64,000 bases of DNA. It comes from Chelatococcus asaccharovorans (GTDB taxonomy: Bacteria; Pseudomonadota; Alphaproteobacteria; Rhizobiales; Beijerinckiaceae). The translations under genes and the position numbers were made by a program. Positions 1 to 64,000 of this stretch are shown piece after piece. The DNA lies in NCBI RefSeq assembly GCF_003201475.1, contig NZ_QJJK01000014.1, forward strand, positions 62,001-126,000, written 5' to 3'. Below the pieces are notes generated by a model. The model searched no databases. It was not told where the DNA came from and was given only the letters and a program-made list of their open reading frames with translations. How positions within the stretch are numbered: position 1 is the stretch's first letter; each line of letters starts with the position of its first letter.

Positions 1-3000
1 GCTTGCGCCGGCCGTGAGCTGCTGCAGGAGCTGGTTGGCCTCCGACAGACGGCTGAGGACGCCGGACAGCTCATTGCGCAGGCGCTCGTTGGTGGCCACC
101 AGGGCATCGATCGACTGGCCGGTGCCGGCATCGATCGCTTGACGCAGACCCTCGCTCGATGCGGCGAAGAGCTCGGTCATATGCTCGCTGCGCTCGCGCA
201 CGGCATCGGCGACCGAAAGGCCACGGGCTTCAAGCGTGCGGACCACCGCTTCGCCAACGGAGGCGAGTTCGCGTGCGATGGCCTCGCCCTGGTCGCCAAG
301 GGTGACGACGAGGTTCGTTCCCTTCTCTCCGAACAGCGATGCCAGTTCCGCCATGCGGTTGCCGAGGCTCGAATCGATGGCCTCGGATCGCAGCGTGAGC
401 TCTTCGCTGAGGCGCCGGCCTCGCTCGTCCAGGGTCGTCGATACGGAGTCCAGGCGGTCGACGACGCGCTCCTCGAAGCGCGCAACGCGCTGGTCGAGCG
501 TGGAGGCGATCTCCAGGGCACGGCCGCCGAGTGTCTGGTTGATCTCTTCCGCCTTGCGCGAAAGGATCTCGGTGAGGGCCTCGCTCTTGCCGGAGACCAT
601 GCTGCCGATCTCGTCGGCCTTGGCTTCGAGCGCATGGGTCACCTCGCGTCCGCCCTCGGCGAGCACGCGGGCGATGCCGCTCGTGTGGCGGACCAGCGCC
701 TCGCTCAAGGCATTGGCGCGGGCGCCCAGTCCCTCGTCGATCCCGGTGATGAGGGTGTCGAGGTTCTTGGCGATCTCGCCGCTCTTGGCAGCCGAGCGCT
801 GCTCGATCGCGGAGATCTGTTGTTCCATGACCTCGGCGGCTGCGCGGCTGCGTTCGACGAGCGCTTTCCCAAGCTCCTCGCCGTGGGTGGAGAACAGCTC
901 GCGCACGGCCTCGAGCTGTGCCTCGACCACTGCGGTGAAGCGGCCGGTGTCGCTCGCGATGCGATCCACGAGCGTGCTGCCGTGAATGACGACGGTCTCC
1001 TGCAGGGTTCCGATGTGGTTGGTCAGGGTCGTGTCGAGCTTCTGGCCCTGGCTTTCCATCAATTCCTGCAGGCTGCCGATGCGCATGCCCAGGGTGGCGA
1101 TGAGCTCCTGCCCACCGGTATTGACGAGGGTCTCGAAGCTTGCGAGGCGCGAGGCGAGCGCGAAATCGAGCGAGCGCGCGCGCGTCTCGACCACGTCCTC
1201 GAAGCCGGCGATGCGCTCGCCGATAACCGTGTCGAGTTGCCGTCCCCCGGACACCACGCTGTCCCTGAAGGCGGCCAGCCGGCCCTCGAGGGTCGAGTTG
1301 AGGCGGTCGTTGCCGCTTTCGAGGCTCGTCTCAAGGATCGTCAGGCGATCGTCGAGCGCCGAGGTCAGGCGGCTCGTGCCACCGTCGACGGTCGTCTCGA
1401 AGGTCGACAGGCGCTCCTGCAGCAATTGCAGAAGCTGGCCGCCGCTCGTCTTGACGCTGCTGTCGAAGGCTGCAAGCCGGCCCTCGACGGTGGTGGCAAG
1501 GTATTCCCCACCATCGGCCAGGGTCCGGGCAAAGGTGCTGATGCGGTCGTCGATCGCCGTGGCGAGCTGGCCGCTGCCGTCCTTGATGCTCGCGTCGAAG
1601 GACGAGAGGCGGCCGTCAAGGGTCGTTGCGAGATGCGCGCTACCTGCCTCGATCCCTTCTATGAAGGTCGAGATTCGCTCGTCAATCGTGCTGGTGAGCT
1701 GGCCGCTGCTTTCCGTGATGTGGCTGTTGAGCAGCGCCAGGCGCTCATCGAGCGTGCTGGCGAGCTTCTCACTGCCGTCGCTGAGCGTGGAGCCGAAGCC
1801 TGCGAGACGCGTGTCGAGCGTGGCGCTGAAGCTTGCCAAGCGCGTGTCGAGTGTGCTCGCGAGTTCGCCGCTGCCGGTGTCGATGAGGCTGCCGAAGGCG
1901 TCCAGCCGGCCGTCCAGCGCCGCGGTGAGCCTGTCGCCACCGCCGTGGATGGTCGTGTCGAAGGCCGCAAGACGTGCGTCCAGTGTCTCCGCCAGGCGGC
2001 TCGCGCCGTCCTCGATACGGCTACCGAAGGTGGAAAGCCGCTCGTCGAGCGTGGTCGCGAGCTTGTCGCTGCCTTCGTCGACACGGTTGCCGAACGCGGC
2101 CAGCCGGCTGTCGAGCGTGGTGGCGAGTTTTTCGCTGCCCTGATCGACCTTGCTGCCGAAAACGGCGAGGCGCTCGTCCAGCGTCGCGGCAAGCTGGCTG
2201 CTGCCGCCGTCGATCCGGTTTCCGAATTCCGCCAGCCTGTCGTCGAGCGTCGCGACGAGGCGCGTGCTGCCATCGCCGATCGTGTCGCCGAATACGGCAA
2301 GGCGCGTGTCGAGCGTATCCGCGAGGCGGATAGCGCCGTCCTCGATGTGACTGTTGAAGGTTCCAAGCCGCGCGTCGAGGGTCGTCGCGAGTTGCTCGCT
2401 TCCTGCATTGATCGCCGTGCTGAACGACGCGAGACGTTCGTCGAGCGTTGCGGCCAGCTCATCGCTGGTCCCGCTGATGCGGCTCCCGAAGATCGACAGA
2501 TGTTCGTCGAGGGTCGCGGCCAGCTGCCCGCTGCCGCTGCTGATGCCGGCGTTGAGCGCGGCGAGGCGCTCGTCCAGCGTCGCGGCGAGCTGGCTGCTGC
2601 CCTCGTTGACGCTGGCATTGAGCGCCGCAAGCCGCCCATCGAGGGTCGAGGCAAGCCTAGCGCCCCCTTCATTGATGCCGCCGTTGAGGGCCGCGAGGCG
2701 CTCATCCAAGGCACCGGCAAGCTGCTTGCTGCCCTCGTCCAGCCTGAGCCCGAAGGCGGACAGGCGCTCGTCGAGCGAGGCAGCGATCTGCCGGCCGCCC
2801 GTGTCGATGCTCGTATTGAGGGCGTTCAGGCGGCTCTCGAGCGCTGCCGACAGGTGCTGCGTGCCGGCCTGCACGCTCTTGACGAAGGTGGTGATCCGGC
2901 CATCCAGCGTCGTGGAGAGCAGTTGGCCCCCCTCGGCTATGCTGGATTTCAGCGTGGTGATGCGTCCCTCGAGCGTCTCGGCGAGCTGGTCGCCCCCGCT

Positions 3001-5175
3001 CTGCAGGGCACTGGACAGGGCCGCCAACTGTTCCGCGATGGTGGATGCCAACTGGCCGGAGCCGTCCTGGATACCGGACTGGAAAGCCGCCAGCCGGCCG
3101 TCCAGGGCGGCCGTCAGATGCCCACCGCCCGTCGCGATGCTTGCCTCGAAAGCCGCCAGGCGGCCCTCCAGCGAAGAGGCGAGCTTGCCGCCGCCCGACT
3201 CGATGCTCGCCTCGAAGGCAGCAAGGCGCTGCAGCAGGGTCTCGTCGAGGGCACTGCCGCGCTCGCTGATGGTGCGCGCCAGGTTTTCCGCATTGCGGGC
3301 AAGGGTGTCGTTGACGCGCGTGCCCTGTGCCGCCACCGCCAGCACGATCTCGTTGCCCGTGCCGCTGAGGAGTTCCTGCGCTTCGCTCGTCTTGGTGGTG
3401 ATGACCGCCCTGAATTCCTCGGTGCGGGTGGTGAAATCATCCGCGAAACGCTTGGCACTGGCCTCAAAAGCGCCCTGTGCGCCGCTGGCCTGCTCGCCGA
3501 TCAGCGTGGCAACCCGCTCACCTGTGGCTGACAGCGTCTCCTCGAGCGTGCGGCCGTTCGTGGTGATCGTCTCGTGGATGCGGTCGCCGGTCGACGCCAG
3601 GCGATCGGCGAGGCTGCCGCCGCGTTCGATGATGGTTTCGGTGACGCCGCGGCCGACCGCCTCGATGCGCTCCGTGACTTCGCTGCCACGCAGCACGATG
3701 GTGCTGGCGACCTTCTGGCCGGCGACCGAGATGGTTTCGTTGAGTTCGCCGCCCTGGTTGGAAATCGTCGTCGCGACGCCCGCTCCGACTTCCTCGATGC
3801 GACGGCTGACTTCCGCGCCCCGCTCGCCCAGGGCCACGCCAAGGGCCTCACCGGTGGTCTTCAGCGTGTCGTTCACCTCGAGTGCCTTGCGGGCGATGGT
3901 CTCGGCGATCTCGGAGCCGGTCGCGGCGATCTTGCGCGTGACCTCGACGGAGCTCTCCTGAAGGCCGGCGTTGAGCTTATGGCCGGTCTGCTCGATAGAC
4001 TGCGAGATCTCCAGGCCCTTCCTGTCGAGAAGCGCCGTGACCTCGTTGCTGGCCGTGGCGAGACGGACGTTGACGCTCTCTGCGGTGGTGCTGAGGCGAT
4101 CGACGAGACCGGTCCCGCGGTTCTGCATCTCGTTGAGCATCCGATCGCTGATCTGGTCCAGCGTCTGGGCGATCTGCTCGCCCTTGAAGCCTAGGGACTC
4201 GGCGGCTTTCGTGCCCGCCGAGGTCACGGCCTGCACGAGGTTGCGGCCGGCGACCTCAAGTTCCTGGGTGAGATTTTCATGGGCGCCGGTGATCGAGCCG
4301 CGCACGCGGTCCGCATTGGCGACGATCGCTTCCCGCTGGGCGACCAATTCGTCGATCAGGGTGCGGATACGGATTTCATTGCCCTGGTAGGCGCGTTCGA
4401 GCGTGGAGATCTCGCTGCGGACCAGCGTCTCCAGTTCACCGGCGCGGGCGAGCGCGCGCTCCACGCCATCGCCGATGGCCGCGACTTCACGGCGAACGGC
4501 CTGCGACAGGTTGACAACCGCCTCCGATGCCAGCGTCTCCGGCTGGGCGAGGCGCACGGCGACGCCTGTCATGGCGCGCGCGACATGGCGCATTTCCTGG
4601 GTGCGCAGGCTCAGAATCGCCAGAACGAAGAACAGCAGCACCGGCCCGATGAGCAACACGCCCATCAAGCCCCAGTCGGTCGGAGCAAGGGTGGCGATCA
4701 CGTCCTCTACGCCGGTGGCGGTCAAGCCGTAGCGTGCATTGAGGAAGGCCCCCATGGCGACCAGCCAGCACAAGGATGCCAGGGCGGCAAACCAGAGCGG
4801 CTCGCGCGAGGGCTTCTGCTGCAGCGTCTGGAGCAGCGCACCGACAGACTGGCGATCGTCGTTGGCGACGCGGGAGGGATCAGGCGCGATGACGGTGGCC
4901 GAGCGGGGTGGGTCGATATGGTGGGGCTCAGGGCGTACGGGCTCCGCGGGCGCTGCGTCCTGGCGCCTGCCAGCGAGTGTCTCGTCGTCCCGCGTGTCTG
5001 GCAGCCGCGCCTCCCGGATGTCCTTGGTATCCTTGGTGTCCTTGACATCCTTGGCGTCGGCGGTTTTCGCCTGGGAGCCCGACGCCTGCATGTCCGCGAC
5101 GTTCAGGCTCAAAGCCTGTTCCAGCGCCGACAATGCTTCCTGCGTCGGATCAACGAGTTTATTGTCTTTGGCCAT
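1..5175 (-). CDS. Giant membrane-anchored repetitive coiled-coil protein, growth pole ring (GPR)-like; C-terminus beyond window
   Basis: The reading frame is open from an ATG at 5175 (AGGCGG-like site upstream) to base 1, 1725 codons without a stop, so the C-terminus lies left of the window. Residues 1-125 are polar and Lys/Asp-rich; two hydrophobic segments follow at about 127-148 and 168-189, then more than 1500 residues of Ala/Glu/Leu/Thr-rich predicted helix. About 35 tandem 22-residue repeats (core LAxTLDERLAxF, ending D/E-G-S) cover roughly 975-3260. Architecture (two membrane helices, apolipoprotein-A1-like 22-mers, more than 1700 residues) matches the Agrobacterium GPR protein, which forms a ring at the growth pole and is needed for polar growth. 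It is divergent from an HPt gene. Architecture and length are seen; orthology is inferred. Many databases would call it kinesin-like or apolipoprotein-like. Confidence 0.8.
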   Translation of the reverse strand, partial: MAKDNKLVDPTQEALSALEQALSLNVADMQASGSQAKTADAKDVKDTKDTKDIREARLPDTRDDETLAGRRQDAAPAEPVRPEPHHIDPPRSATVIAPDPSRVANDDRQSVGALLQTLQQKPSREPLWFAALASLCWLVAMGAFLNARYGLTATGVEDVIATLAPTDWGLMGVLLIGPVLLFFVLAILSLRTQEMRHVARAMTGVAVRLAQPETLASEAVVNLSQAVRREVAAIGDGVERALARAGELETLVRSEISTLERAYQGNEIRIRTLIDELVAQREAIVANADRVRGSITGAHENLTQELEVAGRNLVQAVTSAGTKAAESLGFKGEQIAQTLDQISDRMLNEMQNRGTGLVDRLSTTAESVNVRLATASNEVTALLDRKGLEISQSIEQTGHKLNAGLQESSVEVTRKIAATGSEIAETIARKALEVNDTLKTTGEALGVALGERGAEVSRRIEEVGAGVATTISNQGGELNETISVAGQKVASTIVLRGSEVTERIEAVGRGVTETIIERGGSLADRLASTGDRIHETITTNGRTLEETLSATGERVATLIGEQASGAQGAFEASAKRFADDFTTRTEEFRAVITTKTSEAQELLSGTGNEIVLAVAAQGTRVNDTLARNAENLARTISERGSALDETLLQRLAAFEASIESGGGKLASSLEGRLAAFEASIATGGGHLTAALDGRLAAFQSGIQDGSGQLASTIAEQLAALSSALQSGGDQLAETLEGRITTLKSSIAEGGQLLSTTLDGRITTFVKSVQAGTQHLSAALESRLNALNTSIDTGGRQIAASLDERLSAFGLRLDEGSKQLAGALDERLAALNGGINEGGARLASTLDGRLAALNASVNEGSSQLAATLDERLAALNAGISSGSGQLAATLDEHLSIFGSRISGTSDELAATLDERLASFSTAINAGSEQLATTLDARLGTFNSHIEDGAIRLADTLDTRLAVFGDTIGDGSTRLVATLDDRLAEFGNRIDGGSSQLAATLDERLAVFGSKVDQGSEKLATTLDSRLAAFGNRVDEGSDKLATTLDERLSTFGSRIEDGASRLAETLDARLAAFDTTIHGGGDRLTAALDGRLDAFGSLIDTGSGELASTLDTRLASFSATLDTRLAGFGSTLSDGSEKLASTLDERLALLNSHITESSGQLTSTIDERISTFIEGIEAGSAHLATTLDGRLSSFDASIKDGSGQLATAIDDRISTFARTLADGGEYLATTVEGRLAAFDSSVKTSGGQLLQLLQERLSTFETTVDGGTSRLTSALDDRLTILETSLESGNDRLNSTLEGRLAAFRDSVVSGGRQLDTVIGERIAGFEDVVETRARSLDFALASRLASFETLVNTGGQELIATLGMRIGSLQELMESQGQKLDTTLTNHIGTLQETVVIHGSTLVDRIASDTGRFTAVVEAQLEAVRELFSTHGEELGKALVERSRAAAEVMEQQISAIEQRSAAKSGEIAKNLDTLITGIDEGLGARANALSEALVRHTSGIARVLAEGGREVTHALEAKADEIGSMVSGKSEALTEILSRKAEEINQTLGGRALEIASTLDQRVARFEERVVDRLDSVSTTLDERGRRLSEELTLRSEAIDSSLGNRMAELASLFGEKGTNLVVTLGDQGEAIARELASVGEAVVRTLEARGLSVADAVRERSEHMTELFAASSEGLRQAIDAGTGQSIDALVATNERLRNELSGVLSRLSEANQLLQQLTAGAS
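975..3260 (-). repeat. About 35 tandem 66-bp (22-codon) coding repeats in the GPR-like gene
   Basis: Translating the minus strand gives a near-unbroken series of 22-residue units with a conserved LDERLAAF-type core and a Gly-Ser junction. One unit near 1840-1870 is shortened, so the register slips once. Central units are the most alike, while outer units drift. This is the 11/22-residue amphipathic periodicity of apolipoprotein-like helices. Confidence 0.85.
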
Positions 5176-5498
5176 GTCGCCGCCTCGCATCGCCCCCAAT
5201 TCCATGCGGTGATCAGGGGGCCTCATCCCCGATCTTGCTGATTGCAGTCGCCGCTATCGACAAACATTCAGCAAATACCGCTGTTTACCATGAGAGCTTA
5301 GCCCCCCGCCGCGGCAATTGAAACCCGAGGCGAGAGGCAATTGAGAGTTTCGTTAACGGCTTTTTTACCCTTTTCGGCGCCCACGATCTACGCTGCTGTC
5401 GGTGGGACAGGGGGCAGCGAAGAATGTTGATGGAGCGGCGATAGCGCTGCATGGTGGCCCAGTCTGCGTGCAACATCTGCGTGAACAACGAGCGGGTT
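5176..5498. promoter_or_regulatory. Divergent promoter region between GPR-like gene and HPt gene
   Basis: This 323-bp gap holds no gene and must contain the promoters of both divergent genes. At 5353-5368 the plus strand reads TTAA-N7-TTTAC, one mismatch from the alphaproteobacterial CtrA box TTAA-N7-TTAAC. The region around 5340-5375 is locally AT-rich. The regulatory reading is tentative because one near-match is expected by chance fairly often. Confidence 0.35.
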
Positions 5499-5876
5499 AT
5501 GAGCGAGCGATTCGATGAGGTACCCCCGGCGAAAGATGCTGTGGATATTGACGAGGCCTACCTCGACCAGCAGACGGGAGGCGATCGCGAGCTGGCGCGC
5601 GAGATCATTGGCCTCTATCGCGATCAGGTCCGACAGCAATATGCGGTCATCACGGGCAGGGGCGAACTGCGCGCACGCAGCGATGCGGCCCACACCCTGA
5701 AGGGGTCCTCGCGCGCGATCGGCGCATGGAAGGTGGCTGCCATCGTCGAGGACATCGAGGGTGCCCTTGCCGATCCCGCGACGCCGGAACTCGAGATGCT
5801 TTTCCAGCGGTTCGACGCGGCCCTCAACGCCGCTGACACTGCGATGCGGGCTATCCTCGCCGCCCGTCCGCTATGA
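5499..5876 (+). CDS. Small HPt-domain phosphotransfer protein
   Basis: A 125-residue cytoplasmic protein consisting of little more than a histidine phosphotransfer domain. The phospho-acceptor is His65 in the motif AHTLKGSSRAIG, the HPt signature (H-x-L-K-G-S-S/A). HPt proteins relay phosphate between a hybrid kinase receiver and a response regulator. The start at 5499 (MSERFDE) is preferred because GAGCGGG lies just upstream; an in-frame ATG at 5451 would add 16 residues. No kinase or regulator partner is adjacent; its only close neighbour is the divergent GPR-like gene. Family assignment is firm, the partner unknown. CckA, about 17 kb away, has a C-terminal receiver that could in principle feed an HPt, but its known partner is ChpT, which is a different fold. 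Confidence 0.85.
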   Translation: MSERFDEVPPAKDAVDIDEAYLDQQTGGDRELAREIIGLYRDQVRQQYAVITGRGELRARSDAAHTLKGSSRAIGAWKVAAIVEDIEGALADPATPELEMLFQRFDAALNAADTAMRAILAARPL

Positions 5877-6030
5877 TCTCGCAGCCGGTCGCACGCCCAC
5901 GGGACGGTACCGTATCGCTGCTGTGCAAGCATCAGATCAGGGAACGCTTCATCCGAACGCCTGGCCGTGCATTCCGGCCCGCGCTCCCCGATCTCAAACC
6001 GAATGGATTCCAAGTGCCGAAGGACCGACA

Positions 6031-6351
6031 ATGACAGCCGTGACTTTCGTGGACGCCGCCGGAACGGCAAGGACCGTCGAGGCCGAAGCCGGCTCCACGG
6101 TGATGGAGGCGGCTATCCGCAACGGAGTGCCCGGAATTGATGCCGAATGCGGCGGCGCCTGTGCCTGCGCCACCTGCCATGTCTATGTCGAGGAGGCGTG
6201 GTGGGACCGGGTCGGTCCCCCCGGGGGGATGGAAGAGGACATGCTCGACTTCGCGTCGGATGTTCAGCCGCGGTCGAGGCTGTCATGCCAGATCCGGCTC
6301 ACGCCTGATCTCGATGGCCTTGTCGTGCACACCCCGGCGCGCCAGGGATAG
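6031..6351 (+). CDS. 2Fe-2S ferredoxin, adrenodoxin/ISC type
   Basis: A 106-residue electron carrier. The start ATG at 6031 follows GAAGGACC; the open frame runs further upstream but the ferredoxin fold begins here. Cluster ligands are Cys40, Cys46, Cys49 (pattern C-x5-C-x2-C in ECGGACACATC) and Cys86 (LSCQI), as in ISC and FdVI-type ferredoxins; Cys44 is an additional cysteine. This class passes electrons to cytochromes P450, Rieske oxygenases or iron-sulfur assembly. It stands alone here, away from any isc/suf genes or an obvious partner, so its specific role is open. Confidence 0.9.
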   Translation: MTAVTFVDAAGTARTVEAEAGSTVMEAAIRNGVPGIDAECGGACACATCHVYVEEAWWDRVGPPGGMEEDMLDFASDVQPRSRLSCQIRLTPDLDGLVVHTPARQG

Positions 6352-6532
6352 GATGGGATCGCGGCATCAGTTTTTCTCGCCGGCGCGGGGCATCTATCGG
6401 GTCGTGCCGAAGCGCCTGATAGCGGATTGTTGCTAAGAACGCTTCACCCCGGGCGCGGATCCGGGGGAGGTTTGCGGGCCGGCAGCTCCAAGCCCTGGAG
6501 CCGCGGCCCGGTCACAATGACGGAGGCAATGC
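6352..6532. other. Short intergenic region with GC-rich inverted repeats
   Basis: The 181-bp spacer before the universal stress gene contains small GC-rich inverted repeats, for example CCCCGGG/CCGGGG near 6447-6467 and a CTCCAAG/CTGGAG pair near 6486-6500. They resemble the REP-like debris elsewhere in the window but no second copy was recognised. Confidence 0.35.
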
Positions 6533-6958
6533 ATGTACAAGAATATCCTGGTGCCGATCGACATCTCCGACACGGGCTTCTCACGCCATTCCATCGACAA
6601 GGCGGTGGCTTTCGCCAGTGCGACGGCGGGCGCGGTGCGCCTCATCTATGTGCGCTCGATCCTGCCGGTGACCTTCATGGAATTCGTGCCGCCGGACTTC
6701 GACACCGAGCAGCAGGAGAGCGCCGAGGCTGATCTCGCGGCCCTCGCGAAGTCGATCGTGGCGCCGGAAATCTCGGTCAGCCACGTGGTGCGCCTCGGCT
6801 CGATCTACAACGAGGTGTTGCAGGAGGCCGAGGAAATGAAGGCCGACCTCATCATCGTCGGTTCGCACAAGCCGGGGATGTCGACCTATCTCATCGGATC
6901 GAATGCCGCGACCATCGTCCGCCACGCAGGCTGCTCGGTGCTCGTCGTCAGGGAATAG
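6533..6958 (+). CDS. Universal stress protein, UspA family
   Basis: A 141-residue single-domain UspA protein. It begins MYKNILVPIDISD, the typical first strand with the adenine-contacting Asp. The nucleotide-binding loop near the C-terminus reads LIIVGSHKPGMSTYLIGSNAATIVRHAGCSVLVVRE; G-x2-G-x9-G-S is the ATP-binding pattern of the family, and the spacing here (GMSTYLIGSN) fits it loosely. It is cytoplasmic and probably induced by stress or stationary phase, but the sequence does not show which signal. It is monocistronic and convergent with the Spy-like gene. A GGAGGCA ribosome site precedes the ATG. Confidence 0.92.
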   Translation: MYKNILVPIDISDTGFSRHSIDKAVAFASATAGAVRLIYVRSILPVTFMEFVPPDFDTEQQESAEADLAALAKSIVAPEISVSHVVRLGSIYNEVLQEAEEMKADLIIVGSHKPGMSTYLIGSNAATIVRHAGCSVLVVRE

Positions 6959-6996
6959 GCGCGGGTATCGCCATTGCCGCCGTCCGGGGCAGGTCC

Positions 6997-7024
6997 GGAT
7001 CGAAGTGCCGCAGCACTTCGATCC
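6997..7024. terminator. Perfect 12-bp hairpin between convergent genes
   Basis: GGATCGAAGTGC (6997-7008) and GCACTTCGATCC (7013-7024) pair perfectly around a 4-base CGCA loop. It lies 38 bp past the universal stress gene and 15 bp from the end of the convergent Spy-like gene. There is no T-run on either side, so it may stabilise 3' ends or terminate only weakly. Confidence 0.55.
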
Positions 7025-7038
7025 ATCGATTGCCGGGG

Positions 7039-7593
7039 TCAGCCGCGATCGTGCATCCCGCGCTCCGGGCCACCGAGACGGGGTCCGCCGTGCCGGTTCA
7101 TCATCTCGCGTGCCATCACGTTGAAGCGCCGCTTCTGCGCGGTGTCCAGGCTCTCGTAGAGCGGAGCCGCCGCATCGGCGATCGTCTTCATCGTCTTGGC
7201 ACGCTCTTCCATCATCGTGGCGCCGTTGCGAAGGCGCTCGATCAAGTCCGGGCGGTCCTTCTTGCCGCGCTCTTCGCGCGCTTCGCGCCATTTGGCCATC
7301 CGCTCGCCGCGCTCCTTGGCGATGTCACGCATGGCGGTCTCAAGCGCTGGCCATGCCTTTTCCTGCTCGGGTGTGAGCTTCAGCCCGGCCTTGAAACCCG
7401 CGAGACGGGCATCGAGCAAGGCGCTCCGGTCTTCCGCCGACAGCCGCATCGGGCCGCGGCTATGGTCGCGCTCATGACGGGCGTCCTGCTGCGCGGCGCC
7501 CGGCGCGTTGGCGGGCTGCGCGTAGCTTGCCGTGAATGCGCCCGAACCGGCGACGACCAGTGTGGCCAGAGCGGCGATCATCGTCTTCTTCAT
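7039..7593 (-). CDS. Periplasmic Spy/CpxP-like (LTXXQ-motif) protein
   Basis: A 184-residue exported protein. The N-terminus (MKKTMIAALATLVVAGSG...SYAQ) is a Sec signal peptide with probable cleavage after AxA-like YAQP. The mature part is highly charged and helical, with the family motif LTPEQEKAWPAL in the middle and repeated Arg/Glu pairs. Spy and CpxP family members are periplasmic chaperones or modulators of envelope stress sensing, often linked to metals. The ribosome site AAGGAGG lies 7 bp before the ATG, fixing the start. No Cpx- or metal-sensing kinase is adjacent. The His/Arg/Gly-rich C-terminal tail is a little unusual. Confidence 0.82.
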   Translation of the reverse strand: MKKTMIAALATLVVAGSGAFTASYAQPANAPGAAQQDARHERDHSRGPMRLSAEDRSALLDARLAGFKAGLKLTPEQEKAWPALETAMRDIAKERGERMAKWREAREERGKKDRPDLIERLRNGATMMEERAKTMKTIADAAAPLYESLDTAQKRRFNVMAREMMNRHGGPRLGGPERGMHDRG

Positions 7594-7994
7594 ATCTTTG
7601 CCTCCTTCGAGAGGATTGCAGATTGGGATGTAACCGCATGTTTTTCAAATTAAATTTCGGTAATTTGGCGCCATGAAGCCGCCACATATTTTAAAGAATT
7701 GTTCATTTCCGTATTTATTAAAAATATAAATTCTATATATGGAAAATTATAAGAGTATATCTCGCTCATGAATTGTTTCAGTTTGTTTCAATATGTATTG
7801 TTTTTCATGATTTATTACGGAAATATTTGTCACGGTGATGTGTGTTTTGTGACGTATTTGAGAGCTTGCGTTCCGAGGTCGAATGTTGCCAATTTCATGC
7901 CATCCGCGAGAGTGGTTCGCTCCCGCGGGCGTTGCAAAAGATCTGTCGCGGCGCTTGCCGCGGTCGAGAGCCGACGAGGACAAGAGCCATTCCC
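7594..7994. other. AT-rich 400-bp intergenic region
   Basis: No gene is seen. Bases about 7640-7870 are strikingly AT-rich (long A/T runs such as TATTTATTAAAAATATAAATTC) against the GC-rich background. This divergent region must carry promoters for the Spy-like gene (minus) and msrQ (plus). Such AT islands are candidate H-NS/MucR-type or nucleoid-protein binding sites, but no specific operator is recognised. Confidence 0.5.
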
Positions 7995-8924
7995 ATGTCC
8001 AGCCGAACGTCCAGCCGCATATCCAGCGCTCGTTCGACGCCGCGCGCGGCGAGGCTTCCCTGGCGCGACCGCGCCGGACGATTCTCGCCGCTCAAGGGCG
8101 TCACCTTCCTGGCCGTTCTTGCGCCGGGCGTCTGGATTGCCCTCGCCTGGGCGATGGGATGGTACGCGCCCAAGCCCGTGACGGAGGCCATCCACCAGAA
8201 CGGGCTATGGGCGGTGCGCCTCATCCTTGCGTCGCTTGCGGTGACGCCGCTGCGGCGCATCGGCAACTGGCCGAAGCTCATTCTGATCAGGCGCATGCTC
8301 GGCGTGGCCGCCTTTGTCTATGTGGCGATCCACTTCGCGCTGTATTGTCTTGATCAGGGTTTCGATCTCGGCCGGGTGGCGAGCGAGATCGCCCTGCGGA
8401 TCTATCTCACCATCGGCTTCGTGGCGCTCCTTGGCCTCGCGGTGCTGGCAGCCACCTCAACCGACGCCATGATCCGGCGTCTCGGGCGCCGGTGGCAGAC
8501 GCTGCACCGCGCCATCTACGTCATCACGCCGCTGGCGCTCATCCACTTCTACCTGCAATCGAAGATCGACGTCACCGAGGCGGTGTTCATGACGGGCCTT
8601 TTTGGATTGGCCTTCGCCTATCGCCTGATGCATCGCCTTGCCATTCCCCTGAGGGCAGCGCCATTGGCCGGTGCGGCGCTTCTGACGGGTGCGCTCACCG
8701 CATTGGTGGAGACTGCCTGGTACGCGGCGACGACCGGGGCGCCCTGGCAGTTCATCCTCGCGGCCAATCTTGATGTTGAGACAGCCATCCGCCCCGCATG
8801 GTGGGTGATGACTGTGGGGTTCGGCATCGCGCTGATCGCGGCCGTGCGCCTGCCGCAGGGTGGCAATCCCGGACGAGCTGCGCGGTTCACAATCAGGGCC
8901 GAAGAGGGCGCGGCCTCGTCCTGA
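7995..8924 (+). CDS. msrQ: Protein-methionine-sulfoxide reductase heme-binding subunit MsrQ (YedZ)
   Basis: A 309-residue inner-membrane protein of the ferric-reductase-like transmembrane superfamily. It shows the expected membrane helices and heme-ligand histidines in FVYVAIHFALY, QTLHRAIYV and LALIHFYL. MsrQ passes quinone- or flavin-derived electrons through heme to periplasmic MsrP, which repairs oxidised methionines in envelope proteins. The start at 7995 is chosen because the 50 preceding codons of the open frame lack family similarity. The Ser/Arg-rich first 25 residues and an extra C-terminal segment with two further hydrophobic helices (about residues 215-285) make it longer than the roughly 200-residue E. 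coli protein. msrP is not adjacent on either side. Confidence 0.88.
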   Translation: MSSRTSSRISSARSTPRAARLPWRDRAGRFSPLKGVTFLAVLAPGVWIALAWAMGWYAPKPVTEAIHQNGLWAVRLILASLAVTPLRRIGNWPKLILIRRMLGVAAFVYVAIHFALYCLDQGFDLGRVASEIALRIYLTIGFVALLGLAVLAATSTDAMIRRLGRRWQTLHRAIYVITPLALIHFYLQSKIDVTEAVFMTGLFGLAFAYRLMHRLAIPLRAAPLAGAALLTGALTALVETAWYAATTGAPWQFILAANLDVETAIRPAWWVMTVGFGIALIAAVRLPQGGNPGRAARFTIRAEEGAASS

Positions 8925-8934
8925 TCGCCAGGGT

Positions 8935-8963
8935 CAAAAAAGCAGGCGCGAAGCCTGCTTTTC
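8935..8963. terminator. Bidirectional rho-independent terminator
   Basis: AAGCAGGC (8940-8947) and GCCTGCTT (8953-8960) form an 8-bp stem with a 5-base loop. A TTTT run follows on the plus strand and an AAAAAA run precedes it, so it can end both msrQ (plus) and the convergent lipoprotein gene (minus). Confidence 0.8.
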
Positions 8964-9000
8964 TCGTCGATGGGGACCTGGGCCGGACGCGGCGCTGTCC

Positions 9001-9381
9001 TCAGTACCAGAAGGGATCGCCCCAGGGGCCGAAATCGAAGGCCGTCTGCTGGTTGATCTCGGCTGTCATCTGCTGCTGATCGGCGAGGTTCTGCTGGAAG
9101 GCCATCTGGCGATAGGTCTGGTAGGCCTGCTGGTTGCCGTAATACAGGCAGCGGCAGATCGTCGGGTCGGCGTAGAAATAGACGACCTGGTTGTTCTTGC
9201 TCTGCGCGAAGAACTTATGCGGCGGCAATTTCTTGAGTGCCGCAATCTTGTCGGGCGTGTCCGCCAGCCGCACGTTGAAGCCGGCCGCGGTCATCATGTT
9301 TTCCTTGTCCTGGACGGCTCCCACGCAGGCGCCCAACATCAGGGCGATGCCTGTCAGCACCGCTATTGAAGCTTTCTTCAC
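9001..9381 (-). CDS. Small predicted lipoprotein of unknown function
   Basis: About 126 residues from a GTG at 9381, chosen because GGGAGA sits 6 bp upstream and translation then starts directly with a lipoprotein signal peptide (KKASIAVLTGIALMLGAC; lipobox LGAC). An in-frame ATG at 9405 would add 8 residues. The mature part holds a conserved-looking block VVYFYADPTICRCLYYGN with two close cysteines, then a Gln-rich helix and an aromatic C-terminus (GPWGDPFWY). I do not recognise a functional family. It shares a bidirectional terminator with msrQ and has its own start region at 9382-9563. Confidence 0.72.
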   Translation of the reverse strand: MKKASIAVLTGIALMLGACVGAVQDKENMMTAAGFNVRLADTPDKIAALKKLPPHKFFAQSKNNQVVYFYADPTICRCLYYGNQQAYQTYRQMAFQQNLADQQQMTAEINQQTAFDFGPWGDPFWY

Positions 9382-9563
9382 GTTTACGTCTCCCTCGTTA
9401 CGCATTGCTTCGCGGCCAAGCTGCGATGGCTGGCGCCTGCTGAACGCTCGTCCCCGATCGGCAAGCATCCTGCCAGCCGCGTGCAACTTATGGCGTAATT
9501 TGGCTCCGAATGCAGCAAGGAATAGCCCCAGTCTCGTCGTTATTCGCGAGACCTGCAGCGTTT

Positions 9564-10883
9564 CTATGCTTGTTCTAACGTGGCGAGTGCCTGGGCAATA
9601 TCGGCGACGAGATCATCGGCATGTTCGATGCCGATCGACATGCGAATGGTCTGATCGGAAATGCCGATACGTTCCCGCACCTCCCGCGGGACGCCGGAAT
9701 GGACCGTCGTTGCCGGATGGCAGACGAGCGATTCGGTGCCGCCGAGGCTGACGGCGAGCTTGACGATCCTGAGGGCGTTCAGGAAGCGGAAGGCTTCGCG
9801 TTCGCCGCCGGCGATATCGAAGGCGAAGGTCGTCCCTGCCGCCATGCACTGCCTGCGATAGACATCGCGCTCCGGGCTGCCTTCCGGGAGGAAGGCCGGA
9901 TAGTAGACATGGCGGACCTTGGGATGACCCGCCAGAAAGCGGGTGACGGCTTCCGCATTGCGGCAGGCTGCGGTCATGCGCAGCGTCAGCGTTTCCAGGG
10001 AACGGCCGATCATCCACGCGGAATGGGGATCGAGCTGGTTGCCGATCGCCCCGCGCAGGAGCTTGACGGGCTTGACCGTCTCGCGTCCGCCGATGACCGC
10101 GCCGGCGACGAGGTCCGAATGGCCGCCGACATATTTCGTCAGCGAATAGACGACGAGATCGACGCCATGGGCGAGCGGTTTCTGGAAGAGGGGCCCCAGC
10201 AGCGTGTTGTCGCAGACGACGAGGGGGCGTGACCCCTGCGTCTCGGCGATCCTGTCGGCGGCGCGCGCGATGAGTTGGAAGTCCACGAGGGTGTTGAGCG
10301 GGTTCGACGGGGTTTCCACCAGGATCACGCTGACCTTGCCGGTGGCCCCATCCCGCGCCAGCCCGCGGGCCGCCAGGGCATCGGCCGTCGCCGAGGCGAT
10401 CGCCTCCGGCGAGACGCCGTCGCTGAAACCGACCGCGCCGATGCCGAAGGGGCTCAGGGTGCGGGCGATCAGGGTTTCGGTGCCGCCGTAGAGCGGCTGC
10501 GAATGCAGGATCACATCGCCGGGACGCATCACCGCGAGCAGGGTGGTGGCGATGGCCGCCATACCGCTCGAGAAGATGGCGCAGCTTTCCGCCCCTTCGA
10601 AAATCGCCAGCCGGTCCTCGACGATCTCGCTGTTCGGATGGTTGAAGCGGGAATAGACGAGCCCGCCCGTGTCGCCCTCAGGCGGCACCCGGCGCCCGGC
10701 CGTGTAATCGAAGAAATCGCGGCCGTCCTCAGCGGACTTGAAGACAAAGGTTGAGGTGAGGAAGACCGGCGGCTTCACGGCGCCCTCCGAGAGCGCGGGA
10801 TCATAGCCGTAGCCGAGCATCAGCGTCTCGGGATGCAGCTTCTGATTGCCGAGATGGTCCTTGTGGTAATCCGACGCACTCAT
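9564..10883 (-). CDS. Cystathionine gamma-synthase family PLP-dependent enzyme
   Basis: A 439-residue cytoplasmic PLP enzyme of the Cys/Met metabolism family. The Schiff-base lysine is Lys250 in [10 protein letters not shown]; other family motifs are [40 protein letters not shown] and the C-terminal SLGGTESL(V)CHPATTVHS. These proteins catalyse gamma- or beta-eliminations and replacements (cystathionine gamma-synthase, methionine gamma-lyase, cystathionine lyases); sequence alone does not settle which. The ATG at 10883 has GGAGG 8 bp upstream; an upstream in-frame start at 10907 lacks one. No met genes are adjacent. It is somewhat longer than the usual 390 residues because of an N-terminal extension and an insert near residue 60-75. 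Confidence 0.88.
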
Positions 10884-11056
10884 GAAGAGATCCTCCGATC
10901 TCGGCACCGCTTGCCGATATGCGCGCCAATGTAAGAGGTAACGAGGGGGGCCGCATGGCAGTTCCTGCCCGGAGCGGGTCGTTTGGGATCTTTCACGTCG
11001 CGCCGACGTGCTGCTCGCATCTTTCCGTGCGCGGCAATCCGCCGTAACGTGGCGCC

Positions 11057-11605
11057 ATGCACCGGCTTATCCTCATGCGCCATGCCAAGTCCGACTGGCC
11101 CGACGGCGTGGCTGATCACGACAGACCTCTCGCAGCGCGCGGCCGCAAGACCGCGCCGCTGATGGCCCACTATATGGTGGCGGAAGGGCTCATTCCCGAT
11201 CTTGCGCTCGTGTCCTCGGCCAGACGGACGCAGGATACCTGGGCCCTGGTGGCGCCGGTGCTTGCAAAGGCCCGGGCCAATCGCTCACGGCGGGACGACA
11301 TAGCGACGGAGACGGAGCCGCGCATCTATGAGGCGCGGGTTGAGATCCTGCTCACCGTGCTGCGCGGGGTCCGGGATGACGTCAAGACGCTCCTCGTCGT
11401 CGGCCACAATCCGGGCATGGCTGAGCTGACGCTGCTGTTGTCGGGAGCCGGCGACAGTCACCAACTTGCCGAGTTGCAGCGCAAATTTCCGACGGCTGCG
11501 CTATCGGTCATCGGTTTTACCGGCCGCTGGTCGGAGCTTGCGCCGTTCAAGGGCCGGCTCGACCGCTTCGTGACGCCGAAAAGTCTTGGCGGTGAGGATG
11601 ACTGA
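11057..11605 (+). CDS. SixA-like histidine phosphatase family protein
   Basis: A 182-residue cytoplasmic protein of the phosphoglycerate-mutase-like superfamily. The catalytic motif is [11 protein letters not shown], followed by the phosphate-pocket Arg in DRPLAARGR, Arg in SSARRTQDT and the second histidine in [11 protein letters not shown]. SixA-type enzymes dephosphorylate phosphohistidine proteins, so a role on HPt or PTS-like proteins is possible. Its stop is 27 bp before the YcjX gene, so the two are probably co-transcribed. Substrate is unknown. Confidence 0.88.
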
Positions 11606-11632
11606 TCGTCCGTTATTACCTATCTCTATGCC

Positions 11633-13078
11633 GTGAACGCATTATCCTTCCTCGACGGCACCGTCGATGCCATCCGCAACCTCGGCCACTACGCCGCCTC
11701 GACCGTCTCGCCGCGGCTGCGGCTTGGGGTGACGGGCCTATCGCGCTCGGGCAAGACGGTCTTCACCACGGCCCTCGTCCATCACCTCCTGGCCTCGGTC
11801 GCCATGCCGGTCTTCCGCGCCTCTGCCGAGGGACGCATCCGCAAGGCCCGGCTCGACGACCAGCCCGACGATACGGTGCCGCGCTTTCCCTTCGAGGAGC
11901 ATATGGCGTCGCTCGCCGAGCCGGAGCGCCAGTGGCCGGAATCGACGCGGCGGATCGCCGAGCTGCGCGTCAGCATCGACTATGAGCGCGCCGCCGGATG
12001 GCGCAGCGGCCCTTCGACGCTCGCCCTCGACATTGTCGATTATCCCGGCGAATGGCTGCTCGATCTGGCGCTCCTCGACAAGAGCTTCGCCGAATGGTCG
12101 CGGGAGACCGTCGCCAGCAGCCGCAGGCCCGAGCGTGCTGGTATCGCCGGGCCGTGGCAGCAGGCGCTCAAGCGCGATCCGGCGGGCGCGGTCGGCGAGG
12201 CCGACATCGGTCAGCTCGCGGCGACCTTCACGGATTATCTGAAGGCGCTGAGGGCAGGCCCCGAGGCCGTCGCGACGACGCCACCGGGCCGCTTCCTGAT
12301 GCCCGGCGATCTCGCCGGTTCGCCGGCCCTGACCTTCGCGCCGCTCGATCTGCCACCGGGCTTCGTCGCGCCGCCGCGCAGCCTCGCGAGCCAGATGGAA
12401 CGCCGCTACGAGGCCTACAAGGCGCGGGTGGTGCGGCCGTTCTTCCGCGAGCATTTCGCGCGCCTCGATCGCCAGATCGTTCTTGTCGACGTGCTCGCCT
12501 CGCTCGATGCGGGGCCCGCGGCGCTGGCAGAGCTCGAGACCGCGCTCGATCAGGTGCTGCTCGCCTTCCGCGCGGGCCGTAACAGCTTCCTGTCGAGCGT
12601 CTTCTCGCCGCGCATCGACAAGGTGCTGTTCGCCGCCACCAAGGCCGACCATCTGCACCGGGCCGACCACCAGCGGCTGGAGGCCATCCTCAAATTGCTC
12701 GTCGATCGCTCCATGCGCCGCACGCAGGGCGCGGGAGGGACCGTCGGCACGGTGGCGCTCGCTGCGATTCGCGCGACCCGTGAGGCGACCGTCCGCGAGG
12801 ATGGCGAGAATCTGGCGGCGATCGTCGGCACACCGGCGGCCGGCGAGGAGATCGACGGCCAGATCTTCGACGGCGAAACCGAGGCGGCGATCTTCCCCGG
12901 CGAATTGCCCGACAATCCCGAGACGGTGTTTTCGGGCGCCGTGCCGTCCGGTGCGCTGCGTTTCCCACGCTTCCGGCCGCCGCGCCGGGCGCGCGACCAT
13001 GGCGGGCGTCTCGCGCCGCTGCCCCATATCCGGCTTGATCGTGCGCTGGAGTTTCTGCTGGGGGACAGGCTGGCGTGA
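11633..13078 (+). CDS. YcjX family GTPase-like protein
   Basis: A 481-residue P-loop protein of the YcjX/DUF463 family. The Walker A motif GLSRSGKT lies at about residues 35-42 and the LDIVDYPGEWLLDL block at about 139-152 is a hallmark of the family (switch region); ATKADHLH resembles a G4-type T-K-x-D motif. YcjX is a stress-related GTPase often paired with YcjF. The start is a GTG at 11633 because no in-frame ATG precedes the P-loop. The YcjF-type gene follows after 18 bp, in the conserved order, so the two form an operon, probably with the SixA-like gene. Molecular function is not established. Confidence 0.9.
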   Translation: MNALSFLDGTVDAIRNLGHYAASTVSPRLRLGVTGLSRSGKTVFTTALVHHLLASVAMPVFRASAEGRIRKARLDDQPDDTVPRFPFEEHMASLAEPERQWPESTRRIAELRVSIDYERAAGWRSGPSTLALDIVDYPGEWLLDLALLDKSFAEWSRETVASSRRPERAGIAGPWQQALKRDPAGAVGEADIGQLAATFTDYLKALRAGPEAVATTPPGRFLMPGDLAGSPALTFAPLDLPPGFVAPPRSLASQMERRYEAYKARVVRPFFREHFARLDRQIVLVDVLASLDAGPAALAELETALDQVLLAFRAGRNSFLSSVFSPRIDKVLFAATKADHLHRADHQRLEAILKLLVDRSMRRTQGAGGTVGTVALAAIRATREATVREDGENLAAIVGTPAAGEEIDGQIFDGETEAAIFPGELPDNPETVFSGAVPSGALRFPRFRPPRRARDHGGRLAPLPHIRLDRALEFLLGDRLA

Positions 13079-13096
13079 TGGAAAGGTACGAGGCCC

Positions 13097-14155
13097 ATGG
13101 TCGATAACCGTTCCGAGAGCCGTCCGCGCGCGCCGCGGGCGTTCCGTCTCGACGACCCGGCGGTCGCCGCCTACGGACCGGGCGCCGACGCCGCCAGCGA
13201 AGACCTGAAGCGTGGTGCGCGAATCGTCGTGGCGGAGGAGGACGCGCCCTTCGACGAGGCGGACACGATCATGGCTCCGCGGCGCCGGCGCAAGATCGCC
13301 TGGGGCGCCTGGCTGGCCTCCGCCCTGGGCGGGCTTGCCGTCCTCGGTCTCGGTCTTGCGCTCGAGCGCCTGATCCAGGATCTCATGAGCGCCTATCCGG
13401 CGCTCGGTTGGGTGGCCATCGGGCTCGCCGCGGTGGCTGGCATCACCTTCCTCGCCATCGTTATGCGCGAGGCGCTCGGCATCTTCCGCGAGCGGCGCAT
13501 CGAGACGCTCAGGGCGCGAACGGCAAAGGCCCTTCTTGCCAGAGACGACCGCGAGGCCGGGGCGATCGTGACGGCCTTGTGCGGGCTCTACGCCCATCGG
13601 CCGGAGACCGCGCGTGGCCGTGACGTGCTCTTAGGGATGGCGGATGACATCGTCGATGCGAGCGACCGGTTGACCGTCGCTGAGCGCGAGCTCCTTGAAC
13701 CCCTGGACCGGCAGGCGAGGCGGATCGTCGCCAACGGTGCCAAGCAGGTGTCGCTCGTCACGGCGGTGAGCCCGCGCGCCATCGTCGATATCGGCTTCGT
13801 GCTGTTCGCTTGCGTGCGGCTGGTCCGGCGGGTCGCCGCCGTCTATGGCGGCCGGCCGGGGCTGTTCGGCTTCCTCCGGCTGTCCGGCAACGTGCTGTCG
13901 CATCTCGCCGTCACGGGCGGCGTCGCGGTTGGCGATGACATCGTCCAGCAGGTGCTCGGCCTTGGCCTGGCGGCGCGCATTTCCGCCAAGCTCGGGGAGG
14001 GCGCCCTGAACGGCCTGTTGACGGCGCGCGTCGGCATCGCCGCCATCGCGGTCTGCCGGCCGATGCCCTTCATCGGGGTCGAGGAACCGCGCCTGCAGGA
14101 TGTCGCGGCGGGGTTGTTCGACCGTGGTGCGGACGCGCCGGCGAGCCAATCCTGA
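13097..14155 (+). CDS. YcjF family (TIGR01620/DUF697) membrane protein
   Basis: A 352-residue inner-membrane protein. An acidic and Arg-rich N-terminal tail (about 70 residues) precedes two hydrophobic helices at about 77-97 and 103-125. A long helical domain follows, with a C-terminal DUF697 region containing VSLVTAVSPRAIVDIGFVLF and several Gly-rich amphipathic segments. It lies directly downstream of the ycjX homologue, the conserved partner, and the pair is probably translated from one message. Function is unknown beyond membrane association and envelope-stress linkage in other bacteria. Confidence 0.9.
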   Translation: MVDNRSESRPRAPRAFRLDDPAVAAYGPGADAASEDLKRGARIVVAEEDAPFDEADTIMAPRRRRKIAWGAWLASALGGLAVLGLGLALERLIQDLMSAYPALGWVAIGLAAVAGITFLAIVMREALGIFRERRIETLRARTAKALLARDDREAGAIVTALCGLYAHRPETARGRDVLLGMADDIVDASDRLTVAERELLEPLDRQARRIVANGAKQVSLVTAVSPRAIVDIGFVLFACVRLVRRVAAVYGGRPGLFGFLRLSGNVLSHLAVTGGVAVGDDIVQQVLGLGLAARISAKLGEGALNGLLTARVGIAAIAVCRPMPFIGVEEPRLQDVAAGLFDRGADAPASQS

Positions 14156-14189
14156 CAAGCCAACCGTGACAAGGCCGCCGCGGGACGGC

Positions 14190-15062
14190 TCAGTCGGCGA
14201 AGCGCGGCACCGGCGCGCCGGCAATCTCGACCGGCATGCTGAAGACGCTGCCGGACAGCGGGTAGCGCGCCTTGACCTCGTCGCTCAGATTGGAGCTCAG
14301 GCTGGTGAAATAGAGCGTCTTCAGGTCCGAGCCGCCGAAGCAGGGCATGGTCGGCCGCGGCACCGGCACTGGTATGCGGGCGAGGAGGCCGCCGTTCGGC
14401 GCGAAGCAGTTCAGGCATCCCGCCGAGACGCCGCAACTCCAGTAGTTGCCGGCGCTGTCGGTGGCGGCGCCGTCCGGCCGTCCTTCCCCATCGCTCAGCG
14501 TGCGGAAGCGCTGGCGATTGGAAATGGTGCCGGTCGCGGCATCGAAGTCCCAGCGGTCGACCCAGGCGGCGCGTGAATCCGAGTGATACATGATGCGCCC
14601 ATCCGGCGACCAGGCGAGGCCGTTCGATGTCGCGAGGCCTTCAATCTTGCGTTCGACCTTCCCATCGGCGGTCACACGGTAGAGCGCGGCGACGGAGGGG
14701 CTGTCCGGCGGGGTCATGCTGCCCACCCAGAAGGCGCCGTCCGGGCCGATCTTGCCGTCATTGAGGCGCGCGGTGCCCGGATTGGTCTCCACCCTGGCCA
14801 GGTGCGACAGCTCTCCCGTGTCGCGATCGAAGATATGGACATCATAGCCGAGAGCCACCACGAGCTTGCCGCTCACCGTCAGCCCGAAGCTGCCGACGGG
14901 ATCGTCGAAACCCCAGCGTTGGCGTTCGCCGCTCTTGATGTCGAGGGCGTAGATCGCCGGCTCCATGATGTCGCACCACAGGAGATGGCCGCGCTCGGCA
15001 TCCCAAACGGCGGATTCGCCCACCTTGTGCGCCATCCGGGCAATGCAGGTGATCTCGGTCAT
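14190..15062 (-). CDS. SMP-30/gluconolactonase/LRE family protein
   Basis: A 290-residue six-bladed beta-propeller lactonase-like enzyme. Metal ligands of the family are visible: Glu in GESAVWD near residue 15, Asn in RLNDGKIGPDG, Asn in TSNGLAWSPDG, and Asp in GRPDGAATDSAGNYW. Members hydrolyse sugar lactones such as gluconolactone or L-arabinono-lactone. The ATG at 15062 is preferred: GGAAGGAAACCAAGGAT lies just upstream and the fold begins here, although the open frame extends to 15230. It is convergent with the ycjF homologue and has no sugar-catabolic neighbours, so the substrate is uncertain. Confidence 0.9.
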   Translation of the reverse strand: MTEITCIARMAHKVGESAVWDAERGHLLWCDIMEPAIYALDIKSGERQRWGFDDPVGSFGLTVSGKLVVALGYDVHIFDRDTGELSHLARVETNPGTARLNDGKIGPDGAFWVGSMTPPDSPSVAALYRVTADGKVERKIEGLATSNGLAWSPDGRIMYHSDSRAAWVDRWDFDAATGTISNRQRFRTLSDGEGRPDGAATDSAGNYWSCGVSAGCLNCFAPNGGLLARIPVPVPRPTMPCFGGSDLKTLYFTSLSSNLSDEVKARYPLSGSVFSMPVEIAGAPVPRFAD

Positions 15063-15481
15063 ATCCTTGGTTTCCTTCCCCGCGAGCCCGTCGCCACAAC
15101 ATGCGCCTTCGGAACCCACATATCCCATCCCGTCTGCCCAAAAGAGAGACGGGATGAGCCTGAGGGTCAAGCCGTGCTGCATGGCTTCCCACATCCGCCT
15201 GCGGCCTTGCCCCTGTCGCCGTGGCAACACAGCGCGGGATAATCGACCGATTGGCCCGTGGCGGATTTGTTAGCGGCCTAAAATCAGTTGACGGTATCGC
15301 CAAGCTCCATGACATACACAGTCAATCCATTCGACCTTGATCGTGGGTCAGAATCACAGGCGAGTTGGCGTCGCGGTTCGGGTGCAGCGCGGGTTGCGAC
15401 CGGATTTCAACATCATGACAGCCGCGAGCCAATGTTTCCTGCCGCGTCTCGTGCCAGGAAGCGGGGGGATGCAGCCGGTCC
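15063..15481. other. Divergent intergenic region, no gene seen
   Basis: These 419 bp separate the lactonase gene (minus) from the acyltransferase gene (plus). No credible ORF, terminator or repeat was found. The region must hold the promoters of both genes. Confidence 0.5.
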
Positions 15482-16852
15482 ATGCTTTTTAATTCTTATG
15501 CGTTCCTGATTGTCTTCCTGCCAGCCGCACTCGCGCTGCATGCCCTGGTCGAGCGTTTCCAGCCCGCAGGGCGCCTGCCGCTGTTGCTTGTCCTCTCGAT
15601 TGTATTCTACGGCTATTGGGATTGGCGCTTCATCCCGCTGATCATCCTGTCGATCGTGATCAACTGGTCGGTTGCGATGCTGTTTGCATCGACGCGCCGT
15701 GAGAGCTTGATCGTCATCGCCATCATCGCCAATCTCTTCGTCCTGGCGATCTTTAAATACGCGGATTTCTTCGCCGGGCTTGCCAATATGCTGCCCGGGG
15801 TCTCCCTCCCGAAGCTGTCGCTGGCGCTGCCGCTCGGAATCTCGTTCTTCACCTTCCACCACGTGATGTATCTGACGGATCTGAAAGCGGGCAGGACAAA
15901 GCCTTTCGATCTCCTGCGCTACGGCCTCTACATCGCCTTTTTCCCGCAGGTTCTTGCCGGCCCACTGGTGCGCTGGAGCGAGATCATGCACCAGTTCGAC
16001 GAACGCCCCTACCAGCGCAGCGATGCGGCCGAGCGCTTCGCACGCGGGATCATGCTGCTGATCGTCGGTCTGGCGAAGAAGGTGCTGATCGGCGACCAAC
16101 TGGCCGCGAACGTCAATCCCGTGTTCGCCGCGGCCGAGCTTGGTGCGGTGACGGTTGTCCAGGCGTGGCAGGGGACGCTGTCCTTCGCCTTCCAGATCTA
16201 TTTCGATTTCTCGGGCTATACGGACATGGCGCTCGGCATCGCGCTGATGTTCGGCATCGTGCTGCCGCAGAACTTCGACAGGCCCTATCGCGCGCTGTCG
16301 CTGCAGGATTTCTGGCGGCGCTGGCACATGACGCTGTCACGCTTCCTGCGCGACTATCTCTATATCGCCCTCGGCGGCAACCGCCACGGCCTGGCGGTGC
16401 AACTCCTTGCCCTGTTCGCGACCATGACGCTGGGTGGCCTCTGGCATGGGGCAGGCTTGACTTTTGTGGCCTGGGGCGTGGCCCACGGCGTCGGCCTCGG
16501 CGCAGGCCTCCTCTGGCGGCGGGCCGGGTGGCCCATGCACCCGGTGATCGGGTGGTTTCTCACCTTCCTGTTCGTCGTGCTCGCCTGGGTTCTGTTCCGT
16601 GCCGAAAGCTTCCAGGGGGCGCTCAACATCTACGAGGGACTCTTCGGACTGTCCCAGCTTGGCACCGGCTTCAAGTGGCGGACGATTGCCTGGGCCGCGG
16701 CTTTCGCCATGATCGGCCCGACCGCCTGGGTGCTCGTGCACAAGCCGCAGCCGCATCCGCTGCTCGCCGTGGCGTTAGCTGTCATATTCATCGTGCTGCT
16801 GTTGAAGATCGGGGACAGTGAGTCCTATGAATTCATCTACTTCCAGTTCTGA
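15482..16852 (+). CDS. MBOAT family O-acyltransferase (AlgI-like)
   Basis: A 456-residue polytopic membrane protein, close to the usual AlgI/DltB size. It starts MLFNSYAFLIVFLP and carries the AlgI-family blocks LPLGISFFTFHHVMYL, FFPQVLAGPLVRW, FDFSGYTDMALG, FWRRWHMTLSRFLRDYLY and GGLWHGAG, whose His322 is the invariant MBOAT histidine. Such proteins move acyl groups from the cytoplasm across the inner membrane to a periplasmic partner that O-acylates a polysaccharide. Two SGNH-like membrane-anchored proteins follow directly (the first overlaps by 26 bp), giving a classic MBOAT-SGNH cassette. The glycan substrate is unknown; no polymer synthesis genes are adjacent. Confidence 0.92.
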   Translation: MLFNSYAFLIVFLPAALALHALVERFQPAGRLPLLLVLSIVFYGYWDWRFIPLIILSIVINWSVAMLFASTRRESLIVIAIIANLFVLAIFKYADFFAGLANMLPGVSLPKLSLALPLGISFFTFHHVMYLTDLKAGRTKPFDLLRYGLYIAFFPQVLAGPLVRWSEIMHQFDERPYQRSDAAERFARGIMLLIVGLAKKVLIGDQLAANVNPVFAAAELGAVTVVQAWQGTLSFAFQIYFDFSGYTDMALGIALMFGIVLPQNFDRPYRALSLQDFWRRWHMTLSRFLRDYLYIALGGNRHGLAVQLLALFATMTLGGLWHGAGLTFVAWGVAHGVGLGAGLLWRRAGWPMHPVIGWFLTFLFVVLAWVLFRAESFQGALNIYEGLFGLSQLGTGFKWRTIAWAAAFAMIGPTAWVLVHKPQPHPLLAVALAVIFIVLLLKIGDSESYEFIYFQF

Positions 16853-17894
16853 GCGAGGCCCGAGCCAGGCCGGCGCCACGGGCTGGAGCGGGCCATGGCG
16901 ACGGTTCGCGGTGATCTTCATGGTGTCCGCGACAGGGGGCCTCGTCGGCGTCCTGGCGCTGTTATTCCTGATCGATCCCTTCGACAGCGGCCGTTCGCCC
17001 ATTTCCCGCGCCCCCGGGATTGCCGCGCCGGATGCCGAGAACGCGACCACCAGTCGCCTCGAGAATGCCAGCCGCGGCCGGGATCCGGCCTTCCAGGCTG
17101 CCATCATTGGCAATTCACGCATTCAGGCGTTGGAGCCCGCGCGGCTCCGGCAGGCGACCGGCATCCCCTTCGTCTCCCTGGTTGTCCAGGCCAGCCGCTC
17201 GCGCGAGCAACTGGCGGTGCTCGACTGGTTCATGCAGTCGCGTACAACGCCGCCGCGGGCGATCATCATCGGGCTGGACATGCCCTGGTGCGATGCGCGC
17301 GTCTCGGCGAGCCCGACAGATCCTTTCCCGTTCTGGCTTTATGATCGATCCCCGGTCGCCTATATCGACGGGCTCTTCCGCTACAGCGTGCTGGCGGACT
17401 ATCTGCCCCGCTATCTCGGCTATCTCATGGGCTTGCGCGACCGCGCGCGCGCCGACGGCTACTGGGACTACGAGCCGGTCTATGCGGCCCTGGGCTATGA
17501 CACGCCGGAGCGGCGGCAGGCGTTGCTGGGACCCGACACGGAGATCGAGATCAATCTCACCGGCCGGTTCGGTGCGGCGGAAGCGCTGGCCGAGCGCCTC
17601 GCCTACGTGCCGCCGGAAACGACCGTCATTCTGGTGCGTCCACCCGTCTATGTCACCGGGCTCGGTGCCCCCGGAAGCGATATGGCAAGAACCGATGCGG
17701 CCTGCCGGGCAGCCCATGAGGCGGTGGCTGCGGGGCGGCCGAATACCTATCTGATCGACTGGCGCGTCGACCGGCCGGAAACCCGCAACCGCGACGCGTT
17801 CATTGACCACAGCCACTACCGCAAGGGGCTGGCCCGTCTGATGGAGGCCGATATCGCCGCGATTCTCAACAAGACGCGGCCACCGGACAGCTGA
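16827..17894 (+). CDS. Membrane-anchored SGNH-like protein, partner of MBOAT (copy 1)
   Basis: About 355 residues: short polar N-terminus, one membrane helix (about residues 26-48, VIFMVSATGGLVGVLALLFL), then a periplasmic domain. It has an SGNH-type layout: nucleophile Ser97 in AIIGNSRIQ, and the C-terminal D-x-x-H pair Asp327/His330 in IDHSHYRKG. It begins inside the MBOAT gene (ATG at 16827 overlaps by 26 bp; a GTG at 16818 is also possible), implying translational coupling. It is similar over its full length to the next gene, including IDPFDSGRSP versus VDPFDTGRSP. By analogy with AlgJ/AlgX, PatB or DltD it probably transfers the acyl group to an extracytoplasmic glycan. Catalytic roles are predicted, not shown. 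Confidence 0.72.
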   Translation: MNSSTSSSERGPSQAGATGWSGPWRRFAVIFMVSATGGLVGVLALLFLIDPFDSGRSPISRAPGIAAPDAENATTSRLENASRGRDPAFQAAIIGNSRIQALEPARLRQATGIPFVSLVVQASRSREQLAVLDWFMQSRTTPPRAIIIGLDMPWCDARVSASPTDPFPFWLYDRSPVAYIDGLFRYSVLADYLPRYLGYLMGLRDRARADGYWDYEPVYAALGYDTPERRQALLGPDTEIEINLTGRFGAAEALAERLAYVPPETTVILVRPPVYVTGLGAPGSDMARTDAACRAAHEAVAAGRPNTYLIDWRVDRPETRNRDAFIDHSHYRKGLARLMEADIAAILNKTRPPDS

Positions 17895-17942
17895 TCCACG
17901 GCTGTGGACGCTGCCCGCCTCATCGTTCAGAAAGTCGATTGA

Positions 17943-19013
17943 ATGCATCTCCCGGCTACAGAAGCGCAAAGAGAATTGGTCAGCCGCCTCGGGCGGCGGC
18001 TCGCCGTGCCGATGCGTGATGTCAACCCGGCAACCTGGTGGCGCTTCACCCTCATTTTCTCGGTGGCGTCATTCGGCTTCCTCGCGGGCCTGATCGCGCT
18101 GATGTTCCTCGTCGATCCCTTCGACACCGGGCGTTCTCCTCTGCGCCTGAAGGAGGGCGTGCCGCAGCAGGGGCCTCGCACGGCCAACGTCAGCCGAGCG
18201 CGGGATCAGGCCTACAACTCGGCGATCATCGGCAACTCGCGGGTACAGATGATCGATCCTGCTGCGCTGACCGAGGAGACCGGCATTCCTTTCGTCGCGC
18301 TGGTGGTGCAGGGCGGATTGCCGAAGGAATTGTTGACGACCTGGGACTGGTTCATGGCCCATCGCCGCGCGCCGCCCAAGGTCATGGTGCTCGGCATCGA
18401 CGGCGTCTGGTGCAGCGACGACCTGTCGAAACAGGTCAATCCCTTCCCCTACTGGCTCTACAGCCGCTCGACCCTTGAGTATCTCCAGGGCCTGTTCCGC
18501 TCGTCGTCGCTCAGCGGGCTGCGCAACTATTTCTCCTATCTCATCGGGCACAGACCTCAGGCACGGCCCGATGGTTTCTGGGATTATGAGAATGTCTACG
18601 GCGTAGGGACGCCCCAACAGCTTGCCCATATGCGTGCGGAACTCGACAAGCCGCAGGGGACCGCGGACGTTAATCTTGGCTCGCATTTTCCCGCAGCGGA
18701 TGCCGTTGCGGCGCGCATTGCCGCGTTGCCTGCCGAGACCGTCGTCATTCTCGTTCGGCCCCCTGTCTACATTACAGGACTGCCCGAGCCGGGCACGGAG
18801 GCTGCCAAGGCGGAAACGGTATGCCGCGATGTCTTCGCCAAGCTCGCCGCGGCACGCCCCAACACCCGGATCATCGATTGGCGTTTCGACCGTCCGGAGA
18901 ATCGGGACCCCGGCAATTTCTTCGACCATACGCATTATCGGAAGACCCTTGCCAGGCGCATCGAGGCCGAAATTGCGGCGGCCGTCCAAGACGAGCGTGC
19001 GGCGAAGCCCTGA
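17943..19013 (+). CDS. Membrane-anchored SGNH-like protein, partner of MBOAT (copy 2)
   Basis: A 356-residue paralogue of the preceding gene, 48 bp downstream. One membrane helix lies at about residues 33-58 (FTLIFSVASFGFLAGLIALMFL), followed by a periplasmic domain with Ser99 in AIIGNSRVQ and Asp328/His331 in FDHTHYRKT. Other shared blocks are TGIPFVALVVQ, DWFM, VVILVRPPVYITGL and RIIDWRFDRPE. Conservation of the putative triad in both copies argues that both are active enzymes and not one active and one decayed copy. Two partners for one MBOAT may mean two acceptor sites or glycans. A single tandem duplication is the simplest origin. Confidence 0.72.
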   Translation: MHLPATEAQRELVSRLGRRLAVPMRDVNPATWWRFTLIFSVASFGFLAGLIALMFLVDPFDTGRSPLRLKEGVPQQGPRTANVSRARDQAYNSAIIGNSRVQMIDPAALTEETGIPFVALVVQGGLPKELLTTWDWFMAHRRAPPKVMVLGIDGVWCSDDLSKQVNPFPYWLYSRSTLEYLQGLFRSSSLSGLRNYFSYLIGHRPQARPDGFWDYENVYGVGTPQQLAHMRAELDKPQGTADVNLGSHFPAADAVAARIAALPAETVVILVRPPVYITGLPEPGTEAAKAETVCRDVFAKLAAARPNTRIIDWRFDRPENRDPGNFFDHTHYRKTLARRIEAEIAAAVQDERAAKP

Positions 19014-19212
19014 GGGCCATCTGCGACCTTGTTTTAGAATATGTTTATTATCAATGTTTTGAGTGGCGGCCTGCGCAATTTGGGGCCAATGGCTCAAACT
19101 TTTTGCCACCCTGCACCAAAAGGTGACTGTAATCCGCGTTGTCGCCGCGGCTTTGGCTCGTTATATAGGCGGCGCCTCACGAGGGGCTCAGGGGATAAGA
19201 GCAAAGCCACGC

Positions 19213-19632
19213 ATGTCGGATATCGTAATCGACGAGAGCTACCGCCCGTCAGAAGACGAGCCGTTCATGAGCGAGCGTCAGCGAGAATATTTTCGACGCA
19301 AGCTTCTGAATTGGAAAGAGGACATCCTGCGGGAAAGCCGCGAGACGTTGGTCGCGCTGCAAAGCGAGAGCGAGAATCACCCGGATCTGGCCGATCGCGC
19401 TTCATCGGAAACGGACCGGGCCATTGAACTCAGGGCCAGGGACCGCCAGCGCAAGCTGATCGCCAAGATCGAGGCGGCGCTGCTGCGGATCGAGGACGGC
19501 TCCTATGGCTATTGCGAGGAGACCGGCGAGCCGATCTCCTTGAAGCGGCTTGAGGCGCGTCCCATAGCGACGCTTTCGCTGGAGGCGCAAGAGCGGCACG
19601 AACGCAATGAGCGTGTCTATCGCGATGACTGA
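19213..19632 (+). CDS. dksA: RNA polymerase-binding transcription factor DksA, low-cysteine type
   Basis: A 139-residue DksA: a coiled coil (residues about 17-90, with the tip region HPDLADRASSETDRA) and a C-terminal globular part GSYGYCEETGEPISLKRLEARP. DksA enters the RNA polymerase secondary channel and with ppGpp adjusts rRNA and amino-acid promoters. Only one of the four classical zinc ligands is present (YGYC); the positions corresponding to the other three are non-cysteine, as in zinc-independent DksA variants common in alphaproteobacteria. The start at 19213 removes 50 upstream codons of the open frame that do not resemble DksA. A strong terminator follows. Confidence 0.93.
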   Translation: MSDIVIDESYRPSEDEPFMSERQREYFRRKLLNWKEDILRESRETLVALQSESENHPDLADRASSETDRAIELRARDRQRKLIAKIEAALLRIEDGSYGYCEETGEPISLKRLEARPIATLSLEAQERHERNERVYRDD

Positions 19633-19701
19633 CGGATGGGTGCGGGAGTGCCGCCTGGCCTTGGTGTCATGGTCCGGCGGGTACTTGCCCACGACAAAAA
19701 A

Positions 19702-19735
19702 GGCGCTTCCGATCACCGGGAGCGCCTCTTTTTTT
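19702..19735 (+). terminator. Rho-independent terminator downstream of dksA
   Basis: GGCGCTTCC and GGGAGCGCC (within 19702-19726) form a stem with a short loop, followed by CTCTTTTTTT. An A-run on the left side (ACAAAAAA) allows weaker termination in the opposite direction. Confidence 0.85.
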
Positions 19736-19753
19736 GCCTTACCGGCAATGCCT

Positions 19754-19861
19754 TAGAGCGAGCCCCTCAATGGCGGACTTGCTCCGCTCCACACCGCATG
19801 AGGAAATTCACCGGCTCGGAAGGTCCGAGTTCATTCGATCGAGGCCGGATTTGCGCGAGCA
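19754..19861 (+). repeat. Dispersed element family A, divergent copy
   Basis: Starts TAGAGCGAGC, contains GCGGACTTGCTCCGC, then GGAAATTCA, and ends GGCCGGATTTGCGCGAGC. The order of blocks matches the better copy at 30892-30994, although the first arm and central hairpin differ. It lies 4 bp before the end of the fliO-like gene. Confidence 0.6.
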
Positions 19862-19865
19862 ACGT

Positions 19866-21410
19866 TCACCGTGTCGGCGGTGTGCGTCCGAGGAGCCGAG
19901 CGAATTCGGCTTCGATGTCGTCGACGGAGAAAGGATCGACATTCGTCTTCTGGGGAGGCGCCGCCTCGGCCCCCGAAGCCTCGTTCTTGGCAGAAGAGCG
20001 CTCGTCAGTTGCGAGATTGCCAGGCGCGGTAGTCTTGCCAGGTGAGGTAGTCTTGCCAGGTGAGGTCGTCTTGGCGGGCGAGGTCGTCTTGGCGGGCGAG
20101 GGCCACTCATTGCTCGGTGGATGCGCGGCCGCCGGGCCCGGCTGTTGGCCGGCAGGTTTGTCGGCAGGAGCGGCTGCGACGGCGGCAGCGTCCGACGGGA
20201 CGGGGCGCTTCGTCGCTGCGGACAACTGATCCCACGGCGCATTCGGTGCCGTGGACCGGGGCCGGACGGCGCCTGCCGGTTGAATAGCGCCTTGGGGCGC
20301 GGCGCCGGCCAGTGGTGAGCCGGACGTGGCGGCCGATCCGGGAGATGTGTTGCCGAATGGGCTATTGCCTGTGGGTGCGTTGGGCCGCGGTGGCGGCGTT
20401 GGTCCAGAAGGTGTGGCAACGGGCGCATTGGGTCGCACGCTGGAAAAGGGCCGTTGCAGGGCCCGTTCGAGTTCGCGTGCCATGGCGGACATCGGTTCGG
20501 ACTCCGAGGCTGCCATCCCGGGGGCGGCGGGATCGGGCCGGACGGGCGCAGGCCCAGCCGGAGAAGGTCTGGCGGGCGGAGGTTGGACAACATTCGGCCG
20601 GGACGCACTTGGCAGGGAAGCACTTGGCAGGGAAGCACTTGGCCGGGAAGCACTTGGCCGGGAAGCACTTGGCCGTGGCTCCGGCAAGGGGGACGTGACG
20701 GGCCGGACGGGTTGAACGGGTTCTGGGGGAGGGGCCGTCGGGGCCGTCGCAGAGCGGGTCGGCGAACCGGGCGGACCGGCCAGATCGCCTATATCGGTGG
20801 AGCCGGGGCGTTCCGCAGACGGCTTTTCCGTGGCGGGAGACATCTCTCGCTTGAAACTGCCCAGCGGATCCCGCGTCTGGGGCGGCGCCACCGCTGCTTT
20901 ACGCCTGTCCGCCGCACCGGCCTGGCGCAGATCCGGCAATGGCGTAAATTGGGCTTCGCTCCGGCGCTGGCCGGCAGGTTCGGGGGCGCTCTCGGCCGTG
21001 GCTTCGCCCGCAGCGCTGCGACCGATCGCAGACAGCGCGACATCGAGGGGAAGCGGGGTGTGCTCGTCCATCGACGACGGCAGGTTGCCGACCGGTGCAA
21101 GCGCGCGCTGGCCGCCGCGCAGGATCCCGCTCTCTACGACGATGTCGGTCGGACCGCCGACCATCACGAGATGCTCGACATTGTCGCGTCGCAACAGGAT
21201 CAACTGCCGCCGCTGATCGAGATCAAAGGTGTCGACCACCGCAAGGCGAGGCTGCCTGGTGCGCGACGAAGCCTGATTCGCGCCTCTGGCGCGGGGCGCG
21301 GTGATGCGACGCAGGACGACAGCAAAGGCGGCCAGGAGCGCGAATATGATGATCAGCGCGATAACATACTGAACCGCCGCTGAAATCTCTAAGCCAAAAA
21401 ACGACTGCAC
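19866..21410 (-). CDS. fliO: FliO/MopB-like flagellar biosynthesis protein with long Pro-rich tail
   Basis: A 514-residue protein if started at the GTG at 21410 (GGGAGA 6 bp upstream); an ATG at 21470 is possible but has no clear ribosome site. A single membrane helix (about residues 9-32, AAVQYVIALIIIFALLAAFAV) is followed by a FliO-type domain with RLAVVDTFDLDQRRQLILLRRD and EHLVMVGGPTDIVVESGI. Residues about 130-490 are low-complexity Pro/Ser/Ala/Thr sequence containing two direct-repeat arrays; the extreme C-terminus (VDPFSVDDIEAEFARLLGR) is ordered-looking. FliO helps build the FliPQR export gate. No other flagellar genes are nearby. A perfect CtrA box lies 81 bp upstream of the start. 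Confidence 0.8.
   Translation of the reverse strand: MQSFFGLEISAAVQYVIALIIIFALLAAFAVVLRRITAPRARGANQASSRTRQPRLAVVDTFDLDQRRQLILLRRDNVEHLVMVGGPTDIVVESGILRGGQRALAPVGNLPSSMDEHTPLPLDVALSAIGRSAAGEATAESAPEPAGQRRSEAQFTPLPDLRQAGAADRRKAAVAPPQTRDPLGSFKREMSPATEKPSAERPGSTDIGDLAGPPGSPTRSATAPTAPPPEPVQPVRPVTSPLPEPRPSASRPSASRPSASLPSASLPSASRPNVVQPPPARPSPAGPAPVRPDPAAPGMAASESEPMSAMARELERALQRPFSSVRPNAPVATPSGPTPPPRPNAPTGNSPFGNTSPGSAATSGSPLAGAAPQGAIQPAGAVRPRSTAPNAPWDQLSAATKRPVPSDAAAVAAAPADKPAGQQPGPAAAHPPSNEWPSPAKTTSPAKTTSPGKTTSPGKTTAPGNLATDERSSAKNEASGAEAAPPQKTNVDPFSVDDIEAEFARLLGRTPPTR
20022..20093. repeat. Four tandem 18-bp repeats in the fliO-like gene
   Basis: Four units of the form AGGTGAGGTNGTCTTGCC run in register and encode a Lys-Thr-Thr-Ser-Pro-(Ala/Gly) type hexapeptide on the minus strand. 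Confidence 0.85.
20605..20679. repeat. Five tandem 15-bp repeats in the fliO-like gene
   Basis: Five near-identical units GCACTTGGCAGGGAA encode a repeated pentapeptide Pro-Ser-Ala-Ser-(Arg/Leu) on the minus strand. Units one and two are identical, three and four are identical to each other, suggesting recent slippage or duplication. Confidence 0.88.
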
Positions 21411-21490
21411 TGCGCGTCTCCCGTTGGTCCCACCACCGGCATACGGGGATACTTCGAGACGTTGCAACACTACGGTTTTTGCAATGCAAG

Positions 21491-21506
21491 GTTAACCCAC
21501 GGTTAA
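21491..21506 (-). promoter_or_regulatory. Perfect CtrA binding site (TTAA-N7-TTAAC)
   Basis: On the minus strand the bases read TTAACCGTGGGTTAAC, exactly the alphaproteobacterial CtrA consensus TTAA-N7-TTAAC. It is 81 bp upstream of the fliO-like start and oriented towards it. CtrA commonly controls flagellar genes, and the neighbouring cckA encodes the top kinase of the CtrA relay. Function here is inferred. Confidence 0.75.
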
Positions 21507-21589
21507 TGCAAACCACATAGATTTTTTGCCACATCATCACCTCACGCTGGCGCTTCTTGGCGCAAACAGGCACAAAGCGGACGGACGCC

Positions 21590-21664
21590 AGAGCATGATC
21601 CGGGAGAAGTCGCCCTCGGGTTTGATCCGAGGACAGACCCGATTTTTCGATCAGGACACGCTCT
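21590..21664. repeat. Imperfect palindromic intergenic element
   Basis: Starts GAGCATGATCCGGGAGAAGTC, has an internal hairpin CCTCGGgtttgatCCGAGG, and ends TCGATCAGGACACGCTCTC. Ends are related to the GAGCATGATC...GATCATGCTC palindromes frequent in Hyphomicrobiales intergenic DNA. Confidence 0.55.
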
Positions 21665-21847
21665 CGATCGGCGAGTATAGGGGGCGTTCTCCCATCGCTC
21701 GGGTTATGCTGGAGGGGTGGAGGGTGCCTGCGAACGCGGGTGTCGGGGCTTTTTCATGCGGCTGGCTCGCCACCTGTGGCCGAGCTTGCCTTGGGGCGTG
21801 GACGCGATGATGCTCCCGATCCGTTGGAAGACGAGCGTCGTGCATAA

Positions 21848-21952
21848 GGGTCGTTTGCAGGCGGGCCTTCTGCATGAGGGCCTTTTGCATGAAGGCCTTT
21901 TGCAGGGGGGGCTTTTGGGGGATGGCCTTTTGTGCAAGAGCCTTATGGGCAA
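21848..21952. repeat. Seven tandem 15-bp repeats upstream of cckA
   Basis: Seven consecutive units of 15 bp with consensus GGGCCTTTTGCATGA; units two to four are nearly identical and the outer ones degrade. The array ends 51 bp before the cckA start, in the 5' region, and is not part of a recognised gene. Confidence 0.82.
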
Positions 21953-22003
21953 GGAAAGGGCTGGCGTGTCCGCTAGGGGCGATTGCGTGCGAAAGGTCGG
22001 GGG

Positions 22004-24532
22004 ATGAGCGATACGAGCGTGAACAGGTCGATCGACCGATCTGACCGCCCAGGCCATGCCGGTTTCGTGCTGCTGCTCGCGATCGTTCTGATCGGCGCGG
22101 TTGTGGCTTTGAGCTTCGTTGCCAGCGATGCGGCGCAGCCGCTCATCGTCGGGTTCCTCGCCCTGCTTGCCATGGTTGGCGTGTTCAGCCTGTTCGGCCT
22201 CGCCATCGGTTTCGTGCAGCTTGCCGGCCGCGGCACCCGCAACGATCTGACCAAGCATCTTGCCGATACCGCGCCCGAGGGGATCGTCGTCGTCGGTCCG
22301 GACAGCCGCGTCATCTATGCGAATGACGCCTATCTGACGCTCTCCGGCACGACCAAGGCCGCGGATGTGCGCATCGTCGAACGGTTGTTCTCCGGCACCG
22401 CGGACGTGTCGGAAGCCATCTACCGTCTCGCGCAGGCGGCGCGCGAATCCCGGCCCGCGACGGAGGAGATACGCCTGCAGCCGGGCCTGACCGGCAGCGA
22501 CGCCGGTTGGTATCGCGTGCGCGTTCGCCCCCTGCCGCGGCCGGGGGGGCGCGCGGCGACGGTGTGGAGCGTCGTGGACGTGACCCGCGACCGTGAACGT
22601 CAGGAGAATGTGTTTCAGGAACTCCAGCACGCCATCGACTACCTCGATCATGCGCCGGCCGGTTTCCTCTCCGTCGATGCCGACGGCGACATCGTCTATA
22701 TGAACGCGACGCTCGCCACCTGGCTCGACCATGACCTCGCACAGGTGGGCTCGGGCGGGCTGAAGCTGGGCGATGTGGCGCCCGCCAACGCGGCGGCGCT
22801 GATTGCCGCCGCCAAGGGTGCGCCGGGCGACGTCCATACCGAGATCCTCGATGTCGACCTGCGGCGGCGGGGCGGAAAGTCTCTCCCGGTCAGGCTGTTC
22901 CACCGTGTCGCCATCGGTGCGGACGGCGCCATCGGGCCCTCGCGCACGCTCGTGCTCAATCGCTCGCCCGGCGAGGATGTCGCGGAGGGCCAGCGCGCCG
23001 CCGAAGTCCGCTTCGCGCGCTTCTTCAACAATACGCCCGTCGCCATCGCCACCGTCAGCCGCCATGGCGCGATCACAGGATCAAACGGCTCCTTCGCACG
23101 CCTGTTCGGCGCGGCGCTCGCCAAAAATGACAGCGCCGGCGAGCGCTCGCTGTTCGATCTGGTGGTCGAGCGGGACCGTGAAGCCCTGAGCAACGCGCTG
23201 GCCTCGGCGGCCGCCGGCCGGGACGAAATCACGCCGATCGAGGTGACCGTCGACGGCGACGGAGGGCGCTCGGCCAGGCTCTATATCACTGGCGTGGAAG
23301 ACACCGAAGGAGACGGCGCGGGCGAGGTGGCGATCATCTATGCCTTGGAAACGACGGAACAGCGCGTGCTCGAAGCGCAATTCGCCCAGGCGCAGAAGAT
23401 GCAGGCCGTGGGGCAGCTCGCCGGGGGCGTCGCGCATGATTTCAACAACGTGCTGCAGGCGATCATCGGCTATTCGGACCTCCTTCTCGCCAATCACCGT
23501 CCGACGGATCCCTCCTTCCAGGACATCATGCAGATCAAGCAGAATGCGAACCGGGCGGCGAGCCTGGTGCGCCAGCTCTTGGCCTTCTCGCGTCGCCAGA
23601 CCCTGCGTCCGCAGGTGATCCAGCTCGGAGACAGCCTGTCCGATCTGTCGCTCCTGCTGAAGCGGCTTCTCGGGGAGCATGTCACCCTGGATCTGCGCCA
23701 CGGCCGCGATCTGTGGCTCGTCAAGGCCGATGTCAACCAGTTCGAGCAGGTGGTGGTCAATCTGGCCGTCAACGCCCGCGATGCCATGACGGACGGGGGC
23801 ACTTTGACGATCCGCACGGCGAATGTGCCAGCCGCCGAGAGCGAAAAGCGCGGCGAGAAGTCCATGCCGGTGGCTGATTATGTGCTGATCGAGGTGTCCG
23901 ACACGGGAACCGGCATTCCGGCCGACGTGATCGACAAGATCTTCGAGCCGTTCTTCACCACGAAGGAGATCGGCAAGGGCACCGGGCTTGGCCTTTCAAC
24001 GGTCTATGGCATCGTCAAGCAGACCGGCGGCTATATTTTCTGCCACAGCGAGCCTGGCGTCGGCACGACATTCTCGATCTTCTTGCCGCGCCACCAGCCG
24101 GTCGTCGTCGAAGAGCCGGTCAAGATCCCGGCTGGCAAGGTCGCCACGCCGGATCTGACGGGACGCGGCACGATCCTCCTGGTCGAGGACGAGGAGGCGG
24201 TCCGTGCCTTCGCCGCGCGTGCGCTCGCCACCCGTGGCTACACCGTCCTCGAGGCGGGCTCCGGCCGCGAGGCGCTGGCTGTCATCGACGAGCGTGATGC
24301 CCCGATCGATCTCGTCGTCTCGGACGTCGTGATGCCGGAAATGGATGGGCCGACCCTTCTCGGCGAGCTGCGGGCCAGGCAGTCCGACCTGAGGGTCATC
24401 TTCGTGTCCGGTTATGCGGAAGACGCGTTCCGGAAACACCTGCCGGAGGGTGAGGACTTCACCTTCCTGCCGAAGCCTTTCAGCCTGAAGCAGCTCATTG
24501 AAGCCGTGAAGGGCGCGATGGTCGTCCGCTGA
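22004..24532 (+). CDS. cckA: Cell cycle hybrid histidine kinase CckA
   Basis: An 842-residue membrane hybrid kinase. Two N-terminal helices lie at about 20-40 and 46-68; PAS-like domains start near 89 ([12 protein letters not shown]), 214 and 342. The H-box is [21 protein letters not shown] with phospho-acceptor His478; ATP-binding boxes include [28 protein letters not shown] and [13 protein letters not shown]. The C-terminal receiver has acidic residues in LLVEDEEAV, phospho-acceptor Asp774 in [12 protein letters not shown] and Lys in FLPKPF. CckA controls CtrA and CpdR phosphorylation through ChpT. The ATG at 22004 follows AAGGTCGGGGG; a TTG at 21983 is less likely. gpsA follows after 87 bp. 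Confidence 0.95.
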
Positions 24533-24619
24533 CGGCGCGGGGCAGGGCGCGCCGGGCTCGGGCGGTGGCGCCCGGAGAGAAACACAGGACGATGCAGGAC
24601 GAGAGAAGGGGTCGGGGCC

Positions 24620-25699
24620 ATGACCTCGGAGCATAGGGCGAAAGGGCAGGGTGCCCGGCACCTCGACAGCGTCGCGGTGATCGGGGCCGGAGCATGGGGC
24701 ACCGCGCTTGCCATCACCGCCGCGCGGGCGGGCCGTTCCGTGCGCCTTTGGGCGCGCGAACAGGAGGTCGTGGCGAGCATTCGCGAGACCCGCGAGAATA
24801 CGTTGTTCCTGCCCGGACATCGCATTCCTGAGGCGGTTTCCGTGGAGAGCGATCTGGCTGCCGTCGTGGCGGGGGCCGATGTCGTTCTCATCGTCGTTCC
24901 CTCCCAGTTTCTGCGCGTGACGGCTGTGGCGTTGCGCCCGCATCTCGGGCCGGGGACACCGGTTGTCATCTGCGCGAAGGGCATCGAGCGCGGCAGCGGC
25001 CTCCTGCTCGCGGCGGTCATCGAGGAAGCCTTGCCGGGCCATGCGCTTGCCGTGCTTTCAGGACCGACATTTGCGGGCGAGGTGGCTGCCGGCATGCCGA
25101 CGGCCATCACGGTGGCTTCTGCCGATGCGGCGGCCGATCCGCAGACGTCGCTTGCGGCGGCTGTCGCCGTGGCGCTGGGGACGCAGACTTTCCGTCCCTA
25201 TGTGTCCGATGACGTGGTCGGCGTCGAGGTGGGCGGCGCGGTCAAGAATGTGCTGGCGATCGCCTGCGGCATTGCGACCGGGCTCGGCTTCGGCGCCAAT
25301 ACCCGTGCCGCGCTGATCACGCGTGGGTTGGACGAGATCAAGGGGCTGGCGGAGGCTCTCGGCGGGCGCCGCGACACGGTGACCGGCCTTTCCGGCATCG
25401 GCGATCTGACCTTGACTTGCTCCAGCGAGCAGTCGCGCAACATGCGCTACGGTATGGGGCTCGCGACCGGCCGCTCGGCGGCGGAGATGTTTGGCGGCCG
25501 CCCGGTCGTGGTGGAGGGCGTCGAGAACGCGCAGTCGGTGACGGATCTTGCGCGGAGCCTGAATGTCAGCATGCCGATCTGCGAGGCCGTGCGGGCCGTG
25601 GTGCTGGACGGGCAGCCCATAGCCGATGTCATGGCGGCCTTGCTGACGCGTCCGTTTCGGGCTGAGCCTCATGGCATGGATCTTCGCCTCGCGCATTAA
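24620..25699 (+). CDS. gpsA: NAD(P)H-dependent glycerol-3-phosphate dehydrogenase
   Basis: A 359-residue cytoplasmic enzyme that reduces dihydroxyacetone phosphate to sn-glycerol 3-phosphate for phospholipid synthesis. The dinucleotide motif is GAGAWGTALA near residue 21, the catalytic Lys region is GGAVKNVLAIACGIATGLGFG, and SGPTFAGEVA and LTCSSEQSRN are family blocks. An N-terminal extension of about 15 polar residues precedes the Rossmann fold; the ATG at 24620 follows GGGGTCGGGG. It lies downstream of cckA in the same direction and may be co-transcribed. A family A repeat begins immediately after the stop codon. Confidence 0.95.
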   Translation: MTSEHRAKGQGARHLDSVAVIGAGAWGTALAITAARAGRSVRLWAREQEVVASIRETRENTLFLPGHRIPEAVSVESDLAAVVAGADVVLIVVPSQFLRVTAVALRPHLGPGTPVVICAKGIERGSGLLLAAVIEEALPGHALAVLSGPTFAGEVAAGMPTAITVASADAAADPQTSLAAAVAVALGTQTFRPYVSDDVVGVEVGGAVKNVLAIACGIATGLGFGANTRAALITRGLDEIKGLAEALGGRRDTVTGLSGIGDLTLTCSSEQSRNMRYGMGLATGRSAAEMFGGRPVVVEGVENAQSVTDLARSLNVSMPICEAVRAVVLDGQPIADVMAALLTRPFRAEPHGMDLRLAH

Positions 25700-25800
25700 G
25701 GCAGGTCCGTCTGCCGCGGACGTGCTCCGCATAGAAATAGACGAATAAATTCAAAGATTTGCACGGAATTTGACGTTTCCATCCAGCTCGGATTTGCCCG
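25700..25800 (+). repeat. Dispersed element family A, copy downstream of gpsA
   Basis: Begins GCAGGTCCGTCTGCCGCGGAC, continues TGCTCCGCATAGAAATAGA and AAATTCA, and ends CAGCTCGGATTTGCCC. Its first half is nearly identical to the copy at 25998-26098 in the same orientation. It starts directly after the gpsA stop. Confidence 0.8.
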
Positions 25801-25902
25801 AGGCTTCCGATCGCAAGGCGTGAGGCGCCCGTGGGCCGCTGCCGGGGCGTCTCAGCTTCGCCGCCGCGCTTCCCGAGCCCGATACGCCGGGTTTGCTGAA
25901 GA

Positions 25903-25942
25903 GAACAAAAAAAGAACTTGCGAAAGAGAACAAAAAGGGTAC
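25903..25942. promoter_or_regulatory. SOS (LexA) boxes upstream of recA
   Basis: Bases 25903-25917 read GAAC-N7-GAAC with seven A residues between, the exact alphaproteobacterial LexA box (GTTC-N7-GTTC on the other strand). A second near-match GAAC-N7-GTAC lies at 25928-25942. Both are 200-240 bp upstream of the recA start, so recA is expected to be LexA-repressed and DNA-damage-induced. Confidence 0.88.
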
Positions 25943-25997
25943 ATTTTCAGGGCGGGTCAGATTGCCCACAAGCTTTCGCCCAGCGCTTCCCGCGTCG

Positions 25998-26098
25998 AAC
26001 AAGTCCGTCTGTCGCGGACGTGCTCCGCATAGAAATAGATGAGTAAATTCATAGCCTTGATCGGTATCGGACGATTCCACTCAAGTCGGGTTTGCTCT
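25998..26098 (+). repeat. Dispersed element family A, copy in the recA leader
   Basis: Begins ACAAGTCCGTCTGTCGCGGAC, continues TGCTCCGCATAGAAATAGATG and AAATTCA, then TCGGTATCGGACGATTCCA, and ends AAGTCGGGTTTGCTCT. It lies between the SOS boxes and the recA start, so it is probably transcribed as part of the recA 5' leader. Confidence 0.85.
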
Positions 26099-26143
26099 AA
26101 GCGTTGAGTTTCATTCTCGCCTCGTGCCATAAGGACGACATTG

Positions 26144-27229
26144 ATGTCCCAGTCCAGCTTGCGACTCGTGGAAGGCAGCTCCATGGATAAATCGAAAGCC
26201 CTTGACGCCGCGCTCTCGCAGATCGAGCGCGCTTTCGGCAAAGGCTCGATCATGCGTCTTGGCAAGAACGACAAGCCGATCGAGATCGAGACGGTTTCGA
26301 CGGGCTCGCTCGGTCTTGACATCGCGCTGGGCGTCGGCGGGCTGCCGCGGGGCCGCATCGTTGAGATCTACGGCCCGGAATCGTCGGGCAAGACGACGCT
26401 GGCGCTGCACACCATCGCCGAGGCCCAGAAGAAGGGCGGTGTCTGCGGGTTCATCGACGCCGAACATGCGCTTGATCCCGTCTATGCCCGCAAGCTCGGC
26501 GTGAAGCTCGACGATCTTCTCATCTCGCAGCCCGATACCGGCGAGCAGGCGCTCGAAATCACCGACACGCTGGTGCGTTCGGGCGCCATCGACGTTCTGG
26601 TGGTCGATTCGGTCGCGGCCCTGACACCGCGGGCGGAGATCGAGGGCGAGATGGGCGATATGCAGCCCGGCATGCAGGCGCGCCTGATGAGCCAGGCGTT
26701 GCGCAAGCTGACGGCCTCCATTTCGCGCTCGAATACCATGGTCATCTTCATCAACCAGATCCGCATGAAGATCGGCGTGATGTATGGCTCGCCCGAGACG
26801 ACGAGCGGCGGCAATGCCTTGAAGTTCTATGCATCGGTCCGCCTTGATATCCGTCGCATCGGCGCTATCAAGGATCGCGACGAGACCATCGGCAACACCA
26901 CGCGCGTCAAGGTGGTGAAGAACAAGGTGGCGCCGCCTTTCAAACAGGTCGAGTTCGACATCATGTATGGTGAGGGCGTGTCCAAGGTGGGTGAACTCGT
27001 CGATCTTGGTGTCAAGGGCGGCATCGTCGAGAAGTCAGGCGCGTGGTTCTCCTATGACAGCCAACGGCTCGGTCAGGGTCGGGAGAATGCCAAGCAGTTT
27101 CTGCGCAACAATCCCGATGTGGCCGACCGGATCGAGATGGCCATCCGGCAGAACTCCGGCGTGCTCGCCGACCGCATTCTTGAAAATGCGGATCCGACGG
27201 CAGAAGATCTGGACGAGGGTGCGGCCTGA
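26144..27229 (+). CDS. recA: Recombinase RecA
   Basis: A 361-residue DNA strand-exchange ATPase and LexA co-protease. Walker [10 protein letters not shown] is at residues 77-85; [12 protein letters not shown] is Walker B; the L2 loop [17 protein letters not shown] and [17 protein letters not shown] are intact; the acidic C-terminus ([12 protein letters not shown]) is typical. The ATG at 26144 has AAGGA 8 bp upstream and is preferred over the adjacent TTG. SOS boxes lie upstream, and a repeat element separates them from the gene. alaS follows 303 bp downstream in the same direction, a common order in these bacteria. Confidence 0.98.
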
Positions 27230-27532
27230 TCTGCCAATTGACTTGAGCGTCATGGCTCGGCGGGCGGAGCTTGGGCGTGCATCGTCAGGGAGGCTGCTGC
27301 CGGGGTGTTGCGCGGGGGCCGCTTTTGCGGCGGTTCGCAGGTCACCATGCGAACCAGGCTATCGAGCCTATCGACAGGTTGATGCTGGCGCTCTAGAAAC
27401 ACCGGCTGTTGCCAAGCTCATCGCTTTCCCAGTATGTCCGCTTTTTCGGGCAGGGCTTCGCCCTCGAAAGAATGCCTGGCAGTGAGAAGGCGGCGCGAGG
27501 CGTGCCGTCGCTGGTGTGCGGATGTGGACCGA
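27230..27532. other. recA-alaS intergenic region, no gene seen
   Basis: About 300 bp without a credible gene. No clear rho-independent terminator or second SOS box was seen; the region may simply carry the alaS promoter and leader. Confidence 0.5.
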
Positions 27533-30175
27533 ATGAGCGGCGTTAACGAGATCAGATCGAGCTTCCTCGACTATTTTGCCAAGAACGGCCACGAGGTCGT
27601 GCCTTCGAGCCCGCTCGTGCCGCGCAACGACCCGACATTGATGTTCACCAATGCGGGCATGGTGCAGTTCAAAAACGTCTTCACAGGCGTGGAGACGCGG
27701 CCCTACAAGCGCGCGACCACATCCCAGAAATGCGTCCGTGCCGGCGGCAAGCATAACGACCTCGACAATGTCGGCTATACCGCGCGTCACCACACTTTCT
27801 TCGAGATGCTCGGGAATTTTTCCTTCGGCGACTATTTCAAGGCCGACGCGATCGAGCTGGCCTGGAAGCTCGTGACCAAGGAATTCGGCCTGCCGGAGCA
27901 GAAGCTCCTGGTGACGGTCTTCTCCGAGGACGACGAGGCCCACGGCCTTTGGAAGAAGATCGCGGGCCTTTCGGACGACAAGATCATCCGTATCCCGACC
28001 TCAGACAATTTCTGGCAGATGGGCGATACGGGACCCTGTGGTCCCTGTTCCGAAATCTTCTACGACCACGGTGACCATATTCCGGGCGGTCCTCCCGGCA
28101 GCCCCGATGAAGACGGCGACCGCTTCATCGAGATCTGGAATCTGGTGTTCATGCAGTACGAGCAGCTCGCGCCGGGCAACCGCGTGGTGCTGCCGCGGCC
28201 CTCGATCGATACCGGCATGGGGCTGGAGCGAATCGCTGCGGTGCTGCAGGGGACGCATGACAACTACGCGACCGACCTCATGCGCGCGCTGGTCGTGGCG
28301 GTTGCCAATCTCACCGGCGTCGACCCCGATGGACCGCAGAAGGCGAGCCATCGCGTCATTGCCGACCATCTCAGGGCCTCGGCCTTTCTCGTCGCCGATG
28401 GCGTGCTGCCGTCGAACGAGGGGCGCGGCTATGTGTTGCGGCGCATCATGCGCCGCGCCATGCGCCATGCCGAGCTGCTCGGGGCGCGCGAGCCGATTCT
28501 CTGGCGGCTGGTGCCGGCGCTCGTGCGCGAGATGGGGCAGGCCTATGGTGAGCTGGTGCGGGCCGAGGCGCTGATCACCGAGACGTTGAAGCTCGAGGAG
28601 ACTCGCTTCCGGAAGACGCTGGAGCGCGGCCTCACGATCCTCGAGGAGGAGACGCGGGCGCTGCAATCCGGTGACAAGCTGTCGGGCGAGGTCGCTTTCA
28701 CTCTCTATGACACCTACGGCTTTCCGCTTGATCTGACGCAGGATGCGTTGCGGGCGCGCGATATCGGCGTCGATGTCGATCGCTTCAATGCCGCGATGGA
28801 GCGCCAGCGGGAGAAGGCGCGTGCCGGCTGGTCCGGGTCTGGCGAGGCGGCCACCGAGGCGGTCTGGTTCGGCCTGCGGGACCGGCTCGGGGCGACGGAA
28901 TTCCTCGGCTACGACACGGAGACCGCCGAGGGCGTCATTACCGCTCTGCTGCGCGACGGTGTCGAGGTGTCGGAGCTCGAGCCGGGCCAGGAGGGCTATG
29001 TCGTCCTCAACCAGACGCCGTTCTACGGCGAGTCCGGCGGCCAGGTCGGTGATACCGGATTGATCGCCGGCGTCGGTTTGCAGGCCGATGTCCTCGATAC
29101 GCAGAAGAAGCTGGGTGATCTGTTCGTCCACCGCGTCGTGGTGAAGAGCGGCGCGTTGAAGGTCGGGCTCCCCGTCGAGCTCACGGTCGATCATCGCCGC
29201 CGTCTGGCGATCCGCTCGAACCACAGTGCGACCCACCTTCTGCATGAAGCTTTGCGGCGCGTGCTCGGCGATCATATCGCCCAGAAGGGCTCGCTGGTGG
29301 CGCCGGACAGGCTGCGTTTCGACTTCAGCCATCCGAAGCCCATCTCGGAGGACGAGCTTTCGGCCGTCGAGACCATGGCCAACGCGGTTCTCCTGGGCAA
29401 CAGCGAGGTCGTGACGCGCCTCATGGGCGTCGACGACGCGATTGCCTCTGGCGCGCGCGCGTTGTTCGGCGAGAAATATGGCGACGAGGTTCGGGTCGTG
29501 TCGATGGGCCGTGCGCCCGGTGGAAACCAGGCCTTCTCGGTCGAACTTTGCGGCGGCACTCACGTCGGCCGTACCGGTGATATCGGACTTGTTACAATCC
29601 TCTCCGAGGGAGCGGTGGCCGCCGGCGTGCGTCGCCTCGAGGCGGTGACCGGGGATGCGGCCCGCCGCTATCTCAACGAAGAAGCGCAGCAACTTAAGGC
29701 TCTGGCGGGCCTCCTCAAGGTTCCATCGGCCGATGCCTTCGGGCGCCTTGAGGTCCTGTTGGAGGAGCGCCGCAAGCTGGAGCGTGACCTGGCCGATGCA
29801 CGCAAGCAACTCGCGACTGGGGGTGGCGGCGACGAGGCGACGAAGACCGTGGCCGGCGTCACCTACATGGGGCGTGTCCTCGCCAATACACCGGCCAAGG
29901 AACTCAAGGCGATCGTCGATGATGCGAAGAAGCGCATCGGCAGCGGCGTCGTGGCCTTCGTCAGTGTCGCCGAGGACGGCCGCGCGAGCCTGATCGTCGG
30001 CGTGACGGCCGACAAGGTCGATACCGTCAACGCGGTGACATTGGTCAAGGCTGGCTCCGCTGTTCTCGGCGGTGCCGGCGGCGGCGGACGGCCGGATCTC
30101 GCCCAGGCGGGCGGCCCGGATGGGGCCCGGGCTGAGGACGCGCTGGCGGCGATCGAGGCTGCTATCGCCGGCTAG
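27533..30175 (+). CDS. alaS: Alanyl-tRNA synthetase
   Basis: An 880-residue class II synthetase with full architecture: catalytic core from [21 protein letters not shown] through [13 protein letters not shown] and [21 protein letters not shown]-type motif 2 residues (written in parts here), the editing domain with the zinc site His564/His568 (HSATHLLH) and Cys673/His677 ([10 protein letters not shown]), and a C-terminal Gly-rich C-Ala domain with a short coiled coil ([16 protein letters not shown]). It charges tRNA-Ala and hydrolyses mischarged Ser- and Gly-tRNA. The ATG at 27533 matches the usual MSGVNEIR start; the open frame upstream is not conserved. Confidence 0.97.
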
Positions 30176-30275
30176 GGCAAGTCCGTCTGTTACGGATTGG
30201 CCTTGCACGGGAATAGATAAGCAAATTCAGCGGCCTGGATGGTATCAGAGGATCTCATCCAGGCCGGATTTGCAG
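30176..30275 (+). repeat. Dispersed element family A, copy downstream of alaS
   Basis: Begins GGGCAAGTCCGTCTGTTACGGA, continues AGATAAGCAAATTCA, GGATGGTATCAGAGGATCTCATCC (a hairpin whose arms GGATGG/TCATCC pair in part) and ends AGGCCGGATTTGC. It begins on the base after the alaS stop. Confidence 0.82.
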
Positions 30276-30364
30276 GAGCGCTCGTCCGCAGCGCTGCCGC
30301 GTGGGGTATTTCGCTCGCGCCTCACACCGCGCGGGGAACTATGCCGCGCCCACCCTCATCTTCG

Positions 30365-30781
30365 TCAGGAGAGCGGAGGAGGGGGCGCCGCAAGTTCGCT
30401 CAGCGTACGTTGCAAGTCGCTGGTCATGAACGGCTTTTCAAGAAAGCGGTGAAGCGGATCGTTGGGGATGTCGTCGGCGCCTGCGGCGTCGTTGCCGCTG
30501 ATGAAAATGATCCTCAGTTCCGGCAGGCGTCGGCGGCACTCCGCGGCGAGGAGCGTACCGCGGATGTCCGGCAAGCCGATATCCGTGATGAGGATATCGA
30601 TCGGCGCGCCGGTTTCCACGAAGGCGATCGCCGATTGCGCGTCGGCAGCCTCCTCGACAGTATGGCCGAGGTCATTGAGCAAGTCGCTTGTCGTGAGGCG
30701 CACGAGCGGATGGTCCTCTACGAGAAGGATGCGCAGGGCCTCTGTATCGTTCAACGATATGTCACTGCCCATCTGGAGCAT
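30365..30781 (-). CDS. Single-domain response regulator
   Basis: A 138-residue receiver with no output domain. The acidic pocket is in ILLVEDHPLV, the phospho-acceptor Asp in LITDIGLPD, the conserved Thr/Ser position in IFISGND, and the Lys in FLEKPF. Such proteins act as phosphate sinks, phosphorelay intermediates or protein-interaction switches. The ATG at 30781 has AAGGA 9 bp upstream; an ATG at 30772 is also possible. No kinase gene is adjacent. The short Pro-rich C-terminus (AAPPPPLS) is not informative. Confidence 0.88.
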   Translation of the reverse strand: MLQMGSDISLNDTEALRILLVEDHPLVRLTTSDLLNDLGHTVEEAADAQSAIAFVETGAPIDILITDIGLPDIRGTLLAAECRRRLPELRIIFISGNDAAGADDIPNDPLHRFLEKPFMTSDLQRTLSELAAPPPPLS

Positions 30782-30891
30782 CGCGCTTCGTCCTTGCCTT
30801 GCGCATCGCATCCTCCGGTACCTCCCAGCATGTGACCATACTTTCCCCGGCCGGTGTCCTTTAGGATCCGATGGGGCTGGATAAGGCGTCT

Positions 30892-30994
30892 AGAGCAAGT
30901 CCGTCTTTTGCGGACTTGCTCCGCTCAAAAATTAACGAGCAAATTCAAATGTTTAGATGGCATCAGACGATTCCATCTCAGTCGGATTTGCTCT
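30892..30994 (+). repeat. Dispersed element family A, best-preserved copy
   Basis: Ends are AGAGCAAGTCCG and CGGATTTGCTCT, inverted with one mismatch. Inside are a hairpin CAAGTCCGtcttttgCGGACTTG, an AGCAAATTCAA block, and a second hairpin GATGGcatcagacgattCCATC. It is 103 bp long and flanked by TCT and AGT, with no obvious target duplication. Confidence 0.88.
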
Positions 30995-31440
30995 AGTCAG
31001 TCAGGCTGCGCTCGAGACCGCGTCTCGCCGTTCAAAGCCGATCGTTCCAATCCTGGTGGGGACGCAAATTGCCCTGTTTGCTTGTCCGCTTGCTGTTCCG
31101 ATGCCGTCGTCGCCGGTGCGGGCTGCCTTTTTGGTCGGATTCGTCCCACCGCTTGCGCCGACCCGCGATTGCGATGTCCTCACAGCTGAACCAGCTTACG
31201 CAAGGGCATCCATCCACGGGGCGTCTCCAGTGTCCCGCGTAAGGCACTATACAGCCATATCATCGCCACGCCTATGCTTCGCGTGGCGCTATGGGCGGGC
31301 GGCGGTCTTGCGATCGAACAGGGGAGTGAAGCTCGCCGGCAGGAGGCTCATCCGGCCTGGATCGACAGCGCGGATGCCCGCCAAGTCGGATTGCGCGTCG
31401 CTTCTATCGGAATGCAGATCCGCAACCGACGGACTTGCCC

Positions 31441-31542
31441 GGAGCATTTCGAGCGACGTGGACACCGGTTCGCGTGAAGACAATGCGTCGAAACAAAGAC
31501 CTCGAGCATTTCCGGTGAACCGGACTTCGCCGGAAATGCTCC
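31441..31542 (-). repeat. Dispersed element family B, copy 1 (minus orientation)
   Basis: Read on the minus strand it begins GGAGCATTTCCGG, has the partner arm CCGGAAATGCTC, then GGTCTTTGTTTC, TTCACGCGAACCGGTGTCCAC and ends CGCTCGAAATGCTCC. It aligns across its whole length with 39581-39682. Confidence 0.85.
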
Positions 31543-31583
31543 AGGACCAGTCGACATTCAAGAATTGCCCAAGAGATACCATT

Positions 31584-31724
31584 GTCATCACCGGGCTTGT
31601 CCCCGAAGTCGGGTGCACCCGATTTCGGTATTGATCAGGAACTCGGCAACAGCCGAGTTTCGCCGATGCCGACCGGAAAGGCGCCTCGGTTCATCGGGAT
31701 GGCCGGGACAAGCCCGGCCATGAC
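31584..31724. repeat. Long palindromic intergenic element
   Basis: Outer arms are GTCATCACCGGGCTTGTCCC (31584-31603) and GGGACAAGCCCGGCCATGAC (ending 31724), pairing with few mismatches. Inner hairpins include GAAGTCGGGTGCACCCGATTTC and AACTCGGcaacaGCCGAGTT. Elements of this type are common between genes in Hyphomicrobiales. Confidence 0.75.
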
Positions 31725-31777
31725 AGCTGAAAGCTGAATGTCGATTGCTTCAGGGTTCGCGCAGGTCTTGCCGGCAC

Positions 31778-31810
31778 AAAAAAGCCGCCGGGCTTCCGGG
31801 CCCGACGGCT
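31778..31810 (-). terminator. Rho-independent terminator of icd
   Basis: On the minus strand AGCCGTCGGGC and GCCCGGCGGCT pair around a short loop and are followed by TTTTTT. It lies 38 bp after the icd stop. Confidence 0.85.
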
Positions 31811-31847
31811 CATCGTCATGCGAGGCGCTCGCGATCGGAAGGCTGGA

Positions 31848-33062
31848 TCAGGCGGCCATCGCCTTCTGCAGGTTCTCGTCGATCTTGTCGAGGAAGCCCG
31901 TGGTGGAGAGCCACGTCTGGTCGGCGCCGACGAGGAGGGCGAGGTCCTTGGTCATGTAGCCGGACTCGACGGTGTCGACGCAGACCTTTTCCAGCGTTTC
32001 GGCGAAGCGCTTGAGGTCGGCATTGTCATCGAGCTTGGCGCGGTGCATGAGGCCGCGGGTCCAGGCGAAGATCGAGGCCATGGAGTTCGTCGAGGTCTCC
32101 TTGCCCTTCTGGTGCTCGCGGTAGTGGCGCGTCACCGTGCCGTGGGCGGCTTCCGCCTCCACCGTCTGGCCATCCGGGGTCATCAGGACGGAGGTCATCA
32201 GCCCGAGCGAGCCGAAGCCCTGGGCGGCCGTGTCGGATTGCACGTCGCCGTCGTAGTTCTTGCAGGCCCAGACATAACCGCCCGACCACTTCAGGCAGGA
32301 GGCAACCATGTCGTCGATCAGGCGGTGCTCATAGGTCAGTCCGAGCGTGTCGAACTGCGCCTTGAACTCGGCGTCGAAGATCTCCTGGAAGAGGTCCTTG
32401 AAGCGGCCGTCATAGGCCTTGAGAATGGTGTTCTTCGTGGAGAGATAGACCGGATACTTGCGCGCGAGGCCGTAGTTGAAGGAGGCGCGGGCGAAGTCGC
32501 GGATCGAGTCGTCGAGATTGTACATCGACATCGCGACGCCGGAGCCGGGGAAGTTGAAGACCTCCTTCTCGATGACCGTGCCGTCCTCGCCCTCGAACTT
32601 GATGGTCAGACGGCCCTTGCCGGGCACCCTGAAGTCCGTCGCGCGATACTGGTCGCCATAGGCATGGCGGCCGATGACGAAGGGCTGGGTCCAGCCCGGT
32701 ACGAGGCGCGGCACGTTCTTGCAGATGATCGGCTCGCGGAAGATGACGCCGCCGAGGATGTTGCGGATGGTGCCGTTCGGCGACTTCCACATGTCCTTGA
32801 GGTTGAACTCCTTCACGCGGGCCTCGTCCGGCGTGATGGTGGCGCATTTCACACCGACGCCATAGCGCTTGATGGCCTCGGCCGCCTCGACGGTGACCTT
32901 GTCGCCGGTGGCGTCGCGGTGTTCGATTCCGAGATCGTAATATTTCAGATCAATGTCGAGATAGGGGTGGATCAGCTTGTCTTTGATAAGCTGCCAGATG
33001 ATCCGGGTCATTTCGTCGCCGTCGAGTTCGACGACCGGGTTCGCCACCTTGATCTTAGCCAT
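31848..33062 (-). CDS. icd: NADP-dependent isocitrate dehydrogenase
   Basis: A 404-residue enzyme of the eukaryote-like NADP-IDH clade typical of alphaproteobacteria. It starts [21 protein letters not shown] (shown here as its first 20 or so residues) and carries the substrate and metal motifs [28 protein letters not shown] and the coenzyme region HGTVTRHYR. It oxidises isocitrate to 2-oxoglutarate in the TCA cycle and supplies NADPH. GGGGACA lies 5 bp before the ATG at 33062; the longer open frame to 33176 is not conserved. Monocistronic with its own terminator. Confidence 0.96.
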
Positions 33063-33224
33063 TGATTGTCCCCTGCACGCTGGGAAAAGGAATTGGGTCT
33101 CGGTGTACAGATGCGCACGCCGATGTTCCGCTGCTTCTACAGCGCCATTCGCCGCGGGGGAAGGCTTCAACCACAAACAGTTGGCCGAAAGATTGTCGTC
33201 AATTCGTGCAGCCTGGTCGGTCGG

Positions 33225-34460
33225 TCAGTCGACCAGATAGGCGCTGTGCTCTCCGGATGTCGTCGTCATGGGCTTGTTGCCGCCGTCGAGACGCCAGACG
33301 CCCTCGTTCAGAATCAGGGTGTTCACCACGAGCGCGGCGGCGTCGCTGGCACCGGTCATCGCGTTGACCGTCAAGTCCCGGCTCGGCAGATAGACGAGGC
33401 CGCGCAGGGATTGCCCCAATCCGGCGTTGATGACCAAGCTCGACCGCGGCAGGCCCGGCGGTTCCGACATGAGGATATCGGCGAAGGCGCCGCTGGTGGG
33501 CGCCGAGAGCTCGATCCTGACCGCGTTGTTCGCCTGCAGCGTCGAGGCATTGTCCGGAAAGTGGAGGGACACCTCCTCGCCACGCAGCACAGCGCCGGCG
33601 TTCAACATCATCTGGCCGCGGATGACATAAATGCCGGGCAACAGGGTGATCACGGGGCTGCCGTGGAAGACGAGGTCGCCGCAATAGGTCCCCGGACTGA
33701 GCGTGACGGCAGCTGCGGTGTAGGGCGGGGGATAGGAAACCGTGCAACTGAGGGAGGGCGTTGGCAGCGTGCCCCTGAAGGGGTCGTCGATGGCGTTGCA
33801 ACCGGTCTCAGGCGGCCTCGCACCGCCGTTGACCAGGGCATCCTGACCGCTCACGCAGATGCGCCGGACGTCGAGGATCGTGAGCGCATTGATGGTGGCG
33901 GCGGGAGAGCCCGTCGCGCGCACATGGATCTCACAGTCGCTCGCCAGGACCTCGGCGCCGCTGTTGACGAGCAACCCTGGCGAGGCGCTTCGATCCAGCG
34001 TCAGAATGCACACGCGGTTCTGGTCGCGCCTCAGGGCGGCGGTTGCGTGCGTTTCCACGCGCAGGCTGTCGACGCCGATGAGGGCCGTCACCGTGGTCGC
34101 CATATCGGTCGAGACCAGGCCGGTCAGGCTTCCATTGGTATTCTCGCGAAAGTCCAGGTCGACGAGGAGCGATGGTTCCCGAACATTGAGGGCGAATACG
34201 GCCCGTGCTTTATCGACCTGGTGGCCGGCCTCCTGGGTGACGCCGGCCAGCACAGCCGCGTCGAGCGCGCTTCGCAGGCGGGTTTGCATCGATTGCGCCC
34301 GGGCATAGTCGATGGCCACGCCGGTGGCGCCGATCATCGGGATGCTCAGGAGCGCAAACAGGATCGCGACATTGCCGGTCCGGCTGCGCAGGAGGGCGCA
34401 GAGGGAGCGACAGAGCCCGCCACGCCAACGCCTGCAAGGGGAAGATCCGAGCGGGGACAT
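33225..34460 (-). CDS. TadG-like (TadE/G family) pilus-assembly or secreted protein
   Basis: A 411-residue protein with a basic N-terminus, a single hydrophobic helix at about residues 29-52 (NVAILFALLSIPMIGATGVAIDYARA, the Flp-pilus TadG-like pattern) and a long extracytoplasmic domain. The mid-part has cysteines (for example RRICVSGQ, ETGCNAI, SYP, TYCGDL) likely in disulfides, and the C-terminal half is a beta-rich region with PGIYVIRGQMML and LVYLPSRDLTV patterns. TadG-like proteins take part in tight-adherence pilus assembly. No tad genes are adjacent, so this is an orphan copy whose partner machinery must be elsewhere, if present. Confidence 0.75.
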   Translation of the reverse strand: MSPLGSSPCRRWRGGLCRSLCALLRSRTGNVAILFALLSIPMIGATGVAIDYARAQSMQTRLRSALDAAVLAGVTQEAGHQVDKARAVFALNVREPSLLVDLDFRENTNGSLTGLVSTDMATTVTALIGVDSLRVETHATAALRRDQNRVCILTLDRSASPGLLVNSGAEVLASDCEIHVRATGSPAATINALTILDVRRICVSGQDALVNGGARPPETGCNAIDDPFRGTLPTPSLSCTVSYPPPYTAAAVTLSPGTYCGDLVFHGSPVITLLPGIYVIRGQMMLNAGAVLRGEEVSLHFPDNASTLQANNAVRIELSAPTSGAFADILMSEPPGLPRSSLVINAGLGQSLRGLVYLPSRDLTVNAMTGASDAAALVVNTLILNEGVWRLDGGNKPMTTTSGEHSAYLVD

Positions 34461-34775
34461 CGCCGTTATCCGCTAACCGCTATGGCTGTATCGAATTCGC
34501 AATACACCTATAGGATGCTGGAATTCCCTTGCCGACTGGTGAAGAGACCGGAGAGCGCCTGGTCCCAAAGTGGAGCAGGGTGAAGAGGGCCTCGGTCGTG
34601 GTCGCGACGCGCGGTACTGCATCGTCGATATCGTCGATGGGGATCGCGCCTGAGCCGAGGGCGCTGCGTCGGGAATTGCCGAGCTGTCGGTTCCCTCGGC
34701 GGGCCGACATGTTCTATATGCCTTCTCCGAGAGACCCTCGATACACGCAGCTTGGAATCGGCGCCCGGAGAAAGA
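34461..34775. other. Divergent intergenic region, no gene seen
   Basis: About 315 bp between the TadG-like gene (minus) and the methyltransferase gene (plus). Short open frames here lack family resemblance. No repeat or operator was recognised. Confidence 0.5.
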
Positions 34776-35624
34776 ATGGCTGGCACGGATCGCTCGAAGG
34801 CAATGATCAGCGGCGGACCGGCGATCATTCTCGTCGCGCCGCAGCTCGGGGAAAATATCGGCATGGCTGCCCGGGCCATGGCGAATTTCGGCCTGTCGGA
34901 CCTTCGGCTGGTGGCGCCGCGCGACGCCTTCCCCAATGCGCAGGCGGAAGCCGCCGCGGCTGGCGCGGTGCACATTCTCAATGCGGCGCGGGTGTATCCC
35001 GACGTGCCGGCGGCCATCGCCGACCTCAACTTTGTTTTGGCGACGACCGCGCGCGAGCGCGGCCAGATGAAGCAAATCCTCGGGGCCGATGAGGCCATGG
35101 CCGACGTCGCGCGGCGCAGCGCGCTTGGGGAAGGCGTCGGCATTCTCTTCGGCCGCGAGCGATCCGGGCTCGAGAATGATGCCATCGCGCTTGCCGACGC
35201 GGTCGTGACCTTCCCGGTGAATCCCGCCTTCGCCTCGCTCAATCTCGCCCAGGCCGTCCTGCTCCTGGGCTATGAGTGGATGAAGATGAACGGCACCGCG
35301 CTTCTTTTTGCGACGCCGGAGCGCTCGCCGCCCCCGACCCGTGAAGGTCTCCTGTCGTTTTTCGACTATCTCGAAGGTGAACTGGACAGCTGCGGCTTCT
35401 TCGTGCCGGCGCCCAAGAAGCCCGGGATGATCCGCAACCTGCGCAACATCTTTCACCGGATGAAGATGACCGAGCAGGATCTGCGCACCCTGCGCGGCGC
35501 CGTCGTCGCACTGGTCAATGGCCGGCGCGGGGGGCGCAACGCGCCTCACCCAGGCCGGCATGCCGGGGCCGCGATGCCTCCGGCCGCGGATCCGCAGGCC
35601 GGGCCGGACGACGCATCATCATAA
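34776..35624 (+). CDS. TrmJ-type SPOUT RNA 2'-O-methyltransferase
   Basis: A 282-residue protein of the TrmH/TrmJ family (SPOUT trefoil-knot fold). Motifs are IILVAPQLGENIGMAARAMANFG (motif 1, N-E/N-I-G-x2-A-R), ILFGRERSGLENDAI (motif 2) and PVNPAFASLNLAQAVLLLGYE (motif 3). TrmJ methylates nucleotide 32 of several tRNAs using S-adenosylmethionine. The ATG at 34776 directly follows GGAGAAAGA. A C-terminal extension (about residues 165-282) includes a helical dimerisation-like part and a Gly/Pro/Ala-rich tail. It is followed after about 108 bp by murI in the same direction. Confidence 0.9.
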   Translation: MAGTDRSKAMISGGPAIILVAPQLGENIGMAARAMANFGLSDLRLVAPRDAFPNAQAEAAAAGAVHILNAARVYPDVPAAIADLNFVLATTARERGQMKQILGADEAMADVARRSALGEGVGILFGRERSGLENDAIALADAVVTFPVNPAFASLNLAQAVLLLGYEWMKMNGTALLFATPERSPPPTREGLLSFFDYLEGELDSCGFFVPAPKKPGMIRNLRNIFHRMKMTEQDLRTLRGAVVALVNGRRGGRNAPHPGRHAGAAMPPAADPQAGPDDASS

Positions 35625-35732
35625 TTTCCCGTCCCGTGCGGAATTCCGACGCAATTTCAAGGCTTCGGTAACGGACATCGCGCGATATGCTGGAATCTGG
35701 TCATCAATGGGTGTGATCGAGGATAGGCCCTG

Positions 35733-36656
35733 ATGCGTATCGATCGTCCCGCGGACGCGGCCTTTCGGCCGGCCGTCATGCCGCTGCGGCCGCCAAAGGT
35801 GCTGGTCTTCGATTCCGGGCTCGGCGGCCTGACCGTGTTCGCCGAATTGCGCAAAGCGCGGCCCGACGCGCATTTCGTCTATGCCGCCGATGATGCGGGT
35901 TTTCCCTATGGACGTCTGGGCGAGAGCGATCTCATCGCGCGGGTCGATCGGGTCATGGACCGGCTGATCGCGCAGCATGAGCCCGACATCGTGGTGATTG
36001 CCTGCAATACCGCTTCGACGCTGGTGCTGCCCGGTCTGCGTGCCCGCTACAGCCTGCCCTTCGTCGGCACCGTGCCCGCGATCAAGCCGGCTGCGGCGAC
36101 GAGCGCAAGCAAGCGCATCAGCGTGCTGGCGACGGCCGGCACCGTGAAGCGCGACTATACGCAGGGGCTCATTGCGAGTTTTGCCGCCGATTGCACGGTC
36201 ACCCTCGTGGGCGCGCCGGGGCTCGCCGGGCTTGCCGAGGACGCCCTGACGGGTCAGCCCGTCGGCGACGTCGCTATTGCAGCGGAGATCGCGCCGGCCT
36301 TCGTCGTGGATGAGGGCGCGCGCACGGATGTCGTCGTACTCGCCTGCACGCATTATCCCCTGCTGCAGGCCGAGCTCGAGCGGCTCGCGCCCTGGCCCGT
36401 CACATGGATCGATTCGGCGCCGGCGATCGCCCGCCGCGCGGTCCAGCTCCTTCTGGAGCAGGGCTTCGCACCCCATCTTGGCGAGACCGGTGCGTCACCT
36501 CCCGCCAAAGCGGTCTTCACGGGCGGCGCGATCGTCACCGACCGGCTCCGCGCTGCGCTTGCCGCGCGGGGGCTGCCGGATATCGTCGTCGATGCCATGC
36601 CGCTCGCCGGGAGCGAGCCGGCCGTTGCCGTGGCCCTGGCTGCGTCACGCGCCTGA
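35733..36656 (+). CDS. murI: Glutamate racemase
   Basis: A 307-residue cytoplasmic enzyme making D-glutamate for peptidoglycan. The substrate site VFDSGLGGLTV, the first catalytic Cys in VIACNTASTLVL and the second in VLACTHYPLL are all present. An N-terminal extension of about 20 residues precedes the fold. It has no operon partner in peptidoglycan synthesis here; the upstream methyltransferase gene is the only co-directional neighbour within 110 bp. Confidence 0.95.
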   Translation: MRIDRPADAAFRPAVMPLRPPKVLVFDSGLGGLTVFAELRKARPDAHFVYAADDAGFPYGRLGESDLIARVDRVMDRLIAQHEPDIVVIACNTASTLVLPGLRARYSLPFVGTVPAIKPAAATSASKRISVLATAGTVKRDYTQGLIASFAADCTVTLVGAPGLAGLAEDALTGQPVGDVAIAAEIAPAFVVDEGARTDVVVLACTHYPLLQAELERLAPWPVTWIDSAPAIARRAVQLLLEQGFAPHLGETGASPPAKAVFTGGAIVTDRLRAALAARGLPDIVVDAMPLAGSEPAVAVALAASRA

Positions 36657-36846
36657 CGTCTGCGCGTGCTTGACTTCGCCCGCCGATCGCCATAGAGAAC
36701 CTCAGCTCGCGCGGGCTTCCCAGCCCGCGTGTTGCTTTTTTGCGCACCCGTGATCCGGCCCGCCGGATCTGTCGTTGTCCATCCCGGTCGGATGGGTGAA
36801 GAGGAGGGCGCGTTCCTCAACCAGCTCGTTGTCGAGAGGACACGCG

Positions 36847-37464
36847 ATGTCGAAGAGAATTGCGGCGAAGCACAAGATTGATCGCCGTCTTGGCCAGAAC
36901 ATCTGGGGCCGTCCGAAGAGCCCCGTGAATCGCCGCGAATACGGCCCCGGCCAGCATGGCCAGCGCCGCAAGGGCAAGCTTTCGGATTATGGCACGCAGC
37001 TGCGCGCCAAGCAGAAGCTCAAGGGTTACTACGGCTCGATCTCCGAGAAGCAGTTCCGCCGCTACTACCAGGAGGCTATCCGCCTCAAGGGTGACTCCGG
37101 CGAGAACCTCATCGGTCTGCTCGAGCGCCGTCTGGACGCGGTGGTCTATCGTGCCAAATTAGTGCCGACGGTGTTCGCCGCCCGCCAGTTCGTCAACCAT
37201 GGCCATGTGAAGGTCAATGGCCGTCGCGTCAACATCCCGAGCTACCTCGTGAAGGCCGGCGATGTGATCGAGGTCAAGGAAGCCTCCAAGCAGCTCGTCA
37301 TCGTGCTGGAGAGCGTGGGCCTCGCCGAGCGTGATGTGCCGGATTATGTCGAGGCAGACCATTCCAAGATGGTCGCGAAGTTCGTGCGCGTGCCGACCCT
37401 GTCGGACGTGCCGTATCCCGTGCAGATGGAACCGAACCTGATCATCGAATTCTATTCGCGCTGA
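36847..37464 (+). CDS. rpsD: 30S ribosomal protein S4
   Basis: A 205-residue primary rRNA-binding protein of the small subunit, of normal length. It starts [20 protein letters not shown] with GAGAGGACACGCG upstream; the S4 RNA-binding domain is in the second half ([30 protein letters not shown]). It stands alone, as usual in alphaproteobacteria where rpsD is separate from the alpha operon, and is followed by a strong terminator. Confidence 0.98.
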
Positions 37465-37489
37465 TCAACGGTTCTGCCGTTTCGAGAAA

Positions 37490-37511
37490 GCCGCCTTCGG
37501 GCGGCTTTTTT
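37490..37511 (+). terminator. Rho-independent terminator of rpsD
   Basis: GCCGCC, a TTCG tetraloop and GGCGGC form a compact stem (37490-37505) followed by TTTTTT. Confidence 0.92.
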
Positions 37512-37593
37512 ATTGGGTCTCTCGCGCAGTCAGGATTCGCGACAGAAGGGGAGCGGTCGCTCTTTCAGGGCTTGTCCCGGCGGGGATTATCCA

Positions 37594-37616
37594 TATAGTT
37601 GTATCATGCAACTATA
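37594..37616. promoter_or_regulatory. Inverted-repeat operator upstream of MarR-GNAT gene
   Basis: TATAGTTG (37594-37601) and CAACTATA (37609-37616) are perfect inverted arms with a 7-bp spacer, ending 10 bp before the start codon. The geometry fits a MarR-family dimer site and suggests autorepression by the downstream gene. Confidence 0.75.
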
Positions 37617-37626
37617 GGGATCCCGC

Positions 37627-38586
37627 ATGACTGCCCTTCCATCTGTCGTCGACCCTGTCCGGATCGCCTCGCGCCGGATTGTCCGCGCGCTTGGTTTCAT
37701 GGGCGGTCCTTTCGCGGGCACGGACCTTTCGCCGTCCGCCGTGCATGCGCTGATTGAAATCGAGGCGTGCGAGGGCCTGACGGCGAATGACCTTGGCGCA
37801 CGTCTGCGCCTTGAGAAATCGAGCGTCAGCCGGATGTTGCGCAAGCTTGTCCTGTCGGGAGACGTGACGGAGACGGCCGAGGAAACGGACGGTAGGCGCA
37901 AGCGTCTGTCATTGAGCGCCGCGGGACGAGAGCGCGTCGCGGCGATCCACGATTTCGCCCGCTCTCAGATCGTGGATGCGCTCGCGCGACTTCAACCCGG
38001 ACAGGACCGGATCGTGCTCGACGGCCTTCGCCTCTATGCCGCGGCGCTGTCGGACGGCGTTACCGGGCGCCCGTCCGGCTCGTCACATATCGACATCGCG
38101 TCCGGCTACCGCACGGGACTGATCGCGCGCATCACACAGATGCATGCGCTCTATTATGCGCGCACGTCGGGCTTTGGCCGAAGGTTCGAATCCGTTGTGG
38201 CCGGCGGCCTCGCCGCATTCTGCGACCGCCTGGAGAATCCGGTGAACGCGATCTGGGTGGCGATGCGCGCGGGCGAGATCGTGGGTTCGGTCGCCATCGA
38301 TGGCGAGGACATGGCACAGGGACCCGGACCAGGGATCGCGCATCTGCGCTGGTTCATCGTCGACGATTCTGTGCGCGGCGGCGGTGTCGGGAGGAGGCTC
38401 ATTGCGTCCGCGCTGGCTTTTGCCGACGACGCGGGCTTTGCCGAGACGCATCTATGGACCTTTGCGGGTCTCACTGCTGCCCGCCACCTCTACGAGGCGA
38501 ACGGCTTTGACTGCGTCGAGGAACGCCGCGGCGCCCAATGGGGGAAGGAGGTTCTGGAACAGCGGTTCGTCCGCAAGAGGCCTTGA
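37627..38586 (+). CDS. MarR-family regulator fused to a GNAT acetyltransferase
   Basis: A 319-residue two-domain protein. Residues about 1-150 form a winged-helix MarR domain (DLGARLRLEKSSVSRMLRKLV recognition region, EETDGRRKRLSLSAAGRE wing). Residues about 155-319 form a GNAT domain with the acetyl-CoA loop DDSVRGGGVGRRLIASALA and the C-terminal HLWTFAGLTAARHLYEANGF motif. MarR-GNAT fusions are common in proteobacteria; the acetylated substrate and inducer are unknown. It is probably autoregulated through the inverted repeat just upstream. No close downstream partner gene is seen. Confidence 0.9.
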   Translation: MTALPSVVDPVRIASRRIVRALGFMGGPFAGTDLSPSAVHALIEIEACEGLTANDLGARLRLEKSSVSRMLRKLVLSGDVTETAEETDGRRKRLSLSAAGRERVAAIHDFARSQIVDALARLQPGQDRIVLDGLRLYAAALSDGVTGRPSGSSHIDIASGYRTGLIARITQMHALYYARTSGFGRRFESVVAGGLAAFCDRLENPVNAIWVAMRAGEIVGSVAIDGEDMAQGPGPGIAHLRWFIVDDSVRGGGVGRRLIASALAFADDAGFAETHLWTFAGLTAARHLYEANGFDCVEERRGAQWGKEVLEQRFVRKRP

Positions 38587-38874
38587 TTTTCGGGCACGCG
38601 GCACGCGCTGCAGGTGTTCAGTGCCGCCACGCGTCGGGTGATTCGCCGAGATCAACTCATAAGTTCGTATATTTCATGGATATCAGAGGGTTTTTTCACA
38701 TCCTATGATTGTTCCATATCAAAAGTACATCTTATGCGTATAAAGACCATGCCCTTGATGAGCCACTGCACAACTTTTATGCGCGCGTGCTCATGGGAGG
38801 ATGGACAGATTATCACGGCCGTCGCTTAGCTTTTGCATGCCGGTGGGGATCCGGCGGTTTATGAGGGACTACTC
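38587..38874. other. Promoter region of aqpZ, partly AT-rich
   Basis: No gene is seen in these 288 bp. The part at about 38645-38780 is more AT-rich than its surroundings and probably carries the aqpZ promoter. No operator was recognised. Confidence 0.4.
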
Positions 38875-39582
38875 ATGAAAAAGGCAGCGGCTGAGTTCGT
38901 CGGAACATTCGCTCTTGTTTTTTTCGGCTGCGGCGCGGCAGTTATTGCGGGGATGGGGACCGGGCCGACGGCGATTGATGTGTTGGGCATTGCGACGGCG
39001 TTCGGTCTGTCGATCGTGGCCATGGCCTATGGTATCGGGCCGATATCCGGGTGTCATATCAACCCGGCGGTCAGTCTCGGCGTCTTCGTTGCCGGGCGCA
39101 TGTCGGCCGGAGACCTGATCGTGTACTGGATCGCGCAGGTCCTGGGGGCGCTTGTCGCCGCCGTGGTGCTCTATCTCATCCTGTCCGGCAAGGCGTCCGG
39201 CTGGAATGGCGGTCTCGGCCAAAACGGCTGGGGCGCTGGCCATTTCGGTGAGTATAATCTGACCTCCGCCTTGATCTTCGAGGTGGTTGCGACCTTTCTG
39301 TTTCTGGTGTGCATTCTCGGCGTCACGCAATCCGGCGCTCCCTCCCAGTTCGCCGGCCTTGCCATCGGCTTCACCCTGGTCGCCGTCCATCTCGTCGGCA
39401 TCAATATCACCGGAACCTCGGTCAATCCGGCCCGCTCGCTTGGCCCTGCCATCGTTGGCGCGGGAACCAATCCGGGGGCACTCGGGCAGGTGTGGCTGTT
39501 CATTGTGGCGCCGCTGATCGGTGCGGCTATCGCCGGCGTTCTCTTCAAGGTCGGCAGCCTGCTTTCGGCCGACAACAGCTAG
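38875..39582 (+). CDS. aqpZ: Aquaporin Z
   Basis: A 235-residue six-helix channel of the MIP family. Both pore half-helix motifs are intact: SGCHINPAVS and TSVNPARSLGPA, the latter with the constriction-site Arg. His in the fifth helix (VAVHLVG) and Phe in the first (VFFGCGAA) match the AqpZ selectivity filter, favouring water over glycerol. The ATG at 38875 follows GAGGGACTACTC. Its stop codon TAG overlaps the first bases of a family B repeat, which may serve as the transcript's 3' end. Confidence 0.94.
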   Translation: MKKAAAEFVGTFALVFFGCGAAVIAGMGTGPTAIDVLGIATAFGLSIVAMAYGIGPISGCHINPAVSLGVFVAGRMSAGDLIVYWIAQVLGALVAAVVLYLILSGKASGWNGGLGQNGWGAGHFGEYNLTSALIFEVVATFLFLVCILGVTQSGAPSQFAGLAIGFTLVAVHLVGINITGTSVNPARSLGPAIVGAGTNPGALGQVWLFIVAPLIGAAIAGVLFKVGSLLSADNS

Positions 39583-39682
39583 AGCATTTTCGCGTTTCTC
39601 CGAATCGCGAAAATGCTCCATGTCTTTGTTTTAGCGCATTTTCTTCACGCGAACCGGTGTCCACTTCGCTCGAAAATGCTCT
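39581..39682 (+). repeat. Dispersed element family B, copy 2
   Basis: Begins AGAGCATTTTCGCG, has the partner arm CGCGAAAATGCTC, then GTCTTTGTTTTAG, TTCACGCGAACCGGTGTCCAC and ends CGCTCGAAAATGCTCT. It therefore has a first hairpin and inverted ends. It overlaps the aqpZ stop codon. Confidence 0.88.
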
Positions 39683-39713
39683 AGAGTCCGCTGTGTTTTG
39701 AAGGGGGCACGTT

Positions 39714-39778
39714 GTCATTCCGGGCTCGGGCCTGTCGGCCCGTCCCGGAATGACACGGTGGCTCCGTATAAATCAGCA
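39714..39778 (-). repeat. REP-like element family C, copy 1
   Basis: GTCATTCCGGG (39714-39724) and CCCGGAATGAC (39744-39754) pair perfectly around GGGCC/GGCCC; the flank CGGTGGCTCCGTATAAATCAGCATG is shared, inverted, with 56197-56262. Confidence 0.82.
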
Positions 39779-39782
39779 TGCT

Positions 39783-40109
39783 CTAAAGAACCTTCAGCCC
39801 GATGATCCCGGCCACGATCATCGCGATGGCACCGAGGCGCGCCACGGTGGCGGGATCGCCGAACAGCACGATTCCAAGAATGGCGGTGCCGACGGTGCCG
39901 ATGCCGGTCCAGACGGCATAGCCGGTCCCGACGGGCAGCGTTTTGAGCGCGAGCCCCAGCAGGATCACGCTGATGACCATGGATGCGGCGGTGAACACTG
40001 TCGGCCAAAGACGCGTGAAGCCGTCGGTATATTTGAGACCGATCGCCCAGCCCACCTCGAAGAGGCCGGCGATGAAGAGATAGACCCATGCTATGACCGG
40101 GGACGACAT
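39783..40109 (-). CDS. sugE: SMR family exporter, SugE/Gdx type
   Basis: A 108-residue four-helix small multidrug resistance protein. The membrane-embedded Glu of helix 1 is in [17 protein letters not shown], and [20 protein letters not shown] is the SugE/Gdx subfamily signature. Members of this clade export guanidinium or quaternary ammonium compounds as antiparallel dimers. The ATG at 40109 gives the standard length; an upstream in-frame start would add 12 residues. No guanidine riboswitch was recognised upstream, where a family A repeat lies instead. Confidence 0.92.
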
Positions 40110-40187
40110 GATGGGATGCTCCGTCAGAGGCAGGGCCGTCCCCACCGGTTTCGGATGAACCTGCCGGGTCGTCCCGGCAAGGGCGAG

Positions 40188-40292
40188 AACGAAATCCGGC
40201 TTGGATGGAATCGTCTGATACCATCCAAAGGCGATGAATTTGCCCGTCTATCCCTCACGCGGAGCAAGTCCGCGGACGACGGACCTGCTCTG
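40188..40292 (-). repeat. Dispersed element family A, inverted copy
   Basis: On the minus strand it begins CAGAGCAGGTCCG, continues GCGGACTTGCTCCGC, GGGCAAATTCA, TTGGATGGTATCAGACGATTCCATCC (hairpin) and ends AGCCGGATTTCG. It lies between the SugE-type gene and the hydrolase gene. Confidence 0.85.
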
Positions 40293-40325
40293 GGCCCCCG
40301 ATCAACGCAAGCCGCCTGAATGCGG

Positions 40326-40880
40326 TCAGCCGAGCTGCTTGAGGAAGCCGGCGAAACGCATCAAGCCTTCCGGCCAGGGGCCATGGCCTGATTCCGCGTT
40401 GATATGGCCGCTGTCGCCCGCGTCAGCGAGCTCCGCGCCCCAAGCGCGCGCATAGGCCTCGGCCTCCGCGAAGCTCGCATAGGGATCCGTCCGGCTCGCC
40501 ACCAGCAGCGCGGGGAAGGGCAGCGCGATGTCCGGCACGTCGGCAAAATCCGCCGCGCAAGCATTCAGATCCCGCAAGACACGGCGGCTTGGCGGCGAGA
40601 CGAGAAAGGCGCCCTTGACCACACCCGCCGGCAGATGCGGAGCGGCATGGGCCACCGCCGCGACGCCCGCGCTATGGGCGACGAGCACGACCGGCCGCGT
40701 CGCACCAGCGACCCGTTCCACCAATCGCTCCCGCCAGGGCGAGAGCGCGAGCCGGGACCAATCGTCCTGCTCCACCCGCGCGCCGGTCGACAGTTTCTCC
40801 TCCCACCGGGTCTGCCAGTGATCCGGCCCGGAGCCGTCGAGGCCCGGCACGAACAGGATATCGAGATCGGCGGCGCGCAT
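40326..40880 (-). CDS. RBBP9/YdeN family serine hydrolase
   Basis: A 184-residue small alpha/beta hydrolase. The nucleophile elbow is VLVAHSAGVAAV, the oxyanion region follows LFVPGLDGSGPDHWQ, and the catalytic Asp and His are probably in VASRTDPYASF and GDSGHINAESGHGPWPEG. Substrates of this family are mostly unknown. It ends 9 bp from the start of... its neighbour purB lies 9 bp upstream in the same direction (purB stop at 40890), so the two are likely one transcript. Confidence 0.88.
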   Translation of the reverse strand: MRAADLDILFVPGLDGSGPDHWQTRWEEKLSTGARVEQDDWSRLALSPWRERLVERVAGATRPVVLVAHSAGVAAVAHAAPHLPAGVVKGAFLVSPPSRRVLRDLNACAADFADVPDIALPFPALLVASRTDPYASFAEAEAYARAWGAELADAGDSGHINAESGHGPWPEGLMRFAGFLKQLG

Positions 40881-40889
40881 GGGGATCCC

Positions 40890-42197
40890 TCAGCTTCGGC
40901 CGAAGACGCGGTTGAAGATCGTATCGACGTGCTTGAGGTGATAGGTGAGGTCGAAGCAGGCCTCGAGTTCGGATTCCGGAATCCGTTGAATCACTTCGGG
41001 GTCGTTCTTCAACAAGGTCAGGAAGTCGCCTTCGCCGCGCCAGACAGGCATGGCGTTGCGCTGTACGAGGCGATAGGCGTCCTCCCGGCTCACGCCCTTC
41101 TGGGTCAGCGCCAGCATCACGCGCTGGGAATGCACGAGCCCGCCGAGCCGGTCGAGGTTCTTCTGCATGTTTTCGGGATAGACGACGAGCTTGTCGATGA
41201 CGCCGGCGAGCCGCGCCAGCGCGAAGTCGAGGGTGACGGTCGCATCCGGCCCGATCATCCGCTCGACCGAGGAATGGGAGATGTCGCGCTCGTGCCAGAG
41301 CGCCACGTTCTCCATGGCCGGCAGGGCATAGCTGCGCACCATCCGGGCGAGGCCGGTGAGATTTTCCGTCAGCACCGGGTTGCGCTTGTGGGGCATCGCG
41401 GAGGAGCCCTTCTGGCCTGCCGAGAAGAACTCCTCGGCCTCGTAGACTTCCGAGCGCTGGAGGTGGCGGATCTCGGTGGCCAGCCGCTCGATCGAGGAGG
41501 CGATCACGCCGAGTGTCGCGAAGAACATCGCATGGCGATCACGCGGGATGACCTGGGTCGAGACCGGCTCGACCGAAAGCCCCATTTTCTCGGCCACATA
41601 GGCCTCGATGCGCGGGTCGATATTGGCGAAGGTGCCGACGGCGCCGGAGATCGCGCAGGTCGCGACTTCCTCGCGGGCTGCCACCAGGCGGTCGCGGTTG
41701 CGCTTGAACTCGGCATAGGCCTGGGCGAGCTTCAGGCCGAAGGTGACGGGCTCGGCGTGGATGCCGTGCGAGCGGCCGATGGTCGGCGTCATCTTGTATT
41801 CGAAGGCGCGCCGCTCCAGCGCCGCGAGCAATGTGTCGATATCCTTGAGGAGGATGTCGCTCGCCTTGACGAGCTGCACGTTGAAGCAGGTGTCGAGCAC
41901 GTCCGAGGACGTCATGCCCTGGTGCACGAAGCGCGCTTCCGGCCCGACGATCTCGGAGAGATGGGTGAGGAAGGCGATGACGTCGTGCTTGACCTCGCGC
42001 TCGATGGCGTCGATGCGCGCGACGTCGAAGGTGGCGGTGGAGCCTTTCTCCCAGACCTTGTCAGCCGCCTCCCTGGGCACCACGCCGAGATCCGCCAGCG
42101 CCGTCGTGGCATGAGCCTCGATCTCGAACCAGATGCGAAACTTCGTTTCGGGCGACCAGATGGCAACCATCTCGGGGCGGGAGTAGCGGGGGATCAT
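40890..42197 (-). CDS. purB: Adenylosuccinate lyase
   Basis: A 435-residue enzyme acting twice in purine synthesis (SAICAR to AICAR, adenylosuccinate to AMP). It has the fumarase/aspartase superfamily signature [12 protein letters not shown], the conserved [12 protein letters not shown] and [12 protein letters not shown] blocks. The ATG at 42197 is chosen with GAGGAATAGG upstream; a GTG three bases earlier is less likely. rpe lies upstream on the same strand, 80 bp away, and the small hydrolase gene lies just downstream. Confidence 0.96.
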
Positions 42198-42279
42198 CAC
42201 CTATTCCTCAGTTGAACAAGGCTGCTGCACGTTAGCCGCGGCGGCCTGGCTTATGAAACCTTATAGGGCCGCGCGGGCC

Positions 42280-42963
42280 TCACGCCCATTCGCCGCGCGC
42301 GGTCTCGGCCGCCTTGCGAATGGCCGCGATATGGCCGGCATAATGGGGGGCGCCGTCCTTGAAGACCGCCGAGCCGGCGACGAGCACGTCGGCACCCGCT
42401 GCGGCGACGAGCGGGGCCGTCTCGGCGGTCATGCCGCCGTCGACCTCGATATGGATGCTGCGGCCCGCCGTCATGGCGCGGATCGCGGCGACCTTCTCCA
42501 CGGCGGAGGGAATGAAGCTCTGCCCGCCGAAGCCCGGATTGACGCTCATCACCAGCACGAGATCGACGAGATCAAGCACATGGGCGACGGCGACAGGCGG
42601 TGTCGCGGGATTGAGCGCGACGCCGGCCTTCTTGCCCAGCGCGCGGATCGTCTGCAGCGAGCGATGGAGATGCGGGCCTGCCTCTGCATGAACGGTGATC
42701 AGGTCGGCGCCGGCCTTGGCGAAGGCCTCGAGATAGGGGTCGACCGGCGCGATCATCAGATGCACGTCGAGCGTTTTCGTGGTGAGCGGGCGGATGGCGC
42801 GCACGACCTCGGGGCCGAAGCTGATATTCGGCACGAAATGGCCGTCCATCACATCCACATGGATCCAGTCGGCGCCGGCCGCGTCGATAGCACGCACCTC
42901 TTCGCCGAAGCGGGCGAAATCGGCGGCGAGGATCGAAGGGGCGATGGTTATGGGGCGATTCAT
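42280..42963 (-). CDS. rpe: Ribulose-phosphate 3-epimerase
   Basis: A 227-residue TIM-barrel enzyme interconverting ribulose 5-phosphate and xylulose 5-phosphate. It begins [17 protein letters not shown]; the metal and catalytic residues lie in [39 protein letters not shown] and IEVDGGMT. The ATG at 42963 is the normal family start; the frame extends upstream to 43062 without similarity. It is divergent from the DadA-like gene and co-directional with purB. Confidence 0.96.
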
Positions 42964-43140
42964 CGATAGGGTTGCCGTTGCTGCCAAGAGGACCGGTTGG
43001 GATGTGCGAGATCGGCAGGTAGCATGCCCGCCGCAGAGCGGCAAATCACAGGCGTCGATCAAGCCTCAAGGAGGTGGTGTTTCGGCGCTGAAAAAGCTAT
43101 GCAGGCGCGTCATTATACAGCGCGGTTATCGAGGGTTTCC

Positions 43141-44382
43141 ATGCAATCTGACGTCGTGGTGCTTGGCGCGGGCATCGTTGGTATTTCCGTCGCTCTTCAT
43201 CTCCAGAAGCGTGGTCGTTCCGTCGTGCTCCTCGATCGCCGCGGCCCGGCACAGGAGACCTCCTTCGGCAATGCCGGACTGGTGCAGAGCGAGGGGGTTT
43301 ATCCCTACGGCTTCCCCCATGATTTCGGTGCGTTGCTCCGCTACGGCCTCAATCGCACGATCGATGCGCATTACCATCCCTCGGCACTGCTCGATCTCGC
43401 GCCCTTCCTCTGGAAATACTGGCATCATTCCCGCCCGGCCCGCCATGCGGCCATCGCCAAGAAATATGCCACGCTGATCGCCCATTGCGTGAGCGAGCAC
43501 GACGCATTGGCGCGCGAGGCGAATGCCACGCACTACTTCAAGCGCGAGGGCTGGTTCAAGGTCTTCCGCACGCCGCAGCAGCGTGATCTCAGGCTCGCCG
43601 AGGCGGAGCGCTGGCATCGGGAGTTCGGGCTCGCCTATCGCGCGCTCGATCTGCCGACGCTGGAGGCGGAGGAGCCGCATCTCGCGCCGGTCCTGATCGG
43701 CGGGTTGCACTGGACCGAGCCCACGACGATCAACGACCCGCACGGGCTGGCTGTTGCCTATTTCGACCATTTCGCGGCACTCGGCGGCCGCTATGTCCAG
43801 GGGAATGCCGCGACCTTGGAGAATGTGGGCCAGGGCTGGCGTGTCGTGACGCCCGAGGGGCCGCTGACGGCCGGTGCGGCGGTCGTGGCACTCGGACCCT
43901 GGGCGGACATGGTGACGAAGCCGCTCGGCTACCGGCTGCCGCTCGCGGTGAAGCGCGGCTATCACATGCATTACCGGCCGGCGGGGGACGCGAAGCTCAA
44001 CCATCCCGTGCTCGACACCGAGCGCGGCTACTTCCTCGTGCCCATGGCCCGCGGCATCCGCCTGACCACGGGCGCTGAATTCGCGCGCCGTGACGGCATG
44101 AAGACGCCGGTGCAGCTCGCGCGTGCCGAGCCGATCGCGCGGGAGTTTTTCCCGCTGGCTGAGCGGCTCGACAACGAGCCCTGGATGGGCGCGCGCCCTT
44201 GCACGCCGGACATGATGCCGATCATCGGCAAGGCGCCGCGCCATCCTAATCTCTGGTTCTCGTTCGGCCACGCCCATCATGGGCTGACGCTCGGCCCGGT
44301 GACGGGCCGGCTGGTCGCGGAGATGATCACGGGCGAGACGCCCTTCGTCGATCCGACGCCTTTCCGGGTCGATCGGTTCTGA
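43141..44382 (+). CDS. FAD-dependent amino-acid dehydrogenase/oxidoreductase, DadA-like
   Basis: A 413-residue DAO-family flavoprotein. The FAD dinucleotide motif VVVLGAGIVGISVALHL is at the N-terminus, with the TSFGNAGLV block, and the C-terminal PDMMPIIGKAP...NLWFSFGHAHHGLTLGP motif that closes the FAD site. Such enzymes oxidise D-amino acids, sarcosine or related amines and pass electrons to quinone or oxygen. The ATG at 43141 starts the Rossmann fold directly and follows GAGGGTTTCC. No substrate can be assigned; no racemase or transporter is adjacent. Confidence 0.88.
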   Translation: MQSDVVVLGAGIVGISVALHLQKRGRSVVLLDRRGPAQETSFGNAGLVQSEGVYPYGFPHDFGALLRYGLNRTIDAHYHPSALLDLAPFLWKYWHHSRPARHAAIAKKYATLIAHCVSEHDALAREANATHYFKREGWFKVFRTPQQRDLRLAEAERWHREFGLAYRALDLPTLEAEEPHLAPVLIGGLHWTEPTTINDPHGLAVAYFDHFAALGGRYVQGNAATLENVGQGWRVVTPEGPLTAGAAVVALGPWADMVTKPLGYRLPLAVKRGYHMHYRPAGDAKLNHPVLDTERGYFLVPMARGIRLTTGAEFARRDGMKTPVQLARAEPIAREFFPLAERLDNEPWMGARPCTPDMMPIIGKAPRHPNLWFSFGHAHHGLTLGPVTGRLVAEMITGETPFVDPTPFRVDRF

Positions 44383-44722
44383 GAGGCGGGAGGGGGCGCC
44401 AGCGATAGGCGTTTGCGCCTACGGCGTGGTGACAGGGCTCCCGCCTCTCCCCGGCGGGGAGAGGTCGCTCGCGTAGCGAGCGGGTGAGGGGGCACGTGCT
44501 TTGCAGTTTCGGTCGTAACCCTCACCCTGTCCCTCTCCCGAACGGGAGAGGGGACGCTACCGATCGGCGTTTGCGGCTCCAACCTATGGGTGAGGCTCCC
44601 ACCTCTCCCAAGCCAAGCTGGCTGTTGCCAACTTGGCATTCTGGTAGAGCCCAACACGGCAACTGCCGTGCTGGGTGGAGAGGGGACGAAAGTGATCGGC
44701 CCTCGCGCCACTGCTCGCCGGC
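44383..44722. repeat. Composite inverted-repeat region
   Basis: No gene is present. At least four hairpins are visible: CCTCTCCCCggcGGGGAGAGG (44444-44464), CGCTCGCgtaGCGAGCG (44466-44482), CCCTCTCCCgaacGGGAGAGGG (44531-44552) and a CACGGCA/TGCCGTG hairpin (about 44650-44675). The CTCACCCTGTCCCTCTCCC block is a frequent intergenic repeat in Hyphomicrobiales and other proteobacteria. GATCGGCG(T)TTTGCG occurs twice, hinting at tandem copies. Confidence 0.7.
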
Positions 44723-45727
44723 TCAGGAGCTCCGGCCGAACTTGTCCCGCCAGGCCGGCAGGGATTCCGGGAAGGGCAGGGCGGTTGCCTCGTAGACGCC
44801 GCGGGCAATCGCGCGGGCCAGGCAATCGGCGGCGGTGGCACCGATCTCGATGATGTCGTTGTAGCGGTCGACCAGCGGTTTGCGGCCCGTGGCCGCCGCG
44901 AAGACGGTGTCGCCGTCGAAGAGCGCATGCGACAGCCGCAGCCCCTTGGCGAGGCCGGTCTGGGCGGCCATGGCGAGGCGCTTGGCCATCGCCTTGTCGA
45001 GGATGGCATCGGTCGCCACGATGGCGATGGTGGTGGCCGGCTGCGGGCCGCCTTTCCAGTGCATCGGCCGCATCTCCGGGCGCACATGGGATGGCAGGCC
45101 GAGGCCGCCGAACTCGGCCTCCACCTCATAGCCCGCGGCCCAGAAATGCGGGCCGCTGTCGATGACCGCGGAGCCGATGGCATTGACGACCACCATGGCC
45201 CCCACGGTGAAGCCATTGGCCGTGACGGCGCTGGCCGAACCGAGGCCGCCCTTGAGATTGACCGTGGTCGCGCCATAGCCCCCGCCGACGGTTCCGAGCG
45301 CGAAGTCTTCGGATATGGCTTCGCAGGCCGCATAGCCCAGCTCGCGATACGGCGGGTAGCGGCCCCAGTCCTTGTCGCCGCCGTTCAAAAGGTCGAAGCA
45401 GATCGCCTGCGGGACGAGCGGCACGCGTACGGAGCCGACGAGAAAGCCGCGCTCATGCGCGCGCAGCCAGGCCTGGACGCCGCCGGCCGCATCGAGGCCG
45501 AAGCCGGACCCGCCGGACAGGACGATGGCGTCGACCCCTTCGGCAACCGTGTCGGGCTCGAGGCAGCCGGTGTCGCGGGCCGCGGGGCCGCCGCCGACGG
45601 CGACCCAGGAGGCGGTGGTCGGGCCGTCGAAGAGCGCGACCGTGACGCCGGAGGCGAGCGCCTCGTTGTGGGCGTTGCCGACGCGGATGCCCGCGACGTC
45701 GGTGATGAGGTTGCGACGGTCGCTCAT
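44723..45727 (-). CDS. P1/S58 family peptidase (DmpA-like aminopeptidase)
   Basis: A 334-residue protein of the DmpA/OAT superfamily. Blocks GIRVGNAH near the N-terminus, VLSGGSGFGLDAAGGV, GTVGGGYGATTVNLKGG and the Gly-Ser self-cleavage site in GGLGSASAV (Ser164, which becomes the N-terminal nucleophile) are present. Such enzymes release N-terminal L- or D-amino acids or act as amidases. The ATG at 45727 with GGGGGACC upstream is used; the open frame continues far upstream but antisense to ccdA and is spurious there. Confidence 0.9.
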   Translation of the reverse strand: MSDRRNLITDVAGIRVGNAHNEALASGVTVALFDGPTTASWVAVGGGPAARDTGCLEPDTVAEGVDAIVLSGGSGFGLDAAGGVQAWLRAHERGFLVGSVRVPLVPQAICFDLLNGGDKDWGRYPPYRELGYAACEAISEDFALGTVGGGYGATTVNLKGGLGSASAVTANGFTVGAMVVVNAIGSAVIDSGPHFWAAGYEVEAEFGGLGLPSHVRPEMRPMHWKGGPQPATTIAIVATDAILDKAMAKRLAMAAQTGLAKGLRLSHALFDGDTVFAAATGRKPLVDRYNDIIEIGATAADCLARAIARGVYEATALPFPESLPAWRDKFGRSS

Positions 45728-45895
45728 TGGGGTCCCCCGGTGATGCTGTTGCGGCGCGAACTGCGCGCACACTGCCCGAAATGCGGCGTCGGTTTCAATA
45801 GACGTCCCCCGCCTTCGGGGTGCATCGCTCACATTCGTGCAATGTGGCGCTATGCACCCTTCCGCCACTGAGGGGCGCTCGCTAGAACTGCCGCC

Positions 45896-46624
45896 ATGAC
45901 CCATGTGTCCTTCTCTGCTGCCGCGCTTGCCGGGTTGCTGAGCTTCCTCAGTCCCTGCGTGCTGCCGCTCGTCCCGCCCTATCTCACCTATCTCGCCGGA
46001 ACGACCATCGACGAACTCGGGGCGGGCGCCGCGCCGAAGGTCACGCGGCGGGTCCTGGTCACCGCGCTGCTGTTCGTGCTCGGCTTCTCCACGGTCTTCG
46101 TGCTGCTCGGCGCGACCGCCTCGGCGCTCGGCCAGGTCTTCCGTCAATACGTGCATATCCTCGGCACGCTCGCGGGCGCGGCGATCATCATCATGGGCCT
46201 GCATTTCCTGGGTGTTTTCCGCCTCGCCTTCCTCTATCGCGAGGCGCGCGTGACCGTGCGGAAGCCGGCCGGCCTCGGCGGCGCCTATGTGATGGGCCTT
46301 GCCTTCGCACTCGGCTGGACGCCCTGCATCGGGCCGATTCTCGCGGCGATTCTCGCGGTGGCCGGCTCGGAGGATTCCGCCGGCCAGGGCGCATTGCTGC
46401 TCGCCATCTATTCGGCCGGCCTCGGCATCCCGTTCCTCATCGCGGCCTTTGCGATGCCGCCGTTCATCGCCTTCCTGAAGCGCATGCGCACGCGTCTCGC
46501 GCTCGTCGAAAAGGCGATGGGGGCGCTCCTCGTCGTCACCGGCATCGCCTTTCTCACCGGCAGCATCACCAACATGTCCTTCTGGCTGCTGGAGACGTTT
46601 CCGGCGCTCGGGCAACTCGGCTAG
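45896..46624 (+). CDS. ccdA: Cytochrome c biogenesis protein CcdA (DsbD-like membrane thiol transporter)
   Basis: A 242-residue six-helix inner-membrane protein. The redox cysteines lie in FLSPCVLPLVPPYLT (helix 1) and ALGWTPCIGPILA (helix 4), the CcdA signature. It carries reducing equivalents from cytoplasmic thioredoxin to periplasmic partners for cytochrome c maturation. It stands alone, divergent from the peptidase gene and with no ccm or thioredoxin-like gene nearby. The start at 45896 gives the usual length. Confidence 0.93.
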   Translation: MTHVSFSAAALAGLLSFLSPCVLPLVPPYLTYLAGTTIDELGAGAAPKVTRRVLVTALLFVLGFSTVFVLLGATASALGQVFRQYVHILGTLAGAAIIIMGLHFLGVFRLAFLYREARVTVRKPAGLGGAYVMGLAFALGWTPCIGPILAAILAVAGSEDSAGQGALLLAIYSAGLGIPFLIAAFAMPPFIAFLKRMRTRLALVEKAMGALLVVTGIAFLTGSITNMSFWLLETFPALGQLG

Positions 46625-46633
46625 GGCGCGTTT

Positions 46634-46720
46634 CGATCTGATCGCATCAGATCGACGCTCTAACCTCTTTTATTTCAAGTATAATCTTATCGATCCTCGT
46701 TTCACTCCGGGCGGATTATG
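46634..46720. repeat. Palindromic intergenic element downstream of ccdA
   Basis: CGATCTGAT (46634-46642) and ATCAGATCG (46646-46654) are perfect arms around CGC, followed by ACGCTCTAACCTC and ending near GCGGATTATGCTCTAAG. It resembles repeat debris of the AGAGC...GCTCT class but has no second full copy in the window. Confidence 0.6.
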
Positions 46721-46854
46721 CTCTAAGCCGCCGTCGTCCTGAAGGGCATGTGGCCGACTCCCACGAAGCCATCGCGCCCGACATGACCGGGGTTGCTCCA
46801 TCGGGGCCGCACCATGTACCTGTCAAACATGCCTCTGGAGCGGGAGCCGGGATC

Positions 46855-47661
46855 ATGGACAATGCCGCAGCGATCACGACCATAGCGCAGACGCTCGAAG
46901 ACAAGCCGGACGTTCTGGCGCTTTATCTGGGCGGCAGCTTCGGCGTAGGCCTCGAGGATGCCTACAGCGATCTCGATTTCGTCGCCGTAACCACAGACGG
47001 CCCGACCGACGCATTCGCCAGCCTCTGGCATGATGCCGTCAGCCGGACGGGTGAAATCGTTCTCTGGTGGGACCGGCAGGCCAAGCCGATGCTGATCAAC
47101 GCCGTCACCGCCGAATGGCTGCGCGTCGACGTCCAGATCGCGACGCCTGCGCAGACGGCGGCGCTGTCCCGCAACAGCTTGAAAGTGCTGTTCGATCACC
47201 AGGGCATCTACGAAAGACTGCCGCATTCGTCGGGACCACGTGGTTCGGAGCCGAAACGCTTGAAGTGGCAGTTCGAAGAGTTCATCCGGATCCTGGGGCT
47301 GCTTCCGCTTGCGCTGGGGCGGGCGGAATATATCAATTCCGTCACGGGCGCCTTTCACCTTCGCAATCTGCTGATTGATCTCCTGATCGAGGAGACTGAC
47401 GCGCCCAACAGGGGCGGCGCGCTGCATCTGAACAGGCTGATCACGGCCGAGCAGAAGGATCTTCTGGCAGCGCTGCCTGCGCTGACCCCGCGCCGCGAGG
47501 CGATCATACCGGCCTATCTCGCCTATGCGGCCGCCTATTTGCCCCGGGCACGCGCGCTTGCAGTGGCGCGCGGCATCGCCTGGCCGGAGCGCTTCGAGCA
47601 GGCGACATGGGCGCGCCTCAAAAAGGAACTGGCGATCGAGCCGCAGTCGCTGAACGCCTAA
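46855..47661 (+). CDS. Nucleotidyltransferase-fold protein, aminoglycoside adenylyltransferase-like
   Basis: A 268-residue cytoplasmic protein. The nucleotidyltransferase pattern G-S-x10-D-x-D is present as LGGSFGVGLEDAYSDLDFVAV, with a downstream Asp/helix region; the rest is helical and unlike the classic AadA. Family members transfer nucleotides to small molecules or other substrates; resistance activity cannot be claimed. The ATG at 46855 with GGAGCGGGAGC upstream is preferred; the open frame runs about 35 codons further. Convergent with livK across a terminator. Confidence 0.78.
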   Translation: MDNAAAITTIAQTLEDKPDVLALYLGGSFGVGLEDAYSDLDFVAVTTDGPTDAFASLWHDAVSRTGEIVLWWDRQAKPMLINAVTAEWLRVDVQIATPAQTAALSRNSLKVLFDHQGIYERLPHSSGPRGSEPKRLKWQFEEFIRILGLLPLALGRAEYINSVTGAFHLRNLLIDLLIEETDAPNRGGALHLNRLITAEQKDLLAALPALTPRREAIIPAYLAYAAAYLPRARALAVARGIAWPERFEQATWARLKKELAIEPQSLNA

Positions 47662-47675
47662 AGCCCGCTGCAACG

Positions 47676-47706
47676 AAAAAGCCCGCCCCAGTCACCTGAG
47701 GCGGGC
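47676..47706 (-). terminator. Rho-independent terminator of livK
   Basis: GCCCGCC (47681-47687) and GGCGGGC (47700-47706) form the stem; on the minus strand TTTTTCG follows it. It lies 27 bp beyond the livK stop. Confidence 0.88.
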
Positions 47707-47732
47707 GCCCAAATGGGCAAGATCCCGAAAGA

Positions 47733-48863
47733 TCAGTTGGTCAGTTCGTTGCCGGCGTAGCCGATCTTGCCGTCAGCGTCCTTTTTCCAGACATACATGA
47801 CATAGTCCGGACGGGTGATATCACCCTTCTTGTCGAAGGAGAGATCGCCGAGAACGGTCTTGAAGACCTTGCCGGAGTGGATCACTTCCGCCACTTTCTT
47901 CGGGTCGAGGGATTTAGCCGCCTCGGCCGCCTGTTTGATGACTTGCACGCCCGCATAGGAATACAGGGTGTAAGCTTCGGGGTCGTAATTCTTCGCCTTG
48001 AAGGCCTCGACAACGGATTTCGCCGCCGGGTTCTTGCGCGGATCCGGCGCGAAGGTCATCAGCGTGCCTTCCGCACCGGGGCCGGCGATCGATACGAACT
48101 CGCTCGAGACGATGCCGTCGCCCGACATCAGCGGCGCCTTGAGGCCCTGGTCCCGCATCTGGCGGATGATGAGGCCCGCTTCCGTGTGCAGCCCGCCATA
48201 GTAGACGACATCGACATTCGCCGCCTTCAGCTTCGATACGAGCGCCGAGTAGTCCTTGTCGCCCGTGTTGATGCCCTCATAGAGGACGGCCTTGACGCCC
48301 TTGCCTTCCATCGCCTTTTGCGTCTCGTCGGCGAGGCCCTTGCCATAAGGCGTCTTGTCGTGAACGACGGCGACGTTCTTGCCCTTGAACTTGTCGGCGA
48401 GATAGGCGCCGGCGACGGCACCCTGCTGATCGTCCCGGCCGCAGGTGCGGAAAACGTTCCACAGCTTACGCTCGGTCAAGGTCGGATTGGTCGAAGCCGG
48501 CGAAATGGCGACGATGCCCGCTTCGTTATAGACCTCGGACGCCGGGATCGACACGCCGGAATTGAAATGTCCGATGACGAACTTCACGCCCTCACCGGCG
48601 AATTTGTTGGCGACCGATACGCCCTGCTTGGGATCGGATACATCATCGCCGACCGACAGAACGATCTTCTCGCCGAGAATGCCGCCAGCCTTGTTGATGT
48701 CTGCCACGGCCTGTTCGGCGCCGTTCTTGAGCTGGGCGCCGAATGCCGCGTTCGCGCCGGTGATCGGGCCTGCCACGCCCATTTTCACATCGGCCAGCGC
48801 CATTCCGCTGTAAGCCAAGCCCAAACCCAGCGCCACGCTTGCCAATAGAAAATTCTTATTCAT
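47733..48863 (-). CDS. livK: Branched-chain amino-acid ABC transporter substrate-binding protein
   Basis: A 376-residue periplasmic binding protein of the Leu/Ile/Val class. A Sec signal peptide (KNFLLASVALGLGLAYSGMALA) is cleaved after ALA; the mature protein begins DVKMGVAGPITGANAAFG. The two Cys-free lobes carry GHFNSGVSIPASEVY and the YSYAGVQ hinge region; one Cys pair is near FRTCGRDDQ. It is the last gene of the liv cluster, 153 bp downstream of the DUF6867 gene, and may have its own promoter to allow higher expression. GAGGAG precedes the ATG at 48863. Confidence 0.94.
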   Translation of the reverse strand: MNKNFLLASVALGLGLAYSGMALADVKMGVAGPITGANAAFGAQLKNGAEQAVADINKAGGILGEKIVLSVGDDVSDPKQGVSVANKFAGEGVKFVIGHFNSGVSIPASEVYNEAGIVAISPASTNPTLTERKLWNVFRTCGRDDQQGAVAGAYLADKFKGKNVAVVHDKTPYGKGLADETQKAMEGKGVKAVLYEGINTGDKDYSALVSKLKAANVDVVYYGGLHTEAGLIIRQMRDQGLKAPLMSGDGIVSSEFVSIAGPGAEGTLMTFAPDPRKNPAAKSVVEAFKAKNYDPEAYTLYSYAGVQVIKQAAEAAKSLDPKKVAEVIHSGKVFKTVLGDLSFDKKGDITRPDYVMYVWKKDADGKIGYAGNELTN

Positions 48864-49016
48864 ACGGCAACTCCTCTGGATTTCCCCCGAAGCCTGGGGA
48901 CTTCGCACGACGGGCTTCGGCCCGTCCTGAATACAACTGTCGCGCCTTTTCTTCCCGAAGTCATCCGGATTCCGACTGGCCGTTGTTCACCTTTCGGCCA
49001 GTATTCACCCCGAATT

Positions 49017-49391
49017 TTAAGCGCTGCTTTGATCGGCGCGGCCTTCCGGGCGCTCCCGCCAACTGAATGCGCCGGTCCGTTCATAGAGCCAGCGATATTG
49101 CGTCGTCATCTGGCGCGCGCGTGTATATCGGTAGCCTGCCAGGCCGATCGCGCCGACGACGATTGTATCGACGATATAATAATGCACGGAAAGCAGCGTT
49201 CCGTGAAACAATGCGAAGTGGATGAACCGCACGGCCAAGCCAAGGCCCATCAGGTAGACGACGCATTGTGCCACGGTTCCCCAAGTCTTGGCGACGGCAC
49301 GGCCGGTCATCCACGCGGCCCAGCCCCCCATGACGCAGGTTACCAGCGCAAAGAGCCAGAACGACGGTTCCTCATAAAGGATCCCCTGCAT
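49017..49391 (-). CDS. DUF6867 family small membrane protein
   Basis: A 124-residue protein with about three hydrophobic segments (residues 10-32, 38-60 and 68-88) and a basic C-terminus (YTRARQMTTQYRW). It begins 1 bp after livF stops, so it is part of the liv operon. Small proteins of this family recur next to liv genes in Hyphomicrobiales; function is unknown. Location argues for a role with the transporter, but nothing in the sequence shows a binding or catalytic site. Confidence 0.78.
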   Translation of the reverse strand: MQGILYEEPSFWLFALVTCVMGGWAAWMTGRAVAKTWGTVAQCVVYLMGLGLAVRFIHFALFHGTLLSVHYYIVDTIVVGAIGLAGYRYTRARQMTTQYRWLYERTGAFSWRERPEGRADQSSA

Positions 49392-49392
49392 C

Positions 49393-50175
49393 TCAGTGCC
49401 TCCCGCCTTCGAGATAAGCCGCTCTCACCTGCGGATCGGCGAGAAGCTCCTTCCCGGTGCCTGACAGGGTGATGGAACCCGTCACCATGACATAGGCGCG
49501 GTGGGCGAGCTTCAAGGCGTGATAGGCGTTCTGTTCGACGAGGAAGATCGTCATGCCCTCGCGGTTCAGCTCGCGGATCACATCGAAGATCTGTCGTACG
49601 ACGAGCGGCGCCAGCCCCAGCGACGGCTCATCGAGCAAAAGGAGCTTCGGCCGGCTCATCAACGCGCGGGCAATGGCGAGCATCTGCTGCTCGCCGCCCG
49701 AAAGGGTGCCGCCGCGCTGGTGCAGACGTTCCTTCAGGCGCGGGAAAATCGAGCAGACGCGTTCGAGATCCTGCTCGAAATGCGCGAAGGCGTTGATCGA
49801 GGCACCCATCTGCAGGTTCTCGAACACCGTCATGCGCGGGAAGATGCGCCGCCCCTCGGGCGATTGGGCAATGTTCAGCTTGGCGATGTCGTGGGTCGCC
49901 ATACGCGTGATCTCGTTGCCGGCATAAGTGATGGTTCCCTCGCGCGCGCGCGGATTGCCGAAGATCGTCATCATCAGCGTGGACTTGCCCGCGCCATTGG
50001 CGCCGATCAGGGTGACGATCTCGCCCTCGTTGACATCGATATCGACGCCCTTGAGCGCAATGATATTGCCGTAGAACGTCTTGACGCCACGAATGGTGAG
50101 CAGGGGTCTTGCAGCCGGTGCGGCTTGCGGGGAGGCCTGCGCGGGGGCTTGCGCGGTGCTGTTTGCTTCGCTCAT
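49393..50175 (-). CDS. livF: Branched-chain amino-acid ABC transporter ATP-binding protein
   Basis: A 260-residue ATPase. Walker A is GANGAGKSTL, the ABC signature is LSGGEQQMLAIARAL, and Walker B LLLDEPSLGL follows. It energises uptake with LivG, sitting on the cytoplasmic face of the LivHM channel. Its start overlaps the livG stop by 4 bp (ATGA), implying translational coupling. A 25-residue Ala/Gln/Pro-rich N-terminal tail precedes the domain. The DUF6867 gene follows 1 bp later. Confidence 0.95.
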   Translation of the reverse strand: MSEANSTAQAPAQASPQAAPAARPLLTIRGVKTFYGNIIALKGVDIDVNEGEIVTLIGANGAGKSTLMMTIFGNPRAREGTITYAGNEITRMATHDIAKLNIAQSPEGRRIFPRMTVFENLQMGASINAFAHFEQDLERVCSIFPRLKERLHQRGGTLSGGEQQMLAIARALMSRPKLLLLDEPSLGLAPLVVRQIFDVIRELNREGMTIFLVEQNAYHALKLAHRAYVMVTGSITLSGTGKELLADPQVRAAYLEGGRH

Positions 50176-51032
50176 AGGCCGACCTGTGCCTCGATCTTTT
50201 CGACGTCATCATCTTCGACGCCGAGATAGGCGGCGATGACCTTGGGGTCGTTGCGCACCGCCTCGGGCAGGCCGTCGGCGATCTTCGTGCCGTAGTCGAG
50301 AACCACGACATGATCGGAAATCTGCATGACGACGGACATGTCATGTTCGATGAGCAGCAGGGAGGTCTTGTCGATCTCGCGGATGGACAGGAGGAGTTCG
50401 TTCAGCTCCAGGCTTTCCCGGGGATTGAGCCCCGCCGCAGGCTCATCCAGGCACAGCAGCACGGGCCCGGTGCACATGGCGCGGGCGATTTCCAGCCGGC
50501 GCTGGGCGCCATAGGGCAGATCGCCAGCGGGATCGTCGGCACGGTCCGTGAGGCCGACCTTCTCCAGCCAGTATTTGGCCTTGTCGACCGCTTCGCCCTC
50601 CGCGCGCCTGAAATTCGGCAGGCCGATCAGCCCGCCGATGGTGAAGCCGGAGGCGATCATCAGACGGTTGTGCTGGGCGACCAGCAGGTTCTCGAGAATG
50701 GTCATGCCGGAGAACAGGCGGATGTTCTGGAAGGTGCGGGCGACCTTGGCCTTCCAGGACACACTATGGCCGGGCAGGCGCTCCAGGAGATAGTGAGAGC
50801 CGTCCGTATGGGTGAGGGTGATCATGCCCTCGGTCGGCTTGTAGAAGCCGGTGATGCAGTTGAAGACCGTGGTCTTGCCGGCACCGTTCGGCCCGATCAG
50901 GGCGGTGATCTCTCCACGCCGGGCCTTGAAGGAAAGGTCATTGATCGCAATCAATCCACCGAAACGCATGGTGAGGTGATCGACGGTCAGGATGGTATCC
51001 GTGCTGGAAACAAGATCTGGGTTGGCCATCAT
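50172..51032 (-). CDS. livG: Branched-chain amino-acid ABC transporter ATP-binding protein
   Basis: A 286-residue ATPase. Walker A is [11 protein letters not shown], the signature region [15 protein letters not shown] and Walker [11 protein letters not shown] are intact. The LivG-specific insert between Walker A and signature and the C-terminal tail (about 25 residues) explain its greater length than LivF. It overlaps livM upstream by 4 bp and livF downstream by 4 bp, a tightly coupled operon. Confidence 0.95.
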
Positions 51033-52462
51033 CCGTGGCCCTCCTTGACCAGGGCGCCTGAAATGGCCTTGCGCTCCCCCAGCACGATGGAGGGATCGCG
51101 GTGCGAGACGAGACCGCGCGGTCGCCAGACCATCATTGCCACCATCGCTGCGCCAAACAGGAGCAGGCGATATTCATTCGGATCAAAGCCGTCGCCGAAG
51201 ACGGCGCTGAGGAAGCCGAGATTGCGCAGCATTTCCGGCCCCGCGACCATGGCGGTCGCCGCGATGGCGACGCCCATCTGGCTGCCCATGCCGCCGAGCA
51301 CGACGATCGACAGGATGATCGCCGACTCAAGGAAGTTGAAGCTTTCCGGCGAAATGAACCCTTGACGCACGGCGAAGAACGCCCCGGCAAAGCCGCCGAA
51401 CATGGCCCCGATGGCAAAGGCAGTGAGCTTGGTGCTGGTGGTGTTGATGCCGAGCGAGCGGCAGGCGATCTCATCCTCGCGCAACGCTTCCCATGCGCGT
51501 CCCACCGGAAGGCGCCGCAAGCGCATGGTGACGATATTGGTGACGAGCGCCAGCACCAGGATGAGATAATAGAGAAACACGATGCGATGCATGGTGCTGA
51601 ACTCAAGGCCGAAGGTGGCCGCGAAGCCATCCTCGTCGGCCGTGAATGGGATGCCGAAGAAGGAGACGCGCGGAATGGACGCGATGCCGGCGCCGCCGTT
51701 CGTCAGATCAACCCAATTGATCAGCACAAGGCGGATGATCTCACCGAAGGCGAGCGTCACGATCGCCAGATAATCACCGCGCAGGCGCAACACGGGAAAG
51801 CCGAGCATGATGCCCCACAAAGCCGCGAGGATGCCGGCGACGGGCAGGCAGATCCAGAACGACAGCCCGAAGGTGATTGCGAGAAGCGCATAGGAATAGG
51901 CGCCGACCGCATAGAACGCGACATAGCCGAGATCGAGCAGGCCAGCTAGTCCCACCACGATATTGAGGCCCCAGCCGAGCATCACATAGGTCAGCACCAG
52001 AATGCCGAGGTCGATCCAGTAGCGGGATTCGCTGAGCCCGCCATTCACGAGGGTGGTGATCAGCGGATAGCCGATGGCTACGCCGAGCAGGACCGGGGCA
52101 GCGTAGAAGAAGATTCTCTGGCCGAGCGTCGTCGGCGCTTCGACGCGCGTGACCAGGATTTCCCGGCGTTTCGCCGAGCGCCGGCGGGCGATGTGAATGC
52201 CGCCGAGATTGAGCAGGAGCCGAACGGCGAAGACGATCAGGCAGAGGACGGCGACGACGCGCCAGCGCGGAAGCAGTATGAGCTCGTTGGCCATACTGTT
52301 TTCCGTGCGGAAGGCGATGATCGGGATCGAGAGGCCGAGCATCACCAGGGCGGCAAGGGCTGCATTCTTGACCGCGGGGAGGAATTCGCTGCCACCTTGC
52401 CCCGGCCTGGTGGCAGCGTGCGGGGGGGACCCCGTCGTCGGCGCAGCGGAGGGGGCATTCAT
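51029..52462 (-). CDS. livM: Branched-chain amino-acid ABC transporter permease
   Basis: A 477-residue inner-membrane protein. It is longer than a typical LivM (about 300-430) because of an N-terminal extension with extra helices before the core ([24 protein letters not shown], the LivM signature). The conserved [20 protein letters not shown] loop, which contacts the ATPases, is near residue 330. The terminal [13 protein letters not shown] tail is cytoplasmic. It pairs with LivH to form the channel and lies 21 bp downstream of livH. Confidence 0.94.
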
Positions 52463-52483
52463 CGCTCAGTCTCCTCGCGCATC

Positions 52484-53401
52484 TCAGACCTTTTCGACTT
52501 CCGGTCGTCCGAGGATGCCGGACGGCATGAAGATCAGGACGATTGCCAGGATGGAGAACGCCGCGACGTCCTTGTATTCGATCGAGAAATAGGCGGACCA
52601 CAGGGTCTCCACGAGCCCAATGATCAGGCCGCCGAGGACGGCGCCGGGAAGGGAGCCGATGCCGCCGAGGACGGCCGCCGTAAACGCCTTGACGCCGGGG
52701 ACGAAACCATCCGAGAAGCTCACCACACCATAATAGAGGAGATACATGGTCCCCGCGACAGCCGCGAGCGCCGCGCCCATCACGAATGTGAGCGAGATCG
52801 TGCGATCGACGTTGATGCCGAGCAGTGCCGCCATCTTCCGGTCCTGCTCACAGGCACGCTGCGCACGGCCGAGCGGCGTTTTCTGCACGACATACCAAAA
52901 TATCGTGAGCAGAACGGCAGTCGCCGCCATGATGATGATTTGCTTGTACGCCAGAGTGACAGCATAGCCGTTGTCCTCGAACAGGGTTATGCCGCCATTG
53001 ACCATGGGCGGAATGGACTTGTTGCGCGCGCCTTGCACAACCTGGACGAAATTGGACAGAAAGATGGAAACGCCGATCGCCGAGATCAGGGGAGCGAGCC
53101 GGAAGGAGCCGCGCAATGGGCGATAGGCGATGCGCTCGACGGCCCATCCCCAGAGCGATGTCAGGATCATGGCCAGGACGAGCACGATAAGGAGGGCGAT
53201 GGCGATGGAGCCAATGCCGAGCCAGCTTGTAAGGAAAATGAAGAAGATCAGCGCAATAAAGGCTGAAAGCATGAAAATATCGCCATGAGCAAAGTTGACC
53301 ATGCCGATGATGCCGAAAACCATCGTGTAGCCGATGGCAATGAGCCCATAAATCGAGCCAAGCGTCAGCCCGTTAACGAGCTGCTGCACAAAAACTTCCA
53401 T
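52484..53401 (-). CDS. livH: Branched-chain amino-acid ABC transporter permease
   Basis: A 305-residue membrane protein, first gene of the liv operon. The LivH signature GSIYGLIAIGYTMVFGIIGMVNFAHGD (given here in part) and the ATPase-contact loop GRAQRACEQDRKMAALLGIN are present. The ATG at 53401 gives the usual MEVFVQQLVNGL start; the open frame runs 17 codons further without similarity. The promoter must lie in the 1.1-kb region upstream, which also contains the divergent GntR gene. Confidence 0.95.
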   Translation of the reverse strand: MEVFVQQLVNGLTLGSIYGLIAIGYTMVFGIIGMVNFAHGDIFMLSAFIALIFFIFLTSWLGIGSIAIALLIVLVLAMILTSLWGWAVERIAYRPLRGSFRLAPLISAIGVSIFLSNFVQVVQGARNKSIPPMVNGGITLFEDNGYAVTLAYKQIIIMAATAVLLTIFWYVVQKTPLGRAQRACEQDRKMAALLGINVDRTISLTFVMGAALAAVAGTMYLLYYGVVSFSDGFVPGVKAFTAAVLGGIGSLPGAVLGGLIIGLVETLWSAYFSIEYKDVAAFSILAIVLIFMPSGILGRPEVEKV

Positions 53402-54479
53402 ATCGTGCCTTTGCCCCCGTGGCGTCGGGACTTTACGTCTGTCAGGTGGCAATCATGCCCAAAGTTATTCAAATACTTACATGACGCCGGGCGAAAGACG
53501 GATCCCGTCACGCTGAAGTGTCCGCATTCTGTAACCTCTGGTATCGATGACAATCGCTTACGTTGATCGTCTTGTCAAAACTATGCCGCGAAACCGACGG
53601 CGCGGAAACTCCGACATTGGTTGAAGACAGCTGTCGGCCAAGCGGCCGGGCCGGCCGGACGGTGCCAGCCCGGCAGACATGATCGCGTCTCCTGGCAGGC
53701 GTATTAGGCGCAGACGTTGGCCCTCGCCTCGGATTCGGACGCATTCGCAGTGCAGGCGGTGCCCCCCGCTGATCCACAGCTGATGCACAGACGCGTCTTC
53801 CTGTCCGATCGATCCGTGATCGCGAGAGGCGAGGCTGAGGCGGGCGACCGTTCGCGCCGGAGGCTGGCCAGCCGTGTCATGCCAAGAATTTGAGATATCA
53901 GCGGAAACAGATCATCTGTGACGCGCCGTCCCGTGCCGTGATTGCCACGAACAAAGGGGCAGCCGCTATTTCAGTCACAACCTCTGTCATGATATCCACA
54001 GCCGAACTGATCGATGGCCGACGTGCCCATCACCAGTGTCTTGCTGAAGCATGAGGGCGGCATTGACCGGTCGGAGCGGCGGCAGCTGCGGTCAGTGACT
54101 TGGCTGCGGTCAGAGACTTGGCTGCGGTCAGGGGCTTGGCTGCGGTCAGGGACTTGGCAGGCTGTCGCCTTATGGCGTCCGGTCTGCGTTTGTCGCGACG
54201 TTTGACCTGGGCATTTGGCCGACACGCCCAATCGAAAGGCGATCGACAGGAGATGCCGATGCGATAAGGCAAAGATCGAAGCGACGGGTGTCGCGCTCGG
54301 CGCAACAGCGATCCAGGAGACGGGTCCGCGCAATCACGCAACGGTGGTCGCTCTGTCTCAAGCGGAGATCGCAACGCCGTTAATTATTGATTTTATTTAT
54401 CTATTTCATGCGTCGGTGCGGCTTCATTCCGTTGAATGCTCGTCTGGCCGACTGCCTTTTGCAATGCAGGTCGATTGTT
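53402..54479. other. 1.08-kb divergent region, mostly without genes
   Basis: Short open frames exist on both strands but none resembles a family or has a convincing ribosome site. The only structured part is an 18-bp tandem array at 54085-54156. The region lies between the liv operon (minus) and the GntR-type regulator (plus) and must contain their promoters. Confidence 0.7.
54085..54156. repeat. Four tandem 18-bp repeats
   Basis: Four units of GCTGCGGTCAGNGACTTG run end to end; the first two differ at one base and the last two at one. No gene encloses them, although open frames on both strands read through in multiples of six codons. Confidence 0.88.
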
Positions 54480-55193
54480 ATGTCCATAGTTCCGACGAAC
54501 CCCGGCCAGGATGACAATCCCAGCGCGACGGCTGCGGAATCCGGCACGAATTTATCCGATGAGACATTGGCAGAACGCGCCTATCGGGTCATCGAGGATC
54601 AGATCATACGGCTCGTTCTTCCTCCGGGCCTACGCCTGACCGAGCAGGAGCTCGCGTCGCGCCTGGACATCGGCCGGACGCCGGTTCGCGAGGCCTTGCA
54701 GCGCCTTGTCAACGATGGCCTCGTGGTGGTTTTCCCGCGCAAGGGCATTGCGGTATCCGTGGTGAACCCGCTGGATGTGCTGATGGCGCTGGAGGTGCGG
54801 ACCGTGCTTGAACGCCTCCTGGCGGCGGCCGCGGCGCGCCGTGCCGGGCCGCAATCGCGGGCGGAGCTCGGCGCCTTGTTGGAACAACTCGCGGCGGCGG
54901 CCGAGGCCGGCGACCATGATCGGTTCGTTGAACTCGACAGGGCGATCTACCATCGCCTCGGTGAGATGGCCTCGAATCCCTTCCTGGTCAGGGCGCTCGC
55001 GCCGCTGGAAGCCATGGCGCGGCGCGCGCGCTACTATTTCCTGCGGAATGACGATCTCACCGAACCCGCGCGTCTGCACCGGACGATGATCGGCCATGTG
55101 CTGGCTGGCGAAAGCGCCGCAGCGGAGACGGCGTCCGATGCCCTGATGGACTATTTGCGCGGCGGCATCAAGCGAACGGTTGTCGGCATGTAG
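54480..55193 (+). CDS. GntR family regulator, FCD type
   Basis: A 237-residue DNA-binding regulator. The winged helix (residues about 25-90) shows the GntR pattern LRLTEQELASRLDIGRTPVREALQRL; the all-helical FCD ligand domain follows (residues about 105-225) with the metal-site residues in FVELDRAIYHRLGEMASNP and LHRTMIGHVLAGE. FCD regulators respond to small organic acids or metabolites. It is divergent from the liv operon and upstream of the coxG/cox genes, so either set could be its target. The ATG at 54480 follows AGGTCGATTG; an upstream in-frame ATG is less likely. Confidence 0.9.
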   Translation: MSIVPTNPGQDDNPSATAAESGTNLSDETLAERAYRVIEDQIIRLVLPPGLRLTEQELASRLDIGRTPVREALQRLVNDGLVVVFPRKGIAVSVVNPLDVLMALEVRTVLERLLAAAAARRAGPQSRAELGALLEQLAAAAEAGDHDRFVELDRAIYHRLGEMASNPFLVRALAPLEAMARRARYYFLRNDDLTEPARLHRTMIGHVLAGESAAAETASDALMDYLRGGIKRTVVGM

Positions 55194-55632
55194 GTGCCCC
55201 CCGGGCGAGGTGTGATTCGGACCGCGACGGGTGCGCTGGCTTTCACGACCAAGCGCCGCAAGGCCGCAAGGCCGCAAGTCCGCAAGTCCGCAAAGCCCCG
55301 GATCGCGGCGCAGTCATCCAGCTCGCTTCACCCCGTTGGACGGTGATCGCACCCGGCGCCGGACTTCTCCTGCGTGCCGCGTACCAAGCCGCGCGCCAAA
55401 TTGTCTCGTTGCTCATCACATTGCGAAAATGCTCGCTCGCCTCGCCCTTCGCGCCGTTCCGAACGGAAAACCGCTACACAGTTTTCCTGGACTTGCTCTA
55501 GGATAGGCCCGTCTTTCGTCACCAGTCTTCGCGAAGAGCCATGGATGGTCGCGCGGGGACATGCGGGGGCGGTGGTATCGGAATGGGGAGCGGTGCCGGG
55601 TTGTGTTGGCGCCAAGAGGAGGAGACGTCGCC
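55194..55632. other. Gene-free region with an 8-bp tandem repeat
   Basis: No gene is seen. Bases about 55262-55296 hold five 8-bp units (AAGGCCGC changing to AAGTCCGC). A short TTGCTCTAGGATAGG stretch near 55493 recalls the ends of the dispersed elements but is too short to assign. Confidence 0.6.
55262..55296. repeat. 8-bp tandem repeats
   Basis: Units AAGGCCGC (two), AAGTCCGC (two) and a partial AAAGCC follow each other without interruption. Confidence 0.75.
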
Positions 55633-56103
55633 GTGGCAATGACGATGACGGGTGAGTTCGTTCTTGCGGCAGAACCGCAGGCCGTATGGGAAAAGCTCAA
55701 CGATCCCGAAGTGCTGAAGGCCTGCATCGCCGGCTGCGAGGAGCTGGAACGGACGGACGAAGGCGGTTTTCGCGCCGTCGTGAAGGTGAAGCTCGGCCCC
55801 GTCAAGGCAACCTTCAAGGGCAAGGTCACGCTGACCGATCTCGACCCGCCGCATGGCTACACGATTGTCGGCGAGGGCGAGGGCGGCGTGGCCGGTTTCG
55901 CCAAGGGGGCCGCCAAGGTCGGGCTCGCCCCCGTGCCGGAGGGCACCAAGCTGTCCTATGACGTCGAGGCGACTGTCGGTGGCAAGATCGCGCAGCTCGG
56001 CGGCAGGCTCATCAACGGCGTCGCCAAGAAATATGCCGACGATTTTTTTGCCAGCTTCGCCGCGATCGTGTCGCCCGAGCAGGCTGAGACCGTCGCCAGT
56101 TAG
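55633..56103 (+). CDS. coxG: CoxG-like SRPBCC carbon monoxide dehydrogenase accessory protein
   Basis: A 156-residue protein of the CoxG/SRPBCC fold. It begins with the family block TGEFVLAAEPQAVWEKLNDPEVLKACIAGC and contains the Gly-rich GGVAGFAKGAAKVGL and the C-terminal ADDFFASFA helix. In carboxydotrophs CoxG helps anchor or assemble CODH at the membrane. The GTG at 55633 has GAGGAGGAG about 8 bp upstream; an ATG at 55639 is an alternative. It is about 3.3 kb from coxS and separated by two unrelated genes, so the cox locus is split. Confidence 0.86.
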   Translation: MAMTMTGEFVLAAEPQAVWEKLNDPEVLKACIAGCEELERTDEGGFRAVVKVKLGPVKATFKGKVTLTDLDPPHGYTIVGEGEGGVAGFAKGAAKVGLAPVPEGTKLSYDVEATVGGKIAQLGGRLINGVAKKYADDFFASFAAIVSPEQAETVAS

Positions 56104-56174
56104 TGTGGTGGATTTGAAATTCGTCACAGAATGGATCGAGGGTGACGAACGCATTTCAAATCCCAAAACCACAC
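56103..56174. repeat. Imperfect inverted repeat at the coxG 3' end
   Basis: Left arm GTGTGG...GGATTTGAAA...TTCGTCAC (56103-56127) and the right arm (56142-56174) pair except for two small bulges, around a 14-base loop. It overlaps the coxG stop codon and may act as a 3' structure or be an inserted element. Confidence 0.65.
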
Positions 56175-56196
56175 GAGAATCATTAGCTTGCTAATG

Positions 56197-56400
56197 CATG
56201 CTGATTTTATACGGAACCACCGTGTCATTCCGGGGCGGGCCGAAAGGCCCGAGCCCGGAACCCAAGAATACCAGGTTCAACAACACCACGCTCAACCCGG
56301 GAGGCACAGTCCGATGCATCTTTTCTCGGGCCGCGTGTTCATGGATCCCGGGCTCGTTGCTGCGCAACGACCCGGGATGACCGTGGGATTCCATCCTGAG
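56197..56400 (+). repeat. REP-like element family C, copy 2, with attached palindrome
   Basis: 56197-56262 (CATGCTGATTTTATACGGA, ACCACCGTGTCATTCCGGG, GGGCCGAAAGGCCC) matches 39714-39778 inverted. The following part, to 56400, contains a hairpin CCCGGGCTCGTTGCtgcGCAACGACCCGGG (described in pieces) and is absent from copy 1. Confidence 0.78.
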
Positions 56401-56412
56401 ATCCGATCGGCC

Positions 56413-57747
56413 TCAGGGCATCGCCTCACTCCCGCCGGCGCCGCGCAGGGCCGGCGAGAGCGTCAGGAAGGCGGGCAGCCAGAAGAACAGGAAATGCGCG
56501 TTCACGAAGGTGAAGGCGTCGGACAGGTCTGTCACCATATAGACCAGCGAGAAAACCAGCAGGAACAGGCTGAGGCGCGCAAGATGCCCGGCAGGAGATA
56601 GCGGCTGGCCGGTGCCGCGCGTCGCGTCGATATCGGTCAGCGTCGCGGCCAGGGAATTGACGATCAGCGCGAAGAACGCCAGCGCCGCCGGGATGCCGAA
56701 ATAGAAGGCGGGCCCGAGATAGCCGTTGTGCGGATGGCGGCCGAAGGGGTTCTCGATCTCGGCCGTGGGGCCTGCGCCGAGCCATGGGTGCTCGATGATC
56801 GACCGGGCCGCGAGGCTCCAGATATCCAGGCGATAGGACTTGCGGCAGATGTCGCCGCCCTGGCCGCAGGCCAGATCCTGCAGCGTGCCCTCGTTAAAGA
56901 CGAGGAGGGCGGGGGCGGCAATCGCCGCGAGGATGGCGAGCGCCGCGATGAGCCTGCCCCTGCGGCCGGCGGGCAGTCGCAGAATGATGGCGAGCACCAC
57001 GGCCGCGAGGAAGGCGGCGATGATCGGCCCCCGGCTGAAGGTGAGGATGAAGCCCGCCGCGTTGACCGCGGCCGCCGCCAGCAAGGCGAGCCTGAGGCGC
57101 CCGCGCGCGGTGATCGCCGCCGTGAGGGCGGTCGCAACCCCGAATATGAGGGCACCGGCGCTGAAGATGGCGCCGTTCGCCCGGCCGTAGAGGTGCAGGC
57201 GGACGAAAGTCGGCCATTCGATGACCACCTGCCCCAGGATAGCGATGACGGTCGCCAGGGCGAGGACGAAGGCCGAGACGAGGAGCAGGCGCCGGGGAAA
57301 GTCCGGGTCGCGGCGCAGCGCCGTCAGCACCACCACGCCGAAGGTCAGGATGGCAAGCGCGTTGCCGGCGGCCTGCCAGGCCTTGCCGGGCGAGCCCGCG
57401 CCGCGGAACAACACCCCCACCACCTCCCAGGCGACGATGCCGAGGATCAGGAGCGCCGCCAGCCTGGGGCGGGGATCGCTGAGAAACATGCGCCGCATCG
57501 CGCCGTCGGTCGCGAGAAGAGCGACGCCAGCCGCAATCAACCCGACGAAGACTGCCAGCCAGAAGATGTGGAGCGGCACCAGGGTGATGGCGACGATGGT
57601 CGCGTAGACGAGGGTCGAGGCGAAGCGATCGCGATGAAGGGCATCGCTTCCGGCGAGCCGGGCCTTGGTGAGCCATGGAGCCCCGGTGAGCCATTTGGCC
57701 GACGACGGTGAAGGCGACGACGGTGAAGACGACGTTGGTGAAGGCAT
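56413..57747 (-). CDS. O-antigen ligase/polymerase family membrane protein
   Basis: A 444-residue protein with about ten to twelve predicted membrane helices and a large periplasmic loop holding the family signature (LGAGPTAEIENPFGRHPHNGYLGPAFYFGIP; the HPHNGYL block is diagnostic of Wzy_C/O-antigen ligase). Two Cys in DLACGQGGDICRKSYR may form a disulfide. Such proteins attach polysaccharide to lipid A core or polymerise glycan repeats. The ATG at 57747 has GAGGAG 4-8 bp upstream. The N-terminal tail is Ser/Pro-rich and carries a 15-bp direct repeat. It is divergent from a GT61 gene, suggesting a small polysaccharide locus. Confidence 0.85.
   Translation of the reverse strand: MPSPTSSSPSSPSPSSAKWLTGAPWLTKARLAGSDALHRDRFASTLVYATIVAITLVPLHIFWLAVFVGLIAAGVALLATDGAMRRMFLSDPRPRLAALLILGIVAWEVVGVLFRGAGSPGKAWQAAGNALAILTFGVVVLTALRRDPDFPRRLLLVSAFVLALATVIAILGQVVIEWPTFVRLHLYGRANGAIFSAGALIFGVATALTAAITARGRLRLALLAAAAVNAAGFILTFSRGPIIAAFLAAVVLAIILRLPAGRRGRLIAALAILAAIAAPALLVFNEGTLQDLACGQGGDICRKSYRLDIWSLAARSIIEHPWLGAGPTAEIENPFGRHPHNGYLGPAFYFGIPAALAFFALIVNSLAATLTDIDATRGTGQPLSPAGHLARLSLFLLVFSLVYMVTDLSDAFTFVNAHFLFFWLPAFLTLSPALRGAGGSEAMP
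57701..57745. repeat. Three tandem 15-bp repeats at the start of the O-antigen ligase-like gene
   Basis: Units GACGACGGTGAAGGC, GACGACGGTGAAGAC and GACGTTGGTGAAGGC follow each other and encode the Ser/Pro-rich tail on the minus strand. Confidence 0.82.
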
Positions 57748-57975
57748 GGGACTCCTCGGGTTCGTCACATGGCGACGGGACAACGGTCAACCCATCGTTC
57801 AACCGCAGGCAGCTATGGCAATGCCGGAGGGCGCGGTCAACGTGGCATCACGCGCCGGGACCGGGGACCCGTGCACGCCGCGCCTTGCTGGTTGTCTCAC
57901 GCTTTCCTATAAGGACGCCCGCGCGCATCCATGCTGGCGATATCGCGCGGACCATGAAGATCAGGAGCCTGCTCG

Positions 57976-59175
57976 ATGGGGCGTCGCCGTTCCCGCCTCG
58001 CCCTTGCGATGGATCTCAAGCCGAAGGCCTTTGCGCTGTTCGAACGCCTGTCGCGCGTCACGCGCCGTTCGCCGCTGCATCTCGGCTTCTTCCCTGACAT
58101 CCGGCCCTATCCCGACCGCTTTGTCCAAGTCTACCAGAACGACCGCTATCGCATGCGGCTGGCGTCGCCGCCTTATGCGGACGTTCTGCCCGCGCTGGCG
58201 ATCGACAACTGGGATGTGAAGCTCCCCAGCTTTGCCGAGGCCGATGAGACGATCATCCGGCGGTTCGTCGGCATTTTCCAGGACGCAATCGTCCCGGGCC
58301 ATACGCTGACGCCGGTCGATGCGGAGAGCCTCGCGCAGCTCGCGCTGGATGAAAGCCGGCTCGCCAACTGGAATTTCGCCTATCCCGCGCCGATCCTCTT
58401 CAAGCGCCGCGTGGCGGAGGGGCTCGGCATCGTGTTGCCGCCGTATCCGCATTACGGCCATCTCCTGCTCGACGTGCTGATGCCGATCGCCCATGCGCTG
58501 CGGTTGGGGGCGGGCGACGGGCGCAAGCTCACCATCATCACCAAGGCGCACCGCATTCCGCTCATCAATGCCTTCGTGAGCGGTCTCAGGAAGCTCGGCC
58601 ATACCGTCGAGGTGATGGAACTGACGCCCTTCGACCATGCGGTGGTGCCGGAACTCCTGCTCGCGCGTTCGCTCTGCCGCAATGTCGAGCGGGCCTACGG
58701 GCTGCACGAATCGCTGCCCTATCTCCGGTCGATCTTCGAGGCCGCCTATGGGCCGGTTTCGGTGCCGCCGTCGCCGCTCGTCTATTTCTCGCGCGGGCAT
58801 TCGCGACTGCGGCGCCTCCTCAATGAGGACGAGCTTCGCCATGGGCTGATCGAACGGGGGTTTACGGTCTTCGAGGCTGGCTGGGGCAACCACCCGCAGC
58901 AGATCGCCACCTTCACACAGGCCTCGGTGCTGGTGGGTGTGCACGGCGCCGGCCTTGCCAATGTCGCCTGGATGCAGCCGGGCGCGCATCTCGTCGAGAT
59001 CTTCCCGTCGACCTTCCGCAAGACCACAGGCCTCCATTGGGCGGCCGAGCACGATTTGGGCTACGATTTCTTCCTGGCTTCCCCTGAAGGGGCGATGCAG
59101 AGTTTCAGCATCGACTGTGCCGCCTTTTTCGCGAGGCTCGATGCCATCGTGACGCGATCGCACCTACGACCTTAG
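57976..59175 (+). CDS. Glycosyltransferase family 61 (DUF563) protein
   Basis: A 399-residue cytoplasmic glycosyltransferase. The C-terminal GT61 block [26 protein letters not shown] is present, with [22 protein letters not shown] and [13 protein letters not shown] upstream as sugar-nucleotide-binding regions. GT61 enzymes add xylose, arabinose or GlcNAc to glycans and are common in alphaproteobacterial polysaccharide loci. No membrane helix is seen. It is divergent from the O-antigen ligase-like gene with about 229 bp between starts, so the two may share regulation. Confidence 0.87.
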
Positions 59176-59402
59176 TCGTAGCCATTGCAAAAATCGGGAA
59201 AATTCGCCGGAAACGGCGCCTTTTCGCGATCGATCTTGTGATCGCCGCGGCAAGAAGCGGCCTTGACCTACATTTTTATGATTCTAGACTGAGTGCGATC
59301 GTCCATGGTCACGCAGGCGGTACGCACGGTCAGGCCGCGGCACCCCTGCCAACAGCATACGAAGGCTGCGGTGAAGCACTCCAGCCAGCGAGGGAGCCCA
59401 CC

Positions 59403-59900
59403 ATGACCACCGTGTCCATGACGGTGAACGGCAAGGCCGTATCCGCCGATATCGAGCCGCGTACGCTTCTCGTCCAGTTTCTTCGCGAAAATTTGCGGCT
59501 CACAGGTACGCATGTCGGCTGCGATACCAGCCAATGCGGGGCTTGCGTGGTGCATCTCGACGGACAAGCCGTGAAAAGCTGCACCGTGCTGGCCCTGTCC
59601 TGCGATGGCGCGACCGTCGGTACCATCGAGGGGCTGGCGTCCGACGGCGCGCTGCACCCGATGCAGGAGGCGTTCCGCGAGCATCATGGCCTGCAGTGCG
59701 GCTTCTGCACGCCGGGCATGATCATGTCGGCGGTGGATATCGTCGCGCGCTGTGGTCACCATCTCGACGAACAGACCATTCGCGAGGAACTCGAGGGCAA
59801 TATCTGCCGCTGCACGGGCTACCACAATATCGTCAAGGCGATCGCGGCAGGCGCCGAGGCCATGGGTGCCTCTTCGCCGATGCAGCACGCTGCCGAATAA
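59403..59900 (+). CDS. coxS: CODH/xanthine-dehydrogenase-type [2Fe-2S] small subunit
   Basis: A 165-residue ferredoxin-like subunit with two [2Fe-2S] clusters: plant-type ligands in [19 protein letters not shown]...SCTVLA and the helical-domain ligands in [13 protein letters not shown] and [11 protein letters not shown]. It carries electrons from the molybdenum subunit to FAD. The ATG at 59403 follows GAGGGAGCCCACC; the open frame extends 55 codons upstream without similarity. coxL follows 189 bp later across a short repeat array. Confidence 0.94.
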
Positions 59901-59916
59901 AGGCTTGCGCGCCGCG

Positions 59917-59994
59917 GCCGCGGTTTATCGGCTGCGGTTGGCTGCGGTTCATGGGCTGCGGTTCATGGGCCGCAGTTCATGGCCGCAGTTCATG
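59917..59994. repeat. Tandem 13-14-bp repeats between coxS and coxL
   Basis: Units of GCTGCGGTTCATGG (two exact copies), flanked by GCCGCGGTTTATCG and two GCCGCAGTTCATG copies, fill most of the coxS-coxL spacer. The motif contains ATG in several frames, but the true coxL start lies further on. Confidence 0.82.
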
Positions 59995-60089
59995 GCCGAA
60001 AGACCGGAACGGGCAGGGACTATCCGGGCAAGGGTGCATCCGGACTGGGATGTCCGGGGAATAAACGCCGGCATGCGAGGGAGGCAGAG

Positions 60090-62450
60090 ATGAACGCCAC
60101 AGGGATCGGCGCCGCGGTGCGCCGCAAGGAAGACCAGCGTTTCATCACCGGGAAGGGCCAATATACCGACGACGTCAACCGGGCCGGACAGGCCTATGCC
60201 GCTTTCGTCCGCTCGCCGCATGCCCATGCCGAGATACGCGGCATCGACACGTCCGCCGCCCTGGCGATGCCGGGGGTGATCGCCGTGCTCACCGGCGCGG
60301 ACCTCGCGGCGGACAAGATCGGCGGGCTCATCTGCGGCTGGATGATCCATTCCAAGGATGGCAGCCCGATGAAGGCCGGCGCCCATCCGGCCTTGGCCCA
60401 GGGCAAGGTGCGCTATGTCGGCGACCATGTCGCGGTCGTCATCGCCGAGACCGCGTTGCAGGCGCGTGATGCGGCGGAGGCTGTCTCCGTCGACTACAAC
60501 GTGCTCCCTGCCGTCGTCGATCCGGCCAAGGTGAAGGGGGCCACCGCCGTCCACGATGTCGCGCCGGACAATACGGTGTTCTCCTGGCAGCTCGGTGACA
60601 AGGCGGGGACCGATGCCGCTTTCGCCAGCGCGGCCCATGTCACGCGGCTCGATTTCATCAATAACCGGCTCGTGCCCAATGCCATCGAGCCCCGCGCTGC
60701 GGTGGGCGACTACGATGCCGGCACGGACAGCTTCACGCTCTACACGACGAGCCAGAACCCGCATGTGGCGCGGCTCGTGCTGTCGGCCTTCATCGGCATC
60801 GCGCCGGAGAACAAGCTCAGGGTCATCGCGCCTGATGTCGGCGGCGGTTTCGGCTCGAAGATCTTCATCTATGCGGAGGAAACGGTCTGCGTCTGGGCGG
60901 CCAAGCGTGTCGGCCGGCCGGTGAAATGGACGGCCGACCGCACGGAGGCCTTCCTTGCTGATGCCCATGGGCGCGACCACGTGACCCGCGCCGAGCTCGC
61001 CCTTGACGCCAAGGGCAAGATGCTCGGTCTCAGGGTGCACACGATCGCCAATCTCGGCGCCTATCTCTCGACCTTTTCGTCGTCGGTGCCGACCTATCTC
61101 TATGCGCCCTTGCTGTCGGGCCAATACGATATCCCGGCGATCTATGCCGAGGTCGATGGCGTCTATACCAACACGGCGCCCGTTGACGCCTATCGCGGCG
61201 CCGGCCGGCCCGAGGCGACCTTCGTCGTCGAGCGGCTGGTCGAGGTCGCGGCGCGCGAGATCGGCTCGGACCCGGTGGCGTTCCGGAAGAAGAATTTCGT
61301 CTCCAAATTTCCGCACCAGACGCCGGTCATCATGAATTATGACGTCGGCAACTATCCCGCGGCGATGGACAAGGCGCTGGAGCTCGCCGACTACAAGGGC
61401 TTCGCGCGGCGCAAGCGCGAGAGCGCGAAGGCCGGCAAGCTGCGCGGCCTCGGCTTCTCCGCCTATATCGAGGCCTGCGGCATCGCGCCGTCCCAGGCGG
61501 TCGGCTCGCTCGGGGCCGGCGTCGGCCTCTGGGAATCGGCGGAAGTGCGAGTCAATCCAACCGGATCTGTCGAAGTCCTCACCGGATCTCACAGCCACGG
61601 CCAGGGCCATGAGACGACCTTTGCCCAGCTCGTCTCCGACCGCCTCGGCATCGGCATCGATCAGGTGAGCGTGGTCCACGGCGATACCGACAAGGTGCAG
61701 TTCGGCATGGGGACCTACGGCTCGCGCTCCGGCGCGGTCGGCATGTCGGCCATCGTCAAGGCGCTCGACAAGGTCATTGCGAAGGGCCGCAAGGTGGCAG
61801 CCTACGTGCTCGAGGCGGCCGAGAGCGACATCGAGTTCAAGGATGGCCGTTTCACGGTGGCGGGCACCGACAAGGGGCTGGCTTTCGGCGAGGTGGCTCT
61901 CCAGGCCTATATCGCGCACAAGTTCTCGGGCCAGGAGCTGGAGCCCGGCCTCAAGGAAGGCGCGTTCTACGACCCCACCAATTTCACCTTTCCCGCCGGG
62001 GTCCATATCTGCGAGCTCGAGATCGACCCGGACACCGGTGTCGCGCGGATCGACCGCTGGACGGCGGTGGATGACTTCGGGACGGTCATCAATCCGATGA
62101 TCGTCGAAGGCCAGGTGCATGGCGGCATCGCCCAGGGCGTCGGGCAGGCGCTGCTTGAAGGCGCGCATTATGACGATGAGGGCCAACTCGTCACCGCGAG
62201 CTTCATGGACTATGCGATGCCGCGTGCCGGCGACCTGCCATCCTATACGGTGGGGATGACGGTGACCCCCTGTCCGTCGAACCCGCTCGGCATCAAGGGG
62301 TGCGGGGAGGCGGGGGCCATCGCCGCGCCACCGGCGGTCATCAATGCCATCACGGACGCGCTGGGTCACGAGCACGTCGCCATGCCGGCCACCTCGCAGG
62401 AGATCTGGCGGGCCTTGCAGCGGATGCCGACACAAATGGCCGCGGAATGA
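60090..62450 (+). CDS. coxL: Form II CODH-like molybdenum hydroxylase large subunit
   Basis: A 786-residue molybdopterin-cytosine-dinucleotide-type large subunit. It has the family blocks VVAEDQRF-like [13 protein letters not shown] near the start, [14 protein letters not shown], and the catalytic Glu740 in [15 protein letters not shown]. The active-site loop at residues 367-373 is AYRGAGR, the form II signature; true carboxydotrophic (form I) enzymes have AYRCSFR with the selenium-sulfanyl-binding Cys, which is absent here. The gene order S-L-M is also that of form II. The physiological substrate is therefore uncertain (CO at low activity, or an organic purine, aldehyde or nicotinate-like compound). 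The ATG at 60090 follows GAGGCAGAG. Confidence 0.92.
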
Positions 62451-62456
62451 GTGCAA

Positions 62457-62600
62457 TCATCGGGACGTCATACCGGGGAGCGGACGGGGCCTCCGGGAGC
62501 CCGGGATCCAGCAGCGCCGACCGCGCGCGCTTAAGGATTCCGGCCTTTCGCACGCCCAAGGACGCCTCGACCGGGATGACCGCCTCGTTTGGAGAGGGAT
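62457..62600. repeat. REP-like palindromic DNA between coxL and coxM
   Basis: GGTCATaCCGGGG-type and CCGGGATGACC-type blocks bracket GC-rich inverted pieces (CATCGGGACGTCATACCGGGG ... GACCGGGATGACCG). It resembles intergenic repeats of this order that contain GTCAT...ATGAC ends. Confidence 0.6.
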
Positions 62601-62608
62601 AGCAGCCC

Positions 62609-63412
62609 ATGTATGCCTTCGACTATCACCGCCCGGACAGCCTGCGGAAGGCCGCCAGTCTCGCCGCCACGGTCGAGGACGCCAAGTTCCTCGCCGGGGG
62701 GCACACATTGCTGCCCACCATGAAGCAGCGGCTGGCGTCGCCGTCGGCCCTCATCGACCTCAACAGGGTCAAGGAACTCGCCGGTATCGAGTTGCGCGGA
62801 CGGACAATCGTCATCGGCGCGATGACCCGCCATGCCTCCGTCGAGCAATCGCCGGAGATCCAGCAAGCGTTGCCGGCGCTCGCTGAACTCGCCCATCTCA
62901 TCGGTGACCCCCAGGTCCGCCATCGCGGCACGATCGGCGGTTCGATCGCCAATAACGACCCGGCGGCGGACTATCCGGCGGCTTGCGTCGCCCTTGGGGC
63001 GACCATCGTCACCAACAAGCGCAAGCTGGCGGCGGATGAATTCTTTACGGGCCTGTTCGACACGGCGCTCGAGGACGGCGAGATCATCACGAAGGTGGTC
63101 TTCCCCGTCGCGAGCAGGGCTGCCTACGCCAAGTTCCGCAATCCCGCGTCGCGCTATGCGCTCGCCGGCGTCTTCGTGGCCAAGCGCGGCAGTGATATCC
63201 GTGTCGCCGTGACCGGTGCAGGCGAGAGCGGCGTCTTCCGGCTGCCGGAATTCGAGGAGGCGCTGAAGAAGCGCTTCTCGCCGAAGTCGATCGAGGGCCT
63301 CAAGGTCTCGCCGGATGGTCTGATCGGTGACATTCACGCCGATCCCGCCTATCGCGCCCAACTCGTGGCGGTGATGGCCCGGCGCGCTGTAGCCAAGGCG
63401 GCGGCGCGCTGA
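62609..63412 (+). CDS. coxM: CODH-like FAD-binding medium subunit
   Basis: A 267-residue FAD subunit of the molybdenum-hydroxylase complex. FAD-binding motifs are AGGHTLLP (residues 29-36) and TIGGSIANNDPAADYP (from residue 108), and RNPASRYALAGVFVA is conserved. It accepts electrons from the [2Fe-2S] subunit and passes them to quinone. It follows coxL across a 158-bp spacer containing a palindromic element, and precedes the MoxR-type gene. Confidence 0.93.
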   Translation: MYAFDYHRPDSLRKAASLAATVEDAKFLAGGHTLLPTMKQRLASPSALIDLNRVKELAGIELRGRTIVIGAMTRHASVEQSPEIQQALPALAELAHLIGDPQVRHRGTIGGSIANNDPAADYPAACVALGATIVTNKRKLAADEFFTGLFDTALEDGEIITKVVFPVASRAAYAKFRNPASRYALAGVFVAKRGSDIRVAVTGAGESGVFRLPEFEEALKKRFSPKSIEGLKVSPDGLIGDIHADPAYRAQLVAVMARRAVAKAAAR

Positions 63413-63604
63413 GCGCCTTGCACCTTGACGAAGCTGCGCCGAGCTGAGACGGCTAGTGGTTCGTCGTCGACATTTGCACGCGCCTGATGAGGGCGTTGGA
63501 GCCAATGGCGAAGTCAAGAGAACCACCGGGGCAAGTCCGTCTGTTGCGGACTTGCCTTGGACAAGCCGGGCTCCTGATCTGAGGGTCGCGGCTGGAGCGA
63601 CTGC
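63413..63604. repeat. Spacer with a half copy of family A element
   Basis: 63530-63565 (GGGCAAGTCCGTCTGTTGCGGACTTGC) equals the 5' half of the dispersed element family A, including its first hairpin; the second half is missing. The rest of the spacer shows nothing recognisable. Confidence 0.7.
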
Positions 63605-64000
63605 ATGACATCCCTGCCGTCTTCCATCGATGAAACGCTCGCGCTTCTCGGCAGCGCAGGCTATGTCGCCGATCGGCCGCTGGCCACGGTGCTGTTTCTG
63701 GCCTTGCGCATGGGCCGCCCGCTGTTCCTCGAGGGGGAGGCGGGCGTCGGCAAGACCGAGATCGCCAAGGTTCTCGCGGGCGCGCTCGGCCGCCGGCTGA
63801 TCCGCCTGCAATGCTATGAGGGGCTCGATGTCGCCTCGGCCGTCTATGAATGGAACTATGCGGCGCAGATGATGGCGATCCGCCTCGGCGAGGCGGCGGG
63901 CGAGACGGACCGGGATCGCCTGGAGGCGGATGTCTTCTCCGAGCGCTATCTCCTAAAGCGGCCGCTTCTGCAGGCGCTGGAGCCTGACACCGCGGGGCCG
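63605..64000 (+). CDS. MoxR/CoxD-type AAA+ ATPase, partial at window end
   Basis: 132 codons are visible and the frame is open at base 64000. The Walker A motif GEAGVGKTEIAKVL lies at about residues 44-57. In form I loci CoxD is a MoxR-family chaperone needed for copper/sulfur insertion into the CODH active site; in form II loci such ATPases also occur. The start MTSLPSSIDETLALL at 63605 is consistent with CoxD-like proteins. Substrate specificity cannot be judged from the visible half. Confidence 0.85.
   Translation, partial: MTSLPSSIDETLALLGSAGYVADRPLATVLFLALRMGRPLFLEGEAGVGKTEIAKVLAGALGRRLIRLQCYEGLDVASAVYEWNYAAQMMAIRLGEAAGETDRDRLEADVFSERYLLKRPLLQALEPDTAGP

Follow-up and report, generated by a model that had tools for sequence, protein, structure and literature searches.

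Gene layout and encoded proteins

The window, a 64,000-nucleotide stretch of Chelatococcus asaccharovorans DNA, carries three genes on the + strand between positions 15482 and 19013: one gene for an MBOAT O-acyltransferase, followed by two tandem genes for single-span proteins, here called partners A and B. An earlier note made from the sequence alone had described this trio, and the open reading frames place all three genes as it proposed (Table 1); the O-antigen-ligase-like and GT61 genes that it mentioned about 40 kb away were also found within the window. Partner A begins with a GTG start codon, and an in-frame ATG at 16827 would give a product of 355 aa. The FIYFQF codons at the end of the MBOAT gene, read in the other frame, form part of the Ser/Thr-rich N-terminus of partner A, and an overlap of 26-38 nt between the MBOAT and partner genes was seen in 27 of 50 MBOAT-partner loci.

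Table 1. Features of the MBOAT-SGNH locus, in window positions
Feature	Position	Strand	Basis
MBOAT O-acyltransferase, 456 aa	15482..16852	+	Pfam MBOAT, PDB DltB matches, conserved columns
FIYFQF shuttle-motif codons	16832..16849	+	Sequence and translations
SGNH-like partner A, 358 aa	16818..17894	+	Kept motifs and fold model
SGNH-like partner B, 356 aa	17943..19013	+	Kept motifs and fold model
DksA-like gene	19213..19632	+	Pfam on genus homologue; start inferred from translation

The first protein matched Pfam MBOAT with an E-value of 1.8e-31 (110 bits, cut-off 27); among PDB chains it matched DltB (E 5e-28), and among NCBIfam models DltB was the nearest, with a score under the cut-off. His282 and His322 were conserved in the columns of 47 aligned MBOATs. 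At the C-terminus, residues 451-456 read FIYFQF, which fits the FXYXXF acyl-shuttle hexapeptide with Tyr453 as its tyrosine. This hexapeptide is reported for PatA and DltX, and PatA auto-acetylates the motif Tyr (PMC12148441). An FXYXXF-type end was present in all 53 MBOATs scoring above 200 bits in the stretches fetched around relatives, a set that takes in one repeat of the window and two other MBOATs from the window's genome. Moreover, the hydrophobic segments 401-419 and 422-448, which precede FIYFQF, agree with a pair of additional helices described in the same account for MBOATs other than DltB (PMC12148441). The presence of the acyl-shuttle C-terminus strengthens a reading as MBOAT-SGNH acylation.

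Partners A and B share 48% identity across 332 columns (E 3e-104), and each has a single hydrophobic span (residues 29-56 in A and 33-62 in B), so that the earlier description of tandem, single-span paralogues holds. Partner B carries a GNS block I with Ser99 and a D328-x-x-H331 motif, exactly as the note had given them; for partner A, its Ser97 and Asp327-His330 are correct when counted from the ATG, and correspond to Ser100 and D330-x-x-H333 when counted from the GTG. Four residues, G and S in block I and D and H in D-x-x-H, did not vary among the 23 aligned relatives, which include the window proteins, nor among 30 of 30 single-partner loci and all 8 genus copies. Judged from these alignments, the retention of the Ser and D-x-x-H residues is not due to chance. 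No Pfam or NCBIfam model matched either partner, and sequence searches started from the partners found no PatB, AlgJ, AlgX or DltD chain. Pfam ALGX was matched neither by the partners nor by the other members of the relatives' alignment, Pfam DltD (PF04914) was not matched by A or B, and no DltD family match was found in the genome at E 0.001. MBOAT-SGNH systems would thus gain an SGNH partner family that lacks a Pfam or NCBIfam model.

The SGNH-like reading of the earlier note was supported by structure prediction of both paralogues. The model of partner A (mean pLDDT 64) gave a best Z of 13.4, to SGNH-type chains, and that of partner B (mean pLDDT 66) a best Z of 12.7, to an SGNH hydrolase; each model was built on three sequences, and residues 164-244 were largely below 50. 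PatB chains, with Z of 11.9-12.7, were among the fold matches listed for the two models, a moderate-confidence likeness that has no counterpart in a sequence-level match, and OatA chains were listed as well. DltD chains appeared among the Foldseek matches only, Foldseek returned nothing at E 0.001 or better for the partner B model, and no AlgJ, AlgX or WssI chain was among the 50 fold matches listed. Overall, both partners are predicted, with moderate confidence, to adopt an SGNH fold and to retain its catalytic residues; sharing this fold does not in itself indicate a function.

Distribution and duplication of the partner

Within the family, 137 of 397 genomes carry relatives of the partners. 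Of the 66 stretches examined around relatives, 50 had an MBOAT gene next to an SGNH relative, and in the other 16 a relative was present with no MBOAT called nearby. A single partner was found at 45 of the 50 MBOAT-linked loci; two partners occurred in all four genomes examined from the window's genus and in a single genome from outside it, where they arose by a separate duplication. A reading of the trio as a new kind of three-gene system with wide conservation was not supported. No relative was found in viral contigs and no match to partner B in plasmids, while a collection of genome contigs held one relative (L034). Because a single partner is typical and two are confined to the genus and one separate case, the trio is, on this evidence from sequence, a lineage-specific duplication inside a standard MBOAT-SGNH system.

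In the tree, the A copies and the B copies each formed a clade at 100%, and the two clades were joined at 94/90 (supported, not starred). A and B share changes at three positions otherwise held by 29 of 30 single-partner loci. The separate stems of the two copies are long, with 0.33 and 0.70 changes per column, and A and B differ at a number of positions conserved in most single-partner loci, all of which fall outside the Ser and D-x-x-H motifs. As far as sequences can tell, the pair arose by a duplication on the stem of the window's genus or close to it. The estimated dN/dS was 0.10-0.16 for A and 0.07-0.12 for B, with synonymous sites partly saturated (dS up to 1.2), values by which both copies are under purifying selection. 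No description of a duplicated partner pair was found in the literature searched, most subscription journals being outside its scope.

Proposed acyl transfer and the role of two partners

We propose that the trio is very probably a Gram-negative MBOAT-SGNH envelope acyltransferase with a tandem-duplicated SGNH partner; sequences and models of moderate confidence support its core: an MBOAT-family protein that bears the shuttle motif, overlapping genes, and a duplicated partner whose copies model as SGNH folds and retain their residues. In all likelihood, such a system would attach small acyl groups to a sugar polymer beyond the inner membrane. The MBOAT would take an acyl group, probably acetyl, from cytoplasmic acyl-CoA and transfer it onto Tyr453 in the FIYFQF peptide at its C-terminus, this peptide would deliver the acyl to the active-site Ser of a membrane-tethered periplasmic SGNH protein, and the latter would acylate an envelope glycan at a hydroxyl. 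By analogy, this route is likely the published MBOAT-SGNH one. That the gene for the final transferase is duplicated and both copies are kept is the unusual feature in this known mechanism.

The earlier note had stated that known systems have distinct partners, which is only partly right, as two SGNH proteins accompany one MBOAT in alginate AlgI/J/X (PMC4148444), in cellulose WssH/WssI/WssF (PMC10302187) and in the three-gene operon PatA-PatB-Ape1 (PMC12148441). The window trio resembles PatA-PatB in having an MBOAT with a C-terminal FXYXXF and a separate SGNH partner whose Ser precedes a final D-x-x-H, whereas its partner is duplicated and is not recognized as PatB at sequence level; PatB is described with two wing-like beta-hairpins on the active-site face (PMC12148441). 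In contrast to PatA-PatB-Ape1, the third gene of the window is a paralogue of the second. The AlgI/AlgJ/AlgX system also combines one MBOAT with two SGNH proteins that retain their catalytic residues, but AlgJ is circularly permuted, with D190 and H192 ahead of S288 (PMC4148444), so that its D-x-H precedes the Ser, while in the window partners the Ser comes first. AlgX-type proteins differ in the Pfam ALGX match that the partners lack, and the neighbours examined include no alginate-type cluster. A different MBOAT locus in the window's genome encodes two ALGX-domain proteins. The Wss system likewise joins one MBOAT to two SGNH proteins (PMC10302187), but its partners are of AlgJ/AlgX type and lie inside a cellulose synthase operon, and no such genes were among the window neighbours examined. 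As for DltB/DltD with DltX and DltC, the window MBOAT is most like DltB among NCBIfam models, with a score under the cut-off, and among PDB chains, but its shuttle motif is on the MBOAT itself and not on a DltX (PMC12148441). The two window partners also resemble DltD in another respect. DltD is a membrane-anchored, Ser-first partner.

The pair may, as the earlier note suggested, point to two acceptors or to a heterodimeric transferase. We infer that A and B both act as transferases and would divide the acceptor, the position or the condition between them, a split that appears about as likely as its rivals together. Both copies could instead do the same job, as a matter of redundancy or dosage within the same MBOAT-SGNH core, which is in keeping with the similar purifying selection on A and B and with their common motifs; we consider this rather unlikely, since the copies have diverged to 48% identity on long separate stems and since pure redundancy poorly predicts the survival of both in four of four examined genus genomes. 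Less probable is a relay, with the core unchanged, in which one copy would receive the acyl from the MBOAT and hand it on to the second for acylation of the polymer. Alginate acetylation has a single MBOAT with two active SGNH proteins; a relay through AlgJ and AlgX is proposed there, and active-site variants of either abolish acetylation (PMC4148444). Both window copies keep their catalytic residues; against this, 45 of the 50 linked loci have one partner, PatB is described as taking acetyl from the tyrosine peptide directly (PMC12148441), and A and B are paralogues of one family, not members of two old ones. It is also improbable that one copy of the same core has become an esterase that removes acyl groups like Ape1: this would match the operon with two SGNH proteins that contains Ape1 (PMC12148441) and the differences between A and B at otherwise conserved positions, but the invariant residues and the membrane anchor are kept in both copies, and those differences lie outside the motifs. 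That the partners are ordinary esterases which merely neighbour an MBOAT is very improbable in view of the adjacency at 50 loci, 27 with overlapping genes, and of a published mechanism in which a shuttle motif gives acyl to an SGNH protein, even though plain SGNH hydrolases are among the nearest fold matches listed and 16 of 66 stretches have no MBOAT near the relative.

Five genomes (G008, G020, G024, G026 and G062) have a single MBOAT gene (E 0.001) and two SGNH relatives, one of them unlinked; the linked copy of G020 has an internal stop. Three SGNH relatives, one or more of them unlinked, occur with the single MBOAT of a sixth genome, G088. These genomes suggest that one MBOAT may serve several transferases. 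We tentatively suggest that one MBOAT with its Tyr shuttle might act as a hub that loads exchangeable SGNH transferases with their own acceptors, some encoded far off, and the tandem A/B pair might then be the linked form of this arrangement, a possibility that we consider less likely than not. If one MBOAT does load several transferases, partner duplication alone could add acceptors to acylation pathways. The reason for two SGNH proteins is stated as a question for alginate (PMC4148444), and the matched one-partner and two-partner relatives described here provide a natural experiment on why some systems have two.

Genomic surroundings

The immediate neighbours that were examined include no glycan synthesis gene, and two relatives (L040 and L058) lie amid glycosyltransferase and related sugar genes; for other flanks, the Pfam scan covered representatives of ten neighbour families. 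With the Pfam scan of the flanks limited in this way, no glycan target was assigned from context.

Downstream of the trio lies the DksA-like gene, whose genus homologue (L035:12006-12515) matches Pfam DksA_N and zf-dskA_traR. A dksA homologue was found in 29 of 49 linked stretches, often 3' of the MBOAT-SGNH unit, and we regard it as a conserved neighbour that is not thought to be part of the acylation system. A Pfam-named flagellar homologue (FlgA, FlgH, FlgF/G, FlgI or FlgJ) occurred in 14 of the 49, a count that excludes 9 stretches labelled only by a FliO-like family without Pfam match (23 with them). Fifteen searched genomes gave no partner B match, and the dksA regions of 14 of them, all but G018 (contig end), served as a control. 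These 14 regions held no MBOAT and no SGNH relative, and dksA was called in 13 of them. A flagellar function from context was rejected, as the dksA/flagellar setting recurs in these controls: it is an old synteny that exists without the unit and is therefore uninformative on function. Flagellar genes of named families lay near dksA in 5 of the 14 controls (L128, L132, L136, L137 and L139). In 8 (L127, L129, L130, L131, L132, L135, L138 and L140), the gene nearby was a kinase that matches the neighbour in the window, accompanied or not by the FliO-like family. L132 had both the flagellar genes and the kinase, and L140 also carried YcjX and YcjF homologues.

An MBOAT and its SGNH-like partners

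In a genome of 7.25 Mb, one MBOAT gene is followed by tandem genes for two partner proteins, A and B, which are 48% identical. The coordinates of the trio and the serine and D-x-x-H residues that the earlier note had assigned to both partners were borne out, its numbering of A being counted from the ATG at 16827. Among NCBIfam models DltB was nearest to the MBOAT (167 bits, under the cut-off of 375), and DltB was also nearest by sequence among PDB chains.

Features of the window discussed here
Feature	Position	Strand	Description
Upstream gene	14190-15230		divergent
MBOAT	15482-16852	+	456 residues; Pfam MBOAT, E 1.8e-31
Partner A	16818-17894	+	SGNH-like
Partner B	17943-19013	+	SGNH-like
ORF	19866-21470	-	hydrophobic N-terminal part, proline-rich remainder
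Wzy_C gene	56413-57783		O-antigen-ligase-like
GT61 gene	57976-59175

Neither A nor B matched Pfam or NCBIfam at E values up to 1. Lipase_GDSL_2 was touched weakly by 4 of the 23 aligned family members (best E 0.025), and the family profile gave only weak matches in the PDB, the top one being the acetyltransferase chain 6wn9 (E 0.092, over the D-x-x-H region), an entry identified among the structure matches as the C-terminal domain of OatA from S. aureus. The models of B and A, each from a three-sequence alignment (mean pLDDT 66.3 and 64.0), both had an SGNH-type hydrolase as best match (B: Z 12.7, rmsd 3.9, 167 aligned; A: Z 13.4, rmsd 4.2, 190 aligned), with PatB and OatA chains scoring within about 1 Z unit of it. 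DltD was among the Foldseek matches listed for B, but no Foldseek E-value for B was as good as 0.001, and the fold call therefore leans on Z-scores and motifs jointly. G97, S99, D153, C157, C294, D328 and H331 (B numbering), among others, were unchanged in all 23 members. Taken together, Z-scores and motifs indicate that A and B are SGNH-like, and C157 and C294 may form a periplasmic disulphide.

A putative acyl shuttle and the gene overlap

PMC12148441 describes auto-acetylation of PatA at an invariant Tyr within its C-terminal hexapeptide, the ability of PatB to take an acetyl-tyrosine peptide as donor, and an FXYXXF motif of the same kind in DltX. The window's MBOAT ends in FIYFQF, and F-[I/L/V]-YF-[Q/R/N]-F closes all 53 proteins matching it at >200 bits in the stretches scanned, a set which includes the window again (L059) and the other two MBOATs of its own genome (L060 and L061). 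In an alignment of 47 MBOATs, F451, Y453, F454, F456, H282 and H322 showed conservation of 98% or more. Judged by these residues, the window's MBOAT bears its own predicted shuttle, and we propose that the unit would work by the same mechanism as PatA-PatB.

The reading frame of A starts within the 3′ end of the MBOAT gene, so that the codons of the shuttle motif double as part of the partner's Ser/Thr-rich start. An MBOAT-partner overlap of 26-38 nt was called in 27 of 50 loci, and longer ones (44-239 nt, the length hinging on the start picked by a simple gene finder) in 10; the remaining 13 had a 1-nt overlap, a short gap, an upstream partner or an interrupted partner. In the interrupted case (L039:9950-10978), one in-frame stop breaks the partner gene beside an intact MBOAT frame, representing a pseudogene or a sequencing error.

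Duplication and retention of the two partners

At E 0.001, 18 of 60 genomes contained relatives of B; at E 1e-20, so did 137 of 397 same-family genomes, an even draw from a larger group (own genome counted in both). We examined 64 stretches of other genomes (24 + 40), comprising the strongest and selected matches rather than every match, which together with L034 and the window made 66. MBOAT and partner were called together in 50 of these, 45 with one partner and five with two (the window, L035, L036, L037 and L087); the partner lay ahead of the MBOAT in L043, L120 and L121. No MBOAT was called in the other 16, two of which (L107 and L108) have an SGNH relative that the gene finder likewise failed to call. 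In L048:9220-11380, two SGNH relatives stand side by side with no MBOAT called within the 20-kb stretch. The SGNH relatives of L049, L053, L054 and L057, with no MBOAT called nearby, adjoin a gene family resembling, by eye, queuine tRNA-ribosyltransferase.

The pair was present in all four genomes examined of the window's genus. In the tree, A and B formed separate 100% clades, each with all four species, so the duplication is older than these species; the two clades joined at 94/90, which is good support but not decisive. Tyr, Pro and Arg, held at three positions by 29 of the 30 single-partner loci compared (of 45), were replaced by Phe, Gln and Tyr in both A and B. By sequence, A and B are products of a duplication, which probably took place on the stem of the genus. 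L087 (genome G088) carries its own pair, and its copies cluster at 100/100 with the only linked partner in G026 (L044, same genus as G088), away from A and B, indicating a second, independent duplication. One L087 copy groups with L044 (100/100), suggesting that the other was lost in G026; G117, of the same genus, has one partner (L114).

Both copies are retained. Among the four species, A had a pairwise dN/dS of 0.10-0.16 and B of 0.07-0.12. By comparison, the MBOAT gave 0.02-0.07, the dksA-like gene 0-0.04, the YcjX-like gene 0.02-0.06 and the divergent gene upstream 0.11-0.22; with dS as high as 1.2, there is partial saturation at synonymous sites. Equivalents of G-N-S, D153, C157, C294, D328 and H331 were kept in all eight genus copies. 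A differs from the majority of single-partner loci at four prolines and at several sites close to the GNS motif, B at other positions, and their stems measured 0.33 and 0.70 changes per column, respectively. This pattern would fit a divergence of function or regulation between A and B.

Neighbourhood, known systems and unlinked relatives

Of 49 linked stretches, 29 contained a homologue of the downstream dksA-like gene. Genomes lacking the pair likewise have dksA among flagellar, kinase or YcjX genes, and the neighbourhood therefore exists independently of the MBOAT-SGNH unit. The minus-strand ORF of the window had no match in Pfam, and its homologues were found near dksA in related genomes. 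The O-antigen-ligase-like and GT61 genes reported in the earlier note were confirmed, in opposite orientations, and are a possible source of a candidate acceptor glycan.

A single MBOAT together with two SGNH proteins is already described for the alginate (PMC4148444) and cellulose (PMC10302187) systems, and PMC7759979 refers to a patB1 and a patB2 belonging to a secondary-wall system. AlgJ is described in PMC4148444 as circularly permuted, unlike the residue order of A and B. The finding is sound and largely ordinary; what is new is a partner family without a Pfam or NCBIfam model and its lineage-specific duplication and, possibly, the sharing of one MBOAT by several SGNH proteins.

In six genomes (G008, G020, G024, G026, G062 and G088) a single MBOAT was accompanied by two or three SGNH relatives, of which one or more lay at a distance from it; the linked copy of G020 contains an internal stop. 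G017 had one of each, on separate contigs. Unlinked copies of G008, G014, G017, G020, G024 and G026 shared a 100/100 clade with MBOAT-linked partners from G041, G044 and G059, and those of G013 fell outside it.

Elsewhere in the window's own genome, a third MBOAT (L060:9425-12413, contig C4) ends in FLYFNF, and the 517-residue ORF after it matched nothing in Pfam at E 0.01. The second MBOAT locus (L061:8938-13401, contig C1) adjoins a DNA polymerase I gene and has two ALGX-domain proteins flanking a small protein, an arrangement which resembles AlgI/J/X.
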